A stretch of 64,000 nt of DNA from Archangium sp. (GTDB lineage: Bacteria > Myxococcota > Myxococcia > Myxococcales > Myxococcaceae). This document shows positions 1 through 64,000 of the stretch, one piece after another; position 1 is the stretch's first letter; each line of letters opens with the position of its first letter. The notes beneath the pieces were generated by a model that had not been told where the DNA came from, did not search any database, and saw nothing but the letters and a program-made list of their open reading frames with translations. Position numbers and translations under genes: made by a program. The stretch covers positions 1 through 64,000 of the forward strand of contig JAUYRZ010000054.1 of NCBI GenBank assembly GCA_030695565.1, written 5' to 3'.

Positions 1-225
1 GTTTCCACCGAGTTCGCCCTCATGTGCTCAGCCCACAACATCAGACTCTTCGTGGGTCGCTGGAGGGCTGCTGTCGTCGTTTTTTACGCCGTCCGCCTTC
101 GCCACGGCGCTTGGTGCTTCGGTTTTTCCGTCAGCGTGGAAATGGCCTCCTGAGCCACTCCAGATCCACTTACCTTCGTCACCCGCCGCGACCTGTCCGC
201 GACGGGCTATTTCACCGCTCTCTCT

Positions 226-248
226 GGGAGAGGGTCTGGGTGAGGGCC
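226..248 (+). repeat. Half copy of dispersed GGGAGAGGG repeat
   Basis: This carries GGGAGAGGG followed by a TCTGGGTGAGGGCC flank, the same half-site seen in the full copies elsewhere in the window. The left palindrome arm is degraded (CTCTCT). The remaining sequence from 1 to 290 shows no convincing gene: the short open frames crossing it are rich in Arg, Pro and Ser because they translate the repeat. Whether a gene ends just left of the window cannot be seen. Confidence 0.75.
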
Positions 249-290
249 GAGTGGCCTGCATAGGTCCGAATCCGGTGCTATGAATGGACC

Positions 291-554
291 ATGTCGACTC
301 TTCCGGTTTCGCAGGTCAAGGCGCGTCTCTCCGAGGTGATCGAAACGGCCCGCGCAACGGGTGAGGCGGTGATCATCACGCAGAACGGAGAGGGCACGGC
401 GGTGCTCCAGGATCTCGCCTCCTATGAGGCCACTCGCCGATCACTTGCGATGTTGAAGCTGGTCGCACAGGGCGAACGTGACCTGGCTCGAGGAAAGTCG
501 GTGTCGAACGCTGCCGTCTTCCGCGACCTCCGCAGGCGGCTGAGCGCCAAGTGA
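291..554 (+). CDS. Type II antitoxin, Phd/YefM family
   Basis: This 87-aa protein has the Phd/YefM layout: an N-terminal segment (STLPVSQVKARLSEVIE) that in the family forms the DNA-binding dimer, then ITQNGEGTAVLQDLASYEA, matching the usual 'ItrrGrpvAvLvs.eeYe' core, and a charged C-terminal helix expected to wrap the toxin. The next gene starts inside its stop codon (GTGA overlap, 551-554), so the two are translationally coupled. Family knowledge says such antitoxins neutralise the toxin and repress their own promoter. The start is the ATG at 291; no strong ribosome site precedes it. Confidence 0.9.
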   Translation: MSTLPVSQVKARLSEVIETARATGEAVIITQNGEGTAVLQDLASYEATRRSLAMLKLVAQGERDLARGKSVSNAAVFRDLRRRLSAK

Positions 555-874
555 AACGATTTTCGGTCCGTTGGGCGGCAGTGGCCCGAGACGACCTGGA
601 ACGAATCGTCAGTTACGTCGCGTTGAGCAGCGTGAAGAACGCCCTCGCGGCCGCTGATCGCCTCGAAAAGTTGGCGGAGAGCCTTCACACGCTTCCGCAT
701 CGCGGAAGGGTCGTTCCCGAGTTGGAGCGCCACGGCATCCGCGAGTGGCGTCAGGTGACCGAAGCGCCCTGGCGACTCATCTACAGAGTCGACAAGGTCG
801 AGATCGTTGCTCTTGTTGATGCACGCCGGAGCCTCGAGGACTTGCTCTTCGAGCGGCTCATGCATTCTGACTAG
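551..874 (+). CDS. RelE/ParE-family toxin
   Basis: This 107-aa basic protein begins at a GTG overlapping the antitoxin stop. It has the ParE/RelE features: an early RDDLERIVSYVA helix, a middle LPHRGRVVPELERHGIREWRQV segment and the strand WRLIYRVDKVEIVALVDARR that forms the core sheet in this family. ParE members poison DNA gyrase and RelE members cleave mRNA at ribosomes; the sequence alone does not decide between them, though the length and lack of an obvious RelE catalytic set fit ParE better. A dispersed repeat begins at the base after its TAG stop. Confidence 0.88.
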   Translation: MKRFSVRWAAVARDDLERIVSYVALSSVKNALAAADRLEKLAESLHTLPHRGRVVPELERHGIREWRQVTEAPWRLIYRVDKVEIVALVDARRSLEDLLFERLMHSD

Positions 875-911
875 GCCCTCACCCCGACCCTCTCCCGAGG
901 GGAGAGGGAGA
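875..911 (-). repeat. Dispersed palindromic repeat, full copy
   Basis: This contains CCCTCTCCC, a three-base loop and GGGAGAGGG, preceded on the plus strand by the GGCCCTCACCCCGA flank. It fills the 40-base space between the convergent toxin and permease genes, where it would form a hairpin in either transcript. Confidence 0.9.
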
Positions 912-914
912 CAG

Positions 915-2141
915 TTAGAGGAACAAGGCTCTCTCGGCGAGCAGCACCGCCAAGCCGATCACCAACGAGATCAGCGTCGCGGGCGCGCCGATGCGGAAGT
1001 ACTGCCAGAAGCTCACCTTGATCGTGTCCTTCGCGCCTTCGAACACGATCAAATTCGCCACCGAGCCAATCAGCGTCAGATTGCCCGCCAGCGTCGAGGC
1101 AAGCGCGAGGACCTGCCAGCCCAACCGCGGGTCGACCATGCCCGGCACCCACACCCGCGCGAGCATCACGAAGGGCACGTTCGAGAACAGGTTGGATGCC
1201 ACCAACGTCAGCGCCGTGAAGCCGAACGACTCGCGAATCGGCCCACCCACCATCAACGGCGCAAACAGATCGCGCATCGCGATCGCCCAGCCCTCCTTGT
1301 TCACCCCGTGCACCACGATGAACAAGCACGCGAAGAACAGCAGCAGCCCCAGGTCGAGCTTCTTGTACTGCTCCTCGGGGTTGATGCCGGCCACCACCAT
1401 TACCGCCGTCGCCCCGACCAACGCGCTCCACGACAGCGGCAGGCCCACGAAGAACGCGATCAGAATGCCCACCACCGCGATGCTGCAGATCACCAGCAAC
1501 CGGCGATCCACCAGAGGCGGCGGACCATCAGGATGGATCGACCGGTGCGGCAGTTCTTTCCGGAACGCGTAGAGCAATACCAGGAACACCACGCCCATCG
1601 AGAGCAACGCCGGCAGCGCCATGAACGCGATGAACTGCGCGTAGGGCATCTGCGACGCGACACCGATGATCATGTTCTGCGGGTTGCCCGTGAACGTGGC
1701 CGCCGAGCCCGCGTTCGACGCCATGCACAGCCCGAGCAGGTACGGCAGGGGAGGCAGGTCGGCGCTCTTCACCAGCATCAACACCAGCGGCGTGAGCATC
1801 AGGCACACCGTGTCGTTGACCAGGAAGGCTGAGAGCACGCCGCTGATCATCACCAGCGCGAACAACAACCCTCTCGGCGTCTTCGAGTGCCGCAGCACGT
1901 AGTACGCGGTCGCCCGGAAGAAGGCCGCGCGCGTCAGGTACGCCGCCAACAACATCATCCCCAGCAGCAGGACGATGGTGTCGACGTCGACGGCTTGCGC
2001 CACTTCGTTGGGCGGGATGATACCCAGGCCGACCATCGCCGCGGCGCCGACCAACGCGGCACCGGTGCGATCGAGTTTGATCCAGGGAAGCTTGAAGCCA
2101 GCGAGGAAGACGTAGGTGAGAAGGAATACGACGAGCGCCAA
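915..2141 (-). CDS. SLC13/ArsB/NhaD-type anion permease
   Basis: This 408-aa protein is almost entirely hydrophobic, with about ten to eleven predicted membrane spans. Two ion-transporter-superfamily signatures are visible: FLVNDTVCLMLTPLVLML, a hairpin with a polar Asn-Asp pair in the membrane, and SNAGSAATFTGNPQNMIIG, which matches the SN(I/A)GG.AT..G.P.N loop of ArsB, NhaD and SLC13 carriers. The substrate cannot be read: arsenite, sulfate, dicarboxylate and Na+/H+ exchange are all known in the superfamily. No ars genes are adjacent, so arsenite is not specially favoured. The gene stands alone between two copies of the dispersed repeat. Confidence 0.85.
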   Translation of the reverse strand: MALVVFLLTYVFLAGFKLPWIKLDRTGAALVGAAAMVGLGIIPPNEVAQAVDVDTIVLLLGMMLLAAYLTRAAFFRATAYYVLRHSKTPRGLLFALVMISGVLSAFLVNDTVCLMLTPLVLMLVKSADLPPLPYLLGLCMASNAGSAATFTGNPQNMIIGVASQMPYAQFIAFMALPALLSMGVVFLVLLYAFRKELPHRSIHPDGPPPLVDRRLLVICSIAVVGILIAFFVGLPLSWSALVGATAVMVVAGINPEEQYKKLDLGLLLFFACLFIVVHGVNKEGWAIAMRDLFAPLMVGGPIRESFGFTALTLVASNLFSNVPFVMLARVWVPGMVDPRLGWQVLALASTLAGNLTLIGSVANLIVFEGAKDTIKVSFWQYFRIGAPATLISLVIGLAVLLAERALFL

Positions 2142-2162
2142 AAGCGATCTCCGAGCGTGTTT

Positions 2163-2203
2163 GCCCTCTCCCCGACCCTCTCCCCCGCGCGGGGAGAGGG
2201 AGG
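2163..2203 (-). repeat. Dispersed palindromic repeat, full copy
   Basis: The palindrome CCCTCTCCCC/GGGGAGAGGG has a GC-rich loop. The flank reads GCCCTCTCCCCGA on the plus strand, which is the 'TCTCCCC' subtype shared with the copies near 52.5, 53.1 and 57.4 kb. It lies between the Ku stop and the permease start, which read in the same direction. Confidence 0.88.
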
Positions 2204-2222
2204 ACCGCGAGGACGGTGCCGG

Positions 2223-3104
2223 TTAGCCCTTGGCCTTCTTCTTCTTGGCCGGCTCGGCCGCTTCGTCGGAAGCCGCGGCCCGCTTGGGCGGCTTGCGCTC
2301 GGTCTCGACGGGCGCTGCGGCCGGAGCAGCCGCGCCACGCGCGAGCGAGGCCTTCAGCGCCTCCATCAGGTCGACCACCTTCGCGACCGGAGCCGGCTGC
2401 GGCGTGAGATCCACCGCCTCGCCCTTGATCTTGCGATCGAGCATGTCGCGCAGCCGCTCGCGGTACTCATCCTTGTACTGCGTGATGTCGAACTTCGGCT
2501 TGGCCATCGCGGTGATGAACTGTTTGGCCAGCCCGAGTTCGGCCTCGGTGACCGTCGCGTCGGGGATCGGAATCTCACCGAGCGTCTTCACCTCTTCCGC
2601 GTACCGAAGCTGCTGCATCACGATCGAGCCGTTGAGCGGGCGGAACACCACCAGCTGCTGCTTGCCGCGCGCCACGTACTTCGCGACCGCCGCGTAACGC
2701 GCATCGGTCAACGCCGCCGCGAGCAGCTTGTACGCACGCTCAGCGCCCTTGTCGGGCCCGAGGTAGTAGCCGTTCTCGAAATAGAGCGGGTCGACGCTGT
2801 CGAGCGGCACGAACTCGGTGATGTCCATCGAGCGCGAGGTGGCCAGCTCGAGCGCGTCGAGCTCTTCCTCATTGACGATGAGGTACTGGTCTTTGGCGTA
2901 CTCGTAGCCCTTCACGATCTTCTCGCGGGGCACGATCTCGCCCGTCTCCGGGTCGTACATCTGCTGCTTGAGCCGGGTCTTCTTGTCGGCGTGCAGTTGG
3001 TTGAAACTGATTTTCTCGGTGGTGTTGTTCGCGGAGAACACCTTCACCGGGATATTGACCAGCCCGAAGCTGATCGTTCCTGTCCCCATCGCACGTGCGG
3101 CCAT
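2223..3104 (-). CDS. ku: Ku protein (bacterial NHEJ)
   Basis: This 293-aa protein has the bacterial Ku opening (GTGTISFGLVNIPVKVFSA) and the full Ku core to about residue 200, including QMYDPETGEIVPREKIVKGYEY and the DPLYFENGYYLGPD block. Bacterial Ku forms a homodimeric ring on broken DNA ends and recruits LigD. The last 50 residues are Ala/Pro-rich and finish in a Lys cluster (AKKKKAKG), a basic tail common in Ku. It is divergent from ligD with only about 35 bases between the starts, so both probably share one control region. A start five codons downstream (second Met) is equally possible. Confidence 0.97.
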   Translation of the reverse strand: MAARAMGTGTISFGLVNIPVKVFSANNTTEKISFNQLHADKKTRLKQQMYDPETGEIVPREKIVKGYEYAKDQYLIVNEEELDALELATSRSMDITEFVPLDSVDPLYFENGYYLGPDKGAERAYKLLAAALTDARYAAVAKYVARGKQQLVVFRPLNGSIVMQQLRYAEEVKTLGEIPIPDATVTEAELGLAKQFITAMAKPKFDITQYKDEYRERLRDMLDRKIKGEAVDLTPQPAPVAKVVDLMEALKASLARGAAAPAAAPVETERKPPKRAAASDEAAEPAKKKKAKG

Positions 3105-3139
3105 GTTCGGTACCGTACCTCCAAGTGGCTGATTCGAAA

Positions 3140-4975
3140 ATGACTGCCGACGACATCGTTTTGCAACTCGCCGAAGCGCGGCCCACTGCCTTTTCGAAGG
3201 ATGGCTGGGGCTTCGAGCTGAAGTTCGATGGCTTCCGCCTGCTGGCCGAACGCATTGGCGGCAAGGTGCGGCTGGTCCTCCGGAGAGGTCGGGAGGCGAC
3301 CCGGCAATTTCCGGAGATCGTCACCGCGCTTGAGCAGATTCCCGGCGGAGATTTCATCGTCGATGGGGAGCTGGTCATTCAGGATGAACACGGCCGGCCG
3401 ATCTTCCAGCGGCTGCTCACCCGCGGCACCCTGACCGGCCAGCGGGAGATCGATCAGGGCATGCGGGCAAACCCAGCCGTCTTCTTCGCGTTCGATCTGC
3501 TGATGGATGAAGGCGCCGATCTGCGCGCGCTCAAGCTGCGAGACCGGAAGGCCCGGTTGATGACCCGGTTTCCCAAACTCGAGCGCGTGCTGCCCGTCGA
3601 GTACGTGGAGCGCGAAGGCGAGGCGCTGCTCGAGGCCGTGCGCGGTCAACAACTCGAAGGCATCGTCGCGAAGGATCTCTCGGCGCCGTATCGTGGTGGC
3701 CGCAACCCCACCTGGCTCAAGATCGCGCTCAAGCACGTCGCTGACTTCGCGGTGATTGGGTACGCCGACGACTTCAACGCGCTCTACCTCGCCACCTGGG
3801 ATGGGCTGCAGTTCGTCTTCGCCGGCAAGGTCGGCTCGGGCATCACGCCGAAGATCGGTGAGAGCATTCGACCGCTGCTCGAGGCCACCACGCTCAAGGC
3901 GCCGCCGTGCATCGGGGAGGTGCCCAGGGAGAAAGAAGCGCGCTGGTGCACGCCGCAGCTGGTCGTCGAGGTGCGCTTCAAGAATTGGCCTGAAGGGATG
4001 TCGATTCGCGAGCCGGCCTTCTTGCGGTTTCGGGAAGACAAGCTGCCGACCGAGTGTCCCACGCCGAACTTCGGGCACGCGCCTGCTCCGGCTCAGGCGG
4101 CGCAGGCTCCGAAGATCTCGAACACCGACAAGGTGCTCTTTCCTGAGGACGGCATCACCAAAGGCGAGCTCGTCGAGTACTACCGGCAGGTCTCGAAGTG
4201 GCTGCTCCCGTATCTGGTCGATCGGCCGCTCATGCTCACCCGGTATCCCGATGGCATTCGAGGGAAGAGCTTCTTTCAGAAGGGTGCTCCGCTGAAGGCG
4301 CCCGACTTCGTGCGCACCATCCGTGTTCGCAACGAAGAGGAGCAGCGCGACATCGATCAGATCGTTTGTGACGACCTGCGCACGCTCGAGTGGTGCGCGA
4401 ACCTGGCCACCTTGCCGCTCCACATTCCGGCAAGCAGAGTGGGTTCACTCGACAAGGCCGACTGGGCGGTCATCGACTTCGATCCGAAGGGGGCTCCGTT
4501 CGAGGACGTGATGACCCTGGCCCGCGCGCTTCATGAGCGGTGCGAGCGGGCAGGGCTGCCGACCTTCGTGAAGACGAGCGGCGCGAATGGTTTGCACGTG
4601 CTCATTCCGCTCGCGGGGCAGCTGGATCACGCGGGGGCGCGGCAGCTGGCGGAGTTGTTGTCGCAGTTGCTGGTCGCGGAGTTTCCGAAGCTCTCCACGC
4701 TCGAGCGAGCGATTCCGAAGCGGCAGGGGCGGGTGTACGTCGATGCGCTTCAGAACGGGCAGGGGAAGCTGGTGGCCAGTCCGTTCTGTGTTCGGGCTCA
4801 GGATGGGGCTCCGGTGTCGATGTCACTCGACTGGAGTGAGGTCGTGAGCGGGCTCACTGCGCGAACTTTTACTTTGAAGAATGCGATCGAGCGGCTCGAG
4901 AAGATCGGTGACCCGATGGCTTCGGTGCTCACGATGAAGGTCGACATTGGGTCGGCCCTGGGCAAGCTGACCTAG
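3140..4975 (+). CDS. ligD: LigD: ATP-dependent DNA ligase-polymerase
   Basis: This is a 611-aa LigD with domain order ligase then polymerase. The ligase half has the adenylated lysine in ELKFDGFR (Lys 28 from the chosen start) and motif DGELVI, followed by an OB-fold with VVEVRFKNWPEG. The C-terminal half is the primase-polymerase domain, with AVIDFDPKGAPF carrying the DxD metal site and TSGANGLHVLIPL. No 3'-phosphoesterase domain is present, unlike the three-domain mycobacterial and Pseudomonas enzymes. With Ku it should seal double-strand breaks. I chose the ATG at 3140; GTG codons at 3125 and 3095 are in frame, but 3095 would overlap the Ku gene. Confidence 0.96.
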   Translation: MTADDIVLQLAEARPTAFSKDGWGFELKFDGFRLLAERIGGKVRLVLRRGREATRQFPEIVTALEQIPGGDFIVDGELVIQDEHGRPIFQRLLTRGTLTGQREIDQGMRANPAVFFAFDLLMDEGADLRALKLRDRKARLMTRFPKLERVLPVEYVEREGEALLEAVRGQQLEGIVAKDLSAPYRGGRNPTWLKIALKHVADFAVIGYADDFNALYLATWDGLQFVFAGKVGSGITPKIGESIRPLLEATTLKAPPCIGEVPREKEARWCTPQLVVEVRFKNWPEGMSIREPAFLRFREDKLPTECPTPNFGHAPAPAQAAQAPKISNTDKVLFPEDGITKGELVEYYRQVSKWLLPYLVDRPLMLTRYPDGIRGKSFFQKGAPLKAPDFVRTIRVRNEEEQRDIDQIVCDDLRTLEWCANLATLPLHIPASRVGSLDKADWAVIDFDPKGAPFEDVMTLARALHERCERAGLPTFVKTSGANGLHVLIPLAGQLDHAGARQLAELLSQLLVAEFPKLSTLERAIPKRQGRVYVDALQNGQGKLVASPFCVRAQDGAPVSMSLDWSEVVSGLTARTFTLKNAIERLEKIGDPMASVLTMKVDIGSALGKLT

Positions 4976-5001
4976 CGAGCGCGGTGCGAAAGGGTGAGCA
5001 C

Positions 5002-5466
5002 ATGAGTGAGGTCGTGTTGCTTTTCGCGGGGTCCCGAAAGAATGGGTCCCCGGTGCAAGAAGAGGTCGTTCTCGAACGCCTTGGCGGGGACAGGTTCCGA
5101 GTGGTGCAGTCACCCGGATTGGTGCTTGGGATCGCCGCCGGCGATGTGATCACCGTGGACGGAGATCGCCCCACAGTGGTCGTACGCGGCGGGAATCTGT
5201 GCGTTCAGATTTTCTCGATCGCAGATATTGCCAGGATCGAACCAGTCGCGACCGAGCGACTGCGTGGGCTGGGCGGCTATCTCGATGGCAGCGCAGAAAA
5301 GGAGCTGGTCTTCACTCTGCCGCTCACCGCGGGCTGGCAGAACATTGAGAGAGTCTTGAATGAAGTTGTCGCTCAGTTCCCAGGGGCCGAGTGGCTCTAT
5401 GGAAACGTCTACGATGCCGTGGACGGAGTGACTCCGCTCAATTGGTGGGTGAAGCCAACTTCGTGA
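5002..5466 (+). CDS. Small DUF4265-like protein
   Basis: This 154-aa soluble protein starts at ATG 5002 after an AAGGG ribosome site; a GTG at 4984 is also in frame. The sequence runs LERLGGDRFRVVQSPGLVLGIAAGD then an aromatic C-terminus ending NWWVKP. The 'P.lv.giA.GD.i.vd' strand pattern resembles DUF4265, a small family of unknown function; this assignment is by eye. It follows ligD by 26 bases in the same direction, but that does not establish a repair role. A dispersed repeat starts right after its stop. Confidence 0.75.
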   Translation: MSEVVLLFAGSRKNGSPVQEEVVLERLGGDRFRVVQSPGLVLGIAAGDVITVDGDRPTVVVRGGNLCVQIFSIADIARIEPVATERLRGLGGYLDGSAEKELVFTLPLTAGWQNIERVLNEVVAQFPGAEWLYGNVYDAVDGVTPLNWWVKPTS

Positions 5467-5502
5467 GGCCCTCACCCCGACCCTCTCCCGGAGGGAGAGG
5501 GG
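5467..5502 (-). repeat. Dispersed palindromic repeat, full copy
   Basis: GGCCCTCACCCCGA is followed by the CCCTCTCCC/GGGAGAGGG hairpin. It begins at the base after the TGA of the plus-strand gene and sits in the convergent junction with tcdA. Confidence 0.9.
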
Positions 5503-5525
5503 ACCTCGTTTCCGTCTTCTTCTTT

Positions 5526-6383
5526 CTATCGGCCCTGCGCGATTCGGCGGATGGCGACCCCGGCGATGTGCATGCCGAAGATCGAGGTCACGTAGGCGAC
5601 CGAGCCATCGATCTGATTGCGGTGCTCACACGAGTGGAACTCGTTCTCGCCGTGCGGACAGACGCACATGAACCCGCCCGACGCCTCGTCGTACTTGAGG
5701 TCGAAGGGATCTCTCCGCGGCTCGATCGAGAACACCGCCGTGATGCCCGTCGGCTTGTTCGTGTCGATGCCGTGCTTGCGCTTGAGCAGCTTCCTCACGT
5801 CCTTCGCGAACGGATCCATGTGCGTCTCGCACAGATCGTCCACCCGGATGTACGTCGGGTCGAGCCGGCCCGCCGCGCCCATCGAGCTCACCACCGGGAT
5901 GCCGCGCTTCACGCACTCGTTGAGCAGGTGCAGCTTCGCCTTGATGTTGTCGATCGCGTCGACGACGTAGTCGATCTTCCCCTCGAGCATCTGCTCCGAG
6001 CACTCTTCCCGGTAGAACTCTTTGACCGCCGTCACCTCGCATTCCGGGTTGATGCTCTTGCAGCGCTGCGCCATCAGCTCGGCCTTGCCCTTGCCGACCG
6101 TGCTCACCGTCGCGTGCAGCTGGCGGTTCGAGTTCGTCACGCAGACCACGTCGAAGTCGACCAGGGTCAGCTTGCCCACGCCGCTGCGCACCAGGCCCTC
6201 GACCGTGTAGCTGCCCACGCCGCCCAGCCCGAACACCACCACGTGCGCGTCTTGAAGCCGGCGCATGCCCTGGTCACCGATCAATCGCCCCGTGCGATCG
6301 AACCTTCGGTGCAGGCGAAACGGCTTCTCGACGGGGGGAGCCTGAACTTCGACGGGCGGGGGAACTTCCAAGGCGGGCTGCAT
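5526..6383 (-). CDS. tcdA: tRNA threonylcarbamoyladenosine dehydratase TcdA
   Basis: This 285-aa protein of the ThiF/E1 superfamily matches TcdA (CsdL/YgdL), which uses ATP to cyclise the t6A base at tRNA position 37. After a 25-residue Pro-rich lead, RFDRTGRLIGDQGM opens the fold, VVFGLGGVGSYTVEGL is the nucleotide-binding glycine loop, TNSNRQ follows, and DYVVDAIDNIKAK is the conserved Asp strand. The C-terminal FMCVCPHG...FHSCEHR Cys cluster is also TcdA-like. It is followed after nine bases by a TatD gene in the same direction. Confidence 0.95.
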   Translation of the reverse strand: MQPALEVPPPVEVQAPPVEKPFRLHRRFDRTGRLIGDQGMRRLQDAHVVVFGLGGVGSYTVEGLVRSGVGKLTLVDFDVVCVTNSNRQLHATVSTVGKGKAELMAQRCKSINPECEVTAVKEFYREECSEQMLEGKIDYVVDAIDNIKAKLHLLNECVKRGIPVVSSMGAAGRLDPTYIRVDDLCETHMDPFAKDVRKLLKRKHGIDTNKPTGITAVFSIEPRRDPFDLKYDEASGGFMCVCPHGENEFHSCEHRNQIDGSVAYVTSIFGMHIAGVAIRRIAQGR

Positions 6384-6392
6384 GCCGCCCCT

Positions 6393-7172
6393 CTAGCGCG
6401 ACTCGAAGGTGCACCGGAAGAAGCGGCGCGCATTCTCCGCAGTCCGTTCTCGCAGTTCGACGCCCAGGTACGTGGCCATCGAGTCGATGATCAGCGGCAG
6501 GTATTGCGGTTCGGAGCGCTCTCCGCGGTGCGGATGCGGGGCTTGATCAGGCGCGTCGGTCTCACCCATCAGCCGCTCCAGCGGGATCTTCTTGAGCGCC
6601 TCCAGCGGCCTCCTCGCTTCCGGAAAACTCACGGGCCCTGCGAAGGAGAAGTGACAACCCGCCTTCACGTAGAACGGCGTCAGATCGGCCGAGCCTGAGT
6701 AGGAATGCATCAGCAATCCGGCCTCCGGGATCGGGTGCTCCTTCAAGTAACGCTGGAGATGGGGATGAGCGCGGTAGCAATGCACCAGCAAAGGCAGCCC
6801 GTGCTTCTTCGCGAGCTCGAAGTGCGCGTGCAGAACCCGCAGTTGGCGTTCGATCGGCGCACCCGCTTCGCTGGGTCCATCGAGCCCACATTCGCCGACA
6901 GCAATGGCGGTTCCGGGGAGAAGTGAGTCCAACGTGGCGAGGTGCCGCTCGTCGTCGGCCTCAGGCAGCGAAGGCAGAAGCTGAGGGTGAATGCCCAGGC
7001 CGACCTGCACCCGCGCGTCGCGCTGGGGCCAGGCGAGCAGGGGCTCCCAGGCGGTCGGTCCAATGGCGGGAATCACCATGCCGGTCACGCCTGCGGCCCA
7101 CGCGCGTTCGAGCACGGCCTCGCGGTCTGCATCGAAGCGGGGCACGTCGAGGTGGCAGTGGGTGTCGATCAC
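6393..7172 (-). CDS. tatD: TatD-family metal-dependent hydrolase
   Basis: This 259-aa TIM-barrel hydrolase has all TatD metal-site motifs in order: DTHCHLD at residues 3-9, GECGLD, VHCYRAH, HSYSGS and ETDAP. TatD-family proteins are deoxyribonucleases acting on damaged or fragmented DNA, and several act as 3'-5' exonucleases. The length matches the family. It is the middle gene of a minus-strand group with tcdA and a Trm112-like gene, with spacings of 9 and 28 bases, so it is probably co-transcribed. The exact paralogue (TatD, YcfH or YjjV type) is not resolved. Confidence 0.93.
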   Translation of the reverse strand: MIDTHCHLDVPRFDADREAVLERAWAAGVTGMVIPAIGPTAWEPLLAWPQRDARVQVGLGIHPQLLPSLPEADDERHLATLDSLLPGTAIAVGECGLDGPSEAGAPIERQLRVLHAHFELAKKHGLPLLVHCYRAHPHLQRYLKEHPIPEAGLLMHSYSGSADLTPFYVKAGCHFSFAGPVSFPEARRPLEALKKIPLERLMGETDAPDQAPHPHRGERSEPQYLPLIIDSMATYLGVELRERTAENARRFFRCTFESR

Positions 7173-7200
7173 AGATCGCCGCTCGGGAGGAGCGGTGGCT

Positions 7201-7431
7201 TTAGAAGTTGGGCTTCACGCCGTCACGCTGGGCGAGCGCGAGCAAGCGCTCATGCTCCGACGCATCGGCGGGTTTGGCTTCTTCGATGAGCATCTGGGGG
7301 ACGTCGTTCTCGACGCGATACTTTCGCTTCAGGCGCGGGTTGTAGAGCACCTGTTCGGTCGCGAAGAACAGCAACGAGCCCTTGTCTTCAGGGCACGCAA
7401 GAATCTCGAGCAGCCTGGGGTCGAGCGCCAT
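7201..7431 (-). CDS. Trm112/YcaR-like small protein
   Basis: This 76-aa protein begins MALDPRLLEILACPEDKGSL and ends with a YRVENDVPQMLIEEA block, the classic Trm112p/UPF0434 (YcaR) pattern 'LleiLaCP.ckg.L...yp...giP.mL.deA'. Only the first Cys of the usual zinc-ribbon set is kept, so zinc binding is doubtful. Trm112 proteins act as activating partners of methyltransferases in eukaryotes and archaea; the bacterial role is unsettled. A start eight codons upstream is in frame, but the family alignment favours this one. Confidence 0.85.
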   Translation of the reverse strand: MALDPRLLEILACPEDKGSLLFFATEQVLYNPRLKRKYRVENDVPQMLIEEAKPADASEHERLLALAQRDGVKPNF

Positions 7432-7456
7432 GGCCTGAGGCCTACCACACGTCACT

Positions 7457-7660
7457 TCAGATGAAGACGAGCTTGCGGCCCACCCGCTCCGACAGGCGCG
7501 CAGAACCGAGCACGCGCATCACTTGCCCCGTGTCTCCCAGCGCGTCGAACGCGGCGGTGATGAGGTCTCCGACGGTCAACGTCTTCGCCTCCACGGTGAC
7601 CTTCATCTTGGTGCGGATCTTCGGCATCGGTCGGCGGCCCTGCATTTTGCTGTTCTTCAT
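7457..7660 (-). CDS. 67-aa basic conserved-type small protein
   Basis: I do not recognise this gene. It encodes 67 residues from an ATG preceded at ideal spacing by a near-perfect ribosome site (GGAGGGAACACC then ATG). The first 20 residues are basic (KNSKMQGRRPMPKIRTKMK), and the rest reads TVGDLITAAFDALGDTGQVMRVLGS, a compact helical pattern with 'VGDLITAAFD' resembling phage or plasmid DNA-associated small proteins only loosely. It heads the minus-strand group with the Trm112-like gene and is divergent from the TonB receptor, 87 bases away. The strong ribosome site argues that it is expressed. Confidence 0.75.
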   Translation of the reverse strand: MKNSKMQGRRPMPKIRTKMKVTVEAKTLTVGDLITAAFDALGDTGQVMRVLGSARLSERVGRKLVFI

Positions 7661-7747
7661 GGTGTTCCCTCCGGTGAGACCCGTTACAGAGCACCGCTCG
7701 TGCCACTCCCCCCGCGGCGAACTTCCGCGTACTTGAGACTCATCCCC

Positions 7748-10429
7748 ATGGTTTGTTTTCGACCCACGCTCGGCTATTCCCCGAACCCGGTGAGTCGCTT
7801 CCACGTCTTCTGGGTGTTGGTCGGGCTCGTCTCTGCCCCCGCGTTCGCCTTCGAAGAGACGGTGCGCCGCCAGGAGGTCGATGCTGGCGTGCACATTCCG
7901 GTGCTCACCAAGGCCCCCACGCTGGTCACTTTCGTCGCCGCGCAATACCCCGAAGAAGCTGAGAAATCGGGTCGCACCGCGCAGGTGAAGTTGATGATCA
8001 CCATCGGCGCTGACGGCCTGGTGAGCGAAGCGGTGGTGACCGGGCCCGCGGGTGAAGGGTTCGACGAAGCGGCGAAGGCGGCGGTGCAGCAGTTCGTTTT
8101 TACCCCCGCAGAGGTCGACTTCACCCCAGCTGCCGTGCAGGTCGAATACGTCTACAACTTCGTGCTCCAGGTGGTCGACGCGGGCGTCGAGGTGGTGCCC
8201 GACGCGGGTGCGAAGGCCAGGCTCGAAGGCCAACTCTACGCCCGTGGCAGCCGCGGCTTCGTCCCTGGCGCCATCGTGCGTTGCGACAACGCCCCCGAGT
8301 ACGAGACCTTCTCCGACGAGAACGGGAAGTTCGCGCTCGAGACGCTCGCTGGCATCTGCGAGGTGCGCATCGCCGCCGCCGACTTCGAGGTCTTCAAGAC
8401 CAAAGAGCCCCTCGAGCCCAACGAGGTCAAAGAGGTGAAGTACTACGTGCTGCCCAGGCCCAGCGGCTTCCAGACGGTGGTGCGCGACTCGAAGGAGAAG
8501 AAAGAGGTCGTGCGTCGCACGCTCTCGCGCACTGAGATTCAGAAGATCCCCGGCACCTTCGGCGACCCCATTCGTGTCATCCAGAACTTCCCCGGCGTGG
8601 CCCGAGCGCCCTTCGGCCTGGGCCAGTTGATCGTTCGCGGCGCCAACCCCAACCAGACGCTGACCTTCTTCGACGGCGTCGAGATCCCGCTGCTCTTCCA
8701 CCTCGCCGGTGGTCCCTCCATCGTCAACGGCGAGTTCCTCGATCGCGTCGACTTCTACCCAGGTGGTTTCGGCGCCCGGTACGGCCGCGCGGTCGGTGGT
8801 GTGGTCGACGTGGCCAGCCGCCGGGGAGCCGCCGACACCTGGCACGGCGTCGCCAAGGTCGACCTGCTCGACACCAGCCTCTTCGTGGAAGTGCCGCTGA
8901 CCAAGGACGTCTCGGTCGCGGCCTCTGCGCGCCGCAGCTACATCGACGTGCTGCTGCCCCTGGTGCTCCCGAGGGATCCTGCCGGTGGCTCGTTGCTCGT
9001 CTTGCCCGCGTACTGGGACTACCAGGTGCGCCTCGACGTCGGCGGTAAGAAGGGCGAGAAGCTCAGCGACGGGCAGTCGAGCTATTCACTCTTCGCGTTC
9101 GGCTCCGACGACACGCTCAAGATCATCGCCACCGGTGGCGGCCGCAACGTCGACGTCTCGCTCGAGACGCAGACCACCTTCCACCGCGTGATCGGCACCT
9201 GGAACTACCGGGGCGGCAACACCACCTTCAAGCTCACGCCGTACCTCGGCCTCGATCTGGCCAAGGTCGACTTCGGCATCGCGAAGCTCAACGTCGATCG
9301 CTACATCACCGGCCTGCGCGCCGACCTCGGCATCGAGGTGAGCGACTTCTTCACGCTGCGTGCGGGCGCCGATATCTTCAACCAGACGCTGGTGGGCAAG
9401 GCCGAGATCCCGGTGATCAGCGGAGTGCAGTTCATCGGCTTCCCCGGCGCTGAGCCCAAGGTCGGCACGCAGCAGATCAACACGGTGATCGGCAGCTTCG
9501 ACGGTGCGCTCTACGCCGAGGCCGACTTCTCCATCGGCAAGTTCACCGCGACGCCCGGCATTCGGGTGAGCCACGCGGTGATCAACGGCCAGGTGCGCGA
9601 CGCGGCCGATCCGCGCTTGTGGGCGCGCTGGCAGTTGCTCGAGAGCACGTCGCTCAAGGGCTCCATCGGTCTCTACACCCAGCCGCCCGCGGGCACCGAC
9701 ATGGAGCCGCCTCCGTTCGGCACGCCGGGCCTCAAGCACGAGCGCGCGTTTCAGAGCTCGCTGGGCGTGGCGCACAAGTTCACCGACTTCATCAACATCG
9801 ACCTCACCGGCTTCTACAACCGCCGCTACGACAACGTGGTCTCCCCGGGCACCACGACGGTCAACCCCGATGGCAGCGTGACCACCACGCGCGCAGCGAA
9901 CTTAGGCCTCGGCCGCGCCTATGGCCTCGAGGTGATGCTTCGCCACGAGGTCTCGAAGAACTTCTTCGGGTGGATCGCCTACACCTTCAACCGCTCCGAA
10001 GAGCGCCGGGCCGGCTCGGGGCGCGACTACATTCAGAGCACGTTCGATCAGACCCACATTCTCACCGCGGTCGGCAGCTACAAACTGCCCTGGGGTTTCG
10101 AGTTCGGCGCCCGTTTCCGCTACGTGACCGGCCGCCCGAAGACCGCGCTGCTGCACCAGTTCGACATCTACCAGGCCGACTCGAACAGCTACTCGGGCCA
10201 GTTCGGCGTGGCCAACGCGAGCAAGATCAAAGATTTTCACCAGCTCGATCTGCGCCTCGACAAGAACTTCCTCTTCGAGAGCTGGACGCTCAGCGTCTAC
10301 CTCGACGTTCAGAACGTCTACAACCAGGCCAACGTCGAGGCCTCCTTCACGGACTACCGGCAGCGTCGGGAGTACGACGTGCCGGGTCTTCCCATTCTCC
10401 CGGTGCTGGGCATCAAGGCGTCTCTATGA
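7748..10429 (+). CDS. TonB-dependent receptor with N-terminal TonB-C domain
   Basis: This 893-aa outer-membrane protein has an unusual myxobacterial layout. A signal peptide ends near AFA (about residue 35). A TonB C-terminal-like domain follows (about 45-135, containing AVQQFVFTPAEVDFTPAAVQ). A carboxypeptidase-regulatory-like beta domain follows (about 155-235), then the plug (GLGQLIVRGANPNQTLTFFD, then FYPGGFGARYGRAVGGVVDV) and a 22-strand-type barrel rich in alternating aromatic residues. TonB-dependent receptors import large substrates using inner-membrane energy. The substrate is unknown. The next gene overlaps its stop by four bases and is probably a surface partner. Confidence 0.92.
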   Translation: MVCFRPTLGYSPNPVSRFHVFWVLVGLVSAPAFAFEETVRRQEVDAGVHIPVLTKAPTLVTFVAAQYPEEAEKSGRTAQVKLMITIGADGLVSEAVVTGPAGEGFDEAAKAAVQQFVFTPAEVDFTPAAVQVEYVYNFVLQVVDAGVEVVPDAGAKARLEGQLYARGSRGFVPGAIVRCDNAPEYETFSDENGKFALETLAGICEVRIAAADFEVFKTKEPLEPNEVKEVKYYVLPRPSGFQTVVRDSKEKKEVVRRTLSRTEIQKIPGTFGDPIRVIQNFPGVARAPFGLGQLIVRGANPNQTLTFFDGVEIPLLFHLAGGPSIVNGEFLDRVDFYPGGFGARYGRAVGGVVDVASRRGAADTWHGVAKVDLLDTSLFVEVPLTKDVSVAASARRSYIDVLLPLVLPRDPAGGSLLVLPAYWDYQVRLDVGGKKGEKLSDGQSSYSLFAFGSDDTLKIIATGGGRNVDVSLETQTTFHRVIGTWNYRGGNTTFKLTPYLGLDLAKVDFGIAKLNVDRYITGLRADLGIEVSDFFTLRAGADIFNQTLVGKAEIPVISGVQFIGFPGAEPKVGTQQINTVIGSFDGALYAEADFSIGKFTATPGIRVSHAVINGQVRDAADPRLWARWQLLESTSLKGSIGLYTQPPAGTDMEPPPFGTPGLKHERAFQSSLGVAHKFTDFINIDLTGFYNRRYDNVVSPGTTTVNPDGSVTTTRAANLGLGRAYGLEVMLRHEVSKNFFGWIAYTFNRSEERRAGSGRDYIQSTFDQTHILTAVGSYKLPWGFEFGARFRYVTGRPKTALLHQFDIYQADSNSYSGQFGVANASKIKDFHQLDLRLDKNFLFESWTLSVYLDVQNVYNQANVEASFTDYRQRREYDVPGLPILPVLGIKASL

Positions 10430-11451
10430 AGCGTGCACTCGTTCTCAGCAGCGCGGTGACGTTCTGTGCCTGCGTCACCGCCCAGGACAACCCGACGAAC
10501 GTTCACGACCTGCGCGTGCTCGGCATGCGCATGGAGCCGCCTGAGGTGTTGATGCGCGGTTGCAACGTGGAGCTGCTCCTGGGGGTGGTGGGGGGAGGAG
10601 GGTCGCTCGACGGGGGCACGTTCATGCTGCCTCCGCAGGCCGTCGCCGCGCTCGGCAGCTCGCTCATCACGCCCATCAATTTCTCCGCGCTGATCGCCGA
10701 TCCCGCGGGGGCAGGGCGCTCGCTCGACTACCGGCTCCTGACGTGTGCGAGCCGTGGCGACCGCGACTGCAACAACGAAGGTGATTTCCTGGAGTTGGCT
10801 GCAGGCACGACCACCGGCGGCGAGCTGAAGCTCAACAACGTGTCGCCGGTCTTCTATCTGGGCCCCGACGCAGGCATTCGCACCCTCGACGACGGCAGCG
10901 CGACGCCGCTCTTCTTCGAGGTGATCAACCAGGACACCTTCAAGGGCCTCGGCGGCATTCGCATCCCGGTGGTGCTCGAGCTCTCCGCTGCTGACACGGG
11001 CGAGAAGATCTACGCGCAGAAGCTGATGATCTACACCTGCAACCTCTTCCCCGAGATGAAGCAGAACGTGACGCCCGTATTGCCGGGGCTCACCTTCGAC
11101 GGCGACCCGTGGCTCGAAGGCGAAGTGAAGAAGGTGAAAGGCAACGCAGCGATCCCATTCGAGGCGATGAACTTCACTGACCTCGAGGAGGACTACGTGG
11201 TGCCCAGCCTCGAACTCAAGCCGGTCGCGCTCAAGGAGAGCTGGAAGATCAGCTGGATGACGACCAGCGGCACCATGAGCACCTACAACACGGGCGGCAC
11301 CGGGTTCGACGGCGAAACAGAGCGGCACTTTTCATCGTGGCGCCCCAACCCGGCCGACGACGCCGAGAAAGACGTCGAGTTCTACTTCGTGGTGCGTGAC
11401 GGCCGCGGCGGCAACTCCTGGACGAAGAGAAGCGTCCGCTGGATCCCCTGA
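10426..11451 (+). CDS. Exported lipoprotein-like partner of TonB receptor
   Basis: This 341-aa exported protein starts in an ATGA overlap with the receptor gene, so the two are translationally coupled. Residues 1-20 (MKRALVLSSAVTFCACVTAQ) form a short signal, with Cys 14 or Cys 16 as a possible lipidation site, though the lipobox is poor. The mature part is a beta-rich protein of unknown family with scattered Cys residues and an acidic Thr/Gly-rich C-terminus. By position it resembles the surface lipoprotein partners (SusD-like in concept, not in sequence) that accompany TonB receptors; that role is inference. Confidence 0.8.
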   Translation: MKRALVLSSAVTFCACVTAQDNPTNVHDLRVLGMRMEPPEVLMRGCNVELLLGVVGGGGSLDGGTFMLPPQAVAALGSSLITPINFSALIADPAGAGRSLDYRLLTCASRGDRDCNNEGDFLELAAGTTTGGELKLNNVSPVFYLGPDAGIRTLDDGSATPLFFEVINQDTFKGLGGIRIPVVLELSAADTGEKIYAQKLMIYTCNLFPEMKQNVTPVLPGLTFDGDPWLEGEVKKVKGNAAIPFEAMNFTDLEEDYVVPSLELKPVALKESWKISWMTTSGTMSTYNTGGTGFDGETERHFSSWRPNPADDAEKDVEFYFVVRDGRGGNSWTKRSVRWIP

Positions 11452-11460
11452 TGAAATGAG

Positions 11461-11506
11461 CTCCCTCTCCCTTCGGGCCCTTCGGGAGAGGGTCAGGGTG
11501 AGGGCC
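11461..11506 (+). repeat. Dispersed palindromic repeat, full copy
   Basis: CTCCCTCTCCC, a long loop holding an inner TTCGGGCCCTTCGG motif, then GGGAGAGGGTCAGGGTGAGGGCC. It lies in the convergent junction between the lipoprotein gene and the Hsp70 gene. The loop palindrome is shared in part with the copy near 49.6 kb. Confidence 0.9.
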
Positions 11507-11520
11507 TCAACTCAACTCAA

Positions 11521-13056
11521 CTAACTCTGAGTGACCCGCACCGTCGTCTTCATGTCTTTACCGGTATCGGGATCTTTCGCGGTCATCGTCAAAATCCCCT
11601 CGATGTTCACGTCGAAGGTGATCTCCACGCGGACATTCCCCGAAGGCCCCTGGCGAATGCCCGAGAACGTGAACTCACCCAGCTGCTCATTGTCACGCGC
11701 CGCGTCGTGATCGCCTTGCCAGATGCGCATGATCAACTCGGTCTGGTTGTTCACGCTCGTCGTGCCGGTGATCTGCTTCGCGTTGGGAATGGGCGAATTG
11801 CGAGGGAAGACCACGTGCATCTGCCCGTCGGCTTTCTCCAGCCCGATGCCCATGGGGATCACGTCGAGCAGCTGCAGCTTGAGGTTGGTGTTGTCGGTCA
11901 GCGAGAACGCGTAGAGCGCCGCGCCGATGGCCACGGCCTCGTCGGGGTGCACGCCCTTCGAGGGCGCCTTGCCGAAGAACTTGGTCAACCGATCCTGCAC
12001 GGCCGGCATGCGCGTCTGCCCGCCGACCAGCATCACTTCATCGATCTCACGCGTCGACAGGCCTGAATCCACCAGCACCTTGGCGACGATCTTCAGCGTG
12101 CGGTCGACGTGCTCGGAGGTCAGCTTCTCCAGCAGCTTGCGGCTGAACTTCATCTCGATGTTCAGGGGCTGGCCCTGCGGGGTCATCGTGATGAAGGGAA
12201 TGTTGAAGGGCGCCTCTTCACGCGCCGAGAGATCGATCTTGGTGCGCTCGGCGAGATCCTTGATGCGTTGCATGGCGACCGGGTCGGTCGACAGGTCGAT
12301 GCCCGTCTTCGACTGAAACTCGGTCAACACGTAGTGAATCATCGCGTTGTCGAAGTCGATGCCGCCCAGGAAGATGTCGCCGCCGGTGGCCTTCACCTCG
12401 AAGACCTGGTTTCTGATCTCGATGATCGAGACGTCGAAGGTGCCGCCGCCCAGGTCGTAGATGCAGACCTTCTGCTGGAGCGACTTGCCCAGGCCGTACG
12501 CGAGCGCCGCCGAGGTGGGCTCGTTGATGATGCGCACCACCTCGAGCCCGATCAGCTTACCGGCGTCCTTCACCGACTGGCGCTGGCGATCGCTGAAGTA
12601 GGCGGGCACCGTGACGACAGCCTTGTTGATGGGCTGCTTGAGGTGGTTGCTCGCGACGTCGCGGATCTTGTTCAAGATGCGCGCAGCGACCTCCTGCAGC
12701 GTCATCTCTTTCTTGGCCACCTCGATGGTGACCTCTTTGTTGTCCGCCGAGGCCTTCACCCCGTACTGGACGATCTTCTTCATCGATTCGACGATGTCGG
12801 AGGTCGCCGTGCGGCCCACCAGGCGCTTGCTGCCGTAGATGGTGTTGCGTGGGTTCAGCTGCCACTGCCGCTTGGCCTCGTAGCCGATGAGCTCGTTGCC
12901 CTTGTCGTCGACCGCGAAGATCGAGGGGATCGTGTACTCACCGCCCTTGTAGGGGATGAGCTTCACGTTCGGAACACCGTCTTTGTACCCGTCGACGTAG
13001 GCAGCGCAGCTGTTGGTGGTGCCGAGGTCGATACCGATGATCGGTTCTGAGCTCAC
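11521..13056 (-). CDS. Lid-less Hsp70 (DnaK-like) chaperone
   Basis: This 511-aa Hsp70 has a full ATPase domain: [13 protein letters not shown] at the N-terminus, [44 protein letters not shown] and [14 protein letters not shown]. The beta substrate-binding domain follows ([12 protein letters not shown], then [17 protein letters not shown]). The protein stops there: the roughly 120-residue helical lid and C-terminal tail of DnaK (about 638 aa) are absent. Start is GTG. No dnaJ or grpE is nearby, so it is probably a specialised paralogue rather than the housekeeping DnaK. Myxococcus xanthus has specialised DnaK homologues such as SglK, needed for motility; kinship to those is only a suggestion. 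Confidence 0.93.
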
Positions 13057-13080
13057 GGCGCGGAGTGTAGGCGAACGGTT

Positions 13081-15834
13081 TCACCTGTCGAGGCGCGAGT
13101 AGCCATCGATGACCGAGGACCAGGTCGAGAGGGTCACTCCTGACGCATCGAAGACCTGCTCCACCGCCACCCCTCCGATGAGATCCACCGCAACCACCTC
13201 GAGTTTGGTCATCGCCTGTGCCGAGGGATCCTGCCCCGGTCCGACGGGGGCGCTGGGCCAGGTGAGGGCCGTTTGGCCGCTGGCCATGGCGAAGTAGATG
13301 ACGTGCCGGGTGTCGGTGCCTGTAAGTGCGACCCGCCCCAGCTCACCGCCGGTCGAGAAGACCGATGACCAGGCGGGCTGGCCGGGGTTCAAGGTCCTGT
13401 TGCCGGGGGTGTAGGTGGCCATCGCGGGCGCCGGGAGCAGGGGCGTGATGAGCACTTTCGAACCCAGCACGGTGGAGCGCACCAGCCGCGAGCTCGACGC
13501 GGTGCCGGCGGCATTGCCCGCCAACACCCAGATGCCCGGGGTCGCCACCTCGAGGCCGTTGTACGCCGGGCCGCCACGCAGGATCACCGGGCCGACTTCT
13601 CTCAGGCCATCGGCTCCCGCCATGCCCGGCGTCTTTGAAGCGAACCCGGTGGGCAACATGCCCGCGCGTTCATCGAACAAGGCCGAGGCGATGAGAACGG
13701 TGTCGAAGGTGCTGGGCACCTTGGGCATCACCACCTCGGTGCGCAGCTTCTGCTGCCGGCGCGGCTGGAAGGCGAGCGGGGTGAACCGCGCATAGTCGGG
13801 CACGTCTTCCGAGCCCATCGGGCAGCGCTGCAGGTTGCTGCACAACCCATCGGAGTCGACGTCGGCGCTGTCGGCCACCCAGGGCCTGGCGGTGAAGCCG
13901 ATGCCGGGCAGCTGCGCGTAGTCGAAGGCGCCCAGGTACGAGAGCACGTCGACGGAGCGCAGCGCAAAGGCGGACTCGAGATACGCGCGGCCCGCCCACG
14001 CTTGAACGAAGCGCGAGTTGCCCGGCTGCGCGAAAGCGAGTGAGCGCGGCTTGACCTCCTGGGGGAAGCCGAGGCCGGGCGAGGTGTAGAGCACCAGCGC
14101 TCCGGGCACCGGCACCTGCTGGCCCACGCCGGGGATCTCGACCTGGAAGTTGTCGCCCAGCAGGCCGTTCGCGGTGAGTGAAGGAACGTCTGAAGCGGAC
14201 GCGGTGACGAAGCCAGCCCAGTAGGTACCCACCGTGCTCACGTCGGAGAACGAGACGCTGGCGCTGAACCCCGCAGCGTTGCGCACCGGGTTTTCCCGCA
14301 AGGGGATCATCACGTCGGTGGCGGTGGTGTTGAGAATCGAAGCGCGCTCGAGCGCGGGCAGGCCGTCGGTGCGCAGCCCTGCGGGGACGGCGGTGAAGGT
14401 GGTGGCGGTGCCGTCGAGCAGGGGAAACTCGGCGATGCCCTGCGCGGTGGTGACGACGTCGGTGGGCGTGGTGCAGTCGTTGGCCGGGCAGGCGCGCACG
14501 ATGACGCCGGCCACCGGGCCTCCGGTGGAGGTGTCGGTGATGATCACCCGCCGGCCCATCATCACGCGCGGGATGATGGTCAGCTGCACTTCGTTGGTCA
14601 TCAACGCGCTGCCGGTGACCGACGCGCGAATTCGAACTTCACCGGCCATCACCGCGCTCACCAGACCAGAGCTGCTCACCGTCGCCCCGGTCGAAGGCAT
14701 GCCCATCGCGTCCTTCACGTCGAAGGTGGCGGACTCCAGCGGGTAGCTGGTGCCATCGAGGCGGAAGACGATCAGATGGAGGCGCATCGTGTCGCCTTCG
14801 ATGAGGAAGCCGGTGGTGGGCGACAGGCGCATGCCGTCGATGTCTCCGGGATCAGGAGCGGTGACACACGCCCCATCGACGCACGCCTTGCCCGCGCCAC
14901 ACTCGAGGTGACCGCGGCAGACGGCCGGAACACAGAGCCCGCCGATGCAGGTCTTGCCCGTGCTGCATTGCTGGCTCACCACGCAGGTGGGGCTCGGCTG
15001 GCAGTGACCTTCTTCGCAGTAGCCGGTGGGCATCGAGCCCATGGTGCCCGGTACGCCGGAGACACAGTCGCCGTCAGCGAGGCAGCGCTGGAGCTCCTGG
15101 CAGATCGACTGCGAACAATCGAAACCCGGCGGGCACTGGTTGTCGGGGAACCGTTTGCACTCGTAATTCCGCATGCAGTCCGGAGTGCTGGTGCAGGTGC
15201 TGTACGCCTCGCAGCGGCCGAAGGTGGCCGAGGTGCAGAACTGACCTGCGGGACAATCGCTGGCCTGCGCGCAGTCGGCCTTGGTGCACAGGCCGTTGCG
15301 GCAGATCAGCGCCTGCCCACCACACTGGAGATCCTGCGTGCAGCGCCGGGTGCAGGTGCCCATGCTGCAGGTGTAGAGCGCGAAGGCCACGCGGGGATCG
15401 AGGGTGGGCGCGCAGTCTTGCGGCATGTTGCAGATCGGCAGACACAGCCCTTGGGTCACTTCGCAGCGCGCGCCCGTGCCGATGCAGTCAGCGTCGTCGG
15501 TGCAGCGGGGCCGGGTCTGGCAGGCGCCGTTGGTGCACTGCTGATTGGCCGCGCACGCGCTGTCGTCTTCGCACTGGCAGCGGCCCTGCGTGCAGCTGAA
15601 GCCGCTCGCGCATTCATTGGCGCTGCTGCACTCGGGGCGCGCGCCGCACGTGCCGTTGGTCAGACAGACCTGGGTGTCGCCGCAGTCGGTGTCGTCGAGA
15701 CAGATGGGCCCGCACGCGCCCCGGCGGCAGCGTTGATCGGCGCGGCATTGCGAGTCGTCGCTGCACGGCGTGGAGTTGATCGGAGGGCAGCCACTCCAGA
15801 AACACAGGCACACCAGCCAGCCGAGACGCGACAT
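13081..15834 (-). CDS. Large Cys-rich lipoprotein with Dickkopf-like repeats
   Basis: This 917-aa exported protein starts MSRLGWLVCLCFWSGC, a signal ending in a plausible lipobox with Cys 16. Residues 17 to about 290 hold about ten tandem modules of the form C-x-D-D-x-x-C-x-x-x-x-x-C, as in PCSDDSQCRADQRC and QCEDDSACAANQQC. This spacing resembles the Dickkopf N-terminal Cys fold found widely in myxobacterial surface proteins. Residues 300-400 look like bacterial Ig-like beta sandwich, and the rest is beta-rich and unassigned. I infer a disulfide-bonded, surface-exposed adhesin-like lipoprotein. The start at 15834 was chosen over an upstream one because it gives the signal peptide. Confidence 0.85.
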   Translation of the reverse strand: MSRLGWLVCLCFWSGCPPINSTPCSDDSQCRADQRCRRGACGPICLDDTDCGDTQVCLTNGTCGARPECSSANECASGFSCTQGRCQCEDDSACAANQQCTNGACQTRPRCTDDADCIGTGARCEVTQGLCLPICNMPQDCAPTLDPRVAFALYTCSMGTCTRRCTQDLQCGGQALICRNGLCTKADCAQASDCPAGQFCTSATFGRCEAYSTCTSTPDCMRNYECKRFPDNQCPPGFDCSQSICQELQRCLADGDCVSGVPGTMGSMPTGYCEEGHCQPSPTCVVSQQCSTGKTCIGGLCVPAVCRGHLECGAGKACVDGACVTAPDPGDIDGMRLSPTTGFLIEGDTMRLHLIVFRLDGTSYPLESATFDVKDAMGMPSTGATVSSSGLVSAVMAGEVRIRASVTGSALMTNEVQLTIIPRVMMGRRVIITDTSTGGPVAGVIVRACPANDCTTPTDVVTTAQGIAEFPLLDGTATTFTAVPAGLRTDGLPALERASILNTTATDVMIPLRENPVRNAAGFSASVSFSDVSTVGTYWAGFVTASASDVPSLTANGLLGDNFQVEIPGVGQQVPVPGALVLYTSPGLGFPQEVKPRSLAFAQPGNSRFVQAWAGRAYLESAFALRSVDVLSYLGAFDYAQLPGIGFTARPWVADSADVDSDGLCSNLQRCPMGSEDVPDYARFTPLAFQPRRQQKLRTEVVMPKVPSTFDTVLIASALFDERAGMLPTGFASKTPGMAGADGLREVGPVILRGGPAYNGLEVATPGIWVLAGNAAGTASSSRLVRSTVLGSKVLITPLLPAPAMATYTPGNRTLNPGQPAWSSVFSTGGELGRVALTGTDTRHVIYFAMASGQTALTWPSAPVGPGQDPSAQAMTKLEVVAVDLIGGVAVEQVFDASGVTLSTWSSVIDGYSRLDR

Positions 15835-15979
15835 TTCGCACCTATATCTCTGAGGGCGTGGGGCAGGTGAGCGCGCCGTCAATTCTCAGCAGTTGAGAGG
15901 GAATTCCAAGCGAGAGCAGCCACTTGCAGCCTCGCTTGTCGTCGTGGTCTACAGCGAAACCTTCTTCGCCAGAGGTTTC

Positions 15980-17422
15980 ATGATCGCTCGTCTCCTCACG
16001 CTCTGTCTCCTCACGATCTCCGTCGCCTCCCGAGCGCAGGTCTCCCAGGTGGGCGACATCCTCGTGGTGCAGGACCCCGGTGGCTCCATCAACGCGCTCG
16101 TCGGCATGGAAAACATGGCGATCTTCCCGAGCAAGCAGGAGCAGTTCTGCCGCGCGGCCTTCAACGCCGCCCGTGCCGCCGGCGTGCCCGATCTCTTCGA
16201 TGGGGTGATCAGCTTCACGGCGTCGGAGACGCTGAGCGACATCGACAACGTCTGGCAGGGCTCACCCGTGCGCAGCGACGGCTCCGGGTACGCGCGCGCC
16301 AACTCGCCCGTGGTCAACAGCTACAACTCCACGAAGGTGAGCCAGTGCGTGTTCATGGGAACCCTGGGTCGCACTCAGAGCTTCTTCGGAGGCCAGGGGC
16401 CCGAGGCGTTGCCCTCGAACCCCGACGCCGATTGGTCGCCGTCGCTGGGCGTTCAGATCCCCGGCGTCACCAGCCTGACCGGCATCGAGATGCTGGGCCA
16501 CGAGTACGGCCACCACTGGTTGATGGGCGTCGAGTTCGATCAGAACGATGGGCGCATGCGCCAGCACTTCATCCGCGGCTTTTCGGGTGCAGACGATCAG
16601 GGGCAGGGTGGTTCCCCCAACCAGCACTACAGCCAGTTCGCCGACTCACGTTCGGTCATGTACGGCAACTGCATCACCGACCTCGGCAACGGCAGCTTCC
16701 AGGTCAAAGGCTGCGCGCGAAAGTACAGCCACATCGATCAGTACCTGATGGGCCTGCGCTCGCCGAACGAAGTGGATCCGATGATGGTGCTCGAAGATCC
16801 CGCCAACCCCGGCAAGGGCAGCGACGCGATCGCGTTCGGGCGCACTTCGAGCGGCACGACGGTGAACGGGTACACCCGCCACGACATCACGGCAGACGAG
16901 GTCGTTCGTGCGATGGGCGCCCGTATTCCCGCATCACCGGCCGCGCGGCGTTGCTGGCGGGTGGCGTTCATCGTGGTGCTCGCGCCCGGGCAGACCACGC
17001 TCTCGCAGACGATGCTCGACAAGGTGAACCGCTACCGCAACCGCTGGGGCCCGTGGTTCAACATGGCCACCGACGGCCGCGGCACGATGGACTCGCGCGT
17101 CACGGGCAACGGCTGCGTGACCTTCCCCAGCGATGTCGATGCGGGCGTGCCCGTCGACGCAGGCTCGATGGATCCCGATGCGGGCATGGTCGAGGTCGAC
17201 GCGGGTGAGCCCGATGCAGGGCCGATGGAAGCGCCCGATGCGGGGCAGACGATGGAAGAAGTCGATGCCGGCACCACGGGTCCTTCCAAGGAAGACACCC
17301 GCGTTCCGTTCGACACCGGCAAGATTCGCCCTGGCTGCGACTGCAGCGCGGTGAGCGGTGGCGAATTGTTCGCGCTCCTGGCTGGGGTGATCGCGCTGGC
17401 GCGGCGGCGCGCGCGGGGCTGA
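15980..17422 (+). CDS. Secreted zinc metalloprotease with MYXO-CTERM tail
   Basis: This 480-aa protein has a cleavable signal peptide (MIARLLTLCLLTISVASRAQ). The zinc motif HEYGH (residues 174-178) lies in EMLGHEYGHHWL, typical of zincin metalloproteases; a third ligand is not certain. Residues 390-450 form a linker of repeated DAG triplets (VDAG, PDAG). The C-terminus is a MYXO-CTERM signal: a GCDC motif, a hydrophobic span and the basic RRRARG end, which in myxobacteria directs surface anchoring or type II-dependent release. The start at 15980 follows an AGAGG ribosome site; the frame is open further upstream but without a signal peptide. Confidence 0.9.
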   Translation: MIARLLTLCLLTISVASRAQVSQVGDILVVQDPGGSINALVGMENMAIFPSKQEQFCRAAFNAARAAGVPDLFDGVISFTASETLSDIDNVWQGSPVRSDGSGYARANSPVVNSYNSTKVSQCVFMGTLGRTQSFFGGQGPEALPSNPDADWSPSLGVQIPGVTSLTGIEMLGHEYGHHWLMGVEFDQNDGRMRQHFIRGFSGADDQGQGGSPNQHYSQFADSRSVMYGNCITDLGNGSFQVKGCARKYSHIDQYLMGLRSPNEVDPMMVLEDPANPGKGSDAIAFGRTSSGTTVNGYTRHDITADEVVRAMGARIPASPAARRCWRVAFIVVLAPGQTTLSQTMLDKVNRYRNRWGPWFNMATDGRGTMDSRVTGNGCVTFPSDVDAGVPVDAGSMDPDAGMVEVDAGEPDAGPMEAPDAGQTMEEVDAGTTGPSKEDTRVPFDTGKIRPGCDCSAVSGGELFALLAGVIALARRRARG

Positions 17423-17476
17423 GGCTTTGGGCACATTTCGTTGCGCATGTTTCTTCTGCGCCGTGTCAGGAGAGAC

Positions 17477-18322
17477 ATGAACGCACGCACGATTTTCCTC
17501 GCGGTCCTTCTTCCTCTCGCCGTCTGGGCCGAGGGCCCCGACGCCCAGGTGCTCGCGCTGGTCGCCTCGCCTGCCGAGCCGGCGGCCACGTTCAAGGGCC
17601 GCGCGCTCAACTCGTCGGCGAGAAGCGATGACGCGATCGCGCTCTTCAACGCCGCCCACCCCTCCCGGTTCGTCTTCGCGGGCGTCGACATCGACGAGGC
17701 GCGCAGTCACTACGGCGCGCAGTCGCGCACGGTGAAGCGGGGTGAGGCGATGCTGATCAACGCCATCAGTTGGTCGTACATCACGGCCTTCACCATCGAC
17801 GGTCAGCTCATCGAGGTTCCCCCAGATGACTTCCTCATGGAGCCCTCCGCGAAGGCCAAGCTGTTCCCGATCGGCGCGGGCGATCTCCCCGTCACCATCG
17901 TCAACCCCATGGGCGAGGAGGCGACGATCGCCAATGAGCCCGTCACCGACTCGGGGCTCCGCTTCGCAAACACGCCCACGTTCCTTCAGCTGTTTCCGGT
18001 CGATGACGATCGCAAAGAGAAGTTCATCGCCGAGCGGGAGAAGGTCGTCGGCTGCTACGAGAAGCAGATGGCGAAGCTCGACCCCGACAACAAGCGGGCG
18101 AAGTTCGTTCAGGAGACCTACAACGCGAAGACGGGGCAGACGCAGAAGCTCGAGTCACTGGCCACGGTGCTCGACCGCAAGGCGTGCGGTGTCTGCAAGT
18201 GCAAGGCGTTCAACCAGAAGGAAGCCAAGCTCAAGGCGTCGTTGCTCGCGCCTCGCCAGGCGGAGCAGATGAGCGCGCTCAAGCCGGTGATCGAGAAGAT
18301 CACCGCAGCCCTGAAAAAGTAG
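17477..18322 (+). CDS. Exported protein of unknown function
   Basis: This 281-aa protein starts at an ATG after a CAGGAGAG ribosome site and has a signal peptide (MNARTIFLAVLLPLAVWAEG). The mature domain has a beta-rich first half with GVDIDEARSHYGAQSR and a helical, Lys-rich second half. A Cys-rich segment, ACGVCKC, near residue 240 could bind metal or form disulfides together with a Cys in VVGCYEK. I do not recognise a family. It follows the MYXO-CTERM protease by 54 bases in the same direction and may be co-transcribed with it. Confidence 0.7.
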   Translation: MNARTIFLAVLLPLAVWAEGPDAQVLALVASPAEPAATFKGRALNSSARSDDAIALFNAAHPSRFVFAGVDIDEARSHYGAQSRTVKRGEAMLINAISWSYITAFTIDGQLIEVPPDDFLMEPSAKAKLFPIGAGDLPVTIVNPMGEEATIANEPVTDSGLRFANTPTFLQLFPVDDDRKEKFIAEREKVVGCYEKQMAKLDPDNKRAKFVQETYNAKTGQTQKLESLATVLDRKACGVCKCKAFNQKEAKLKASLLAPRQAEQMSALKPVIEKITAALKK

Positions 18323-18364
18323 GCACCGGTCGTTCGAGGGGCCTGGTTTGGTTTTCTGAGTCAA

Positions 18365-18401
18365 GGCCCTCACCCCGACCCTCTCCCACGAGGGAGAGGG
18401 G
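18365..18401 (-). repeat. Dispersed palindromic repeat, full copy
   Basis: GGCCCTCACCCCGA is followed by CCCTCTCCC, a short loop and GGGAGAGGGG. It sits between two genes reading the same way, just after the exported-protein gene and 17 bases before the prkA start. Confidence 0.9.
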
Positions 18402-18417
18402 GTAGACTGGGGGAACC

Positions 18418-20637
18418 ATGGACGCGCGACGCTTTCTGCAGGACGTTGGCAGCACCGTCTCCAGTGACTTCAGCAAGAACCGCTCACTCCTCTCCTTCGA
18501 GGAGTACCTGCAGCTCTTCAGCGGCGCCTCGCATCTTCAGGCCCGTAACGCCGCGCAGTACCTCAAAGACGCCATCGACTCGTTCGGCACCGAGATGGTG
18601 CAGCACCCCTCAGGCCAGGTGCGGCGCTTCAAGGTGTTCGACGCGATCAAAGACGGCCACCAGGTGCGCGTCGCCGGCCAGGAAGAGGTGCAGAACGCGC
18701 TCTACCGGCTCCTGGGCAACTTCGTGCGCGCCGGCCGCATCAACAAGCTCATCTTGATGCACGGGCCCAATGGCTCGGCGAAGTCGTCGACCGCGGAGTC
18801 GCTCAAACGCGGCCTCGAGATCTACAGCCAGACCCCCGAAGGCGCGCTGTACACCTTCAACTGGGTCTTCCCGAAAGAGAAGCTCGTCAAAGGCAGCATC
18901 GGCTTTGGTGATCACGTGCCCAGTGGGGCGGTCACCACCTACGCCCACCTCGCGGCCGAAGACATCGAGGTGCGCCTCACCAACCCGCTGCGCGAACACC
19001 CGCTCTTCCTCATTCCCCGCGAAGAGCGCCGCAAGCTGCTCGACGACGCCTTCGGGAACAAAGACTCCGACGCCAGCGCGCCCGCGTACCTGGTGGAGGG
19101 TGAGCTCTCGACCACCAACCGCAAGATCTTCGACGCGCTGCTCGCGAGCTACTCGGGCGACTGGCTCAAGGTGCTGCGCCACGTGCAGGTCGAACGTTTC
19201 TACGTCTCACGCCGCTACCAGGTGGGCACCTTCACCGTCGAGCCGCAGATGAGCGTCGACGCGGCGTACCAACAGGTCTCTGCCGATCGCACGCAGGCCA
19301 ATCTGCCCTCCGCGCTGCACAGCGTGGTGCTCTTTCAGCCGGTCGGCCCGCTGGTCAGCGCGAACCGGGGCCTCATCGAATACACCGATCTGCTCAAGCG
19401 CCCGCTGGAGGCCTTCAAGTACCTGCTCGGCTTCTCCGAGACGCAGGAGGTTTCGCTCGAGCACATGGTGCTGCAGCTCGATGAGGTGCTGCTGGCCTCG
19501 TCCAACGAAAAGCACCTCGCCGCTTTCAAGGAGCTGCCCGACTTCAGCTCGTTCAAGGGCCGCATCGAGCTGGTGCGCGTGCCGTACCTGCGCCGCTGGA
19601 AACTGGAGCGCGAGGTCTACGACGCGCAGGTCACCCCGCGCACGGTGGGCCGTCACGTCGCGCCGCACGCCACCCGCGTCGCTGCCATGTGGGCCGTGCT
19701 CACCCGCCTCAAGAAGCCCATCCCCGATCGCTACCCCTCCGAGTCACGCTCCCTGGTCGAGCGGCTCTCGCCCATGGAGAAGCTGCGCCTGTACCAGGAC
19801 GGTGAAGCCCCCGATCGGCTCACCGTGCAGCAGCAGCGCGAGCTCAAGAAGCTGGTGCCGTTGCTCTACGAAGAGTCTGACTCGTACCCGAACTACGAAG
19901 GCCGCTCCGGCGCCTCGGCGCGCGAGATCAAGACCGCCCTGTTCAACGCGGCGCAGTCACCTGAGCACGACTCCCTGCACCCGTTGGCCGTGCTCAAGGA
20001 GTTGATGGCGCTCACCCGCGACAAGAGCGTCTACGAGTACCTGCAGCAGGAGATCGTCGACGGGTACCACGACCACGCCGAGTTCGTTCGGATCGTCGAG
20101 AATGACTACCTCGACGTGGTCGATCGTGAAGTGCGTGACTCCATGGGCCTCGTCAGTGAGGCGCAATACGTCGAGCTCTTCGAGCGCTACGTGCAGACGG
20201 TCTCCGCGTGGATCAAGGGCGAGCGGGTGCAGAACAAACACTCCGGCGCGCAGGAAAAGCCCAACGAGACGAGCCTCGCGGAGTTCGAAGGCTACGTGAT
20301 GCCCAAGGGCGAAGACGCCACCGGTTTCCGGCGCGCGTTGATCTCCACCGTGGGCGCCTGGCGCATCGACAACCCGGAGATCCCCGTCGACTACGCGCGC
20401 ATCTTCCCCGACCTGTTCAAGCGCCTCTCCGATCACTTCTACGAAGAGCGAAAGCGGCAGCTCAAGCACAACGTCGAGAACATCTTGAAGGTGCTCTCCG
20501 ACGAACGCGGCTCGCTGTCTCCGAAGGAGCTCGCCCAGGTGAAGAAGACGATGGACGAGATGGTCGCGCGCTTTGGCTACACCCAGGCGTCTGCGAAAGA
20601 CGCGATCGTCTTCCTCGTTCGTAAGCGCTACGCGTGA
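18418..20637 (+). CDS. prkA: PrkA-family serine protein kinase
   Basis: This 739-aa protein matches PrkA/YeaG: an N-terminal AAA+-like domain (about residues 60-400) with Walker A GPNGSAKSS at about residue 119, the conserved LSFEEYLQLF near the start, and a C-terminal PrkA domain that resembles eukaryotic kinase catalytic regions. PrkA phosphorylates proteins on Ser/Thr and is linked to stationary-phase and sporulation responses. The usual partner genes yeaH and ycgB are not adjacent here; instead speD overlaps its stop codon by four bases. A GGGGGAA ribosome site precedes the ATG. The length is somewhat above the 640 or so residues of enteric YeaG. Confidence 0.93.
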   Translation: MDARRFLQDVGSTVSSDFSKNRSLLSFEEYLQLFSGASHLQARNAAQYLKDAIDSFGTEMVQHPSGQVRRFKVFDAIKDGHQVRVAGQEEVQNALYRLLGNFVRAGRINKLILMHGPNGSAKSSTAESLKRGLEIYSQTPEGALYTFNWVFPKEKLVKGSIGFGDHVPSGAVTTYAHLAAEDIEVRLTNPLREHPLFLIPREERRKLLDDAFGNKDSDASAPAYLVEGELSTTNRKIFDALLASYSGDWLKVLRHVQVERFYVSRRYQVGTFTVEPQMSVDAAYQQVSADRTQANLPSALHSVVLFQPVGPLVSANRGLIEYTDLLKRPLEAFKYLLGFSETQEVSLEHMVLQLDEVLLASSNEKHLAAFKELPDFSSFKGRIELVRVPYLRRWKLEREVYDAQVTPRTVGRHVAPHATRVAAMWAVLTRLKKPIPDRYPSESRSLVERLSPMEKLRLYQDGEAPDRLTVQQQRELKKLVPLLYEESDSYPNYEGRSGASAREIKTALFNAAQSPEHDSLHPLAVLKELMALTRDKSVYEYLQQEIVDGYHDHAEFVRIVENDYLDVVDREVRDSMGLVSEAQYVELFERYVQTVSAWIKGERVQNKHSGAQEKPNETSLAEFEGYVMPKGEDATGFRRALISTVGAWRIDNPEIPVDYARIFPDLFKRLSDHFYEERKRQLKHNVENILKVLSDERGSLSPKELAQVKKTMDEMVARFGYTQASAKDAIVFLVRKRYA

Positions 20638-20990
20638 AGAACAACCTCGCCACGCACGTGCACCTCGAGCTGTGGGGGGTCGAAGGGGCGCTGCTCGACG
20701 ATCCACCGCGCCTCGAGCAGGTGTTGCTCGCTGCCGCAGCCGCTGCGAAGTGCACGGTGATCGGTTCGGTGAAGCATCAGTTCACCCCGCACGGGGCCAG
20801 CGTGGTGGTGCTGGTGGCCGAAAGTCACCTCTCGATCCACACCTGGCCGGAGCACGGATACGCCGCCGCGGACATCCTCACCTGCGGTGAAACGCTGCCC
20901 GAAGAAGGGGTCAACTCGTTGATCGCGCTGATGAAACCGGCTCGACACGAGGTGCAGAGGTACGAGCGTGGGCTCGTGCAACCCCCCTGA
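20634..20990 (+). CDS. speD: S-adenosylmethionine decarboxylase proenzyme
   Basis: This 118-aa protein is the short bacterial/archaeal class 1b AdoMetDC (SpeH/SpeD type). Self-cleavage should occur at Glu63-Ser64 in VAESHLSIHTWPEHGY, turning Ser64 into the pyruvoyl cofactor; His69 and Cys84 (ILTCGET) correspond to the processing and catalytic residues of the Thermotoga enzyme. It makes decarboxylated AdoMet for spermidine synthesis. The GTG start lies in a GTGA overlap with the prkA stop, so translation is coupled to the kinase gene. No spermidine synthase follows in the window. Confidence 0.94.
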   Translation: MKNNLATHVHLELWGVEGALLDDPPRLEQVLLAAAAAAKCTVIGSVKHQFTPHGASVVVLVAESHLSIHTWPEHGYAAADILTCGETLPEEGVNSLIALMKPARHEVQRYERGLVQPP

Positions 20991-20993
20991 AAA

Positions 20994-21023
20994 TCAAGGT
21001 CCTACCTTGACCGACAGGGGTCA
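20994..21023 (+). promoter_or_regulatory. Two overlapping hairpins after speD
   Basis: A perfect 7-bp inverted repeat, TCAAGGT/ACCTTGA with a 3-base loop (20994-21010), starts four bases after the speD stop. A second inverted repeat, TGACC/GGTCA (21008-21023), shares three bases with it, so both hairpins cannot form at once. No T-tract follows, so this is not a standard terminator. It may end the prkA-speD transcript or control read-through to the next gene at 21114. Confidence 0.45.
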
Positions 21024-21113
21024 GTTGAACGAAGATCCGCCGCGCAAAGGCCGGGTCGTTCTGTAGCACTCACCAGTTCCCGGTCAGGCCAGCTTCCAGG
21101 AAGGCGTTTCTCA

Positions 21114-23045
21114 ATGAGTCACGGACCCGTGATCCACTTCTTTGCCGGAAAAGGCGGCTCTGGCAAGTCCACCCTCGCGACTGCCTATGCGATGAACTTG
21201 CTGGAAGCCAACGGCAAAGATCGCGTGCTGCTGTTGTCGCTCGAAACCCCCGGAGGTGTGGCGGATCTGCTCAAGAAAAAACTGAGCAACAAGCCCACCA
21301 AGATAGCCCTCGGGAAAGGCACCGGCGGTCTCTTCGCCGCCGAGGTGGACTTCCCCGCGCTCGGCGAGGCGTACCTCAAGTTCGCCAAGCCGCAGCTGAT
21401 GGCGGCGGTGACCAAGGGCGCCGTGCTCTCCGAAGACGACCTGAAGAAGGTCCTCGAGGCGAGCCTGACGAACCAGGGCGAGGTGGGCTTCCTCTTCAAC
21501 CTGCTCGAGTTGGCTGAAGCGAAAGAATACGAGAAGGTCGTCATCGATGGCTGGTCGAGCACGCACACGCTGCGCCTGCTCGATCACGCGACCAACGTGC
21601 GCCGCCTCGTCGGCCTCGTTCGCGCCGAGCGCACCCAGCGCCCGTCGAAGACCACGCCTCGCGCCGCCACGCCGGTCGACGAGCTCGCGCTGCGCGCCGA
21701 CGCGGTCAACGCGATGCTCAAAGATCCGAAGCGCTTCGCCATGCACGTCTGCGCGGTCGCAGAGCCCGTGGGCGAGTCGCAGATCAAGAACCTGGTGAAG
21801 GGCCTCACCGAACGCGCCATTCCGGTCGCCGAGATCATCGCTGACATGATCGAAGACGGGAAAGGCAGCCGCGAGGTCGAGAACCGCCGCGGTCTGCAGG
21901 CGCCTCACGTGCGCAAGTTCCAGACGATGGCCTCGAAGGTCGAGCTCATCCAGCGGCGCATCCTCGGGCCGCGTGGCCAGGAGGAAGTGAAGAAGTTCGC
22001 CAAGGAGTGGTCGACCGGCAAGGAGACCAAGCAGCTGCAGTTCACGCCGGCCGAAGCGCCTCCTGCCCTGGTGCGCGCGCCTTCGATGCCTCCGATGGCT
22101 GCTCCGCCGATCCCGCCCACCCGCTTCATCTTCTTCGTGGGCTCCGGCGGCGTGGGCAAGAGCTCGTGCGCGGCCGCGGCGGCCGTGACGCTGACCGAGA
22201 AGGAGGGGCCGGTGTTGCTCCTCTCGATCGATCCGTCGCACTCGCTCTCCGACGTGCTGCAGAGCCGGCTGACCGACACCGAGACCCAGGTGAAGGGCAC
22301 CAAGGGCCTCTACGCGCGCGAGATCGACTTCGCGAACTGGTTCGGCAACCTGAAGAAGAAGCTCAAGGAGCTCGCCGAGCCGATGTTCGGGCCCGAGGCG
22401 AAGGGCGAGACGTTCTCGCTCGACAAGGAGCTGTTCCGCAACCTGCTCGACCTCGCCCCCGTGGGCATGGACGAGCTGGCCGCCGTCAGCGCGCTCACCG
22501 ATGCGCTGGTGCAGGAGCGCTTCAAGCGCATCGTCATCGATCCCGCGCCGTCGTCGAACTCGCTGCGCATTCTCGAGCTGCCCGGCATCGCGCGCCCCTG
22601 GCTCGCGTCGATTCACGCCGTCGCCACCAAGTACAAGGCCAAGGGTGGCCAGGCGCTGCTCACCTGGGTCGAGGCGCTGCAGGCGCACCTCGATCGTTTC
22701 GAGAAGGCGACGCTCAACCCCAACGAGTGCCGCTTCATCGTGGTCACCCGCGGTGAAGAGCTCTCGGTGCCGGCTGCCGAACGCATCGTGGAGTCGCTCA
22801 AGGCGAAGTCGTTGCCCGTCGAGCGCGTGTTGGTGAACCGGGTGTTGCCGAAGACCACGTGTCTGGTCACTGAAGAGCGAAGGAAGAACGAGCTCGAGGT
22901 GGCCAAGCTGGTCGAGAAGAAGATCGGCCTGCCGGTGACGATGGCGCCTGCGCTGGGCCGTCATCCGGCTGGGCTCCGCGAGCTCAAGGGCTTTCGCACC
23001 AGCTGGTACGCGGCGGCTGCGGTGCTCAAGAGCAAGGCTGCCTGA
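21114..23045 (+). CDS. Tandem ArsA/GET3-like ATPase
   Basis: This 643-aa protein contains two ArsA/GET3-like ATPase halves. The first has a deviant Walker A with signature lysine (FFAGKGGSGKSTLA, residues 9-22), and the second has FFVGSGGVGKSSCA near residue 340, followed by LLLSIDPSHSLSDVLQ, as in ArsA and GET3. The switch motif is degenerate in the first half (VVIDGWSSTHTLRLL) and better kept in the second (VIDPAPSSNSLRILELPG). ArsA drives arsenite pumps and GET3 delivers tail-anchored proteins. No arsenic genes are nearby, so the cargo is unknown. A Pro-rich linker (about 305-335) joins the halves. An AGGAAGG site precedes the ATG. Confidence 0.88.
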   Translation: MSHGPVIHFFAGKGGSGKSTLATAYAMNLLEANGKDRVLLLSLETPGGVADLLKKKLSNKPTKIALGKGTGGLFAAEVDFPALGEAYLKFAKPQLMAAVTKGAVLSEDDLKKVLEASLTNQGEVGFLFNLLELAEAKEYEKVVIDGWSSTHTLRLLDHATNVRRLVGLVRAERTQRPSKTTPRAATPVDELALRADAVNAMLKDPKRFAMHVCAVAEPVGESQIKNLVKGLTERAIPVAEIIADMIEDGKGSREVENRRGLQAPHVRKFQTMASKVELIQRRILGPRGQEEVKKFAKEWSTGKETKQLQFTPAEAPPALVRAPSMPPMAAPPIPPTRFIFFVGSGGVGKSSCAAAAAVTLTEKEGPVLLLSIDPSHSLSDVLQSRLTDTETQVKGTKGLYAREIDFANWFGNLKKKLKELAEPMFGPEAKGETFSLDKELFRNLLDLAPVGMDELAAVSALTDALVQERFKRIVIDPAPSSNSLRILELPGIARPWLASIHAVATKYKAKGGQALLTWVEALQAHLDRFEKATLNPNECRFIVVTRGEELSVPAAERIVESLKAKSLPVERVLVNRVLPKTTCLVTEERRKNELEVAKLVEKKIGLPVTMAPALGRHPAGLRELKGFRTSWYAAAAVLKSKAA

Positions 23046-23054
23046 AACCTTCCC

Positions 23055-23078
23055 TGAGGGGCGCTGTCTGGCCCCTCA
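23055..23078 (+). promoter_or_regulatory. Hairpin reaching a start codon
   Basis: A perfect 8-bp inverted repeat, TGAGGGGC/GCCCCTCA with an 8-base loop, lies between the ArsA-like gene and the next gene. The last base of the 3' arm is the A of the ATG at 23078, and the GAGGGG of the 5' arm is the only ribosome-site-like stretch. Folded RNA would hide the initiation region; alternatively the hairpin ends the upstream transcript, although no T-tract follows. Confidence 0.45.
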
Positions 23079-23617
23079 TGCTCGAATCAATCGTGTTGCC
23101 GTGTCTCGCCGCGCTCGCGCTGTGCTGGAGCGCGGTCAATTTTTGGCGCAACCAGGCGGCAGTCGCTGCCGGTGCAGCGGTCATGAGCCTGGTGGTCGGC
23201 CTCGCGTTCGCTGCCAGTGAATTGAGGATCGACGCGTGGCTGGAGGGCGGTTTCGGCATGGCCGTACTCGCCATCGTGGGTGGCTACGGGTTGGGCTGCG
23301 CCGTCGCGCATCGCCGCTCGAAGAGCCCTTCCTCCTTCCTCGCCTCGCTCGTCGCGGTCGGGGGCCTCGCCGTGCTCAGCGCAGTCTTCTTTTATCATGC
23401 GACCAGCGTGCCCGAAGCGTTCCTCGAAGGCGCCGAACCCGAGATCCGCGAGCTCATCCTCTCCGCCGCGCGGGGAGAGGCAATGCGTTTGCTTCAGCTC
23501 GGGACCGCGCTCGGCGTGGCGACGGGCATGACGCTCTTCGTGCCCCCCCGGGCGGGTGAAGACGCGCTCGCGCCGCTCATCGAGTCGAGCCGCTCTGCGT
23601 CAAGCCAATCCGCTTGA
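23078..23617 (+). CDS. Integral membrane protein, unknown
   Basis: This 179-aa protein has about five hydrophobic segments: residues 5-20, 27-45, 60-78, 87-106 and 138-155. A periplasmic or cytoplasmic loop near 110-135 contains VPEAFLEGAEPEIRELI. The C-terminal tail is polar and Ser-rich. It shows no motif I can assign. It lies between the ArsA-like ATPase and accA, all in the same direction, and its likely start is inside a hairpin. Function unknown. Confidence 0.7.
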   Translation: MLESIVLPCLAALALCWSAVNFWRNQAAVAAGAAVMSLVVGLAFAASELRIDAWLEGGFGMAVLAIVGGYGLGCAVAHRRSKSPSSFLASLVAVGGLAVLSAVFFYHATSVPEAFLEGAEPEIRELILSAARGEAMRLLQLGTALGVATGMTLFVPPRAGEDALAPLIESSRSASSQSA

Positions 23618-23650
23618 CGACGCGGCCTGTGTCGACGACACACGCCGCTC

Positions 23651-24619
23651 ATGGCCATGAACATCGCCCACTCCCTCGAGTTCGAGCGTCCGCTCCTGCT
23701 CCTCGAGAAGAAAATCGACGAGCTGAAGACCCTCTCGTCCTCAGGCTCGGTCGACATGACAGCCGAGATCGGCCGCCTCGAGAAGAAGGCCCGAAGGCTT
23801 CAGGAAGAGATCTTCAGCGACCTCTCCCGGTGGCAGATAGTTCAGCTCTCCCGCCACAATGCGCGCCCGTACTTCTTCGATTACGTCGCGCACGGCTTCA
23901 CTGATTTCTGCGAGCTGTCGGGCGATCGGCTCTACGGCGAAGACCCCAGCATCGTGGGCGGCTTCGCGCGCCTCGATGGTGAGCCGGTGATGGTGATGGG
24001 CCACCAGAAGGGCCGCAGCACCAAGGAGAACATGCTGCGGAACTTCGGCATGCCCCGGCCCGAGGGCTACCGCAAAGCCCGCCGCCTGATGGAGCTGGCC
24101 AACCGCTTCAAGCGCCCCATTTTCACCTTCATCGACACCCCCGGCGCGTACCCCGGCATCGGCGCCGAAGAGCGTGGCCAGGCCGAAGCGATCGCCGCGA
24201 ACCTCGAGGTGATGGCCGGCCTCGAAGTGCCGGTGATCTCCACCGTGCTGGGCGAAGGCGGCTCGGGTGGTGCGCTGGCGATCGGCGTGGGCAACCGCGT
24301 GCTGATGCTCGAGTTCTCCATCTATTCGGTGATCTCGCCCGAAGGCTGCGCGTCGATTCTGTTCCGCGATGCCTCGCGTGCCGACAAGGCCGCCGAAGCG
24401 CTCAAGCTGACCGCGCGCGACCTGCTCAAGCTGAACATCGTCGACGAGGTGATCCCCGAGCCCCGCGGCGGTGCGCACCGCGATCCCACCACCACCGCCG
24501 ACTCGGTGATGGCCACGCTGCGCAAGCACCTGGCTGACCTGAAGAAGCTCACCCCCCGCCAGCTCGTCGCCGACCGGTACGCGAAGTTCCGCGCGCTCGG
24601 TTCGTTCCTCGGGAAGTGA
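23651..24619 (+). CDS. accA: Acetyl-CoA carboxylase carboxyltransferase alpha subunit
   Basis: This 322-aa protein is full-length AccA. It has the N-terminal helical MNIAHSLEFERPLLLLEKKI lead, the crotonase-fold blocks GDRLYGEDPSIVGGFAR, FIDTPGAYPGIGAEERGQ and the oxyanion-hole loop GEGGSGGALAIGVGN. With AccD it transfers the carboxyl group from biotin to acetyl-CoA, the first step of fatty acid synthesis. The cmk gene starts inside its stop codon (GTGA, 24616-24619), giving a coupled accA-cmk pair. accD and the accB/accC genes are not in the window. Confidence 0.98.
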   Translation: MAMNIAHSLEFERPLLLLEKKIDELKTLSSSGSVDMTAEIGRLEKKARRLQEEIFSDLSRWQIVQLSRHNARPYFFDYVAHGFTDFCELSGDRLYGEDPSIVGGFARLDGEPVMVMGHQKGRSTKENMLRNFGMPRPEGYRKARRLMELANRFKRPIFTFIDTPGAYPGIGAEERGQAEAIAANLEVMAGLEVPVISTVLGEGGSGGALAIGVGNRVLMLEFSIYSVISPEGCASILFRDASRADKAAEALKLTARDLLKLNIVDEVIPEPRGGAHRDPTTTADSVMATLRKHLADLKKLTPRQLVADRYAKFRALGSFLGK

Positions 24620-25311
24620 TCGACTTGTCTCGCCGCCCTCTCATTGTCGCCATCGACGGCCCTGCGGGCGCTGGCAAGTCGAGCGTCTCGAAGATCCTCG
24701 CGCTGCGCCTCGACTTCACGCTGGTCGACACCGGCGCCATCTACCGCTGCGTGGCCTTGAAGGCCCAGCGGAGCGGGGTGGCCTTCGATGATCTCACCGG
24801 CCTCCAGACGCTGCTCGACGCGGTGAAGGTCACCTTCCGCATGGACGTGGACAAGAACCACGTCTTCCTCGACGGCGAAGACGTGTCTGACGCCATTCGC
24901 ACCTCCGAGATCTCACTGGCGGCCAGCCAGGTGTCCGGCCAGCCGGTGGTGCGCAACGCGCTGTTGGGTCTGCAGCGGCGGCTCGCGCTGGCGGCCGAAC
25001 AAGGGGCGATCCTCGAGGGGCGCGACATCGGCACGGTCGTTTTCCCCGACGCCGACATCAAGATCTTCCTCTTCGCAGACCCCTCCATCCGAGCCACCCG
25101 GCGCTACGAGGAGCTCTTTCAGAAGGGCCTCGAGAAGCCCGTCGGCCAGGTGCTGGAGGATCAGAACAAGCGCGACAAGGAAGACTCCGAGCGCGAGGTG
25201 GCGCCCCTCAAGCCGGCCGCCGACGCCGTGAAGATCGACTCGACGCGCCTGCCGCTGTCAGAGGTGGTCGCGCAGATCGAGACCCTGGTCTCTTCAAAAC
25301 GGGTGCCCTGA
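24616..25311 (+). CDS. cmk: Cytidylate kinase
   Basis: This 231-aa protein is Cmk, which phosphorylates CMP and dCMP. The Walker A loop IDGPAGAGKSSVSK lies at residues 13-26, VDTGAIYRCVAL matches the substrate-side helix, and EGRDIGTVVFPDADIKIFL is the conserved Cmk block followed by RRYEEL and the lid region with Lys/Arg residues. The GTG start overlaps the accA stop; a TTG nine bases later is another option. Coupling to lipid synthesis may balance CDP-lipid precursors, but that is inference. Confidence 0.97.
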   Translation: MIDLSRRPLIVAIDGPAGAGKSSVSKILALRLDFTLVDTGAIYRCVALKAQRSGVAFDDLTGLQTLLDAVKVTFRMDVDKNHVFLDGEDVSDAIRTSEISLAASQVSGQPVVRNALLGLQRRLALAAEQGAILEGRDIGTVVFPDADIKIFLFADPSIRATRRYEELFQKGLEKPVGQVLEDQNKRDKEDSEREVAPLKPAADAVKIDSTRLPLSEVVAQIETLVSSKRVP

Positions 25312-25367
25312 AGCGCTCGTTTCTTTCAGCCACGGGTTCGCCGCCCTAGAGTGACGCCACTGTCCCC

Positions 25368-27098
25368 ATGAAGTGGACCACTGACGAATTCACCGGAAAG
25401 CGCTTCGGCAAGTACGAGGTGCTGTGCAGGCTCGCGATTGGTGGCATGGCCGAGATCTTTCTCGGCTTCGCCCGATCCGGCCCGTTCGTCGGCCGTCCGG
25501 TGGTCATCAAGCGCATCCTGAACGAGCAGCGCGAAGACTCGAACGCGCTCCAGATGCTGCTCGACGAGGCCAAGATGACGGCCACGCTCAGCCACCCCAA
25601 CGTCGCGCAGGTGATGGATCTCGAGTCGGACGGCGAAGAGATCCTCCTGGTGATCGAGTTCATCACCGGGGCGAACGTCGAGGAGATCGTCGAGGCCTAC
25701 ACCACGCGCCAGGAGCCCGTGCCGCTGGGCTTCGCCATCGCGGTGATCCGCGAAGCGGCGCAGGGCCTGGGTCACGCGCACGCGCACAAGAACAGCCGCG
25801 GTGAGTCGATGCCGATCATTCATCGCGACGTCACGCCGCGAAACGTGATGGTCGACTTCGAAGGCGCCACCAAGGTGCTCGACTTCGGCATCGCCCGCGC
25901 GAAGGGCAGCGAGCGGCGCACCCAGGCCGGCATGGTGCGCGGCACCACCGCGTACATGTCGCCCGAGCAGGCGGTGGGCAAAGAGCTCGATCCCCGCACC
26001 GATCTGTTCTCGCTGGGCACCATCTTCCACGAGCTGCTCACCGGTCAGCGCCTCTTCTACAAGGGCAACCCCGGGCAGGAGATGGCCGCGGTGTACGAAG
26101 GCGAGATCCCGCTGCCCTCCAAGGTGAACCGCCGGGTGCCCAAGGCGCTCGACACCGTGGTGATGCGGATCCTCGAGCGCAAACTCGAGAAGCGCTACCA
26201 GACCGCGACCGAGTTCATCCGCGATCTCTCGCTGGCCGCCGGCTCGACCGCGTGGGCCAAAGATCGCTGCGCCGATCTGGTGCGCGAACGTTTTTCGGCG
26301 CGCCAGAAAGACATCGAGAAGCTGGTCGTCCGCATTCCCCGGGCGGCACCTCCCGCGGCTCCGAGTGCGCCGGCGTACCCCGAGGGGCGCACCATCGTCT
26401 CGAAGGCGCAGCCGGCGCCCATCAACGACACCGACAGCGGCGCTCGCACCATGGTGGGCGCGGCCCCGCTGGCCGATCGGCGCCCGACGCTCACCACCGA
26501 ACCGGGCCGCGAGGTCGCCACCGATCCCGGCCGGCCGGCCATGCGCCCCGCCACGCCCGCGCCCCAGCCCCAGCCCCCGACCAACCCCGTGAGCGCGGGC
26601 TTGATCGCGTCGGAGTTGTTCGATCACGACGATGCCGAAGACGTGGGCGCGCGCACGCGGATCATTCCCGGCGGCTCGATGCGTTCTCTGCCGCGCATCT
26701 CGGAGCAGCCCACCGACCCCCGCCGCGCTGCGGTGCCGCGTGAGCCGCAACCGGCCAGCGCAGGCTCGTCGAAGGGCGTGCTGATCCTCTCGGCGATGGT
26801 GGTGTTGCTGCTGGGCGCCGTCGGTGGGGCGTTCATCTTCCGCCAGATGCAGGCGCCTCCGCCGGCCCAGGCCTCGGTGGTGCGCCTCTCGCTGAGCGCT
26901 GATCGGCCGGTCGCCGTCTGGCTGGGCAAGCAGGAGCTCGGCACCACGCCCATCTCGGTCTTCGTGCCCTCGGGCCGGCACCTGCTGGAGCTGCGTGAAG
27001 AGGAGGGCCCGCGGCGTTCGCTGGAGCTCAATCTCCCCGCGGATGAGACCGAGGCGAAGATGGTGGTAACGCTCGACTCGTTGCCGCAGCTGCCGTAA
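25368..27098 (+). CDS. Membrane serine/threonine kinase with PEGA-like end
   Basis: This 576-aa kinase has a complete eukaryotic-type catalytic domain (about 14-290): glycine-loop LAIGGMAEIFLG, Lys 48 in VVIKRI, HRDVTPRNV at 152-160 and LDFGIARAK at 171-179, then MSPEQ. A Pro/Ala-rich linker (320-465) contains several TxxP and 'ART(M/R)' stretches that could be phosphorylated. One membrane span lies near 468-490, and the last 80 residues form a PEGA-like beta domain (LGTTPISVFVPSGRHLLEL). It should sit in the inner membrane with its kinase in the cytoplasm. It follows cmk by 56 bases and precedes the M2 peptidase by 10. Confidence 0.95.
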   Translation: MKWTTDEFTGKRFGKYEVLCRLAIGGMAEIFLGFARSGPFVGRPVVIKRILNEQREDSNALQMLLDEAKMTATLSHPNVAQVMDLESDGEEILLVIEFITGANVEEIVEAYTTRQEPVPLGFAIAVIREAAQGLGHAHAHKNSRGESMPIIHRDVTPRNVMVDFEGATKVLDFGIARAKGSERRTQAGMVRGTTAYMSPEQAVGKELDPRTDLFSLGTIFHELLTGQRLFYKGNPGQEMAAVYEGEIPLPSKVNRRVPKALDTVVMRILERKLEKRYQTATEFIRDLSLAAGSTAWAKDRCADLVRERFSARQKDIEKLVVRIPRAAPPAAPSAPAYPEGRTIVSKAQPAPINDTDSGARTMVGAAPLADRRPTLTTEPGREVATDPGRPAMRPATPAPQPQPPTNPVSAGLIASELFDHDDAEDVGARTRIIPGGSMRSLPRISEQPTDPRRAAVPREPQPASAGSSKGVLILSAMVVLLLGAVGGAFIFRQMQAPPPAQASVVRLSLSADRPVAVWLGKQELGTTPISVFVPSGRHLLELREEEGPRRSLELNLPADETEAKMVVTLDSLPQLP

Positions 27099-27108
27099 TC
27101 CGGCGGGC

Positions 27109-28932
27109 ATGCACAACCTCCTCATCGTCGTTGCTGCGCTCCTCGCGCAGACCCCGGCCGCCAAACCGGCCACCGCCGAAGACGCGAAGTCGTTCGTGAA
27201 GAAGCTCGATGGTGACCTGCGCAAGCTGTACGTGCGCCAGTCGACCGCCGAGTGGATCAAGTCGACCTACATCACCGACGACACCGAGCGGAACGCCGCC
27301 GCCTTCAACGAAGACCTGATGGCCTACCTGAACACGGCCAACAAAGAAGCCGCGCGCTTCAAGGGCCTCAAGCTCGACGCTGAGACCGAGCGCATGTTGT
27401 ACCTGCTGCGCATCAGCTCGGCGCTGCCCGCGCCTTCGAACGCCGAGAAGCGCACCGAGCTGGCGAGCATCGCGGCCAGGCTCGAGGGGCTCTACGGCAA
27501 GGGCAAGGCCTGCAAGACGGGTAAAGACGGCAAGCAGGTCTGCCGCGATCTGCAGGAGCTCTCCGACGTGATGGGGAAGATCGCCGACAAGAAGAAGCCG
27601 GCCAGCTACGACGAGCTGCTCGAGGCGTGGTCGAGCTGGCACGAGACCTCGAAGGAGATGCGCCCGCTCTACGAGCGCCTGGTCACGCTCTCCAACGAAG
27701 GCGCCAGGGAGTTCGGCTCGGAGGATCTGGGCCAGCTCTGGCGCTCGGCCTACGACATGCCCCCGGCCGACTTCGAGAAGGAGACCGACCGCCTGTGGAC
27801 GCAGGTCAAGCCGCTCTACGACGACCTCCACTGCTACGTGCGCGCGAAGCTCGCGAAGAAGTACGGCGCCGACAAGGTCTCTGCGACCGGCGGCATTCCG
27901 GCGCACCTGCTGGGCAACATGTGGGCGCAGGAGTGGGCCAACATCTACCCGCTGGTCGAGCCGTACCAGGGGCAGAGCAGCCTCGATCTGAAGAAGCAGC
28001 TCGTCGCGCAGAAGTACGACCCCCAGAAGCTGGTCAAGCTGGGCGAGCGCTTCTTCACCTCGATGGGAATGGACCCGCTGCCGGCCACCTTCTGGGAGCG
28101 CAGCCAGTTCGTGAAGCCCCCGGGCCGCGACGTGGTCTGCCACGCCTCGGCGTGGGACGTGACCTTCTCGAACGATCTGCGCATCAAGATGTGCATCAAG
28201 ATCGACGAGGAGGATCTGATCACCGTCCACCACGAGCTCGGTCACAACTACTACTTCCAGAACTACTACACGAAGCCCGTGCTCTTTCAGCAGGGCGCCA
28301 ACGACGGCTTCCACGAAGCGATCGGTGACGCGCTCACGTTGTCGATCACGCCCGAGTACCTGAAGTCGCTCAAGCTCATCGACGCGCTGCCCAAAGACGA
28401 GAAGGGCCTCATCAACGTGCAGATGAAGGACGCGCTCGAGAAGATCGCCTTCTTGCCCTTCGGGCGGATGATCGACCAGTGGCGTTGGGACGTGTTCACC
28501 GGGAAGGTGAAGCCGGCCGACTACAACAAACACTGGTGGGCGCTGCGCCTGAAGTACCAGGGCGTCGCTCCCGCGGGCGGCGCGCGTGGTGAAGACTTCT
28601 TCGACCCGGGCGCGAAGTACCACATCCCCGCGAACGTCCCGTACATGCGCTACTTCCTCGCGCGCATCCTCCAGTTCCAGTTCCACCGCGCCATGTGCCA
28701 GGCCGCCGGCCACAAGGGCCCGCTCCACACCTGCAGCGTGTACGGGAACAAGGAAGCCGGTTCAAAATTGAAAGCCATGCTGGCGATGGGCGCCTCCAAG
28801 CCCTGGCCCGATGCGCTCGAGGCCCTCACCGGTCAGCGCCAGATGGACGCGACCGCGATTCTTGATTACTTCCAGCCACTTCAGGCGTGGCTCAAAGAGC
28901 AGAACAAGGGTCAGCAGTGCGGGTGGCAGTGA
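27109..28932 (+). CDS. M2-family peptidyl-dipeptidase (ACE-like)
   Basis: This 607-aa exported protein is a bacterial homologue of angiotensin-converting enzyme. A signal (LLIVVAALLAQTPAA) is followed by one M2 catalytic domain. The zinc motif is HELGH (375-379, in VHHELGHNYYFQ) and the third ligand is Glu 403 in GFHEAIGD, exactly 24 residues past the second His as in human ACE. Later blocks FLPFGRMIDQWRW and ALRLKYQGVAP are also typical of ACE. It should remove dipeptides from peptide C-termini in the periplasm or outside. It starts 10 bases after the kinase gene. Confidence 0.95.
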   Translation: MHNLLIVVAALLAQTPAAKPATAEDAKSFVKKLDGDLRKLYVRQSTAEWIKSTYITDDTERNAAAFNEDLMAYLNTANKEAARFKGLKLDAETERMLYLLRISSALPAPSNAEKRTELASIAARLEGLYGKGKACKTGKDGKQVCRDLQELSDVMGKIADKKKPASYDELLEAWSSWHETSKEMRPLYERLVTLSNEGAREFGSEDLGQLWRSAYDMPPADFEKETDRLWTQVKPLYDDLHCYVRAKLAKKYGADKVSATGGIPAHLLGNMWAQEWANIYPLVEPYQGQSSLDLKKQLVAQKYDPQKLVKLGERFFTSMGMDPLPATFWERSQFVKPPGRDVVCHASAWDVTFSNDLRIKMCIKIDEEDLITVHHELGHNYYFQNYYTKPVLFQQGANDGFHEAIGDALTLSITPEYLKSLKLIDALPKDEKGLINVQMKDALEKIAFLPFGRMIDQWRWDVFTGKVKPADYNKHWWALRLKYQGVAPAGGARGEDFFDPGAKYHIPANVPYMRYFLARILQFQFHRAMCQAAGHKGPLHTCSVYGNKEAGSKLKAMLAMGASKPWPDALEALTGQRQMDATAILDYFQPLQAWLKEQNKGQQCGWQ

Positions 28933-28972
28933 AGACCCGCCCGAAGCACCTATGATCGTCTTGGCGCGTCAT

Positions 28973-28988
28973 CTTTCACTATTGAAAG
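28973..28988. promoter_or_regulatory. Inverted repeat between peptidase and cold-shock genes
   Basis: A perfect 6-bp inverted repeat, CTTTCA-CTAT-TGAAAG, lies 41 bases after the M2 peptidase stop and about 90 bases before the cold-shock gene. It could be an operator or a weak terminator hairpin; nothing in the sequence decides. Confidence 0.35.
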
Positions 28989-29023
28989 GTGAGCTGTAGA
29001 CAATGCGCGCAGGCGTCCTCTAA

Positions 29024-29069
29024 AAATGTCCATCCCTCCCGCTTGTGGGAGGGCAACTGAAGGACATTT
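29024..29069 (+). promoter_or_regulatory. Nested hairpin in cold-shock gene leader
   Basis: The leader of the cold-shock gene can fold into two stacked stems. The outer one is a perfect 8-bp pair, AAATGTCC (29024-29031) with GGACATTT (29062-29069); the inner one is a perfect 7-bp pair, CCCTCCC (29034-29040) with GGGAGGG (29047-29053). The only ribosome-site-like stretch, AAGGA at 29060-29064, lies partly in the outer 3' arm, so folding would hide it. Cold-shock mRNAs such as E. coli cspA are regulated through leader structure; a thermosensor role here is inference. Confidence 0.6.
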
Positions 29070-29076
29070 GACGCAT

Positions 29077-29280
29077 ATGGCGACTGGTACCGTGAAGTGG
29101 TTCAACGACGCGAAGGGCTTTGGGTTCATCACGCAGGACGGTGGGGGCGAAGACGTTTTCTGCCACCACACCGCGATCACCATGGACGGGTTCCGCACCC
29201 TCCAGGAGGGTCAGAAGGTGGAATTCGATGTGGCCCGTGGCCCGAAGGGTCTGCAGGCCCAGAACGTTCGCTCCGTCTGA
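29077..29280 (+). CDS. CspA-family cold-shock protein
   Basis: This 67-aa protein is a single cold-shock OB domain: [17 protein letters not shown] contains RNP1 (KGFGFI) and [10 protein letters not shown] is RNP2, here with Cys-His-His where VFVHFSAI is usual. It binds single-stranded RNA or DNA and melts structures at low temperature. The ATG at 29077 gives the standard family N-terminus (MATGTVKWF); an in-frame start at 29026 would run through the leader hairpin and add a non-family extension. It is flanked by two exported metallopeptidases. Confidence 0.97.
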
Positions 29281-29281
29281 A

Positions 29282-29342
29282 CGCGTAGTTTCAAATTCAG
29301 CAACACACCTACGCGGCCCGACGGGGGGGATAACTCGTCGGG
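29282..29342 (+). terminator. Paired hairpins after cold-shock gene
   Basis: Two inverted repeats follow the cold-shock stop: CGCGTAG/CTACGCG (29282-29288 with 29309-29315), beginning two bases after the stop, and CCCGACG/CGTCGGG (29317-29323 with 29336-29342). Neither has a clear T-tract, so factor-independent termination is uncertain, but they can define the transcript's 3' end. Confidence 0.45.
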
Positions 29343-29400
29343 TCGTCGTCTGTCCGGAGATCGTTGAAATCGGTCTCGGCATCCCGCAGCTTCCGCCGCC

Positions 29401-31404
29401 ATGCTCCTCATGACGCTGGTGTTGGCCGCGGCTCCCATGAACACGAAACCAATCGAAGAGGCCCTGACGAAGCAGTTCGGTGAGCCCCAGCGCGCCCGGG
29501 TGGTTCAAGGCGTTCGCCAGGTGGCGGCCCTCTGGCGCAAAGAAGACGGTGACCTCGCCGCGTTCGCCAAAGACAACTTCATCGTCGAACAGAAGGATCT
29601 CGACGCCACCTTCGCGCGCTTCGAAGCGAACTTCGAACAGCTCGATGGTCACCTGCTGGAGATCGGCCGCGAGCTGCAGAAGCCCACCGCGCTCGACGTG
29701 GGCCCGCTGCTGAAGGTCGACCCGCTCTTCGCTGAGTACGATCCTTCGGCGCACCTCACCGAAGACCTCTTCAACAACAAGCTGGGCTTCGTGGTGCTGC
29801 TCAACTTCCCGCTCACCACGCTCGAGCAGCGGCTGGCGGCGAAGGACTGGTCGCGGCAACAGTGGGCCGCGGCGCGATTGGCAGGGCGTTTCTCCCGGCG
29901 TGTCCCCGCGGCGGTGCAGCAGGAGATCACCAGCGCCCAGGCGGCCGCGTCGCTCTACATCGACGAGTACAACGTGTGGATGCACCACGTGCTGGCGGAG
30001 ACGGGCGAGCGGCTCTTCCCCAGGGGCAAGCGCCTGATCAGCCACTGGAACCTGCGCGATGAGCTCAAGGCCCAGTACGCCGACAAAGACGGGCTCGCCC
30101 GCCAGCGCACCATCATCAAGATCATGGAGCGCATCGTCACGCAGACGATCCCCGCTTCGGTGATCGACAACCCGACGGTCGACTGGAATCCGTTCAGCAA
30201 TACGGTGGTGGCAGCGGCTCCCGGGACGGTCGAAGAAGACGCTCCGAAGAAGAAGGCGCAGGCCGCGTCGACCAAGCCCGAGCCTGACGTGCGGTACGCC
30301 AGGCTGCTGGCGAACTACGCGTCGCAGAAGAAGGCAGACCCGTTTTCGCCCATCGCGCCCACGGCGATCGATCGGGCGTTCTCGATCGGCGCCGAGATGC
30401 CTGAGGCGCGGGTGAAGGAGCTGCTCGAGTCGGTGCTGGCCAGCCCGCTGGTTCCGAAGATCGCCGCGGAGATCGAGAAGAAGGTGGGGCGCAAGCTCGA
30501 GCCGACCGACCTCTGGTTCAACGGCTTCCTGCCTCGCGGCTCGATCCCCGAGAAGGAACTCGATGCGAAGTTGGCGGCGAAGTACCCCAACGCGCAGGCG
30601 TTCGCGAAAGACATCCCGCGCATCCTGCAGGGCCTCGGCTTCCCGGCTGATCGCGCGAAGTACCTCTCGGAGCGGATCCTGGTCGATCCTTCACGAGGCG
30701 CAGGCCACGCGCTGCAGGCCGCGCGGCGCGGCGACTTCCCTCATCTGCGCACCCGCGTGGAGAAGGAAGGCATGAACTACAAGGGCTACAACATCGCGGT
30801 CCACGAGCTGGGTCACAACGTGGAGCAGGTGTTCTCGCTCTACGACATCGATCACACCTTGCTGGCCGGCGTGCCGAACACCGCGTTCACCGAGGCGATC
30901 GCCTTCGTCTTCCAGGCGAAGGATCTCGAGCTGCTGGGGTTGGGGAAGCCCGACGCCGAGGCTGAGCGGCTGCGCGTGCTGAACGACTTCTGGATGACCT
31001 GGGAGATCGCCGGTGTGGCGCTGGTGGACATCGAGGTCTGGCACTGGATGTACGATCACCCGAAGGCGACGCCGGCGCAGCTTCGCGCCGCGACGGTCGA
31101 GATCTCGAAGAAGGTCTGGAACAAGTATTACGCGCCGGTGCTGGGCGGGAAAGACACGCCGCTGCTCGGCATCTACTCGCACATGATCAGCTACCCGATG
31201 TACCTCTTCAACTACCCGCTCGGTCACCTGATCGCGTTTCAGATCGAGGAGCAGGTGAAGAAGACCGGGAAGATCGGGCCTGAGATCGAGCGCATGTCGA
31301 AGTTCGGCGCGGTCACTCCGGATGCGTGGATGCTGAACGCGAGCGGTGAGCCAGTTTCTTCAGGGCCGCTGCTCAGAGCCACCGAAGCCGCCCTCAAAAA
31401 GTGA
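29401..31404 (+). CDS. Exported gluzincin metallopeptidase, M3-like
   Basis: This 667-aa exported protein has a short signal (LLMTLVLAAAP). The zinc motif HELGH is at 468-472 in IAVHELGHNVEQVF, with a probable third ligand Glu 498 in NTAFTEAIAF, 26 residues on. This spacing fits gluzincins of the M3/M2/M32 fold. The N-terminal 450 residues are helical, with a Lys/Pro-rich insert near 280-300. The family is not one I can name exactly; M3-like oligopeptidase is the best guess. It lies after the cold-shock gene and may serve peptide nutrition together with the M2 enzyme at 27109. Confidence 0.82.
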   Translation: MLLMTLVLAAAPMNTKPIEEALTKQFGEPQRARVVQGVRQVAALWRKEDGDLAAFAKDNFIVEQKDLDATFARFEANFEQLDGHLLEIGRELQKPTALDVGPLLKVDPLFAEYDPSAHLTEDLFNNKLGFVVLLNFPLTTLEQRLAAKDWSRQQWAAARLAGRFSRRVPAAVQQEITSAQAAASLYIDEYNVWMHHVLAETGERLFPRGKRLISHWNLRDELKAQYADKDGLARQRTIIKIMERIVTQTIPASVIDNPTVDWNPFSNTVVAAAPGTVEEDAPKKKAQAASTKPEPDVRYARLLANYASQKKADPFSPIAPTAIDRAFSIGAEMPEARVKELLESVLASPLVPKIAAEIEKKVGRKLEPTDLWFNGFLPRGSIPEKELDAKLAAKYPNAQAFAKDIPRILQGLGFPADRAKYLSERILVDPSRGAGHALQAARRGDFPHLRTRVEKEGMNYKGYNIAVHELGHNVEQVFSLYDIDHTLLAGVPNTAFTEAIAFVFQAKDLELLGLGKPDAEAERLRVLNDFWMTWEIAGVALVDIEVWHWMYDHPKATPAQLRAATVEISKKVWNKYYAPVLGGKDTPLLGIYSHMISYPMYLFNYPLGHLIAFQIEEQVKKTGKIGPEIERMSKFGAVTPDAWMLNASGEPVSSGPLLRATEAALKK

Positions 31405-31410
31405 AACTGT

Positions 31411-31452
31411 CTCCCTCTCCCTGCGCAGCGGGGAGAGGGTCGGGGTGAGGGG
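31411..31452 (+). repeat. Dispersed palindromic repeat, full copy
   Basis: CTCCCTCTCCC, a loop with inner TGCGCA, then GGGAGAGGGTCGGGGTGAGGGGC. It begins seven bases after the stop of the plus-strand peptidase, in a convergent junction, and is followed by a different but related repeat at 31469. Confidence 0.9.
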
Positions 31453-31468
31453 CGAGGGCAACCAAGTC

Positions 31469-31516
31469 GGCCCCGCACCCGGCCTGCGGCCGACCTCTCC
31501 CGCCAGCAGGGAGAGG
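31469..31516 (-). repeat. Second-class repeat with shared CCTCTCCC core
   Basis: This is a different element: a CCCCGCACCC lead, a GGCCTGCGGCC palindrome, and an 8-bp hairpin CCTCTCCC/GGGAGAGG with a 7-base loop. It shares only the CTCTCCC/GGGAGAG core with the main family. It ends exactly where the stop codon of the minus-strand lipoprotein gene begins. Confidence 0.7.
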
Positions 31517-32446
31517 TTACAAACCTTCAATCACCGTGCAGTCACTCGAAGGTCCCGAGCTCATCCCGCCAATCCAGCTCTCGGCGTAGTGCACCACCGC
31601 AAAGCTCTTTCCCCAGCACTCCGTGATGTTCGCGCCGCTGTACAACCCGCGCTTCACCACGCCGATCGCCTTGCCCTCACCGCTGGGCTTCCACGCCGCG
31701 TTGATCTCGAGCTCCTCCACCTCGGGCCCGCTGAGCGCGTAGACGAACCGCATCGCCCCGGCCCCATCGGCCTGCTCGCGAGCGGTGTACCCAATCGACG
31801 AGAAGCCCGACGTGCTGCCCGGCCGCAGGGTGAACACCATCTCGGACCGCTTCGGGAACATGTCCGTCACGTACCCGACCGCGATCTCATCCAACTGCTT
31901 GAACTCATCGCTGACCTTCACGACATCGCGAAAGTCTTTCACGTGAACGGTGAACGCCCCCCGGCCTTTCCTCGCCGTATCGGTGGCGACGAAGTTCCCG
32001 GTGAGGATGCGAATGAACGCCGCACCGACCGCACGCGACTCGATGCGCCACGCGAAGTTCACCTCGTCGACCTGCTCGATCACCACCTGCACTTCACGCC
32101 CGGCATTGTTCGAATCGGAGAACGGGCCCCAGGTGCGCGAGTTCGCAGTTCGCGTGGTGGGCGGCGCCGCACGAACCTGATCGACCACGCCGAGCACCAG
32201 TGACAGCACGTTGTTGTAGTCCGTGGCCGCCCTCCGGGTCGCCGCCCACGCGCCTGACGCATCACCGACCGACAACCCATCACGCCGCGTCGACACGCCT
32301 TCGAGCGGCTGCGAGGTCGAGCTGGCCGGTAACTTCGAGCTCAGGTCATCCCGCCGCGGCAACGCGTTGGCGAACGCGAGATCGGCGTTCGACCAGTTCC
32401 CACCGCAGCCCGCCAGCACCAGCACACAGCAGAGAATCGCTCGCAT
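31517..32446 (-). CDS. Lipoprotein at the end of the caspase operon
   Basis: This 309-aa protein begins MRAILCCVLVLAGCGG, a good lipoprotein signal with lipobox LAGC and Cys 14. The mature domain is beta-rich and Ser/Thr-rich in places, with TVHVKDFRDVVKVSDEF and a C-terminus carrying Cys in ITECWGKSF and SDCTVIEG. No family is recognised. Its start lies three bases after the caspase-gene stop, on the same strand, so the two are almost certainly co-transcribed. Lipidation would place it on the outer or inner membrane facing the periplasm. Confidence 0.85.
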   Translation of the reverse strand: MRAILCCVLVLAGCGGNWSNADLAFANALPRRDDLSSKLPASSTSQPLEGVSTRRDGLSVGDASGAWAATRRAATDYNNVLSLVLGVVDQVRAAPPTTRTANSRTWGPFSDSNNAGREVQVVIEQVDEVNFAWRIESRAVGAAFIRILTGNFVATDTARKGRGAFTVHVKDFRDVVKVSDEFKQLDEIAVGYVTDMFPKRSEMVFTLRPGSTSGFSSIGYTAREQADGAGAMRFVYALSGPEVEELEINAAWKPSGEGKAIGVVKRGLYSGANITECWGKSFAVVHYAESWIGGMSSGPSSDCTVIEGL

Positions 32447-32449
32447 GGG

Positions 32450-34042
32450 TCAGTCCTTGAATTCGTAGTCGAGCAGCGCACCGAAGTCGGCGCTCCCCAG
32501 GCTGCGCGTTTCGTCGACGTTGTAGAGGAGGTAGTGCACCCGAGCGCGCGCGATGACCGAGACGTTCTTGGTGAGGCGAAGCTTGAGACCGCCCACGATG
32601 CCCGGCGTGAAGGTCGAATACGTCTGCTTGGCCAGCGCGCTGTCGGTGAACTCGCGCGACATGATGTTGAAGCTCAGGTGCACGCCCGCGTAGGGAACCC
32701 ACCGGCCGTCCTGGAACCACTCGTAAAAGAGCGAGGCCCCGAAGGTGATGAGCGCGTACTGGTAGCCGAGGTTCCCCAGGAGCGGACCCGACACGCTGCT
32801 GGTGGTCCACCCGTAGCCGCCGTCGACGGACAGCGCGAACCCACGCCCGAAGAAGTTGTGCAGGGTGGCTTCGGCGCTCAGCAGCGGCGCAGAAGGGAAG
32901 TAGCCCCCCGCGTTGGTGGGGCGATCGAAGACCGCCTGGTACTGGCCGGATGCCGAGAGGCTCCAGTGCCGTGAATAGATCGAGGTGACGCCAGTGCCCT
33001 TCACGGGGTCGTCGGAGAACTTCGCGTTCTGAAACGTGGTCTCGTCGATGGTGACGATCTGCCCGCTCACGATGTCGACTTCACCGATGCGGAGCCGATC
33101 GGCGAGGCGGCGTTTGATCGTGTAGTGCCCCGGTGCGAGCGCGATCAGCCGTTCGGTTTCGGTCTTCACGGCCTCGGCCACCACGACGCCGCGGGGATCG
33201 ATGATGAAGTACGGCCCAATCGGAGCGCTCACTGGAATGCGAAGACCTTCATTCCGCTCGGCCACGTCGGTGAGCACGAGATCTCCGTTACCCGCGAGAT
33301 CGAAGCTGAACGTCGGGTGCTGCGGCCCCGCTGCGCTGTCGGCCGTGCTCGCCACCGTGCGTTCGTAGGCCCACGCGTAGGCCTCGGAGAGCGTCACCCG
33401 GCCGTCGCCCCCGGTGTCAGCGCTGCCCAGCAGGCCAGTGGCGAGGTGGTACGAGAAGTAGCTGGCGCCGATGAGATCTGACTCCTGCGAGTCTTCGTCG
33501 GAGGCCGAGGAGGTGAGGATCACCAGGCCCTTCGCCTGCCGGGTCGCGTCGGTCTCCACTTCGAAGGCGGGCGCCCGGCGAACTCCTTTGGTGCGAGTGA
33601 CGGCACCAGAGCGGCAGGCGTCGAGGAAGGCGACTCGCATGTCCGCGGGGCCGGCAGCGAGCCTCGACTTGATCGACTCGAGCGGGAGTTTGGTGGTGCC
33701 CAGCCGCAAGGAGCCGTCTTTCGCGTGGCCTGAATAATAGAAGAGCAGGGTGGTGCGTTCGCCGCGGGCCTTCGCGTCGCGGATGCGTCGCTCGAGCTCG
33801 GTGAGCGCCGTCGTCACGTCGTCGGCCGTCTCGTCGAGGATCAGCATGGCGTCTTCGGGCTTCACGCCACCGAGGCGCAGGAAGACGTCGTGAAGACGGC
33901 GGGCGTCGTCACGGGCGTAGAGAAGGGGTTTGGTTCCTTCGCCTCCTTCGTTTTGACCCACGAAGAGTGCGAAGCGGTGCAGGGGGCCCGTTTGTTGTGC
34001 GGCGGCTGGCAAGGAGAGCAGGCACAGCGCCAACGCCCTCAC
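32450..34042 (-). CDS. Caspase-fold protease with barrel-like C-terminus
   Basis: This 530-aa exported protein has a caspase/metacaspase (C14) domain at about 20-250. The catalytic pair is His 106 in LFYYSGHAKD and Cys 143 in VAFLDACRSG. Middle residues 250-330 look like a beta sandwich (GHYTIKRRL). Residues 330-530 alternate aromatic and polar residues, as in an outer-membrane barrel, and end in LDYEFKD. The GTG start at 34042 gives the signal MRALALCLLSLPAAA and lies in a dispersed repeat that also supplies an AAAGGG ribosome site. A longer frame reaches 34180 but would overlap the anti-sigma gene. It is co-transcribed with the lipoprotein. Confidence 0.88.
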   Translation of the reverse strand: MRALALCLLSLPAAAQQTGPLHRFALFVGQNEGGEGTKPLLYARDDARRLHDVFLRLGGVKPEDAMLILDETADDVTTALTELERRIRDAKARGERTTLLFYYSGHAKDGSLRLGTTKLPLESIKSRLAAGPADMRVAFLDACRSGAVTRTKGVRRAPAFEVETDATRQAKGLVILTSSASDEDSQESDLIGASYFSYHLATGLLGSADTGGDGRVTLSEAYAWAYERTVASTADSAAGPQHPTFSFDLAGNGDLVLTDVAERNEGLRIPVSAPIGPYFIIDPRGVVVAEAVKTETERLIALAPGHYTIKRRLADRLRIGEVDIVSGQIVTIDETTFQNAKFSDDPVKGTGVTSIYSRHWSLSASGQYQAVFDRPTNAGGYFPSAPLLSAEATLHNFFGRGFALSVDGGYGWTTSSVSGPLLGNLGYQYALITFGASLFYEWFQDGRWVPYAGVHLSFNIMSREFTDSALAKQTYSTFTPGIVGGLKLRLTKNVSVIARARVHYLLYNVDETRSLGSADFGALLDYEFKD

Positions 34043-34070
34043 CCCGACCCTTTCCCAGCGGGAGAGGGAG
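34035..34070 (-). repeat. Dispersed repeat serving as initiation region
   Basis: The sequence is GCCCTCACCCCGA, then CCCTTTCCC, a short loop and GGGAGAGGG. It differs from the others by one base in the palindrome (CCCTTTCCC), which on the coding strand creates the GGGAAAGGG used as a ribosome site; the GTG of its GGGGTGAGGGC flank is the likely caspase-gene start. Confidence 0.85.
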
Positions 34071-34092
34071 ATATTTGATTTTGGATGGGCGC

Positions 34093-34812
34093 TCACGGTT
34101 TCAGGAACGTGCGGTGTACCTGAACTCCGTTCACTTCGAGGGCACCGAGTTTGTTCAGATCGCCGCCGGCCGCCTTCCACGCCCCCTGGAGCTTCACCGA
34201 GAGGGCTTCGGTCTCCAGCGGAGCATCGGAGAGCAGCACCACCACGTGCTCACGACCTGCGCCGGTGAACTCGATCGACTCAGGCAACCAGGTCTGCGCC
34301 TCTCCTTGCAGCGTCTCCGAATAGACCATCGACACCTCCCCCGCGTCGTCGATGCTCAACGCCAGCACGTGCCGGTGACCGCTCACCCCGATGCGCACGC
34401 GCTCACCCGTCGCGAGTTGCTCGAGCTCAGCCGCCGGGCGTTGACCACCCGGTCCCGCGACCACGAAGTCCACCTTTGCGCCGCCCTTGATTCGATGGCC
34501 GCCGTCGTCCTGGAAGACCTGCTTGCCGGCGAAGAACGCCACCAGACAGGCCGCGATCGCGACGAACACGCCCACCAGCGAACGCGCCTTCGGTGCCTTC
34601 TGCTGCCGGGCCGCCCGCTCCACGCCCGGGGCGAAACGATCGAACGGCACCTCGGCCTCGAAGGCCCGCTGCTCCTCCCTGAACTTCGACAACCGCGTCG
34701 CGCACTCGGCGCAGCTGCCCAGGTGTTCGGTGGTGGCGGCGTCGAGCGGCTCGTGCGCGAGGAAGCGGCGCAGCTTCAGCTCTCCCACGTGTTTGATCGC
34801 CAGGGTCATCAT
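34093..34812 (-). CDS. Membrane anti-sigma factor
   Basis: This 239-aa protein carries a zinc anti-sigma motif Hx3Cx2C (His 30, Cys 34, Cys 37, in EHLGSCAECATR), the sequence class that clamps ECF sigma factors. A single membrane span lies at about 79-96 (SLVGVFVAIAACLVAFFAG). The remaining 140 residues are periplasmic and beta-rich, and have no assigned domain; they probably sense the signal. Its ATG overlaps the sigma-factor stop in an ATGA, so the pair is translated together. This protein would hold the sigma factor inactive until its periplasmic part detects stress. Confidence 0.92.
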   Translation of the reverse strand: MMTLAIKHVGELKLRRFLAHEPLDAATTEHLGSCAECATRLSKFREEQRAFEAEVPFDRFAPGVERAARQQKAPKARSLVGVFVAIAACLVAFFAGKQVFQDDGGHRIKGGAKVDFVVAGPGGQRPAAELEQLATGERVRIGVSGHRHVLALSIDDAGEVSMVYSETLQGEAQTWLPESIEFTGAGREHVVVLLSDAPLETEALSVKLQGAWKAAGGDLNKLGALEVNGVQVHRTFLKP

Positions 34813-35342
34813 GAAAGCTCTCCAGCCAGGGTCTGCCCGGTGGCGTCCGCGAAGGCGCGCAGCCGTTTTCGAATGGTCGGCACCGAACGCTCCAGTGTCG
34901 CCGCCACTTCTTCCAACGTCAGATCATCGACCCAGTAGTGAATGACGGCCTGCTGCGTCTCGAGGTCGAACTTGTTCAGGCTCCTCCGCACCAGATCACG
35001 CGCCTCGAGCTCGGCCGCGCCCCCGTGGGCTTCACCACGCACCACCTGCATCGCGGCGTATTCGTCGTGCCACCCCGCGCCCTTGCTGCGGATCACGTTC
35101 AGACAATGGTGCGTGGCGATCTTCATCAACCAGGTGAGGGGTGAAGCCTCTGCCCGAAAGCTGTTCTCGTTCACCAGCGCCCGGGCGAAGACGTCTTGCA
35201 GGGCGTCTTCCGCGGCGCTTTGATCCTTCAGCAGGTAGCGGCAGCGGCCGTACACCGCGCTGCCGTACTTCACGTACAACGAGTGCAACCAGGCCCGGCC
35301 CGTCGTCTTGCCTCCGTCGATGACCTGAAGCGCGGGCCGCAT
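34809..35342 (-). CDS. ECF-family RNA polymerase sigma factor
   Basis: This 177-aa protein is a group 4 sigma factor. Region 2 includes YLLKDQSAAEDALQDVFARAL and PLTWLMKIATHHCLNVIRS; region 4 includes DLTLEEVAATLERSVPTI, a helix-turn-helix for the -35 element. Its stop overlaps the anti-sigma start. It leads a four-gene minus-strand unit with the anti-sigma factor, the caspase-fold protein and the lipoprotein. No ribosome site precedes the ATG, so the transcript may be leaderless. I could not identify a convincing self-regulated promoter in the 113-base gap to the divergent M48 gene. Confidence 0.95.
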   Translation of the reverse strand: MRPALQVIDGGKTTGRAWLHSLYVKYGSAVYGRCRYLLKDQSAAEDALQDVFARALVNENSFRAEASPLTWLMKIATHHCLNVIRSKGAGWHDEYAAMQVVRGEAHGGAAELEARDLVRRSLNKFDLETQQAVIHYWVDDLTLEEVAATLERSVPTIRKRLRAFADATGQTLAGELS

Positions 35343-35455
35343 GAGTCGTGTTTTACAACGGGATGCTCCTGTCGAACGGCGGGTTCACCGAAATGGACAC
35401 CGCGGGCGTGGAAAACAGAAAGCACCCCCATGGCCGGTCTTGTTATGGGTGGTTG

Positions 35456-36265
35456 ATGCTCCGAACTTCGCTCCTGTCCCTCCTGGTTCTTTCCCTGGCC
35501 GCCTGCACCGCCACGCAGCGCCGCGACACCGAGAAGGCGGTCGCCCGCACCCTGATCTCCGACGAGCAGGAGTTCCAGCTGGGCTTTCAGGTTCACGAAG
35601 AGCTCAAGAAGCAGAACATTCAGTTCCTGAACAACCCGCAGGTCGAGCTCTACGTCGAGCAGATCGCCAAGAAGCTCACCACCGAGGCCAACAAGGAGCG
35701 CGCCGTCGAATGGCGCACCTACGTCATCGACGACCCGAACACGGTCAACGCGTTCGCCACGCCCGGCGGGCGCATCTACGTGTACACCGGCCTGCTGCTC
35801 GCGGCGGACAACGAGGCCGAGGTGATCGGCGTGATGGGCCATGAGATCGGGCACGTGGTGGCCCGGCACAGCGCGCGGCAGTTGGTGGCGGCCAACGGTC
35901 TGCAGTCGGTGATCGACATGGCCCTGGGCAAGAACACCAACGAGCTCGCCAAGCTCGGCGCGGGCCTGGCGGGCAAGGGAGCCCAGTTGGCCTACGGCCG
36001 CGACATGGAGCTGGAGGCCGACCAGTACGGCGCCCGCTACGCCTCGCGTGCAGGTTACGACCCGCGCGGGCTGGCCACTTTCTTCGAGAAGCTCAAGGCG
36101 AAGTACGGGGACACGGGCCCGGTGATGACCTTCTTTTCCACGCACCCGGCGAACTCGCAGCGCATCAACGACGTGACCGCCCTGATCGCCGCCGAGCAGC
36201 TGGGGGGGGCCGAACTGGGGGTGGCCCCTCTCCAGGCGGTGAAGGCCCAACTCGGGAAGAAGTGA
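35456..36265 (+). CDS. M48-family lipoprotein metalloprotease
   Basis: This 269-aa protein starts MLRTSLLSLLVLSLAAC, a clear lipoprotein signal with lipobox LAAC and Cys 17. The M48 zinc site HEIGH lies in VMGHEIGHVVARHSARQ, followed by a probable third ligand Glu in ELEADQYGARYASRAGYDP, all as in LoiP/YggG and BepA proteases that check outer-membrane protein assembly. NAFATPGGRIYVYTGLL is also typical of the family. It is divergent from the ECF sigma gene, which fits an envelope-stress theme by location only. The start at 35456 gives the lipoprotein signal; the frame is open upstream. Confidence 0.95.
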   Translation: MLRTSLLSLLVLSLAACTATQRRDTEKAVARTLISDEQEFQLGFQVHEELKKQNIQFLNNPQVELYVEQIAKKLTTEANKERAVEWRTYVIDDPNTVNAFATPGGRIYVYTGLLLAADNEAEVIGVMGHEIGHVVARHSARQLVAANGLQSVIDMALGKNTNELAKLGAGLAGKGAQLAYGRDMELEADQYGARYASRAGYDPRGLATFFEKLKAKYGDTGPVMTFFSTHPANSQRINDVTALIAAEQLGGAELGVAPLQAVKAQLGKK

Positions 36266-36299
36266 CTTGCGGCGGTCGTCGGCCTAAAAGCCCGCCTTC

Positions 36300-37226
36300 A
36301 TGAAGCGATATTTCGGGATCATCGTGGCCGTCCTGGGTGTCTCCGCCAGCATCGTGTTCGCGATGCGAAAGTGGGACACCAAGACCGCTGAGTCGGCGCG
36401 CGACTTGAACGTGGCGCGCATCAAGGCGGACTACCTCGAGCGCGCTGCTTGGCTCCGCGTCATTCCTGACCAGAAGCTCTACATCGACGAGCAGCAGACG
36501 TTCATGAGCTGGTACTTCAAGGAAGTCACCAAGCACTTCAATCAGCACGGTGGCAACCGCGACTTCGACGACTACTTGAAGGAGCTCGATGAGCGCTCCG
36601 CCAAGAGCAAGAAGGACGACGACGGCACCGGCAACGACAAGAAGAAGGAGGTCTACGCGTACACGCGCAAGGTCTTCGATCTTCTCAACAAGAACGGCGC
36701 CTACTCGCCCTGGTGGACGGCGACCGACAAGGGCATCCGCCTCGACATCCTCTCGGCCGACACCGGTCCTGACGGCCGCATCCACATTCCGCTGGTGGTC
36801 TGGGGTCTGCCCCGCGACTCGCGCACGGATGACAAGAACATCACCCGCGTGACGGTCAACGCGAGCTTCAAGTTCAACTGGAAGCTCTACGACGAGAAGC
36901 AGAAGCTCATCGGCGAGATCCCCGGCGAAGGTGGCCCCGACAGCCGCGTCGATTGGCCCGATCGTTTCGTGAAGTTCTTCCCTCCGATGACGGTGCTCGG
37001 TCACTACGACATCGACAAGCTCCCGGCCGAAGTGAAGACCGCCGACATCGAGTGGACCATCTCGGCGCGCAGCACCACCGGCGGCGACATCGTGGCGACC
37101 TACGCGTGGAAGGGCGAAGTGCCCGCTGCGTGGAAGATGGGCGCCGGCGAGACCTGGAAGGGCGCGCAAGACTCGATTCGCCCCGAAGAAGAGATCAACC
37201 CGGTGGCCGACAAAAAGAAGAAGTAA
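36300..37226 (+). CDS. Exported or anchored protein, unknown
   Basis: This 308-aa protein has an N-terminal membrane anchor or uncleaved signal (YFGIIVAVLGVSASIVFAM). The mature part is soluble and rich in Lys and Asp, with an acidic, low-complexity KSKKDDDGTGNDKKKE stretch near 110, then a beta domain with FKFNWKLYDEKQKLIGEIPG. No family is recognised. It follows the M48 lipoprotein by 34 bases in the same direction, so co-transcription is likely. A bidirectional hairpin terminator follows. Confidence 0.75.
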   Translation: MKRYFGIIVAVLGVSASIVFAMRKWDTKTAESARDLNVARIKADYLERAAWLRVIPDQKLYIDEQQTFMSWYFKEVTKHFNQHGGNRDFDDYLKELDERSAKSKKDDDGTGNDKKKEVYAYTRKVFDLLNKNGAYSPWWTATDKGIRLDILSADTGPDGRIHIPLVVWGLPRDSRTDDKNITRVTVNASFKFNWKLYDEKQKLIGEIPGEGGPDSRVDWPDRFVKFFPPMTVLGHYDIDKLPAEVKTADIEWTISARSTTGGDIVATYAWKGEVPAAWKMGAGETWKGAQDSIRPEEEINPVADKKKK

Positions 37227-37230
37227 CCCC

Positions 37231-37248
37231 TCAGGGTGAGGGCCTCAA
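37231..37248 (+). repeat. Half copy of dispersed repeat
   Basis: TCAGGGTGAGGGCCTCAA matches the right flank of the full copy at 11461 base for base, but the hairpin part is absent. A separate hairpin terminator immediately follows. Confidence 0.65.
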
Positions 37249-37252
37249 GAGA

Positions 37253-37282
37253 AACCCCGGAACTCGAAAGAGCGCCGGGGTT
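37253..37282. terminator. Bidirectional hairpin terminator
   Basis: An 8-bp stem AACCCCGG/CCGGGGTT surrounds an inner CTC/GAG stem capped by a GAAA tetraloop, with a T-rich TTCTTCATTT tail on the plus side. It lies in the 68-base gap between two convergent genes and should serve both. Confidence 0.8.
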
Positions 37283-37294
37283 CTTCATTTCCAC

Positions 37295-37978
37295 TCAGTC
37301 GTGAAACCCAACCACCTGCCACGCCGCGCCCGCCTGGTGCAGCACCAGCACCGTCGCGTGCCCTGACAGATTGCCGACCGCCACGTAGGTATTGGGCGCC
37401 CGCCAGCTCCAGCTGCTCAACCGTGCCGGCGGCTTGCCGTACTTTTTCTCCATGTCGGCGGGCAGCAGCACCTCGAGCGAATAGAGCTTCAACAAATCGG
37501 CCCGGCGCGATCGCAGGCTCTTGCCCCACTGCGTGCGCAGCTCCTCCGGCCGATCGATGCGCCGTGCCTCCATGAAGAACGGAAACCCCGAGCGGGCGAC
37601 CAGCTTCCCCGTGTCCGCGGCGATCAGATCCAGAAAGAAGCCACGGGCCACGACCTCGACCTGCTCGGCCGGCTTGAGCCCCAGATACGCATCCAGATCG
37701 ATGTCGCTGCCGGGCAGCACCGGGTTCGATTCGACCTGGCCGTACTGCCTCGCCAACGCCTCCAGCGCCGCGTCGCGCTCTTCGGGCTTCATGGTGGGCA
37801 GCTTGGCGAGCAACCGATTGACCTCATCGGCCCCCTTGGGACGAGCGGGGCCCGAAGGCGCAACAGGCGCGGCGGCAGGTTCACCCTCCGCGCTGGCTGC
37901 TGGGGCCGTTTCCGGAGGGGCCACCTCGGGCTCCTGACTGAGCGCGAGGCAAAGGGCGTAGGCGGCGACGTTCATCAC
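37295..37978 (-). CDS. Secreted or periplasmic protein, unknown
   Basis: This 227-aa protein has a weak N-terminal signal (MNVAAYALCLALSQ), then a 35-residue Pro/Ala/Glu-rich linker, then a globular domain with GSDIDLDAYLGLKPAEQVEVVARG and a beta-rich end (NTYVAVGNLSGHATVLVLHQ). No family is recognised. It lies ten bases before the MFS gene in the minus direction (the MFS gene reads into the space after its own stop), so the two are neighbours but each has its own start. It could be a cell-envelope protein with a flexible spacer. Confidence 0.7.
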   Translation of the reverse strand: MMNVAAYALCLALSQEPEVAPPETAPAASAEGEPAAAPVAPSGPARPKGADEVNRLLAKLPTMKPEERDAALEALARQYGQVESNPVLPGSDIDLDAYLGLKPAEQVEVVARGFFLDLIAADTGKLVARSGFPFFMEARRIDRPEELRTQWGKSLRSRRADLLKLYSLEVLLPADMEKKYGKPPARLSSWSWRAPNTYVAVGNLSGHATVLVLHQAGAAWQVVGFHD

Positions 37979-37988
37979 GTCGTGCGTC

Positions 37989-39215
37989 TTACTCCGTCAC
38001 GGCCTCTTTCGGCAGCGCTCGCGCGCTGAAGGTCAGGTGCGCCACCGCCACCACGAGGCCCACCCCGAAGCACCCGAACCAGAGCGCCCGATGGCCAATC
38101 ACCGGAATGAGTGACGAGCCGATCAACGGCGAGAGCATCGCAGCGGTGCTCCAGGTGATGGTGAACGCGCCCTGGTAGCGGCCGCGCAGGTGCGTGGGTG
38201 AGAGCGTGGCCACGATGCTCGCGTTGACCGGAGAAAAGAGGATCTCGCCCCAGGTCCAGATCGCCACGGTCAATATGTAGGTGGGCAGCGAAGTCGCGAA
38301 GGTGGTGAGCCCGAAACCCAGGCCGGTGAGCGCCGCCGCGAGCGCCAACACCCGCGCGCGGGTGTAGCCCGACGCCCAGCGGGTCGCGAGCGGCTGGAAC
38401 ATCACGATGAGCAGCCCGTTCGCCGCGATGCTCAAGCCGAACTCCTCGGTGCTCAGCCCCTTGAGCCGCATGTCTTCAGGCAGCGACGAGAGGTGCTGAA
38501 AGAACAACAACGCCACCAGGAAGTTCAGCAGGAGAAACGGCGCGTATTTCGGATCGGTGAAGGGCGTGAGCGCATGACCGCCCGGAGGAGGACGCAGCGG
38601 ATCGGCGCTCGGTTCAGGCCGGCTCTCGGGGATCGCGCGCCACACGATGAACGCGAGGACCAACGTGGTGATCGCGTCGCCGATGAAGAGCGCACCGAAG
38701 TTCCGCTTCGCCATGAAGCCGCCGATCACGCTGGCGAAGGTGAACCCCAGGTTGATGGCCCAGTACTGCATGCCGAACGCCTTCATCTGGTGCTTCGGCG
38801 GAACGATGTCGGCCACCAGCGCCTGGCTTGCGGGCCGGTACGCGTCGGCGGTCAACCCCAGGAGGAACGTGGCGAACGCCAGCTGCCACAACTGCTCGGC
38901 CAGGCCGAGCACCAGCGCGAACGCCGCTCCGACGAGCAGCGAGGTCAACATGGTGAAGCGCCTGCCGTAGCGATCGGCCATCACGCCGCCCAGCAGTGAG
39001 CCGAACAGCGAGCCGAGGCCGTAGAGCGAGGTGATCGCGCCGGCCAGCGGCAGAGGCAGCAAACGCGCCTGGGTCAGGTAGACGAAGAGCAGCGGCATGA
39101 CGAAGCTGCCGGCCTTGGTGATGAAGGTGCCCAGGAGCAGCGCCCAGAACGGCCGCGGGATCCCCTCTGAGAGCTGCTCCCAACGACTCGGCCCGGTCAC
39201 GGTTGCGGGGTTCAT
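37989..39215 (-). CDS. MFS transporter (drug-efflux type)
   Basis: This 408-aa protein has about 12 membrane spans. The MFS loop 2-3 motif is GGVMADRYGRRFTML, and TADAYRPASQALVADIVPP resembles the drug:H+ antiporter set (DHA1). The middle loop (about 200-220) is Pro-rich. It should export small molecules with proton motive force; the substrate is not inferable. I chose the ATG at 39215 because it follows the better family N-terminus; the frame extends eight codons further. The gene is divergent from the zinc-finger/P-loop gene at 39270. Confidence 0.92.
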   Translation of the reverse strand: MNPATVTGPSRWEQLSEGIPRPFWALLLGTFITKAGSFVMPLLFVYLTQARLLPLPLAGAITSLYGLGSLFGSLLGGVMADRYGRRFTMLTSLLVGAAFALVLGLAEQLWQLAFATFLLGLTADAYRPASQALVADIVPPKHQMKAFGMQYWAINLGFTFASVIGGFMAKRNFGALFIGDAITTLVLAFIVWRAIPESRPEPSADPLRPPPGGHALTPFTDPKYAPFLLLNFLVALLFFQHLSSLPEDMRLKGLSTEEFGLSIAANGLLIVMFQPLATRWASGYTRARVLALAAALTGLGFGLTTFATSLPTYILTVAIWTWGEILFSPVNASIVATLSPTHLRGRYQGAFTITWSTAAMLSPLIGSSLIPVIGHRALWFGCFGVGLVVAVAHLTFSARALPKEAVTE

Positions 39216-39269
39216 GGCGCGCTGACGCGCTGCATACAAGGCGGCTGACGGCTAAGTTGTCGGCACCAG

Positions 39270-40286
39270 ATGTCGGAGATTCGAAGGTTACTGAGTGACG
39301 CGCAGGACGCCGAACGACGCGGCAAGAAGGAGGAGGCCGTTCGCCTCTTGCGAATCGCTGCGGCGTGGTACCGCGATCGACAGATGCTCAAGCGGGCGGC
39401 GCAGATGCTCAGGCAAGCGAGGCGGGTCGAAGGTGTGACGGACGAAGAAGAGTCGGGCGAGGCCGTGTTCGGCTTCGAACCGGAGGACGAAGCCACGCCC
39501 GAGGTCGCCGAGGTCAGCGAAGGGCGCATGCTGGTCGAACAGCGATCGCCCCAGCTTGCCGACCCCGCGCTCGATGCGTGGTGTTCGTTCTGCTGCAAGC
39601 CGAAGGTGGAGGTCGGTGCGCTGGTGGCAGGACCTGCCGGGGCGTACCTCTGCGCAGGCTGCCTGGGCCTCTCGGCCACCTTGCTGGGGTCGACGGCGCC
39701 GAAGGTCAGCCCCCCGTGGGAAGTCAAAGCGCTGGCCTTCGAGTTGTCTGCGCAACGCAGGGCGCGCGCGCGTTTCACCCGCGTTCGATCCCGCCTGGCG
39801 CTGGTGATCGGGCCCGAGGGCACGGGGAAGTCGGCGTGGTTGCAGTCGTTGGGTTCTCAGCCGGATCTGCGCCATCTCGAGATCACCCGGCCGCTCACGC
39901 CCGAAGAAGAAGACGAGCTGCTGCGGTGGCTCGAGCCTGCAGGCCGCAGCGCGTTTCTGGTGGTGCGCGCCGCGGTGCCGCCCCCTGCGCTGGTGTTGCA
40001 AGGGGAGCACGGCGAAGAGCCGCTCCACGACACGGCCTCGCTGGTCGAGTCGGTGCCTCAGCTCTCGCCGCGGGTGCTCGCGCGCGTGGACGCGGTGATT
40101 CCGTTTTCGCCGCCCCATCCCGAAGAGCTCGTCTCGCTCGCGCAGGCCCTCGCCGAAGCCCGGGGCGTGTGGCTGCCGGAGAGCGCGTTGACGCAGTTGG
40201 TGGCGCTCTCCCTCAGGGCGCAACGGGGCGTGCATGAGCTGGCGACCCTGATCGCCCGAATTCCTCCAGGGAAATACGGCCCGTGA
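39270..40286 (+). CDS. ClpX-type zinc finger with degenerate P-loop NTPase
   Basis: This 338-aa protein combines three parts. Residues 1-55 are charged helix (ERRGKKEEAVRLLRIAAAWY), as in a tetratricopeptide pair. Residues 105-131 form a C4 zinc site, CSFC and CAGC about 19 residues apart around VGALVAGPAGAYL, closely like the ClpX zinc-binding domain. Residues 181-188 are a Walker A loop, GPEGTGKS. No Walker B acidic pair or sensor arginine is seen, so ATPase activity is doubtful. lipB overlaps its stop by four bases. I do not know a named family with this layout; a protein-binding adaptor is the simplest guess. Confidence 0.8.
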   Translation: MSEIRRLLSDAQDAERRGKKEEAVRLLRIAAAWYRDRQMLKRAAQMLRQARRVEGVTDEEESGEAVFGFEPEDEATPEVAEVSEGRMLVEQRSPQLADPALDAWCSFCCKPKVEVGALVAGPAGAYLCAGCLGLSATLLGSTAPKVSPPWEVKALAFELSAQRRARARFTRVRSRLALVIGPEGTGKSAWLQSLGSQPDLRHLEITRPLTPEEEDELLRWLEPAGRSAFLVVRAAVPPPALVLQGEHGEEPLHDTASLVESVPQLSPRVLARVDAVIPFSPPHPEELVSLAQALAEARGVWLPESALTQLVALSLRAQRGVHELATLIARIPPGKYGP

Positions 40287-41356
40287 ATCCTCCCGTCCAA
40301 TGGCACCGGTTGGGCCGCGTCGAGTACGGCGACGGGCTGGAGCTCCAGCGGCAGTTTCAGGAGGCGCGGCGGGTCGATGAGGTACCTGACACGTTGTTGC
40401 TGCTCGAACACCCGCCGGTGCTGACGCTCGGCCGGGGCGCGAAGGAGAACAACATCATCACCCCGAAGCCTCAGCTCGAGGCGCTCGGGGTCGAGGTGTT
40501 CGAGACCGATCGCGGAGGCGACGTCACCTACCACGGGCCTGGGCAGATCGTCGGTTACCCGCTGCTTCACCTCGGGCCCGGCCGGCAGGATGTTCGGAAG
40601 TACGTGCGCGCGATCGAAGAGCTGATGATTCGCACGGTGGCCGACTGGGGCATCACCGCGACCCGCATCGAGCAGTGGCCGGGCGTCTGGGTGGCCGAGA
40701 GCCGGCGCGGTGGCCCGCGGAAGATCGCCGCGCTCGGGGTGCACCTGTCGCGTTGGTACACGAAGCACGGCTTCGCGCTCAACGTGCGTACGGATCTGAG
40801 TCACTTCGAGTTGATCGTTCCGTGCGGCATTCGTGAAGCGGGCGTCACTTCGATGCGCGATGAGCTGGAGCGGGATGTTCCGGTCTTCGAGGTGGAAGAC
40901 CGCATCGTTCATCATTTTCGCGAGGTGTTCGACTGCGAGGTGACCGTGGCGGAAGAACCTCGGCGGACCGTGTCGGTGGTGGTGACGCGCGAAGACGGGC
41001 GGGTGTTGTTGCTCGAGCGCACGGCGGCTCGCGGCGGGTTCTGGCAGCCGGTGACGGGCAGGGTGGAGGCGGGCGAGTCACCCCTGCAGGCGGCTCAGCG
41101 GGAGTTGATGGAGGAGACAGGGCTCGAGAGTGTGGTGGTGCCGCTCGACTATGAGCACTGCTTCCCGTTCGGGGAAGGCCGTCCGCCGCAGGTGTTTCGG
41201 GAGACGGCGTTCATGGCGAAGGCGCGCGGCGAGGTGCGGATTGATCCCGGCGAGCACTCGGCTTGCGGTTGGTTCACTCGCGAAGAGGCGATCGCGAAGG
41301 TGCCTCATGCAGGGTTGGCTCGAGCGATTGCGATGAGCGCGAGGCCCTCTCCCTGA
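40283..41356 (+). CDS. lipB: LipB octanoyltransferase fused to Nudix hydrolase
   Basis: This 357-aa protein has two enzymes in one chain. Residues 1-220 are LipB: RGGDVTYHGPGQIVGYP at 78-94, Lys 147 in RKIAALGVHLSRW and Cys 181 in VPCGI, the thioester-forming catalytic pair. LipB moves octanoyl from acyl carrier protein to lipoyl domains. Residues 225-357 are Nudix, with the full box GRVEAGESPLQAAQREL followed by MEETGL (GX5EX7REUXEEXGU) at 259-281. The Nudix substrate is unknown. Start is GTG in a GTGA overlap with the zinc-finger gene. The stop abuts that of the convergent MBL gene, forming TGATCA. Confidence 0.94.
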   Translation: MNPPVQWHRLGRVEYGDGLELQRQFQEARRVDEVPDTLLLLEHPPVLTLGRGAKENNIITPKPQLEALGVEVFETDRGGDVTYHGPGQIVGYPLLHLGPGRQDVRKYVRAIEELMIRTVADWGITATRIEQWPGVWVAESRRGGPRKIAALGVHLSRWYTKHGFALNVRTDLSHFELIVPCGIREAGVTSMRDELERDVPVFEVEDRIVHHFREVFDCEVTVAEEPRRTVSVVVTREDGRVLLLERTAARGGFWQPVTGRVEAGESPLQAAQRELMEETGLESVVVPLDYEHCFPFGEGRPPQVFRETAFMAKARGEVRIDPGEHSACGWFTREEAIAKVPHAGLARAIAMSARPSP

Positions 41357-42241
41357 TCACAGCTTGATCACCAGGCCCTCTTTGGCCGCGATGGTCGCTT
41401 TGCGCTGCTTCTTCACCAGCTTCACCAACGCATCGAGCGCGTCATCGGTGCGCGTCGGATCGTGGTGGAACATCACCAACGTTCCGACCTCGGCTTCGGC
41501 TGAGACGCGCACCGCGTTCTGCCACGTGGAGTGCCCCCAACCGATCTTCGGGCTGCCTTGCCGGCCGAGGTATTCCTCCTCGGTGTACATGGCGTCGTAG
41601 ATGAGCACGTCGGCGCCGCGGGAGAACTCGATCAGCTGCGCGTCGCGTTCGTTCCCGTGTTCGGTGTCGGTCGCGTAGACCACCGACTTGCCCTTGCAGT
41701 CGATGCGGTACGCGAGGTTGCCGCCGGGGTGATTCGCTTCGATCGCGCTGACGGTGACACCGTTGAGCTTGAGCCGATCGCCCGCTTCGAAGCCCTGGTA
41801 TTCGAGCTGCGCGCGGAAGACCATTTCGACGGTCACCGGGAAGAACGGCTGCTGCATGTGCCCGCTCAACACGTCCTTCACGGACTTGCCGTTTCGCGTC
41901 GGCCCCCGAATCGTGAAGCGGCTGCGCGGATCGAAGATGGGGCCGAAGAACGGCAGGCCCTGCAGATGATCGTAGTGGTAGTGCGAGATGAAGATGTTCG
42001 CGTGGAGCGGGCCCTGTGCTGCAGCGCCCAGCTCACGGACACCGGTGCCCAGATCGAAGATGAAGGTCTCACCCGCGGCCCGAATCTCGACGCATGGCGT
42101 GTTACCGCCGTAGCGCGCCGTCTCTGGACCAGGGGAAGGGATCGAACCGCGCACGCCCCAGAAACGGACGGACAGACCGGCGGAAGGCGCTGCCTTAGCC
42201 CGCTTTGGCTTCCGACTTTTCGTCCTCGCTGAGGAGCTCAA
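41357..42241 (-). CDS. MBL-fold metallo-hydrolase
   Basis: This 294-aa protein is a metallo-beta-lactamase-fold hydrolase. FWGVRGSIPSPGPETARYGG is a strong family block, ISHYHYDHLQGLPFF carries the metal motif (HxHxDH with Tyr spacers), and YATDTEHG and MFHHDP supply later metal ligands. Relatives include ribonuclease Z-like and cyclic-nucleotide phosphodiesterase-like enzymes; the substrate is unknown. The first 20 residues are Lys/Arg-rich. No ATG or GTG fits the N-terminus, so the start is a TTG at 42241, 47 bases inside the 3' end of ribA. No good ribosome site precedes it. Confidence 0.88.
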   Translation of the reverse strand: MSSSARTKSRKPKRAKAAPSAGLSVRFWGVRGSIPSPGPETARYGGNTPCVEIRAAGETFIFDLGTGVRELGAAAQGPLHANIFISHYHYDHLQGLPFFGPIFDPRSRFTIRGPTRNGKSVKDVLSGHMQQPFFPVTVEMVFRAQLEYQGFEAGDRLKLNGVTVSAIEANHPGGNLAYRIDCKGKSVVYATDTEHGNERDAQLIEFSRGADVLIYDAMYTEEEYLGRQGSPKIGWGHSTWQNAVRVSAEAEVGTLVMFHHDPTRTDDALDALVKLVKKQRKATIAAKEGLVIKL

Positions 42242-42866
42242 TCAGGTGACCAGACCGATCCCGCTTCGTCTTGAGATAGTCGACGTTAAGCGGGTTCGAG
42301 AGGGTCCGCGATGGAATTCGCCGACGGACCGGAATGCCTTCTTCCACCAGCCCGGCGATCTTCAGCGGGTTGTTGGTGATCAGATCGGCGCTCAACACGC
42401 CCAGGCTGCGGAGGATCTCCGCGGCCACGTCGTAGCGGCGCAGGTCGTCGGCGAAACCCAGCTTCAGGTTCGCTTCGACGGTGTCGAGGCCCTGCTCCTG
42501 TTGCAGGGCGTACGCGCGGATCTTGTTGCCCAGGCCAATGCCCCGGCCTTCTTGCCGCAGGTAGACGAGCACGCCTTTGCCCTGCTGCGAGATGAAGTCG
42601 AGCGCCCGGTCGAGCTGCGCGCGGCAGTCACACCGCAAGCTGCCGAAGACCTCGCTGGTCAAACACTCGGAGTGCAGCCGCACGGGCACGCCTTCGAGGT
42701 TGCGGATGTCGCCTTTGACCATCGCCACGTGCTCACGGCCGTCACGCTTGTCGCGGAAGACCACGATGCGGAACAAGCCGCGCTCGGTGGGCAGATCTGA
42801 TTCGGAGTACCGCTCCAAAAGGTGGGTGTGCTTCCGAGTGGGAAGGAGCTGGGTATGGTCTGTCAT
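42195..42866 (-). CDS. ribA: GTP cyclohydrolase II
   Basis: This 223-aa protein is stand-alone RibA, the first enzyme of riboflavin synthesis. The zinc site is HSECLTSEVFGSLRCDCRAQ (Cys residues in the family positions), and YLRQEGRGIGLGNKIRAYAL carries the catalytic Arg and the GTP-binding region. TNNPLKIAGLVEEGI is the conserved C-terminal block. It lacks the fused RibB domain found in many bacteria. The C-terminal 15 codons overlap the start of the MBL gene. No other rib genes occur in the window. Confidence 0.97.
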   Translation of the reverse strand: MTDHTQLLPTRKHTHLLERYSESDLPTERGLFRIVVFRDKRDGREHVAMVKGDIRNLEGVPVRLHSECLTSEVFGSLRCDCRAQLDRALDFISQQGKGVLVYLRQEGRGIGLGNKIRAYALQQEQGLDTVEANLKLGFADDLRRYDVAAEILRSLGVLSADLITNNPLKIAGLVEEGIPVRRRIPSRTLSNPLNVDYLKTKRDRSGHLIELLSEDEKSEAKAG

Positions 42867-42987
42867 CGAGCCCTCGTCGCCCTACGAAGAGTGTCCGCAC
42901 CATGCGTACCACTCCCAATCATCCGTCGAGGCAGAGTGTTGTTGCCCGACTCCCTACAGATGCGGAGCTTGAACAAACGTTGCACGG

Positions 42988-44187
42988 TCAGGCAGGTGCC
43001 CACGACACAGGTAAGACCGCGCAATTATTGCCGGTCTCGACATTGCCGGCATCTTCTCCCAGCTCGATCAGGCAGGTCGCTCCTGACGCAGAACTCAAAG
43101 ATCCGGACGATTGCGATTTTAGCGGCGTCGCCCAGAGGGTGTCGCCGCGGACCTCCCAGGTCGCCCGAACGAAGAGCCGGAGCCCCGGCTGTTTGGCGAT
43201 CGGCGCGCCGAGCCGGGCCGGAAGGCGAGGGATCAATGCGGGCAGTCCTTGCATCGCCCGGAGCGCCGGCCGCACGAAGATCTCGAAGGTCACCATCGCG
43301 GACAGCGGATTTCCCGGCAGCCCGAAGATCAACGTCTCGCCCTTGCGGCCGAAGGCGAGCGGCTTGCCCGGCTTCATGGCCACCTTCCAGAAATCGAGGT
43401 CGACGCCCAGGCCCATCAACGCTTCGCGGGTGAAGTCCTTCTCGCCCACCGAAGCGCCGGCGAGGGTGATCAACACGTCGTGCTCGAGCCCCTGCGCGAA
43501 CAACGAGGTCAACGAGTCGAGGCGGTCGGCGGCGCGACCGATGCGGGTGGGCAGCCCGCCCGCGCGACGCACCAGCGCGGCCAGCACCGGCGAGTTGGTG
43601 TCGACGATCTTTCCTTCTCGAAGCGCGCCCACGTCACACAGCTCATCGCCGCTGGAGACGATGGCCACCCGCGGCCGGCGCCGTACCTGCACGCGCTCCA
43701 ACCCCTGGCCCCAGAGTGCGCCCGCGTCACCGATCGACAGCTCTTTTCCCTCGGAGAAGAGCAGGGCGCCCTGTTCGATGTCTTCACCCCGGCGGCGGAT
43801 GTTGGCGCCCGCGTCGGGGTGCTCCAGCAACTCCACGCGATCACCTTCGAGCGCGCGCGTCTTCTCCTGCATCACCACCGCGTCAGCGCCCGGCGGCAGC
43901 GGTGCACCCGTCATGATGCGGGCGCAGGTGCCGGCCACGATGCGCTGCCTGGGGGTGTCGCCCGCGAAGATCCGCTCGATGATCTTCAGCGGCGTGGCCC
44001 CATCGCCGGCGATCACCGCGTAGCCATCCATTGCTGAGTTGTCCCAGGGCGGCAGGGTGCGACGCGCGTGGATCGGCGCCGTCACACTGCGACCGATCGC
44101 GTCTTCGATCTGCACTTCTTCAGGAGCGAGCGGGTTGAGCAGGCTGAGTATCCGCGCTCGCGCTTCATCGACGGGGATCAGCGGCAT
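42988..44187 (-). CDS. moeA: Molybdopterin molybdenumtransferase
   Basis: This 399-aa protein is MoeA, which inserts molybdate into adenylylated molybdopterin. It opens with VDEARARILSLLNPL, carries LPPWDNSAMDGYAV, RIMTGAPLPPGADAVVMQE, the MPT-binding core RPRVAIVSSGDEL, and LAGASVGEKDF followed by AMKPGKPLAFG. FGLPGNPLSAMVTFE is the conserved late motif. Length matches the family. The 121-base gap to ribA on its far side carries nothing I can assign. No other mo genes are in the window. Confidence 0.97.
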   Translation of the reverse strand: MPLIPVDEARARILSLLNPLAPEEVQIEDAIGRSVTAPIHARRTLPPWDNSAMDGYAVIAGDGATPLKIIERIFAGDTPRQRIVAGTCARIMTGAPLPPGADAVVMQEKTRALEGDRVELLEHPDAGANIRRRGEDIEQGALLFSEGKELSIGDAGALWGQGLERVQVRRRPRVAIVSSGDELCDVGALREGKIVDTNSPVLAALVRRAGGLPTRIGRAADRLDSLTSLFAQGLEHDVLITLAGASVGEKDFTREALMGLGVDLDFWKVAMKPGKPLAFGRKGETLIFGLPGNPLSAMVTFEIFVRPALRAMQGLPALIPRLPARLGAPIAKQPGLRLFVRATWEVRGDTLWATPLKSQSSGSLSSASGATCLIELGEDAGNVETGNNCAVLPVSWAPA

Positions 44188-44243
44188 CCGTGCTCCATGC
44201 CGATTTCACGCTTGAAAACCAATAGGAATTGCAGGGATTTGGC

Positions 44244-44273
44244 TTGACGCGACCCCTCAAGATCAACTACGGG
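44244..44273 (+). promoter_or_regulatory. Candidate sigma-70-type promoter
   Basis: TTGACG at 44244-44249 is followed, after 18 bases, by TACGGG at 44268-44273. It lies 28 bases before the TTG start at 44301 and downstream of an earlier in-frame start codon at 44229, which supports the later start. The -10 match is weak. Confidence 0.4.
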
Positions 44274-44300
44274 GACCCACCCCAGCCCAAGGAGACAGCG

Positions 44301-45599
44301 TTGGCCAAGAAGAAGGCGAAACCCGCTGCCGCGCAGAAGAAGGCGAAGCCGGCCCCCCAGAAGAAGGTTCAAAAGCCCGCCAAGGTCCTGAAATCCAAGG
44401 GCAAAGCAGCCAAGCCTGAAAAGGCTCCGCCCCCGCCCAAAGCGGCGAAGCTCCCCCCTCCCGAGGTGGTTCCGGAGCCGGTGAAGCTGGCTGGCAAGGG
44501 TCCGAAAGGCGCCAAGGGCCAGGTGCCCCCGCCTTCCGTCAGCGCCCCTCCGCGTCGCGCCGATGGCTGGCTGGGGCCCATGCCCGACAAGCCGATGCCC
44601 CGCTCGACCAAGCTTCCGCCCGAAGCCAACCTCCTCACCAAGCGCGAGATGGAGCAGGCCCTCACGGTCGGCGAGCGCGGCGTGATCGGCGAAGGCAGCA
44701 TGAAGGGCAAGCTGGTGCTCTACCAGGGCTTCCCGTACCTCGAGGTCATCGGCCGCGACAAACGCGAGCTGTGGTTCCTCTTGCAGGGACCCGACCAGGA
44801 AGTGCTGCCCGCGTACGCGGATCACAAGGTCTCCGTGTCGGGCCTGGTGAAGCGTTTCCACAACTACGGCGGCTCGGTCGACGTGCGGAAGTACTCCGCC
44901 AAGAAGCCGGAAGCTGAAGTGGTGGCAGAGGTCGATGTGCCCGAGGCGGTCAAGCTTCGGCTGCTCTCGCCCGGTGAAGTGGCCACCATCGCCAACCCCG
45001 GCATGTCGGTGGGCGTGAAGGGCTTCGCTACGCTGCGGGGCCGCCTGGAGATGAACGCCGAGGAGTACTACCTGGTGGTGTCGAACCCCGGCACCCGCCA
45101 GCAGGTCGCCTTCACGCTCGAGGGCAAGGCGAGCAAGGGCCTCAAGAAGTACATCGGCGAGGTGGTGGTCGCGACCGGCGTGGTGGAGAAGTCCACTGGC
45201 TGGGGCGGTCGCATCGTGTGCGAGATCTGCGAGCCCCGCGCTCCCGAATATCCGCCCGTCGCGCGTGAGACGATCGAGGTGGTCGAGGTCGAGGCGTCGG
45301 GTACGGGTCAGGCACGTGAAGCCAACGTGAAGCTCAACCACGGCCTCACCGTGAAGCTGCCCGAGAAGCAGGGCCACGTCTGGGCCATCGAGCCGCAGAC
45401 CGCCAAGCGGGTCAGCTTGCGCGAAGTGAACGTGAATCACCCGAACTCGGGCTCGCCGGTGCGCGAGTTCTTCTTCACGCCCAGAAACCCGGGCATGCAG
45501 GAGATCGAGTTCTTCCTGGGCAAGGTGCACAACCCCATGCAGGTCGCGCGCACCTTCAAGGTGATCGCACACGTGAAGTCTCCGGAGGTCGTCTCGTGA
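44301..45599 (+). CDS. Basic-tailed protein with chagasin-like domain
   Basis: This 432-aa protein begins at a TTG with an ideally spaced AAGGAG site; the open frame extends to 44229 but without one. Residues 1-100 are Lys/Pro/Ala-rich (KKKAKPAAAQKKAKPAPQKK), so no signal peptide is visible and the protein may bind nucleic acid or acidic partners. The middle (about 130-330) is beta-rich with a Cys pair. Residues 350-430 resemble an I42 chagasin-type protease inhibitor: KLNHGLTVKLPEKQGHVW, FFFTPRNPGMQEIEFFLGK and a final TFKVIAHV strand. That match is by eye. The next gene overlaps its stop. Confidence 0.72.
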   Translation: MAKKKAKPAAAQKKAKPAPQKKVQKPAKVLKSKGKAAKPEKAPPPPKAAKLPPPEVVPEPVKLAGKGPKGAKGQVPPPSVSAPPRRADGWLGPMPDKPMPRSTKLPPEANLLTKREMEQALTVGERGVIGEGSMKGKLVLYQGFPYLEVIGRDKRELWFLLQGPDQEVLPAYADHKVSVSGLVKRFHNYGGSVDVRKYSAKKPEAEVVAEVDVPEAVKLRLLSPGEVATIANPGMSVGVKGFATLRGRLEMNAEEYYLVVSNPGTRQQVAFTLEGKASKGLKKYIGEVVVATGVVEKSTGWGGRIVCEICEPRAPEYPPVARETIEVVEVEASGTGQAREANVKLNHGLTVKLPEKQGHVWAIEPQTAKRVSLREVNVNHPNSGSPVREFFFTPRNPGMQEIEFFLGKVHNPMQVARTFKVIAHVKSPEVVS

Positions 45600-46300
45600 A
45601 GCAGCTCGTCGTGGCGCTGGCAGTGCTCGTCTCGGGCAGTGCACTCGCGCAGGAGATCGGTACGGAGATCACCCCCAGCACGCCGTCGTCGGGCGTGCAG
45701 CAGCAGCCGGCCCAGAACAACCCGCCCCCGGCCGAGCAGCAGCCGAAGAGCGGCTACGTCTACAAGCCAAAGGGGGCTGACGGCAGCACGCCCGCCAGCG
45801 GCGAGCCCACCTTCACCGGCAACAAGGTCTCCGCCTCCAGCGGCGACTTCGGCATTCGCGCGGGTTTCGGCTCGTCGGCCACGCTGCCTTCCCTGGCCAC
45901 GGGCGCCGGTACCACCGTCGCGGCGCCCACGGTGGGCATCGCGTACTTCGCAGGTGACGCCTTCAAGCTCCTGTTCGATCTGGGCTTCGGGATGATCATC
46001 AACAGCAGCACGCCGTTCGCGCTCAACGCGTCGGTGGGCTTCGACTACATGTTCCGCACCCCGGCCGATGCGATGCGCCCGTTCTTCCACGCGGCCGCCT
46101 CGTTCCTCATGGCGGGTGGCGGTTCGAACATCGGGGTGGGGTTCGGCGCTCAGCTGGGCTTCGGCGCGGAGTACTTCTTCGCTCCTCCGTTCTCGGTGAA
46201 CGCGCGCCTGCTCCTGGCGGTGCCCATGTCCGTCGCGAATAATTTCGTGCTCGGGCTCTTCACGGTGACGCCCGGGGTGGGCGCCACCTGGTACCTCTGA
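45596..46300 (+). CDS. Outer-membrane beta-barrel-like protein
   Basis: This 234-aa protein has a clear signal (MKQLVVALAVLVSGSALA), then about 60 Pro/Gln-rich residues, then a beta-rich region with alternating small and aromatic residues (FKLLFDLGFGMIINSS, ALNASVGFDYMF, IGVGFGAQLGFGAEYFF). The last residues (VTPGVGATWYL) end in an aromatic-hydrophobic pair like a barrel-insertion signal. The GTG start overlaps the preceding stop. It is followed by a strong terminator. No substrate is inferable. Confidence 0.78.
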   Translation: MKQLVVALAVLVSGSALAQEIGTEITPSTPSSGVQQQPAQNNPPPAEQQPKSGYVYKPKGADGSTPASGEPTFTGNKVSASSGDFGIRAGFGSSATLPSLATGAGTTVAAPTVGIAYFAGDAFKLLFDLGFGMIINSSTPFALNASVGFDYMFRTPADAMRPFFHAAASFLMAGGGSNIGVGFGAQLGFGAEYFFAPPFSVNARLLLAVPMSVANNFVLGLFTVTPGVGATWYL

Positions 46301-46346
46301 GCTCCCCGGTCAGACATGCAGGACCGGCCGCGTCAAAGCGGTCAGG

Positions 46347-46390
46347 CGGGCCAGACGACCTCGCAACTCGCGAGGACGCTGGCCCGTTTT
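46347..46390 (+). terminator. Strong Rho-independent terminator
   Basis: The stem CGGGCCAG/CTGGCCCG (46347-46354 with 46379-46386) holds an inner CCTCGC/GCGAGG hairpin, then TTTT and TTACTTTTCC. It should end the 44301-46300 transcript before the RNase R gene starts at 46472. Confidence 0.88.
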
Positions 46391-46471
46391 ACTTTTCCTC
46401 AAAACTTCTCAAATCGTGTCCCGCTCACCTTCGCGTGGCGGCCAGGCACTTCGAAACGGATACATCTACAC

Positions 46472-49400
46472 GTGGCAATCGACTCTGAACAAATCTTGAA
46501 ACTCGTGAGCACCGCTGGACGCCCTGTGGGCATCCAGGAGCTCCTCCGCGCCGGCGGCTTCAATCCCGGCGAGCAGACCGCCGTCAAACGCGTCTTGCGC
46601 GACCTCGTCAAAGCAGGGGCGCTCACCCGCGACGGCAAACGTTTCGTGCCGGCTGATGAAAAGCCGAAGGCGAAGTCGGGCCCCGCGTGGGGTGGCAAGC
46701 CCCCCGCGATCGTCCGGGCAACCCACGGCGTGAAGCCGAAGGCGCGCAAGTTCGAACCCGAGCCGCCTCCCAAGCAGCCGCAGAAGAAGGGCCCGCCGCC
46801 CACCCGTTCGACCCGGGGCGGCAAGACGGTCATCGGCATCATTCACCACCACCGCGATGGGTTTGCCTTCGTGAAGCCGATCGTCGGGCAGGACTCCGAA
46901 GATCTCTTCATTCCGCCCGACGAGACGCGGAAGACGCTCGATAACGATCAGGTGGTGGTGGAGATCGTGCCCGGGCAGGGCGGCCGTACCGCGGGCCGGG
47001 TGATCGAGGTCACCTCGCGCACCCGTCAGTTGGTGGTCGGCACCTACGAAGAGAACGCGCGCCAGGCCTGGGTCGAGCCGCGTGAAAAGGAACTCGGCAA
47101 CATCCGCGTTCCCAAGACGCAGCTCGCGCGCCCCGGTGACGTGGTGAAGGTGCGGCTGGGCGTGGGCACCGCGTTGTTCCAGGGCTCCAACGAGTTGACC
47201 GGTGAAGTGGCCGGCTCGCTTGGTTCGGCCGACGATCATTCGATCGAAGTGCTCTCGGTGGCCTTCTCCAAGGGCTTCCACGACGAGTTCCCGCCTGAGG
47301 TGATGGACGAGGCCGACGCGATCCCGCTCGAAGTGAGCGAGACGGAAGCCCGAACCGAACACCGGCGCGATCTGCGCAAGCTGCCGCTCATCACCATCGA
47401 CGGTGAAGACGCGCGTGACTTCGACGACGCGGTCTATTGCGAGAGCCACGCCCGTGGCACCCGCCTGGTGGTGGCCATCGCCGACGTCTCTCACTACGTG
47501 CAGCAAGACACCGCGCTCGACGCTGAAGCGTTGCGCCGGGCCACCTCGGTCTATCTGCCCAGCCGCGTGCTGCCGATGTTGCCCGAGCGGTTGTCGAACG
47601 GCATCTGCTCGCTCAAACCCGACGTCGATCGCCTCTGCATGGTGGCCGACATGGTGATCGATCCCAGCGGCGTGACCCTGGAGACCGAGGTCTACCCGGG
47701 CGTGATGCGCAGCGCCGCGCGGTGCACGTACACCGAGGTGCACGATGTGTTGGCCGGTGAAAAAGTACCGGGCCGCACCGAGCTCAAGCCCCAGTTCGAC
47801 CGGCTCTACAAACTGTCCACCACGTTGACCGCCATGCGGCTGGCGCGTGGGGCGATCGACTTCGATCTGCCGGAGCAGAAGGTCGAGCTCAAGGAAGACG
47901 GCCTGCCCGACAAGCTCGTGCGGCGCGAGCGCTGGGAGAGCCACCGCCTGGTCGAAGAGTGCATGCTGGCGGCGAACGAAGCCGTCGCGCGTTTCTTCCG
48001 CGAGAAGGAGCTGCCCACGGTCAACCGCTACCACGGCGATCCCGATGAAGAGCGGCAGGACATGTTCCTCAAGCTGCTGGGCGCGTACGGCATCACGCCT
48101 CCGCCCGGAGACTTCACCTCGAAGTCGATGAACGAGGTGCTCAAGCAGCTGGAGGGCCACCCCGAACAACGCGCGCTCAACCAGCTCGCCCTGCGCTCGA
48201 TGATGCAGGCGGTGTACTCATCGAAGAACACCGGTCACTACGGCCTGGGCGCGGAGGATTATCTCCACTTCACTTCGCCCATTCGCCGCTACCCCGACCT
48301 GCTGGTGCACCGGCTGCTCAAGGAGCTGTGGGGCCGCGGCAAGAAGCGACCGTCTGACGAGCAGCTGGAAGAAGAGAGCGAGCGGCTCGAGGCGTTGTCG
48401 GTGCAGTGCTCCGAGCGCGAGCGCGCGGCGATGCAGGTCGAGCGTGAGGTGAACCAGCTCTACTCGTGCCTGCTGCTGAAGGATCGTGTCGGCGAAGAAC
48501 ACCCCGGCGTGGTGTGCGGCTTGTCGGAGAACGGCTTCTTCGTGCAGCTCGACGAGCTGTGGGTCGAAGGTTTCGTGCGCGGCGAGTCGGTGTTCCCGGA
48601 CTTCGAGTTCGATCAGTCGACCTACCGGATCAACTTCGGCAACGGCCTGGTGGTGAAGGTCGGCTTGCCCTGCAAGGTGCAGATCGCCTCCGTCAACATG
48701 GAGCGCAAGCAGATCGACTACGCGGTGGTCGAGCTGGAAGGTGCGGAGGTCGAGGTGCAGGAGTTCGACTCGTCCCGTCCTCCTGCTCGCGGCAAGTCGT
48801 CGCGCGGCGGTGAGCGTGAGCGCGGTGGTGGCCGGGCCGCGAAGGGTGGCGGTGGCCGCTTCGGTGCGAAGGCCTCGCAGTCCCGCGCGGGTGCGATGAA
48901 GGCAGTGTCGGATCGGTTCGCCGGGCCCAAGCCCAAGTCGCGTTTTGGTGCGCAGAAGCCGAGCAGCCGGTTTGGCGGCGAGGAGCGCGGTGCTCCGAAG
49001 TCACGCTTCGGTGGTGAGGATCGCGGAACGCCGAAGGCGGGACGTTTTGGGGCGAAGCCTCAGGGCGCGGCGAAGTCGTCCAGCCGGTTCGGCGACAGCG
49101 GTGCTGATCGCAAGTACCGCTCGCAGGATCGGGGCGGGCGGTTCGGGAAGAGTGAAGTGCCTGCGTCAGCGCGGCCGACGCATCCCAATCCGGGCCGTGG
49201 CGGCAGCAGGACTCCGGGGTCCGAGACGGCTGATTCGGGCTCGACGCGGCGGTTCGATCGCGCTCCGGCGGAGGACACGCGTCCTTCGCGCCGGTTTGGC
49301 GAGAAGAGCGGTGGGCGGATGGAACAGCGTCGCCGTGAATCGCCGCCTCCACAGGCGTGGGAGAAGAAGAAGCCGGCGGCCGAGTCGAGTGAAGAAGAGT

Positions 49401-49486
49401 TGAAGCCGAAGGGGGGCTTCGATGTGCGCGCGACGCTCGATCGTCTCTGGAAAGAGCGCGGCGGTGGCGGCGGCAAGAAGCGCTAG
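46472..49486 (+). CDS. rnr: Ribonuclease R with RFG-rich tail
   Basis: This 1,004-aa exoribonuclease II family protein is longer than E. coli RNase R (813). Residues 1-65 are a winged-helix start (ILKLVSTAGRPVGIQELLRA), 65-120 a basic linker, 130-290 the cold-shock OB domains, and about 300-660 the RNB catalytic domain, with ITIDGEDARDFDDAV carrying the metal-binding aspartates. An S1 domain follows (GVVCGLSENGFFVQL). The last 230 residues are a basic tail with ten RFG-type repeats. It degrades structured RNA from 3' ends. I chose the GTG at 46472, downstream of the terminator, over an open frame from 46316. Confidence 0.95.
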   Translation: MAIDSEQILKLVSTAGRPVGIQELLRAGGFNPGEQTAVKRVLRDLVKAGALTRDGKRFVPADEKPKAKSGPAWGGKPPAIVRATHGVKPKARKFEPEPPPKQPQKKGPPPTRSTRGGKTVIGIIHHHRDGFAFVKPIVGQDSEDLFIPPDETRKTLDNDQVVVEIVPGQGGRTAGRVIEVTSRTRQLVVGTYEENARQAWVEPREKELGNIRVPKTQLARPGDVVKVRLGVGTALFQGSNELTGEVAGSLGSADDHSIEVLSVAFSKGFHDEFPPEVMDEADAIPLEVSETEARTEHRRDLRKLPLITIDGEDARDFDDAVYCESHARGTRLVVAIADVSHYVQQDTALDAEALRRATSVYLPSRVLPMLPERLSNGICSLKPDVDRLCMVADMVIDPSGVTLETEVYPGVMRSAARCTYTEVHDVLAGEKVPGRTELKPQFDRLYKLSTTLTAMRLARGAIDFDLPEQKVELKEDGLPDKLVRRERWESHRLVEECMLAANEAVARFFREKELPTVNRYHGDPDEERQDMFLKLLGAYGITPPPGDFTSKSMNEVLKQLEGHPEQRALNQLALRSMMQAVYSSKNTGHYGLGAEDYLHFTSPIRRYPDLLVHRLLKELWGRGKKRPSDEQLEEESERLEALSVQCSERERAAMQVEREVNQLYSCLLLKDRVGEEHPGVVCGLSENGFFVQLDELWVEGFVRGESVFPDFEFDQSTYRINFGNGLVVKVGLPCKVQIASVNMERKQIDYAVVELEGAEVEVQEFDSSRPPARGKSSRGGERERGGGRAAKGGGGRFGAKASQSRAGAMKAVSDRFAGPKPKSRFGAQKPSSRFGGEERGAPKSRFGGEDRGTPKAGRFGAKPQGAAKSSSRFGDSGADRKYRSQDRGGRFGKSEVPASARPTHPNPGRGGSRTPGSETADSGSTRRFDRAPAEDTRPSRRFGEKSGGRMEQRRRESPPPQAWEKKKPAAESSEEELKPKGGFDVRATLDRLWKERGGGGGKKR

Positions 49487-49574
49487 CCGAACGAAACTCC
49501 CGCTGGAAGCGACCTCGCGATTTCAGCGGAGATCAACGCTGGCTGGATTGCTTCGAGCTTGCCATGCAGGTGAG

Positions 49575-49616
49575 ACCCTCACCCTGACCCTCCCGAAGGA
49601 CCCGAAGGGAGAGGGG
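49575..49616 (-). repeat. Dispersed palindromic repeat, diverged copy
   Basis: ACCCTCACCCTGA is followed by CCCTCCC, a loop carrying GAAGGACCCGAAG, and GGGAGAGGGG. One palindrome arm has lost a TC. It lies in the convergent junction between RNase R and metF and ends two bases before the metF stop. Confidence 0.85.
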
Positions 49617-49618
49617 AC

Positions 49619-50488
49619 TTAGCCTCGGGCGCGCAGCGCGCTCACGATCATGCGCGACGCGGGGCTGCGGTTCAGCGTGTAGAAGTGAATGCCCGGCACT
49701 CCGCGCGCCAGCAGCTCTGAACACTGCAGGGTGGCGTGCGCAACACCCAGCTGCATCACCGCCTGCGGATCGTCCTTCACCTTCTCCAACTCGAGCTGCA
49801 GTCGCATCGGCACCGTCGCGCCGCACATGCGCACGAAGCGGTTGACCTGCTCATAGTTGGTGATCGGCATGATCCCCGGAACGATCGGCGCGTTCACCCC
49901 CAGCCGCCGCGCCCGCTCGACGAAGTCGAAATAGAACGCGTTGTCGAAGAACAGCTGCGTGACCACGAAGTCCGCGCCTTCATCGACCTTGTGCTTGAGG
50001 TTCTTGAGGTCGACCTCTTTCGCGCTCTCGAGGTGGCCTTCGGGGTTGCCCGCCACGCCCACCGAGAACCCGAGGTCGCGCTCGCGGATGTAGGAGACCA
50101 GCTCGCTCGCAAAGGAGAAGCCTCCTTCCGCCTTCTGAAAGTTCGCCTGACCCTTGGGCGGATCACCGCGCAGCGCCAGCACGTTCTCGATGCGCGCCGC
50201 GGCCAGCCGTTCGAGCACGCTGCCGATCTCGTCGCGGGTGTGGCCGACGCAGGTGAGGTGGGCCATCGGCTCGATGCCGGTGCGCTCCTTGATTTGCGTG
50301 ACCAGCTCGATGGTGCGATCGCGCGTGCTGCCGCCGGCCCCGTAGGTGACCGACACGAAGCCGGGCTCGAGCGAACGCAGATCTTCTAGCGTCTCCCAGA
50401 GCTGCTTCTCTCCCTCGGGCGTCTTGGGAGGGAAGAACTCGAACGAGAAGCATGGCTTCGAGGGGTTGAGGCGGGTGCGGATCTTCAC
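49619..50488 (-). CDS. metF: Methylenetetrahydrofolate reductase
   Basis: This 289-aa FAD enzyme matches bacterial MetF: FSFEFFPPKTPEGEKQLWET at the start, VSVTYGAGGSTRDRTIEL, HLTCVGHTRDEI, LALRGDPPKG, and the late block TQLFFDNAFYFDFV followed by PGIMPITNYEQV. It makes 5-methyltetrahydrofolate for methionine synthesis. Start is a GTG at 50488, 72 bases from the divergent gcvT start; the space holds an 8-bp palindrome. Its C-terminus ends close to the dispersed repeat. Confidence 0.97.
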   Translation of the reverse strand: MKIRTRLNPSKPCFSFEFFPPKTPEGEKQLWETLEDLRSLEPGFVSVTYGAGGSTRDRTIELVTQIKERTGIEPMAHLTCVGHTRDEIGSVLERLAAARIENVLALRGDPPKGQANFQKAEGGFSFASELVSYIRERDLGFSVGVAGNPEGHLESAKEVDLKNLKHKVDEGADFVVTQLFFDNAFYFDFVERARRLGVNAPIVPGIMPITNYEQVNRFVRMCGATVPMRLQLELEKVKDDPQAVMQLGVAHATLQCSELLARGVPGIHFYTLNRSPASRMIVSALRARG

Positions 50489-50492
50489 GCCG

Positions 50493-50515
50493 CTTTCTTC
50501 TCACGTTGAAGAAAG
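50493..50515. promoter_or_regulatory. Inverted repeat between metF and gcvT
   Basis: A perfect 8-bp inverted repeat, CTTTCTTC-(7)-GAAGAAAG, flanked by ACGC and GCGT, lies in the 72-base divergent gap. It is well placed to be an operator acting on both one-carbon transcripts. The GAAGAAAG arm also lies just upstream of the metF start on the other strand. Confidence 0.5.
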
Positions 50516-50560
50516 TGCGTCACTGGGTATGGTGCCCGCGGCTTTTCCAGAGGAGAAATC

Positions 50561-51643
50561 ATGGCTCGCAGCACCCCACTCAACGCGGCTCACCGAAAGC
50601 TCGGCGGCCGCATGGTCGACTTCGCGGGCTGGGACATGCCGGTCCAGTACGACGGCCTCATTCAGGAACACGAACGTGTGCGCACCGGCGTCGGCCTGTT
50701 CGACGTCAGCCACATGGGCGAGATCGAGTTCACGGGCCCGGGCGCGCTCGAAGAAGCCAACCGCCTCATCACCAACGACCTCGCGAAGTGCGCTGATGGC
50801 CAGGCGGTCTACGCCGGCCTGCTCAACGAGAAGGGCACCTTCGTCGACGACGTGGTGGCCTACCGCTTCTCGCCCGAGCACATCTTCATCTGCGTCAACG
50901 CCAGCAACGCCGACAAGGACTTCGCCTGGATGGCGGAGAACGCGAAGAAGGTGAAGCCGGTCAACCGCTCCAACGACTTCGCGCAGATCGCAGTCCAGGG
51001 TCCCAAGGCGTTCGGGGTGGTGCAGCGGCTCTCGCCCAAGTCGCTCGAGGGCGTGGGCACCTACCGCTTCACCACCGGCGACGTGGCCGGCGTGCCCTGC
51101 ATCATCTCGCGCACCGGCTACACGGGCGAAGATGGCTTCGAGCTGTACTGCGCGCCCGACAAGGCCGAGGCCCTCTGGTACGCGATCCTCGAGGCCGGCA
51201 AGCCCGAAGCGGCCGCGCCCGCGGGCCTCGGCGCACGAGACTCGTTGCGCACCGAGATGAAGTACGCGCTCTACGGCAACGACATCGACGACGCGCACAC
51301 GCCGCTCGAAGCGGGCCTGGGCTGGATCGTGAAGCTCGACAAGCCCGACTTCATCGGCAAGTCGGTGCTGGTGGCGCAGAAGGCCGCCGGCGTGCCGCGG
51401 AAGTTGGTCGGCTTCGAGATGCTCGACACCGGCATCCCCCGCGCGCACTACGCGATCACCCAAGACGGCGAGAAGGTCGGCGAGGTCACCAGCGGCACCA
51501 TGGGGCCGTCGATCAAGAAGGCGGTGGGCATCGGTTACGTGCCCACGGCGCTCTCCGCTGAAGGCAGCACCTTCAACGTCGACATTCGTGGCCGCGCAGC
51601 AGCGGCGCGCGTGGTGAAGACCCCGTTCTACAAGAAACCCTGA
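50561..51643 (+). CDS. gcvT: Glycine cleavage T protein (aminomethyltransferase)
   Basis: This 360-aa protein is GcvT. RKLGGRMVDFAGWDMPVQY opens the folate-binding fold, GLFDVSHMGEIEF carries the conserved Asp, and LISRTGYTGEDGFELY plus GLGARDSLRTE are typical later blocks. It releases ammonia from the aminomethyl-lipoyl H protein and makes 5,10-methylene-tetrahydrofolate. A GAGGAGA ribosome site precedes the ATG. It leads a five-gene unit: gcvT, gcvH, coaD, coaE, gcvP. Confidence 0.98.
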   Translation: MARSTPLNAAHRKLGGRMVDFAGWDMPVQYDGLIQEHERVRTGVGLFDVSHMGEIEFTGPGALEEANRLITNDLAKCADGQAVYAGLLNEKGTFVDDVVAYRFSPEHIFICVNASNADKDFAWMAENAKKVKPVNRSNDFAQIAVQGPKAFGVVQRLSPKSLEGVGTYRFTTGDVAGVPCIISRTGYTGEDGFELYCAPDKAEALWYAILEAGKPEAAAPAGLGARDSLRTEMKYALYGNDIDDAHTPLEAGLGWIVKLDKPDFIGKSVLVAQKAAGVPRKLVGFEMLDTGIPRAHYAITQDGEKVGEVTSGTMGPSIKKAVGIGYVPTALSAEGSTFNVDIRGRAAAARVVKTPFYKKP

Positions 51644-51656
51644 AGAGGATTTTCCA

Positions 51657-52043
51657 ATGAGCAACTACCCGAGCGATCTCAAGTACACGAAGGACCACGA
51701 GTGGGCGAAGAAGGCCGGCTCCAACATCGTGGTGGGCGTCACCTTTCACGCGCAGGACGCGCTGGGCGCGGTGGTCTACGTCGAGCTGCCCAAGGTGGGC
51801 TCCACGGTGACCGCGCACGCGTCGTTCGGCGTGATCGAGTCGACCAAGGCCGTCTCCGAGCTGTTCGCTCCGGTGACCGGCAAGGTCGCGAAGATCAACG
51901 ACGACGTGACCGCGAACCCCGGTTCCGTGAACGACGATCCGTACAAGGCGTGGCTCATCGAGATCGAGCCGGCGACGGCGTCTGACTTCGACGCGTTGCT
52001 GGATCAGCCGACGTACGTCGCTTCTCTCGACGCGGCGAAGTGA
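51657..52043 (+). CDS. gcvH: Glycine cleavage H protein
   Basis: This 128-aa protein is GcvH, the lipoyl carrier of the glycine cleavage complex. The lipoylated lysine is in FGVIESTKAVSELFAPVTGK (Lys 63), and the fold is closed by NDDPYKAWLIEIEPA. It depends on LipB-made octanoyl groups, and a lipB gene lies 11 kb upstream. It starts 13 bases after gcvT, following a GAGGA site, and ends three bases before coaD. Confidence 0.98.
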   Translation: MSNYPSDLKYTKDHEWAKKAGSNIVVGVTFHAQDALGAVVYVELPKVGSTVTAHASFGVIESTKAVSELFAPVTGKVAKINDDVTANPGSVNDDPYKAWLIEIEPATASDFDALLDQPTYVASLDAAK

Positions 52044-52046
52044 TTC

Positions 52047-52529
52047 ATGCGCCGCGCGCTCTACGCCGGCTCGTTCGATCCCACGACGAACGGGCACATG
52101 TGGGTGGTGGAGCAGGGCGCTCAGCTCTTCGATGAGTTGGTCGTCGTGATTGGTCAGAACCCTTCGAAGAAGGGCCATTGGCCGGTCGAAGAGCGCGTGG
52201 CGATTTTGACCGAGTGCTGTGCGCACTTGAAGAACGTGCAGGTGCGGCGGTTCGATGGCCGGTACCTCGTGCGCGTCGCGGCGGAGCTGGGCGCGAAGTA
52301 CCTGCTGCGTGGCGTGCGCAACGCGACGGACTTCGCGTACGAGCAGACCATTCGGAACGTGAACAGCGATCTCGAGCCGTCGGTCGAGACGATCTTCGTG
52401 ATGACGCCGAAGGAGATCGCGGAGGTCAGCTCGTCCACCGTGCGCGGCATGGTGGGGTTCGAGGGCTGGGAAGAGGTGGTGAAGAAGTTCGTCCCCGCGC
52501 CGGTGTTTGCGCGCATGACGAAGAAGTGA
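52047..52529 (+). CDS. coaD: Phosphopantetheine adenylyltransferase
   Basis: This 160-aa protein is CoaD, which makes dephospho-CoA. AGSFDPTTNGHMWVVEQG includes the TxGH nucleotide site (family H/TxGH), IGQNPSKKGHWPVEERVAIL is the substrate-binding block, LRGVRNATDFAYEQTI follows, and the VSSSTVRGM motif closes the active site. Its length matches the hexameric E. coli enzyme (159). It lies between gcvH and coaE, with 3 and 48 bases of spacing; the repeat fills most of the latter. Confidence 0.97.
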   Translation: MRRALYAGSFDPTTNGHMWVVEQGAQLFDELVVVIGQNPSKKGHWPVEERVAILTECCAHLKNVQVRRFDGRYLVRVAAELGAKYLLRGVRNATDFAYEQTIRNVNSDLEPSVETIFVMTPKEIAEVSSSTVRGMVGFEGWEEVVKKFVPAPVFARMTKK

Positions 52530-52535
52530 ACCTGT

Positions 52536-52577
52536 CTCCCTCTCCCCGAGGAGGGGGAGAGGGTCGGGGAGAGGGCT
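52536..52577 (+). repeat. Dispersed repeat supplying coaE ribosome site
   Basis: CTCCCTCTCCCC, a loop, then GGGGGAGAGGGTCGGGGAGAGGGCT. It ends at the base before the coaE GTG, and its GGGGAG lies six bases upstream, giving the only plausible ribosome site. It is the TCTCCCC subtype. Confidence 0.88.
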
Positions 52578-53123
52578 GTGATCATCGGAGTCACGGGCTG
52601 CGTCGGCGCCGGAAAATCCACCGCGTCCGCGATCCTCGCGGGCTTCGGTGCGCGCGTGCTGGACCTCGACCGGGTCGCCGCGAACGCGGTCAAAGAGAGC
52701 TCGCTGGGTCTCACTGCCGCCGAAGCGCTCGCAGCCGTCGTCAAGGGCGGCCCTGACAAAGCGCGCATCGAGGTCGCGCTGATTCCCGTGGTGCACGCTC
52801 GCGTCGCGGCCTGGTGCGCTGAATCGGCTCAGCCCGGGGTGCTCGACGCGGCGCTCTTGTTCGAACACGGGCTCGAGCGCTTCTGCGACTTCACCATCTG
52901 CGTGTGCTGCCCGATCGAGGAGAGGAAGCGCCGGGTTGAGCTCAGATCGACGGCGAGTTCTGGGTTGTTTGCTGCCATCGAGGCCGCTCAATGGCCTGAA
53001 GAGAAGAAGGCGTCGTTGGCCCGGCTGATCGTTCAGGGTGACGGCGACCTGACCGCGACTCTGTTCACGGCCTGGAACGCCCTCTCCCCGACCCTCTCCC
53101 CCTCGGGGAGAGGGAGGACTTGA
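52578..53123 (+). CDS. coaE: Dephospho-CoA kinase-like protein
   Basis: This 181-aa protein resembles CoaE, the last enzyme of CoA synthesis. MIIGVTGCVGAGKSTASAIL has the Walker A loop (GCVGAGKS), VLDLDRVA matches the DxD substrate motif, and LDAALLFEHGLERFCD corresponds to the conserved IPLLFE block. AAQWPEEKKASLARLIVQGD fits the CoaE C-terminal block. The family average is about 200 residues, and the central segment is shorter here. The last 14 residues (168-181, ALSPTLSPSGRGRT) and the stop come from a dispersed repeat. Neighbouring coaD supports the call. Another coaE could exist elsewhere. Confidence 0.85.
   Translation: MIIGVTGCVGAGKSTASAILAGFGARVLDLDRVAANAVKESSLGLTAAEALAAVVKGGPDKARIEVALIPVVHARVAAWCAESAQPGVLDAALLFEHGLERFCDFTICVCCPIEERKRRVELRSTASSGLFAAIEAAQWPEEKKASLARLIVQGDGDLTATLFTAWNALSPTLSPSGRGRT
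53079..53118 (-). repeat. Dispersed repeat forming the coaE C-terminus
   Basis: GCCCTCTCCCCGA, then CCCTCTCCCC, a short loop and GGGGAGAGGGAGGA. It lies inside the coaE frame, adding 14 residues before the TGA at 53121. It is the TCTCCCC subtype and is inverted relative to the copy at the other end of coaE, so the gene is flanked by opposite copies. Confidence 0.88.
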
Positions 53124-53243
53124 GGGAAGGGTGCGGGAAGGTGTTTGGAGGTCTGACGGAAGCTGAGGTGCATGAGTTTCACTGATTGACCCAGCAACAC
53201 GGCGGTGGAGAGCCGCGGGGCAGGGCGATAGAAGCCGCCCGCC

Positions 53244-56099
53244 ATGCTCGAGTTCATCGATACCTTCCTGCGTCGTCACGTCGGCCCCTCCTCCAACGAC
53301 ATCGAGGAGATGCTGAAGACCGTCAACGCGCCCTCCCTCGACGCGCTGATCGATCAGACCGTGCCGAAGCAGATCCGGGTGAAGAAGCCCCTCTCGTTGC
53401 CCCCCGCGAAGGGCGAGAGCGAACTGCTCGCCGAGCTCAAAGGCATCGCCGACCAGAACCAGGTCTTCAAGAGCTTCATCGGCGCCGGCTACTACGACAC
53501 CATCACCCCCGGTGTGGTGCTGCGGAACGTGCTGCTCAACCCCGGCTGGTACACCGCCTACACTCCGTACCAGGCTGAGATCGCCCAGGGCCGCCTCGAG
53601 GCGCTGCTCAACTACCAGACGGTGATCGCCGACCTCACCGGCCTGCCCATCTCGAACGCCTCGTTGCTCGACGAAGGCACCGCCGCCGCCGAAGCGATGC
53701 ACATGCTGCAGTCGGCCGGCAAAGACACCGACGGCAAGGCGTTCTTCGTGAGTCACCTCTGCCACCCGCAGACCATCGACGTGGTGAAGACCCGCGCGAA
53801 GCCGCTCGACATCGAAGTGATCGTCGGTGATCACACCACCTTCGACTTCACCAAGAAGTGCTTCGGCGCGCTGGTGCAGTACCCGGCCACCGACGGCGGC
53901 GTGCACGACTACAAGGCGTTCATCACCAAGGCCCATGCCAGCGGTTCGCTGGTGGTGATGGCCACCGACCTGCTTGCGCTCACCATGCTCACGCCTCCGG
54001 GCGAGCTGGGCGCCGACGTGGCGATCGGCTCTTCGCAGCGCTTCGGCGTGCCGATGGGGTTCGGCGGCCCGCACGCAGCGTTCATGTCGACCAAGATGGA
54101 GTTCGTGCGCTCGATGCCCGGCCGCCTCATCGGCGTCTCCGAAGACGTGCACGGCCACATGGCGTTGCGCATGGCCCTGGGCACCCGCGAGCAACACATC
54201 CGCCGGGAGAAGGCGACGTCGAACATCTGCACCGCGCAAGTGCTGCTCGCCGTGATGGCCTCGATGTACGCGGTCTACCACGGGCCTGTGGGGCTCAAGG
54301 CGATCGCCGCCCGGGTGCACCTGCTGGCCAAGAGCTTCGCGGCGGGCTTGAAGAAGCTCGGAGTGAAGGTGAAACACGATGCCTTCTTCGACACGGTCGC
54401 TTTCTTCACCGCTGACTCGAAGGCCGCCGACGAGCTGATGGCGAAGGCAGAAGGTCTTCGCATGAACCTTCGGCGCATCGACGCGACCACCTTGGGCGCG
54501 GCGATGGACGAGACCACCTCGGCCGAGCAGCTGGAGACCCTGCTGAGCCTGTTCGGCAAGGCGAAGGCCGAAGAGCTGGCGACCGCGGCCGCGAACACCC
54601 ACATCGTGCCGGAGGCGCTGCGCCGCACCAGCAGCTACCTGCAGCACCCGGTGTTCAACAGCTTCCACACCGAGCACGAGATGCTCCGCTACATTCGCGG
54701 CCTCGAGGCGAAAGACCTCTCTTTGTGCCACTCGATGATCGCGCTGGGCAGCTGCACCATGAAGCTCAACGCCACCGCCGAGATGGAGCCGGTCACCTGG
54801 CCCCAGTTCAACGCGCTGCACCCCTTCGCGCCCGCCTCGCAGTGGAAGGGCTACGCCACCCTCTTCGCCCAGCTCGAGGGCTACCTCTCGGAGATCACCG
54901 GCTTCGCGGGCTGCACCTTGATGCCCAACGCCGGCAGCCAGGGTGAGTACGCCGGCCTGCTGGTGATCCGTGCCTTCCACGAAGCGAGGGGGCAGGGCCA
55001 TCGCAAGGTCTGCCTCATTCCCGCTTCGGCGCACGGCACCAACCCGGCCACCGCGGTGATGGCGGGCTACCAGGTGGTGGTGGTCAAGACCGACGCCTCG
55101 GGCAACGTCGACGTGAGCGATCTCAAGGTGAAGATCGAGCAGCACAGAGATCAACTCGCCGCGCTGATGGTGACCTACCCCTCGACGCACGGCGTGTTCG
55201 AAGAGGCGATCACCGAGATCTGCGACCTGGTGCACGCGGCCGGCGGTCAGGTCTACATGGACGGCGCGAACATGAACGCGCAGGTCGGGCTGTGCCGCCC
55301 CGGCGACTTCGGCCCCGACGTCTGCCACCTGAACCTGCACAAGACGTTCTGCATCCCCCACGGTGGTGGCGGCCCCGGCATGGGCCCCATCTGCGTGGCG
55401 AAGCACCTGGTGCCGCACCTGCCCACGCACCCGATGCAGAAGGTCGGCGGAGAGAAGGGCACCGGCGCCATCTCGTCCGCCCCGTACGGCAGCGCGAGCA
55501 TCTTGCTCATCTCGTGGGTCTACATTCGCCTGATGGGCGGCGAGGGCCTCACGCACGCCACCCGCACCGCGATCTTGAACGCCAACTACATTGCCGAGCG
55601 GCTCGAGCGCAGCTTCCCCGTGCTCTACCGCGGCAGCCACAAGCGCGTGGCGCACGAGTGCATCATCGACGTGCGCCAGCTCAAGGCCTCCAGCGGCGTC
55701 GAGGCGGCAGACATCGCCAAGCGCCTGATGGACTACGGCTTCCACGCTCCGACCGTTTCTTTCCCCGTCGGCAACACCATGATGATCGAGCCCACCGAGT
55801 CGGAGTCACGGGCCGAGATCGACCGCTTCTGCGAGGCGATGATCTCCATCCGCACCGAGATCTACGACGTGGAGCAGGGGGTCTTCGACAAGACCGACAA
55901 CCCCTTGAAGAACGCGCCTCACACCGCCGATTCAGTCACCGCCGACGAGTGGAAACACCCGTACACCCGGCAACGCGCTGCTTACCCGCTGGTCTGGGTC
56001 AAGAAGCACAAGTTCTGGCCTTCGGTCGGCCGGGTGAATGACGTGTTGGGCGATCGCAAGCTGGTCTGCAGCTGCCCGCCCATCGAAGACTACATGTGA
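53244..56099 (+). CDS. gcvP: Glycine dehydrogenase (P protein, single chain)
   Basis: This 951-aa protein is the full-length fused P protein, decarboxylating glycine with PLP. It starts [17 protein letters not shown], typical of GcvP, has the N-terminal half blocks [20 protein letters not shown] and [12 protein letters not shown], and the C-terminal PLP half with the Schiff-base lysine Lys 700 in [38 protein letters not shown] marks the start of the second half. It ends the gcvTH-coaDE-gcvP cluster after a 120-base gap. No strong ribosome site precedes its ATG. Confidence 0.98.
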
Positions 56100-56131
56100 G
56101 GTGGGTTTGGGCTTAAGGTGCCGCCGCTCCG

Positions 56132-57352
<1,221 letters not shown>

Positions 57353-57367
57353 ACTTTGAACTCTGAG

Positions 57368-57406
57368 CTCCCTCTCCCCGAGGGGGAGAGGGTCGGGGAG
57401 AGGGCT
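57368..57406 (+). repeat. Dispersed palindromic repeat, full copy
   Basis: CTCCCTCTCCCC, a short loop and GGGGGAGAGGGTCGGGGAGAGGGCT: the TCTCCCC subtype. It starts 15 bases after the kinase stop, in the convergent junction with the 57415 gene. Confidence 0.9.
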
Positions 57407-57414
57407 GAGGCCTT

Positions 57415-57819
57415 CTACGCCTGCCCCGGCTTCTGCTTCCACGTGCGCCGAGTCGCGCGAGCCACGCCCGCCTTGCCGTGCCAGCGCAGGTCGTGAACCG
57501 CGCCGACCCCGTCGCCATCTTCCAGCACCTGCAGCGCCGGCATGTCGGCCATGGGAACCGTATCCAGCGTGACCACCCACTCGTCGCCTTGCGGCTTGAG
57601 GGTCATCACGCTGTGGATCATCGCATTCGACAGGTTCACCGCGCACTCCGGCATGACGGGCAGGGGCGGCGGGGCCTTCTTGCGCGTCGGAGGCAGGCAG
57701 AACGCGACGGGCGCGGTCTCCTTCTCGACGGGCGCGAGGTCCTCACTCACGAAGAACAGGAGCGAAGCCACGAAGGTCAAACCGCTGCTGGCGAGTACGA
57801 GGAAGACGTCAGGTGGCAT
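57415..57819 (-). CDS. Membrane-anchored small protein, unknown
   Basis: This 134-aa protein has an N-terminal membrane segment (DVFLVLASSGLTFVASLLFFV), then a Lys/Pro-rich linker and a small globular end (IHSVMTLKPQGDEWVVTLDTVP and ALQVLEDGDGVGAVHDL). No family is recognised. The ATG at 57819 was chosen over an upstream frame that would overlap truA on the other strand. It is divergent from truA with 59 bases between starts. Confidence 0.65.
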   Translation of the reverse strand: MPPDVFLVLASSGLTFVASLLFFVSEDLAPVEKETAPVAFCLPPTRKKAPPPLPVMPECAVNLSNAMIHSVMTLKPQGDEWVVTLDTVPMADMPALQVLEDGDGVGAVHDLRWHGKAGVARATRRTWKQKPGQA

Positions 57820-57878
57820 CGCGAGGCCTATGACAACGCACCCCGCAACCCGGTTCCATGTGGGATAGTCACTCGGCC

Positions 57879-58649
57879 ATGCCCCGCGTGAAGTTGGTGC
57901 TCGAGTACGACGGGACGAACTACGTGGGCTGGCAAATTCAGGAGAATGGCCCGTCGGTGCAGGGCCGGGTGCAGCGGGCCGTGCAGCAGTTGCTGGGGGC
58001 GCCGGTGACCTTGATGGCTGCGGGCCGCACGGATTCGGGCGTCCATGCCAAAGGCCAGGTGGTCGCTTTTGATTCACCGCGTCAGCTCCCGTTGAAGGCG
58101 TACTGGATGGGGCTCAATTCGCTGCTGCCCGATGACATCGCGGTGGTGAAGGCCGAGCTCGTTCAAGACGACTTCGATCCCCGAAGGTGGAGTGGGGGGA
58201 AACGTTATCGGTACATGGTGAGCAACCGGCGATCGCGGTCACCGATGCGCCGATTGACGCACTGGGAGATCTTCCTGCCGCTCCACGTGAACGCGATGGT
58301 CGAGGCGTCGCAGCACCTGCTTGGCCACCATGATTATTCCGCGTTTCGCGCGTCGGACTGCCAGGCCGCGCATGCCACTCGCAAGTTGTCGCGGGTCGAG
58401 GTGATCGGCGCTCCAGGAGATGAGATCACCTTCATCGTCGAAGGCACCGCGTTCTTGAAACACATGGTGCGCAACCTGGTCGGCACGCTCATCGACGTCG
58501 GCCGCGGCAAACATCAGCCCGGGTGGGTGAAGGACGTGCTCGAGGGGCGTGATCGCACCAGGGCCGGGCCGACCGCGCCGGCGCATGGGCTCAGCCTCGA
58601 CGAGGTCTTCTATGGTGCGGGGCCCCGGGAGACCGTCGATGACGACTGA
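57879..58649 (+). CDS. truA: tRNA pseudouridine synthase A
   Basis: This 256-aa protein is TruA, which makes pseudouridine at tRNA positions 38-40. LVLEYDGTNYVGWQIQENGP is the N-terminal block, MAAGRTDSGVHAKGQVVAF holds the catalytic Asp in GRTDSGVHA, LPDDIAVVKAELVQDDFDPR follows, and FLKHMVRNLVGTLIDVGRGK is the C-terminal signature. The ATG at 57879 gives the standard start; seven extra codons are in frame upstream. Its stop overlaps the next gene's start by 11 bases. Confidence 0.98.
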   Translation: MPRVKLVLEYDGTNYVGWQIQENGPSVQGRVQRAVQQLLGAPVTLMAAGRTDSGVHAKGQVVAFDSPRQLPLKAYWMGLNSLLPDDIAVVKAELVQDDFDPRRWSGGKRYRYMVSNRRSRSPMRRLTHWEIFLPLHVNAMVEASQHLLGHHDYSAFRASDCQAAHATRKLSRVEVIGAPGDEITFIVEGTAFLKHMVRNLVGTLIDVGRGKHQPGWVKDVLEGRDRTRAGPTAPAHGLSLDEVFYGAGPRETVDDD

Positions 58650-59225
58650 GCAGAAGGCACCTTCCGCGTACATGCGCGCCGAGGCGGGATCGCGGCAGGT
58701 CGTGATTCAGATTGGCCTGGGGGTGGTGGCGTTCATTCTCGGCAGCATCTTGTCGGTCGGCGCGTCGGCTCGAATCGGGGAGCGGCTCGGGCCCATCGAG
58801 AGCGACTGGGGCACGCTGGCGTTCAGATGGGTGTTCGAGCGGCTGTGGTTGATCGCCGTGTTGCCGGTGTTCGGGTACGCGATCGGGCGGTTCACCGAGA
58901 GCACTCCGAGCCGGTTCGCGCTCACCGCGGGGATCGCGGGCGAGACGTTTTCGGTGCTGCTCGTCACGGCGATCAATGGGTTTGATTATTTGATGGAGGA
59001 CACTGCGGGGTTGATCGCTCGCGGGTTGACGTTGTTCGTCGGGATGGTTTTGACGGCGAAGGCTGTGCAGGTTGGAGGCGAGGCTTCTGGCGAGGCTCAG
59101 CTCGCGGCCGATCTGATCGCGGAACAGCGCAAGGCTGAGTACGCGGCGTTTTTGGCTGCGGCTGAGGGGAAGCCGGCCCCTCACCCCGACCCACACCCCG
59201 CAGCGCAGGGAGAGGGAGACAAGAC

Positions 59226-59229
<4 letters not shown>
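58639..59229 (+). CDS. Membrane protein with repeat-derived C-terminus
   Basis: This 196-aa protein has about four membrane spans: [56 protein letters not shown] and [19 protein letters not shown] cytoplasmic tail follows ([18 protein letters not shown]), and the last 16 residues ([16 protein letters not shown]) come from a dispersed repeat. No family is recognised. It begins 11 bases inside truA, and its stop overlaps the stop of clpB on the other strand by two bases. Confidence 0.75.
59176..59219 (-). repeat. Dispersed repeat, diverged copy in a coding end
   Basis: GGCCCCTCACCCCGACCC, then a loop with CCGCAGCGCAG and GGGAGAGGGAGA. The left arm is altered (CCACACCCC). It supplies the last residues of the 58639 membrane protein and lies just before the convergent clpB stop. 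Confidence 0.8.
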
Positions 59230-61820
<2,591 letters not shown>

Positions 61821-61829
61821 GCCATCGAC

Positions 61830-61856
61830 AGTAAGGGCCGATCTCCCACACGCAAG
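61830..61856 (-). promoter_or_regulatory. Candidate heat-shock promoter of clpB
   Basis: On the minus strand CTTGCG (-35, 61851-61856) and CCCTTACT (-10, 61830-61837) are 13 bases apart, the spacing of sigma-32 promoters (CTTGAA, then CCCCATxT). The -10 lies only about ten bases from the clpB ATG, so the leader would be very short, in line with the missing ribosome site. The match is partial. Confidence 0.3.
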
Positions 61857-61941
61857 GCGCGCCCCCACCCCTGAACCGGTCGCTCCAATCCATGAGTTTG
61901 ACTACTCACGGCGCATTGCGTCACGAATAACGGAGGAAATC

Positions 61942-62619
61942 GTGGGGTTTGGGCCTGTCTGTGCTTGTAGTGAAATCGGTCCTCGGGTAAGGGCGGCGCG
62001 AGTTCTGCAACCGGCCCTTGGGGGGACCACTTTGGAATCGCACGGCGGATATTTGTGCCAGTACTCGGACGTGGACGCGGCGTGGCTGCAGCACATCGCC
62101 CGTCTCTCGCTCGCGGAAGATGGCCAGTCCGGCGACGATGCCGGCTTGTTGGTCACGGTGCTGGGCGGCCCGCGAATCGCGCGCTTCGCCTGGGATGCGC
62201 CGTTCACGTACGGGCGTCAGGGTGCGCGCTGGTACCTCACGCACCATGCCCTCGCGCGGCGGCTGTCCGAGCACCTGCGCGTCACCGTTCACGCGTATGC
62301 CTTCGACCCCGATGAGGTCGAGCAGGTGATCGCGTACGCCAACGGCAGGCGAGTCGGTGGAGAGATGCTCCGCTACGAAGACGCCGAACTCCCGGAAGAC
62401 GAAAACGACGACACCGCGTTCGAGAAGCTGCAGCAGAAGTGGCCTCTGGGGTACGTCGCGCGGGTGTTGGGCATCGATCGCGCCGAGCTGCTGCGCATTC
62501 CGCGCAAGTCGTCGGCCCTCATCGACCTGAACCGCTACCAGGAGCCCAAGCCGTTGTGGCAGCTCTTCCCGGAGCGGGTTCAAGCCCTTCGAAGCCAGCA
62601 GCCCGTCGAACTCCCCTGA
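61942..62619 (+). CDS. Unknown cytosolic protein
   Basis: This 225-aa protein starts at a GTG with an ideal GGAGGA ribosome site five bases upstream; the frame is open back to 61795 but would overlap clpB. It reads HGGYLCQYSDVDAAWLQHIARLSL, then GGPRIARFAWDAPFTYGRQGARWYLTHH, and ends with WPLGYVARVLGIDRAELLRIPR, a helix-turn-helix-like segment, and QPVELP. No family is recognised and no signal peptide is seen. It is divergent from clpB with a 121-base space, which also holds the candidate clpB promoter. Its stop codon lies in a hairpin shared with the next gene. Confidence 0.75.
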   Translation: MGFGPVCACSEIGPRVRAARVLQPALGGTTLESHGGYLCQYSDVDAAWLQHIARLSLAEDGQSGDDAGLLVTVLGGPRIARFAWDAPFTYGRQGARWYLTHHALARRLSEHLRVTVHAYAFDPDEVEQVIAYANGRRVGGEMLRYEDAELPEDENDDTAFEKLQQKWPLGYVARVLGIDRAELLRIPRKSSALIDLNRYQEPKPLWQLFPERVQALRSQQPVELP

Positions 62620-62634
62620 GTCGAAGACTCAGGG
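62614..62634. terminator. Hairpin holding both convergent stop codons
   Basis: A perfect 9-bp stem, CCCTGAGTC with GACTCAGGG, has a GAA loop. The plus-strand gene's TGA (62617-62619) lies in the left arm and the minus-strand gene's TGA (62629-62631) lies in the right arm. This is a compact bidirectional terminator-like structure, though no T-tract follows on either side. Confidence 0.65.
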
Positions 62635-63255
62635 CTCGGCGCGCGCCAAAGCCGTGCGCAGGGTCTCGGAGCGGAAGTAGTTCCCCAGCATCACGAAGCC
62701 CGCGACGATCACCAGCGTCCACCCGGCGCTGGCCGCGGAGCAGATGAACAACACCACGCCCGACATCGCCTCGGCGTCGTGCACGCCTTCCCGCACGATC
62801 GCCTTTCCGACCTCGGTGAAGACGGTGCGAACGATCACCAGGTTCTCCGCGCCGTCGATGGAGCGCAACGCCGCCGCCGCCAACGCCGCGATGCCCAGCT
62901 GCTGAGCGGTGCCCGGCCTGTGTTCCTGGGTGACCCGCAGGCGCATGCCGAGCACGAAGACCAGGCCTGAAGCGATCGCCAGCAGCAGCGAGCTCACGAT
63001 GCGCCAGGGCACCAACGACTCGAGGGCGGTCTGATGACCCGAAGCGGCCGCGAGCACGATCTGCCGCTGGGCGAGGGGAGAGAGGCCCAGGCCGGGCAAG
63101 GCCGACTCGCTGCCCGTCAAAGAAGGCGGCTCAGCGTGGTTGAAGGCGGCCTGCACGTCGAAACCGGCGGCCAGGGAGACCTGAAAGCCGACGACCACCG
63201 CGGCCACGAGGGCCCAACGATACGAGCCGGGGAGCGGGGTTTCGGTGCTGCTCAC
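62629..63255 (-). CDS. Membrane protein, unknown
   Basis: This 208-aa protein has about four membrane spans: RWALVAAVVVGFQVSLAAGF, IVSSLLLAIASGLVFVLG, a moderately hydrophobic LGIAALAAAAL, and AMSGVVLFICSAASAGWTL with GFVMLGNYF. The GTG start at 63255 follows a GAAGG site and lies just past the DUF1844 stop, so the two are likely co-transcribed. The frame is open upstream but would overlap the DUF1844 gene. No family is recognised. Confidence 0.75.
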   Translation of the reverse strand: MSSTETPLPGSYRWALVAAVVVGFQVSLAAGFDVQAAFNHAEPPSLTGSESALPGLGLSPLAQRQIVLAAASGHQTALESLVPWRIVSSLLLAIASGLVFVLGMRLRVTQEHRPGTAQQLGIAALAAAALRSIDGAENLVIVRTVFTEVGKAIVREGVHDAEAMSGVVLFICSAASAGWTLVIVAGFVMLGNYFRSETLRTALARAEP

Positions 63256-63256
63256 T

Positions 63257-63553
63257 TCAAGCCTTCGTGTTGCTCTTCTCGACGAAGCGCAACCGGAGGT
63301 CGGAGAGAACGGAAGAGAACAGCTGCTCTTCTTCGGCGGTGAGGTTGCCGCGCGTCTTCTCACGCAGCAGCGCCAACACGTCGATCGACTCGCGCGCCTG
63401 CATCAGGTCGACGGTGGTCTTGCCGGTATCGGGGTTCTGGTGAACCCCGAGGTGAATGAGGGCCGACGAAGCGAGACCGAGCACGAACGCGCTGAACGTC
63501 AGCTGCTCGCCGCTCTGCTGCATGGTGAAGGTCTCGCCCGCCTTGCCCGCCAT
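63257..63553 (-). CDS. DUF1844 protein
   Basis: This 98-aa protein matches DUF1844: FSAFVLGLASSALIHLGV with NPDTGKTTVDLMQARESIDV and LLREKTRGNLTAEEEQLF. The family is common in delta-proteobacteria and has no known function. It is in the middle of a three-gene minus-strand group: the 63-aa gene at 63559, this gene, and the membrane protein at 62629, spaced by five bases and by about one base. Confidence 0.9.
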   Translation of the reverse strand: MAGKAGETFTMQQSGEQLTFSAFVLGLASSALIHLGVHQNPDTGKTTVDLMQARESIDVLALLREKTRGNLTAEEEQLFSSVLSDLRLRFVEKSNTKA

Positions 63554-63558
63554 GATGA

Positions 63559-63750
63559 CTACTCAGCGCCTTCGTTGAGGTCTTCGTCGAGGATGTACTC
63601 GTCAGCCTCGGCCTGCACGCGTTCGCCCTTTTCGGCGACGTCGGGCAACGACTTGAGGTGCTTCTCGAAGGCCTTCTCGTCGACAAGGCCGAACTTCATG
63701 TAGCGCTCCACGGTGCGCTTGTCGGTGTAGCGAGGGTCGACGTCGGTCAC
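63559..63750 (-). CDS. 63-aa acidic protein
   Basis: This 63-aa protein reads DPRYTDKRTVERYMKFGLVDEK, then FEKHLKSLPDVAEKGERVQ and ends in an acidic ILDEDLNEGAE tail. A first hydrophobic-plus-charged helix pair is visible. No named family is known to me. It leads the DUF1844 group by five bases. A GGAGAAGTACCCCGTG sequence upstream includes a purine-rich GGAGAA site. Confidence 0.7.
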   Translation of the reverse strand: MTDVDPRYTDKRTVERYMKFGLVDEKAFEKHLKSLPDVAEKGERVQAEADEYILDEDLNEGAE

Positions 63751-63801
63751 GGGGTACTTCTCCTTGGGTGGGGCAGAGCCGGGGGCTTATAGCAGGGTCG
63801 C

Positions 63802-64000
63802 ATGCCTCACAAGCTCCCTCGTGGGCTGTACGCCCTGCTCGATGACTCAGTCCGCGCCGAACTGCCGATGATGGAGAAGGCGCGCGCGGTGATCGACGCC
63901 GGCGTGGGGGTGTTGCAGCTGCGCCTGGAGCAGACGGCCGACCGGGTGGCGCTCCCCTTGATTCGGGAGGTGGTCGCGCTCGCCCGGGCTCGAAACGTGT
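63802..64000 (+). CDS. thiE: Thiamine-phosphate synthase-like, partial
   Basis: The window shows the first 66 codons. The reading is MPHKLPRGLYALLDDSVRAE, then KARAVIDAGVGVLQLRLEQT and an IREVVALARARNV helix, the usual first blocks of ThiE (LY.i.D then A...Gv..vQlR.K). ThiE joins the pyrimidine and thiazole parts of thiamine. A Leu-Glu replaces the more common Arg-x-Lys after QLR, so a TenI-like paralogue is possible. The gene is cut by the window end. Confidence 0.72.
   Translation, partial: MPHKLPRGLYALLDDSVRAELPMMEKARAVIDAGVGVLQLRLEQTADRVALPLIREVVALARARNV

Follow-up and report, generated by a model that had tools for sequence, protein, structure and literature searches.

A basic-glycine motif shared by an exported myxobacterial caspase and the neighbouring anti-sigma factor points to a probable role upstream of an ECF sigma factor

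What does a caspase do in the operon of a sigma factor? We analysed a window of 64,000 nucleotides from an Archangium sp. contig (JAUYRZ010000054.1), whose minus strand carries, in this order, genes for an ECF sigma factor, a membrane zinc anti-sigma factor, an exported caspase and a lipoprotein. To our knowledge, bacterial caspases have been discussed mostly as death enzymes, with few substrates known. Operons that combine a metacaspase with a sigma-70 factor were described from Myxococcus, Anaeromyxobacter, Haliangium and Sorangium (Asplund-Samuelsson et al. 2012, PMC3501461), in a text that does not mention anti-sigma factors, and the window operon is of that kind. Since such operons have been known in Myxococcus from 2012 onward, the linkage itself is not new; in the literature after that notice we found no role for the sigma-linked Myxococcus caspases. 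What is new here is a basic-Gly dipeptide at three sites, one in the anti-sigma factor, one in a loop of the caspase and one in a linker. To the 2012 description we thus add a C-terminal barrel, this shared motif and a proposed mechanism.

Results

The coordinates and the four-gene, one-strand order given in an earlier note on this DNA agree with the translations and gene positions. Across roughly 109 loci, the gene order is the same in nearly all where the contig is long enough; linkage of the caspase gene to the sigma pair, which the note had named as a check, is thereby upheld and is not due to chance. In relatives the operon includes a fifth gene, which lies upstream and encodes a paralogue of the lipoprotein; the window genome has lost it. 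A divergent gene for an M48 protease, from which the note had drawn an envelope-quality theme, lies near the operon in none of 79 relatives; we regard it as a local accident and reject it as a functional neighbour. A reading as a defence system was also set aside: PADLOC returned a weak match for the caspase alone (E 0.0041) and none for the other three proteins.

The sigma factor gene (34809–35342, minus strand; 177 aa) matches Pfam Sigma70_r2 (1.1e-13) and, over cutoff, TIGR02937 (sigma70-ECF), with region-4 matches that are weaker and below the Pfam cutoff for the window protein. It has sigma regions 2 and 4 and no others, as ECF family members do. Upstream of it lies a conserved promoter-like element, TTTCTGTTT-N12-GTGTCCAT (35393–35421, minus strand); in most of 54 relatives it is likewise present ahead of the operon's first gene. 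The number of occurrences expected in the window, with as many as 3 mismatches allowed, is 0.04. Within the 8.5 Mb genome, the pattern has one exact match, that of the window operon, and two weak ones, so that no wider sigma regulon was found with it.

The anti-sigma gene (34093–34812, minus strand; 239 aa) overlaps the sigma gene by the 4 bases ATGA, as previously noted. Its product has an HxxxCxxC zinc finger (H30-x3-C34-x2-C37) followed by one transmembrane (TM) segment, the arrangement of class I zinc anti-sigma factors, and then a periplasmic DUF4384-like domain. A Pfam search with the window protein gave no match; among 44 orthologues and paralogues, zf-HC2 is matched by 24 and DUF4384 by 23. 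From the gene pairing, we propose that it holds the neighbouring sigma factor.

The lipoprotein gene (31517–32446, minus strand; 309 aa) begins 3 bases after the caspase gene, again as previously noted, and its lipobox ends at Cys14, a residue invariant in A2 and A5. The window protein has no Pfam, NCBIfam or PADLOC match. Its model (pLDDT 91.5) resembles a single-layer OspA-like sheet; the best structural Z, 8.7 to OspA, is in a range that may mean a mere common arrangement, and Foldseek gave no match under 0.001.

The caspase gene (32450–34096, minus strand; 548 aa) starts with GTG at 34096, in a GTGA overlap with the anti-sigma stop codon, and encodes a signal peptide, a caspase domain, a small beta domain, a linker and an 8-stranded barrel. 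The protein matches Peptidase_C14 (PF00656) over cutoff (7.4e-10), and its AlphaFold model (mean pLDDT 85) contains a caspase domain that aligns to caspase-7 at Z 19.3 and to plant metacaspase-4 at Z 19.2. Residues are numbered here as in P0001, which begins at 34087. The catalytic pair, His106 and Cys143 in the earlier note, becomes His121 (codon 33725–33727) and Cys158 (codon 33614–33616) and is invariant in all 56 homologues. So are D61 and D156 in the alignment, the predicted acidic residues of the S1 pocket (56/56). Asp156, two residues before Cys158, is the equivalent of Asp211 of TbMCA2, which with Asp95 forms the acidic S1 pocket of basic-specific metacaspases (PMC4357240, PMC6426788); orthocaspases, too, cleave after basic residues (PMC6426788). 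We infer that the window caspase cuts after Lys or Arg. The dyad was never lost among the caspase sequences read, and three candidates for naturally dead caspases (L157, L192 and L211) were rejected, all keeping the catalytic Cys and the K-G at Cys+9.

Residues 360–529 of the model form eight long strands, with pLDDT mostly 82–98 in this block. In Foldseek they match OmpA, NspA and Ail best (5e-10 to 5e-8) and OmpX as well, so that the barrel-like C-terminus of the earlier note is now a predicted 8-stranded outer-membrane barrel. The analysis supports both the export of the caspase and its anchoring in the outer membrane. Two further caspases of the window genome are arranged differently: one (L008) has no adjoining sigma gene, the other (L009) a divergent sigma gene and no visible anti-sigma gene.

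Where might such a protease cut? Just beyond the TM segment, the anti-sigma factor carries R107-I-K109-G110 (34483–34494, minus strand), a candidate juxtamembrane cleavage site. Among 44 aligned sequences, K109 is present in all, R107 and G110 in 43 each; in an otherwise variable stretch, K109 is thus more conserved than the zinc ligands (42/44). K-G occurs within 45 aa past the TM segment in 117 of 122 anti-sigma factors linked to a caspase (15.9 expected by shuffling) and in 0 of 19 membrane anti-sigma factors encoded beside a sigma factor without a caspase, a small control set mostly of other periplasmic-domain types. Even the zinc-finger-less anti-sigma factors next to long-form caspases keep R-x-K-G, and two caspase-linked ones (L055, L192) have K-S instead of K-G. 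A first automated count of 19 class-1 anti-sigma factors with R-G was set aside, nearly all having an earlier chance R-G and the K-G further on. One orphan anti-sigma factor (L124/L238) has R-x-K-G with no caspase nearby.

In the caspase, K167-G168 (33584–33589, minus strand), at Cys+9, is a candidate self-cleavage site. It lies in an activation loop (residues 151–171) that has pLDDT under 50 and is predicted to be disordered. This K-G is found in 162 of 163 class-1 caspases and in 0 of 31 other caspases, a control that includes three of five distant caspases from a plasmid search. The third site, K363-G364 in the DDPVKG linker (32996–33001, minus strand), is a candidate release site before the barrel; position 363 is K in 55 of 56 homologues and R in one. 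Short-tail caspases have K-G at Cys+195 to Cys+211 in 120 of 129 cases (4.9 expected), and the linker of nearly all of about 24 long-form caspases has R-G.

A second class of caspases, whose identity does not exceed 32% among the matches listed, has R-G at all three sites, though some members have R-A, R-S or R-T. Within it, L305 has K-G at Cys+9, linker and anti-sigma factor alike, and L280 shows it at the latter two sites; linker and anti-sigma residues are associated (Fisher p 0.03), with L285 either inconsistent with the K/R co-variation or misassigned. At the level of classes, this K/R co-variation is partly phylogenetic, and few switches inside a class are independent (L305 and L280).

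Discussion

What, then, could the shared motif mean? That caspase and anti-sigma factor carry the same basic-Gly motif suggests that the caspase acts upstream of the sigma factor, relieving it of its anti-sigma factor. Taking together what can be read from the sequences (gene order, motifs, co-variation, intact dyad, S1 pocket and promoter-like element), we consider it probable that the caspase acts as site-1 protease on its cognate anti-sigma factor and frees the sigma factor. The operon would then form a transmembrane signalling module complete in itself. In it, the membrane anti-sigma factor would hold the sigma factor, and the predicted barrel would anchor the exported caspase in the outer membrane with its protease domain facing the periplasm. 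An envelope signal would render the caspase active, upon which it would cut itself twice, in the activation loop predicted to be disordered (after K167) and in the linker (after K363), the latter cut detaching the protease domain from the barrel. It would also cut the anti-sigma factor, directly beyond the inner membrane (after K109); with the DUF4384-like periplasmic domain lost, a site-2 protease would finish it, and the released sigma factor would transcribe the operon from its own promoter. All cleavage events in this scheme are inferred, and so are the triggering signal, the second cut at site 2 and the autoregulation of the operon. Against this reading weigh the caspases that lack a full sigma/anti-sigma pair beside them (L008, L009), the orphan anti-sigma factor with R-x-K-G, the K-S, R-A, R-S and R-T variants, the inconsistent or misassigned L285, the partly phylogenetic nature of the co-variation and the small control set, as well as the cross-talk that the same basic-Gly motif in every paralogous system would permit.

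Alternatively, the caspase might be a downstream effector, induced by the sigma factor for envelope proteolysis or lysis, with its own basic-Gly sites serving self-activation and the anti-sigma site being cut by an unrelated protease. Its place in the sigma operon, behind the shared promoter-like element, would suit such a role, as would the association with cell death that the literature often makes for bacterial caspases (PMC3501461). This would leave unexplained, however, why the motif occurs only in anti-sigma factors beside a caspase (117/122 versus 0/19) and why K or R at that site tracks the caspase class, and we consider it unlikely. For the purpose suggested in the earlier note, outer-membrane proteolysis, lysis or predation, we found no support; the motif points instead upstream of the sigma factor. 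None of the three conditions that the note had set for its refutation applies, since a barrel is predicted, the His/Cys pair is kept in all homologues and the linkage to the sigma pair is conserved. Of that interpretation, export, anchoring and linkage are supported, whereas the purpose is not and the M48 theme falls away. The note had also called the arrangement distinct; it is less so, sigma-linked metacaspase operons having been described in 2012 (PMC3501461).

Might a separate, trypsin-like periplasmic protease cut all three sites, thereby activating caspase and anti-sigma factor together? K/R-Gly sites suit any basic-specific protease, and the two proteins are predicted to share the periplasm. 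Yet the specificity of such an enzyme would need to track each caspase's K/R class, unlinked anti-sigma factors lack the site (0/19), and the predicted S1 pocket of the caspase itself fits the motif; we give this reading a slim chance. Slimmer still is that of a docking or structural element, in which the juxtamembrane peptide would occupy the caspase active site and inhibit it, the mutual regulation of the two proteins involving no cut. A position may be invariant for the sake of binding and not of cleavage, and the caspase's own sites could be pseudo-substrates. The loop after the catalytic Cys, however, is commonly processed in caspases, and the first caspase site lies in just this loop, predicted to be disordered; retention of the dyad throughout the sequences read also counts against this reading.

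Cleavage of the anti-sigma factor by the caspase, the reading we favour, has parallels. In E. coli, sigma-E is released through regulated intramembrane proteolysis of its anti-sigma factor RseA, with DegS, an inner-membrane serine protease, as site-1 protease. The window system would resemble it, and other cases of such proteolysis of anti-sigma factors, in having a membrane anti-sigma factor with a periplasmic site-1 cut beside the TM segment, as proposed from the position of the motif; in place of DegS, it would use a caspase that is tethered to the outer membrane and encoded in the same operon. We count as a precedent Csx29, a CHAT protease that cleaves Csx30, the inhibitor of an ECF sigma factor, and so activates the latter (PMC10028731): in this type III-E CRISPR system (Csx29-Csx30-CASP-sigma), as proposed here, the sigma factor is relieved when a protease of caspase fold cuts the inhibitor. 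Csx29, however, is RNA-activated, CRISPR-bound and of the CHAT branch, and Csx30, unlike the window protein, does not belong to the membrane zinc anti-sigma factors. With orthocaspases and C14B metacaspases (PMC6426788), the window caspase shares the p20 caspase fold, the His/Cys dyad and an acidic S1 pocket for a basic P1 residue; it differs in its export, its C-terminal barrel and the conserved basic-Gly at Cys+9, which none of the other sampled caspases has. The barrel, in turn, is predicted to be like the 8-stranded ones of OmpA, NspA, Ail and OmpX, but bears an N-terminal protease domain on a conserved K/R-Gly linker.

A conserved candidate cut site in the protein encoded next door provides a bacterial caspase with a named substrate and a named residue. 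If the proposed mechanism is true, a protease fold known chiefly from apoptosis works as a switch of gene expression, and each genome holds several caspase–sigma channels to compare. For Myxococcota at large, we lean toward a picture of several parallel channels per cell, in each of which a caspase tethered to the outer membrane would sense the envelope, free itself at its basic-Gly linker and release its own sigma factor through a cut at this motif in the matching anti-sigma factor; caspases would here drive cell-surface signalling rather than bring about cell death. Long-unexplained bacterial caspases would thus gain a job in signalling.

Organization and conservation of the operon

The 8.5 Mb genome that holds the window has Archangium-like Myxococcaceae as its closest named relatives. 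Its caspase gene (34096-32450) stands third among four minus-strand genes that overlap or almost abut one another, following the sigma factor (35342-34809) and anti-sigma factor (34812-34093) genes, the stop of the latter overlapping the caspase GTG start, and preceding the lipoprotein gene (32446-31517). Given sufficient contig, this order is kept in the orthologues of relatives and in the named loci. Most relatives carry an extra lipoprotein gene upstream of sigma, a paralogue of the downstream one. This copy has been deleted in the window, where what remains of it, the promoter and leader, now abuts sigma (35342-35421), and no other copy was found anywhere in the window's genome. The flanking lipoproteins (31517-32446; loci L042-L108) form one family, confidently modelled as a single-layer sheet and with no convincing Pfam match.

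In most of 54 relatives the element TTTCTGTTT-N12-GTGTCCAT stands ahead of the gene that opens the operon, and it has only one exact match in the window's genome; we infer it to be the promoter that this sigma factor itself recognizes. A weaker copy with two mismatches sits a short distance upstream of a gene for a predicted lipoprotein (L343, G000:C93:34409-34437), possibly a second target of the sigma factor.

A 36-base repeat with 83% complementary arms occurs inside the caspase signal-peptide region (34036-34071) and just downstream of the operon (31416-31451); it appears to be a dispersed repeat that the caspase has taken up into its N-terminus. On the plus strand downstream of the operon, two large genes (27109-28932 and 29401-31404), with the HExxH-like motifs HHELGHN and VHELGHN, apparently encode exported metallopeptidases.

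Predicted structure of the caspase

The AlphaFold model (mean pLDDT 85) combines a caspase domain with a small beta domain and an eight-stranded barrel, the barrel matching OmpA, NspA and Ail and the protease domain matching caspase-7 (Z 19.3, rmsd 2.8, 197 aligned residues). The loop after the catalytic Cys falls below a pLDDT of 50. Both termini of eight-stranded barrels normally lie on the periplasmic side, and the protease domain would therefore be periplasmic. D61 and D156, equivalents of the Asp pair in the metacaspase S1 pocket, are conserved in 56/56 sequences.

Caspase paralogues

Six caspases are recognized by Pfam in this genome, the window's own included, and a seventh is more divergent. 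Sigma and anti-sigma genes both adjoin four of the six (window, L007, L010 and L011); L009 has a divergent sigma gene only, and L008 has neither adjacent. Across relatives and the window's genome, a sigma gene is nearby in about 74 of 85 paralogous loci of class 1, the window-type caspases. An orphan anti-sigma-like protein (L238, G000:C64:61395-62027) bears RVKGG after its TM segment in a neighbourhood without recognized sigma or caspase; L008 or L009 might be its partner in trans. The seventh caspase (L237, G000:C41), transcribed divergently from its sigma/anti-sigma pair, founds class 2. Long-form caspases (L137, L140, L147 and other loci) show extended glycine-rich repeats ahead of the C-terminal region.

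A basic-glycine motif at three sites

Just outside the membrane, K109 is invariant among 44 anti-sigma factors and R107 and G110 are each present in 43, amid variable surroundings; the zinc ligands, at 42/44, are less conserved. K-G lies within 45 residues of the TM segment in 117 of 122 anti-sigmas counted (15.9 expected by shuffling periplasmic parts), and two of the five exceptions, L136 and L140, belong to second sigma pairs that are not caspase-paired. The caspases carry K-G at Cys+9 in 162/163 class-1 sequences, and again at Cys+195 to +211 in 120/129 short-tail forms versus 4.9 expected. The long-tail forms read have R-G in the linker and R-x-K-G in the anti-sigma, which in these forms is without a zinc finger.

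Class 2, the 41 loci related to the seventh caspase, has R-G at Cys+9 in 39/41, mostly R-G in the linker, and in the anti-sigma R followed by G, less often by A, S or T. All three sites read R-G in L237 itself and K-G in L305, and L280 combines R-G at Cys+9 with K-G at the other two, linker and anti-sigma. The linker/anti-sigma association within class 2 (Fisher p 0.03) is a guide only, as related sequences are not independent. None of 19 membrane zinc-finger proteins encoded next to sigma genes, in stretches showing no caspase, had K-G, and none of 31 caspases outside both classes had K/R-G at Cys+9.

A possible proteolytic link to the sigma factor

How might the caspase act on its neighbours? 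Basic residues precede orthocaspase cuts and are accommodated by the two Asp of the metacaspase S1 pocket (PMC6426788, PMC4357240). We found one published precedent for caspase-fold control of a sigma factor, Csx29/Csx30 (PMC10028731), and no prior report of a caspase/anti-sigma mechanism in open-licence papers, which does not in itself prove novelty. DUF4384, the anti-sigma periplasmic domain (matched in 23/44 members), is also reported from alphaproteobacterial caspase homologues, in a single clade of them (PMC6426788), as would suit a working link between the two. Judged from sequence, it would be economical to suppose that the caspase cuts itself at two sites and its own anti-sigma at one.
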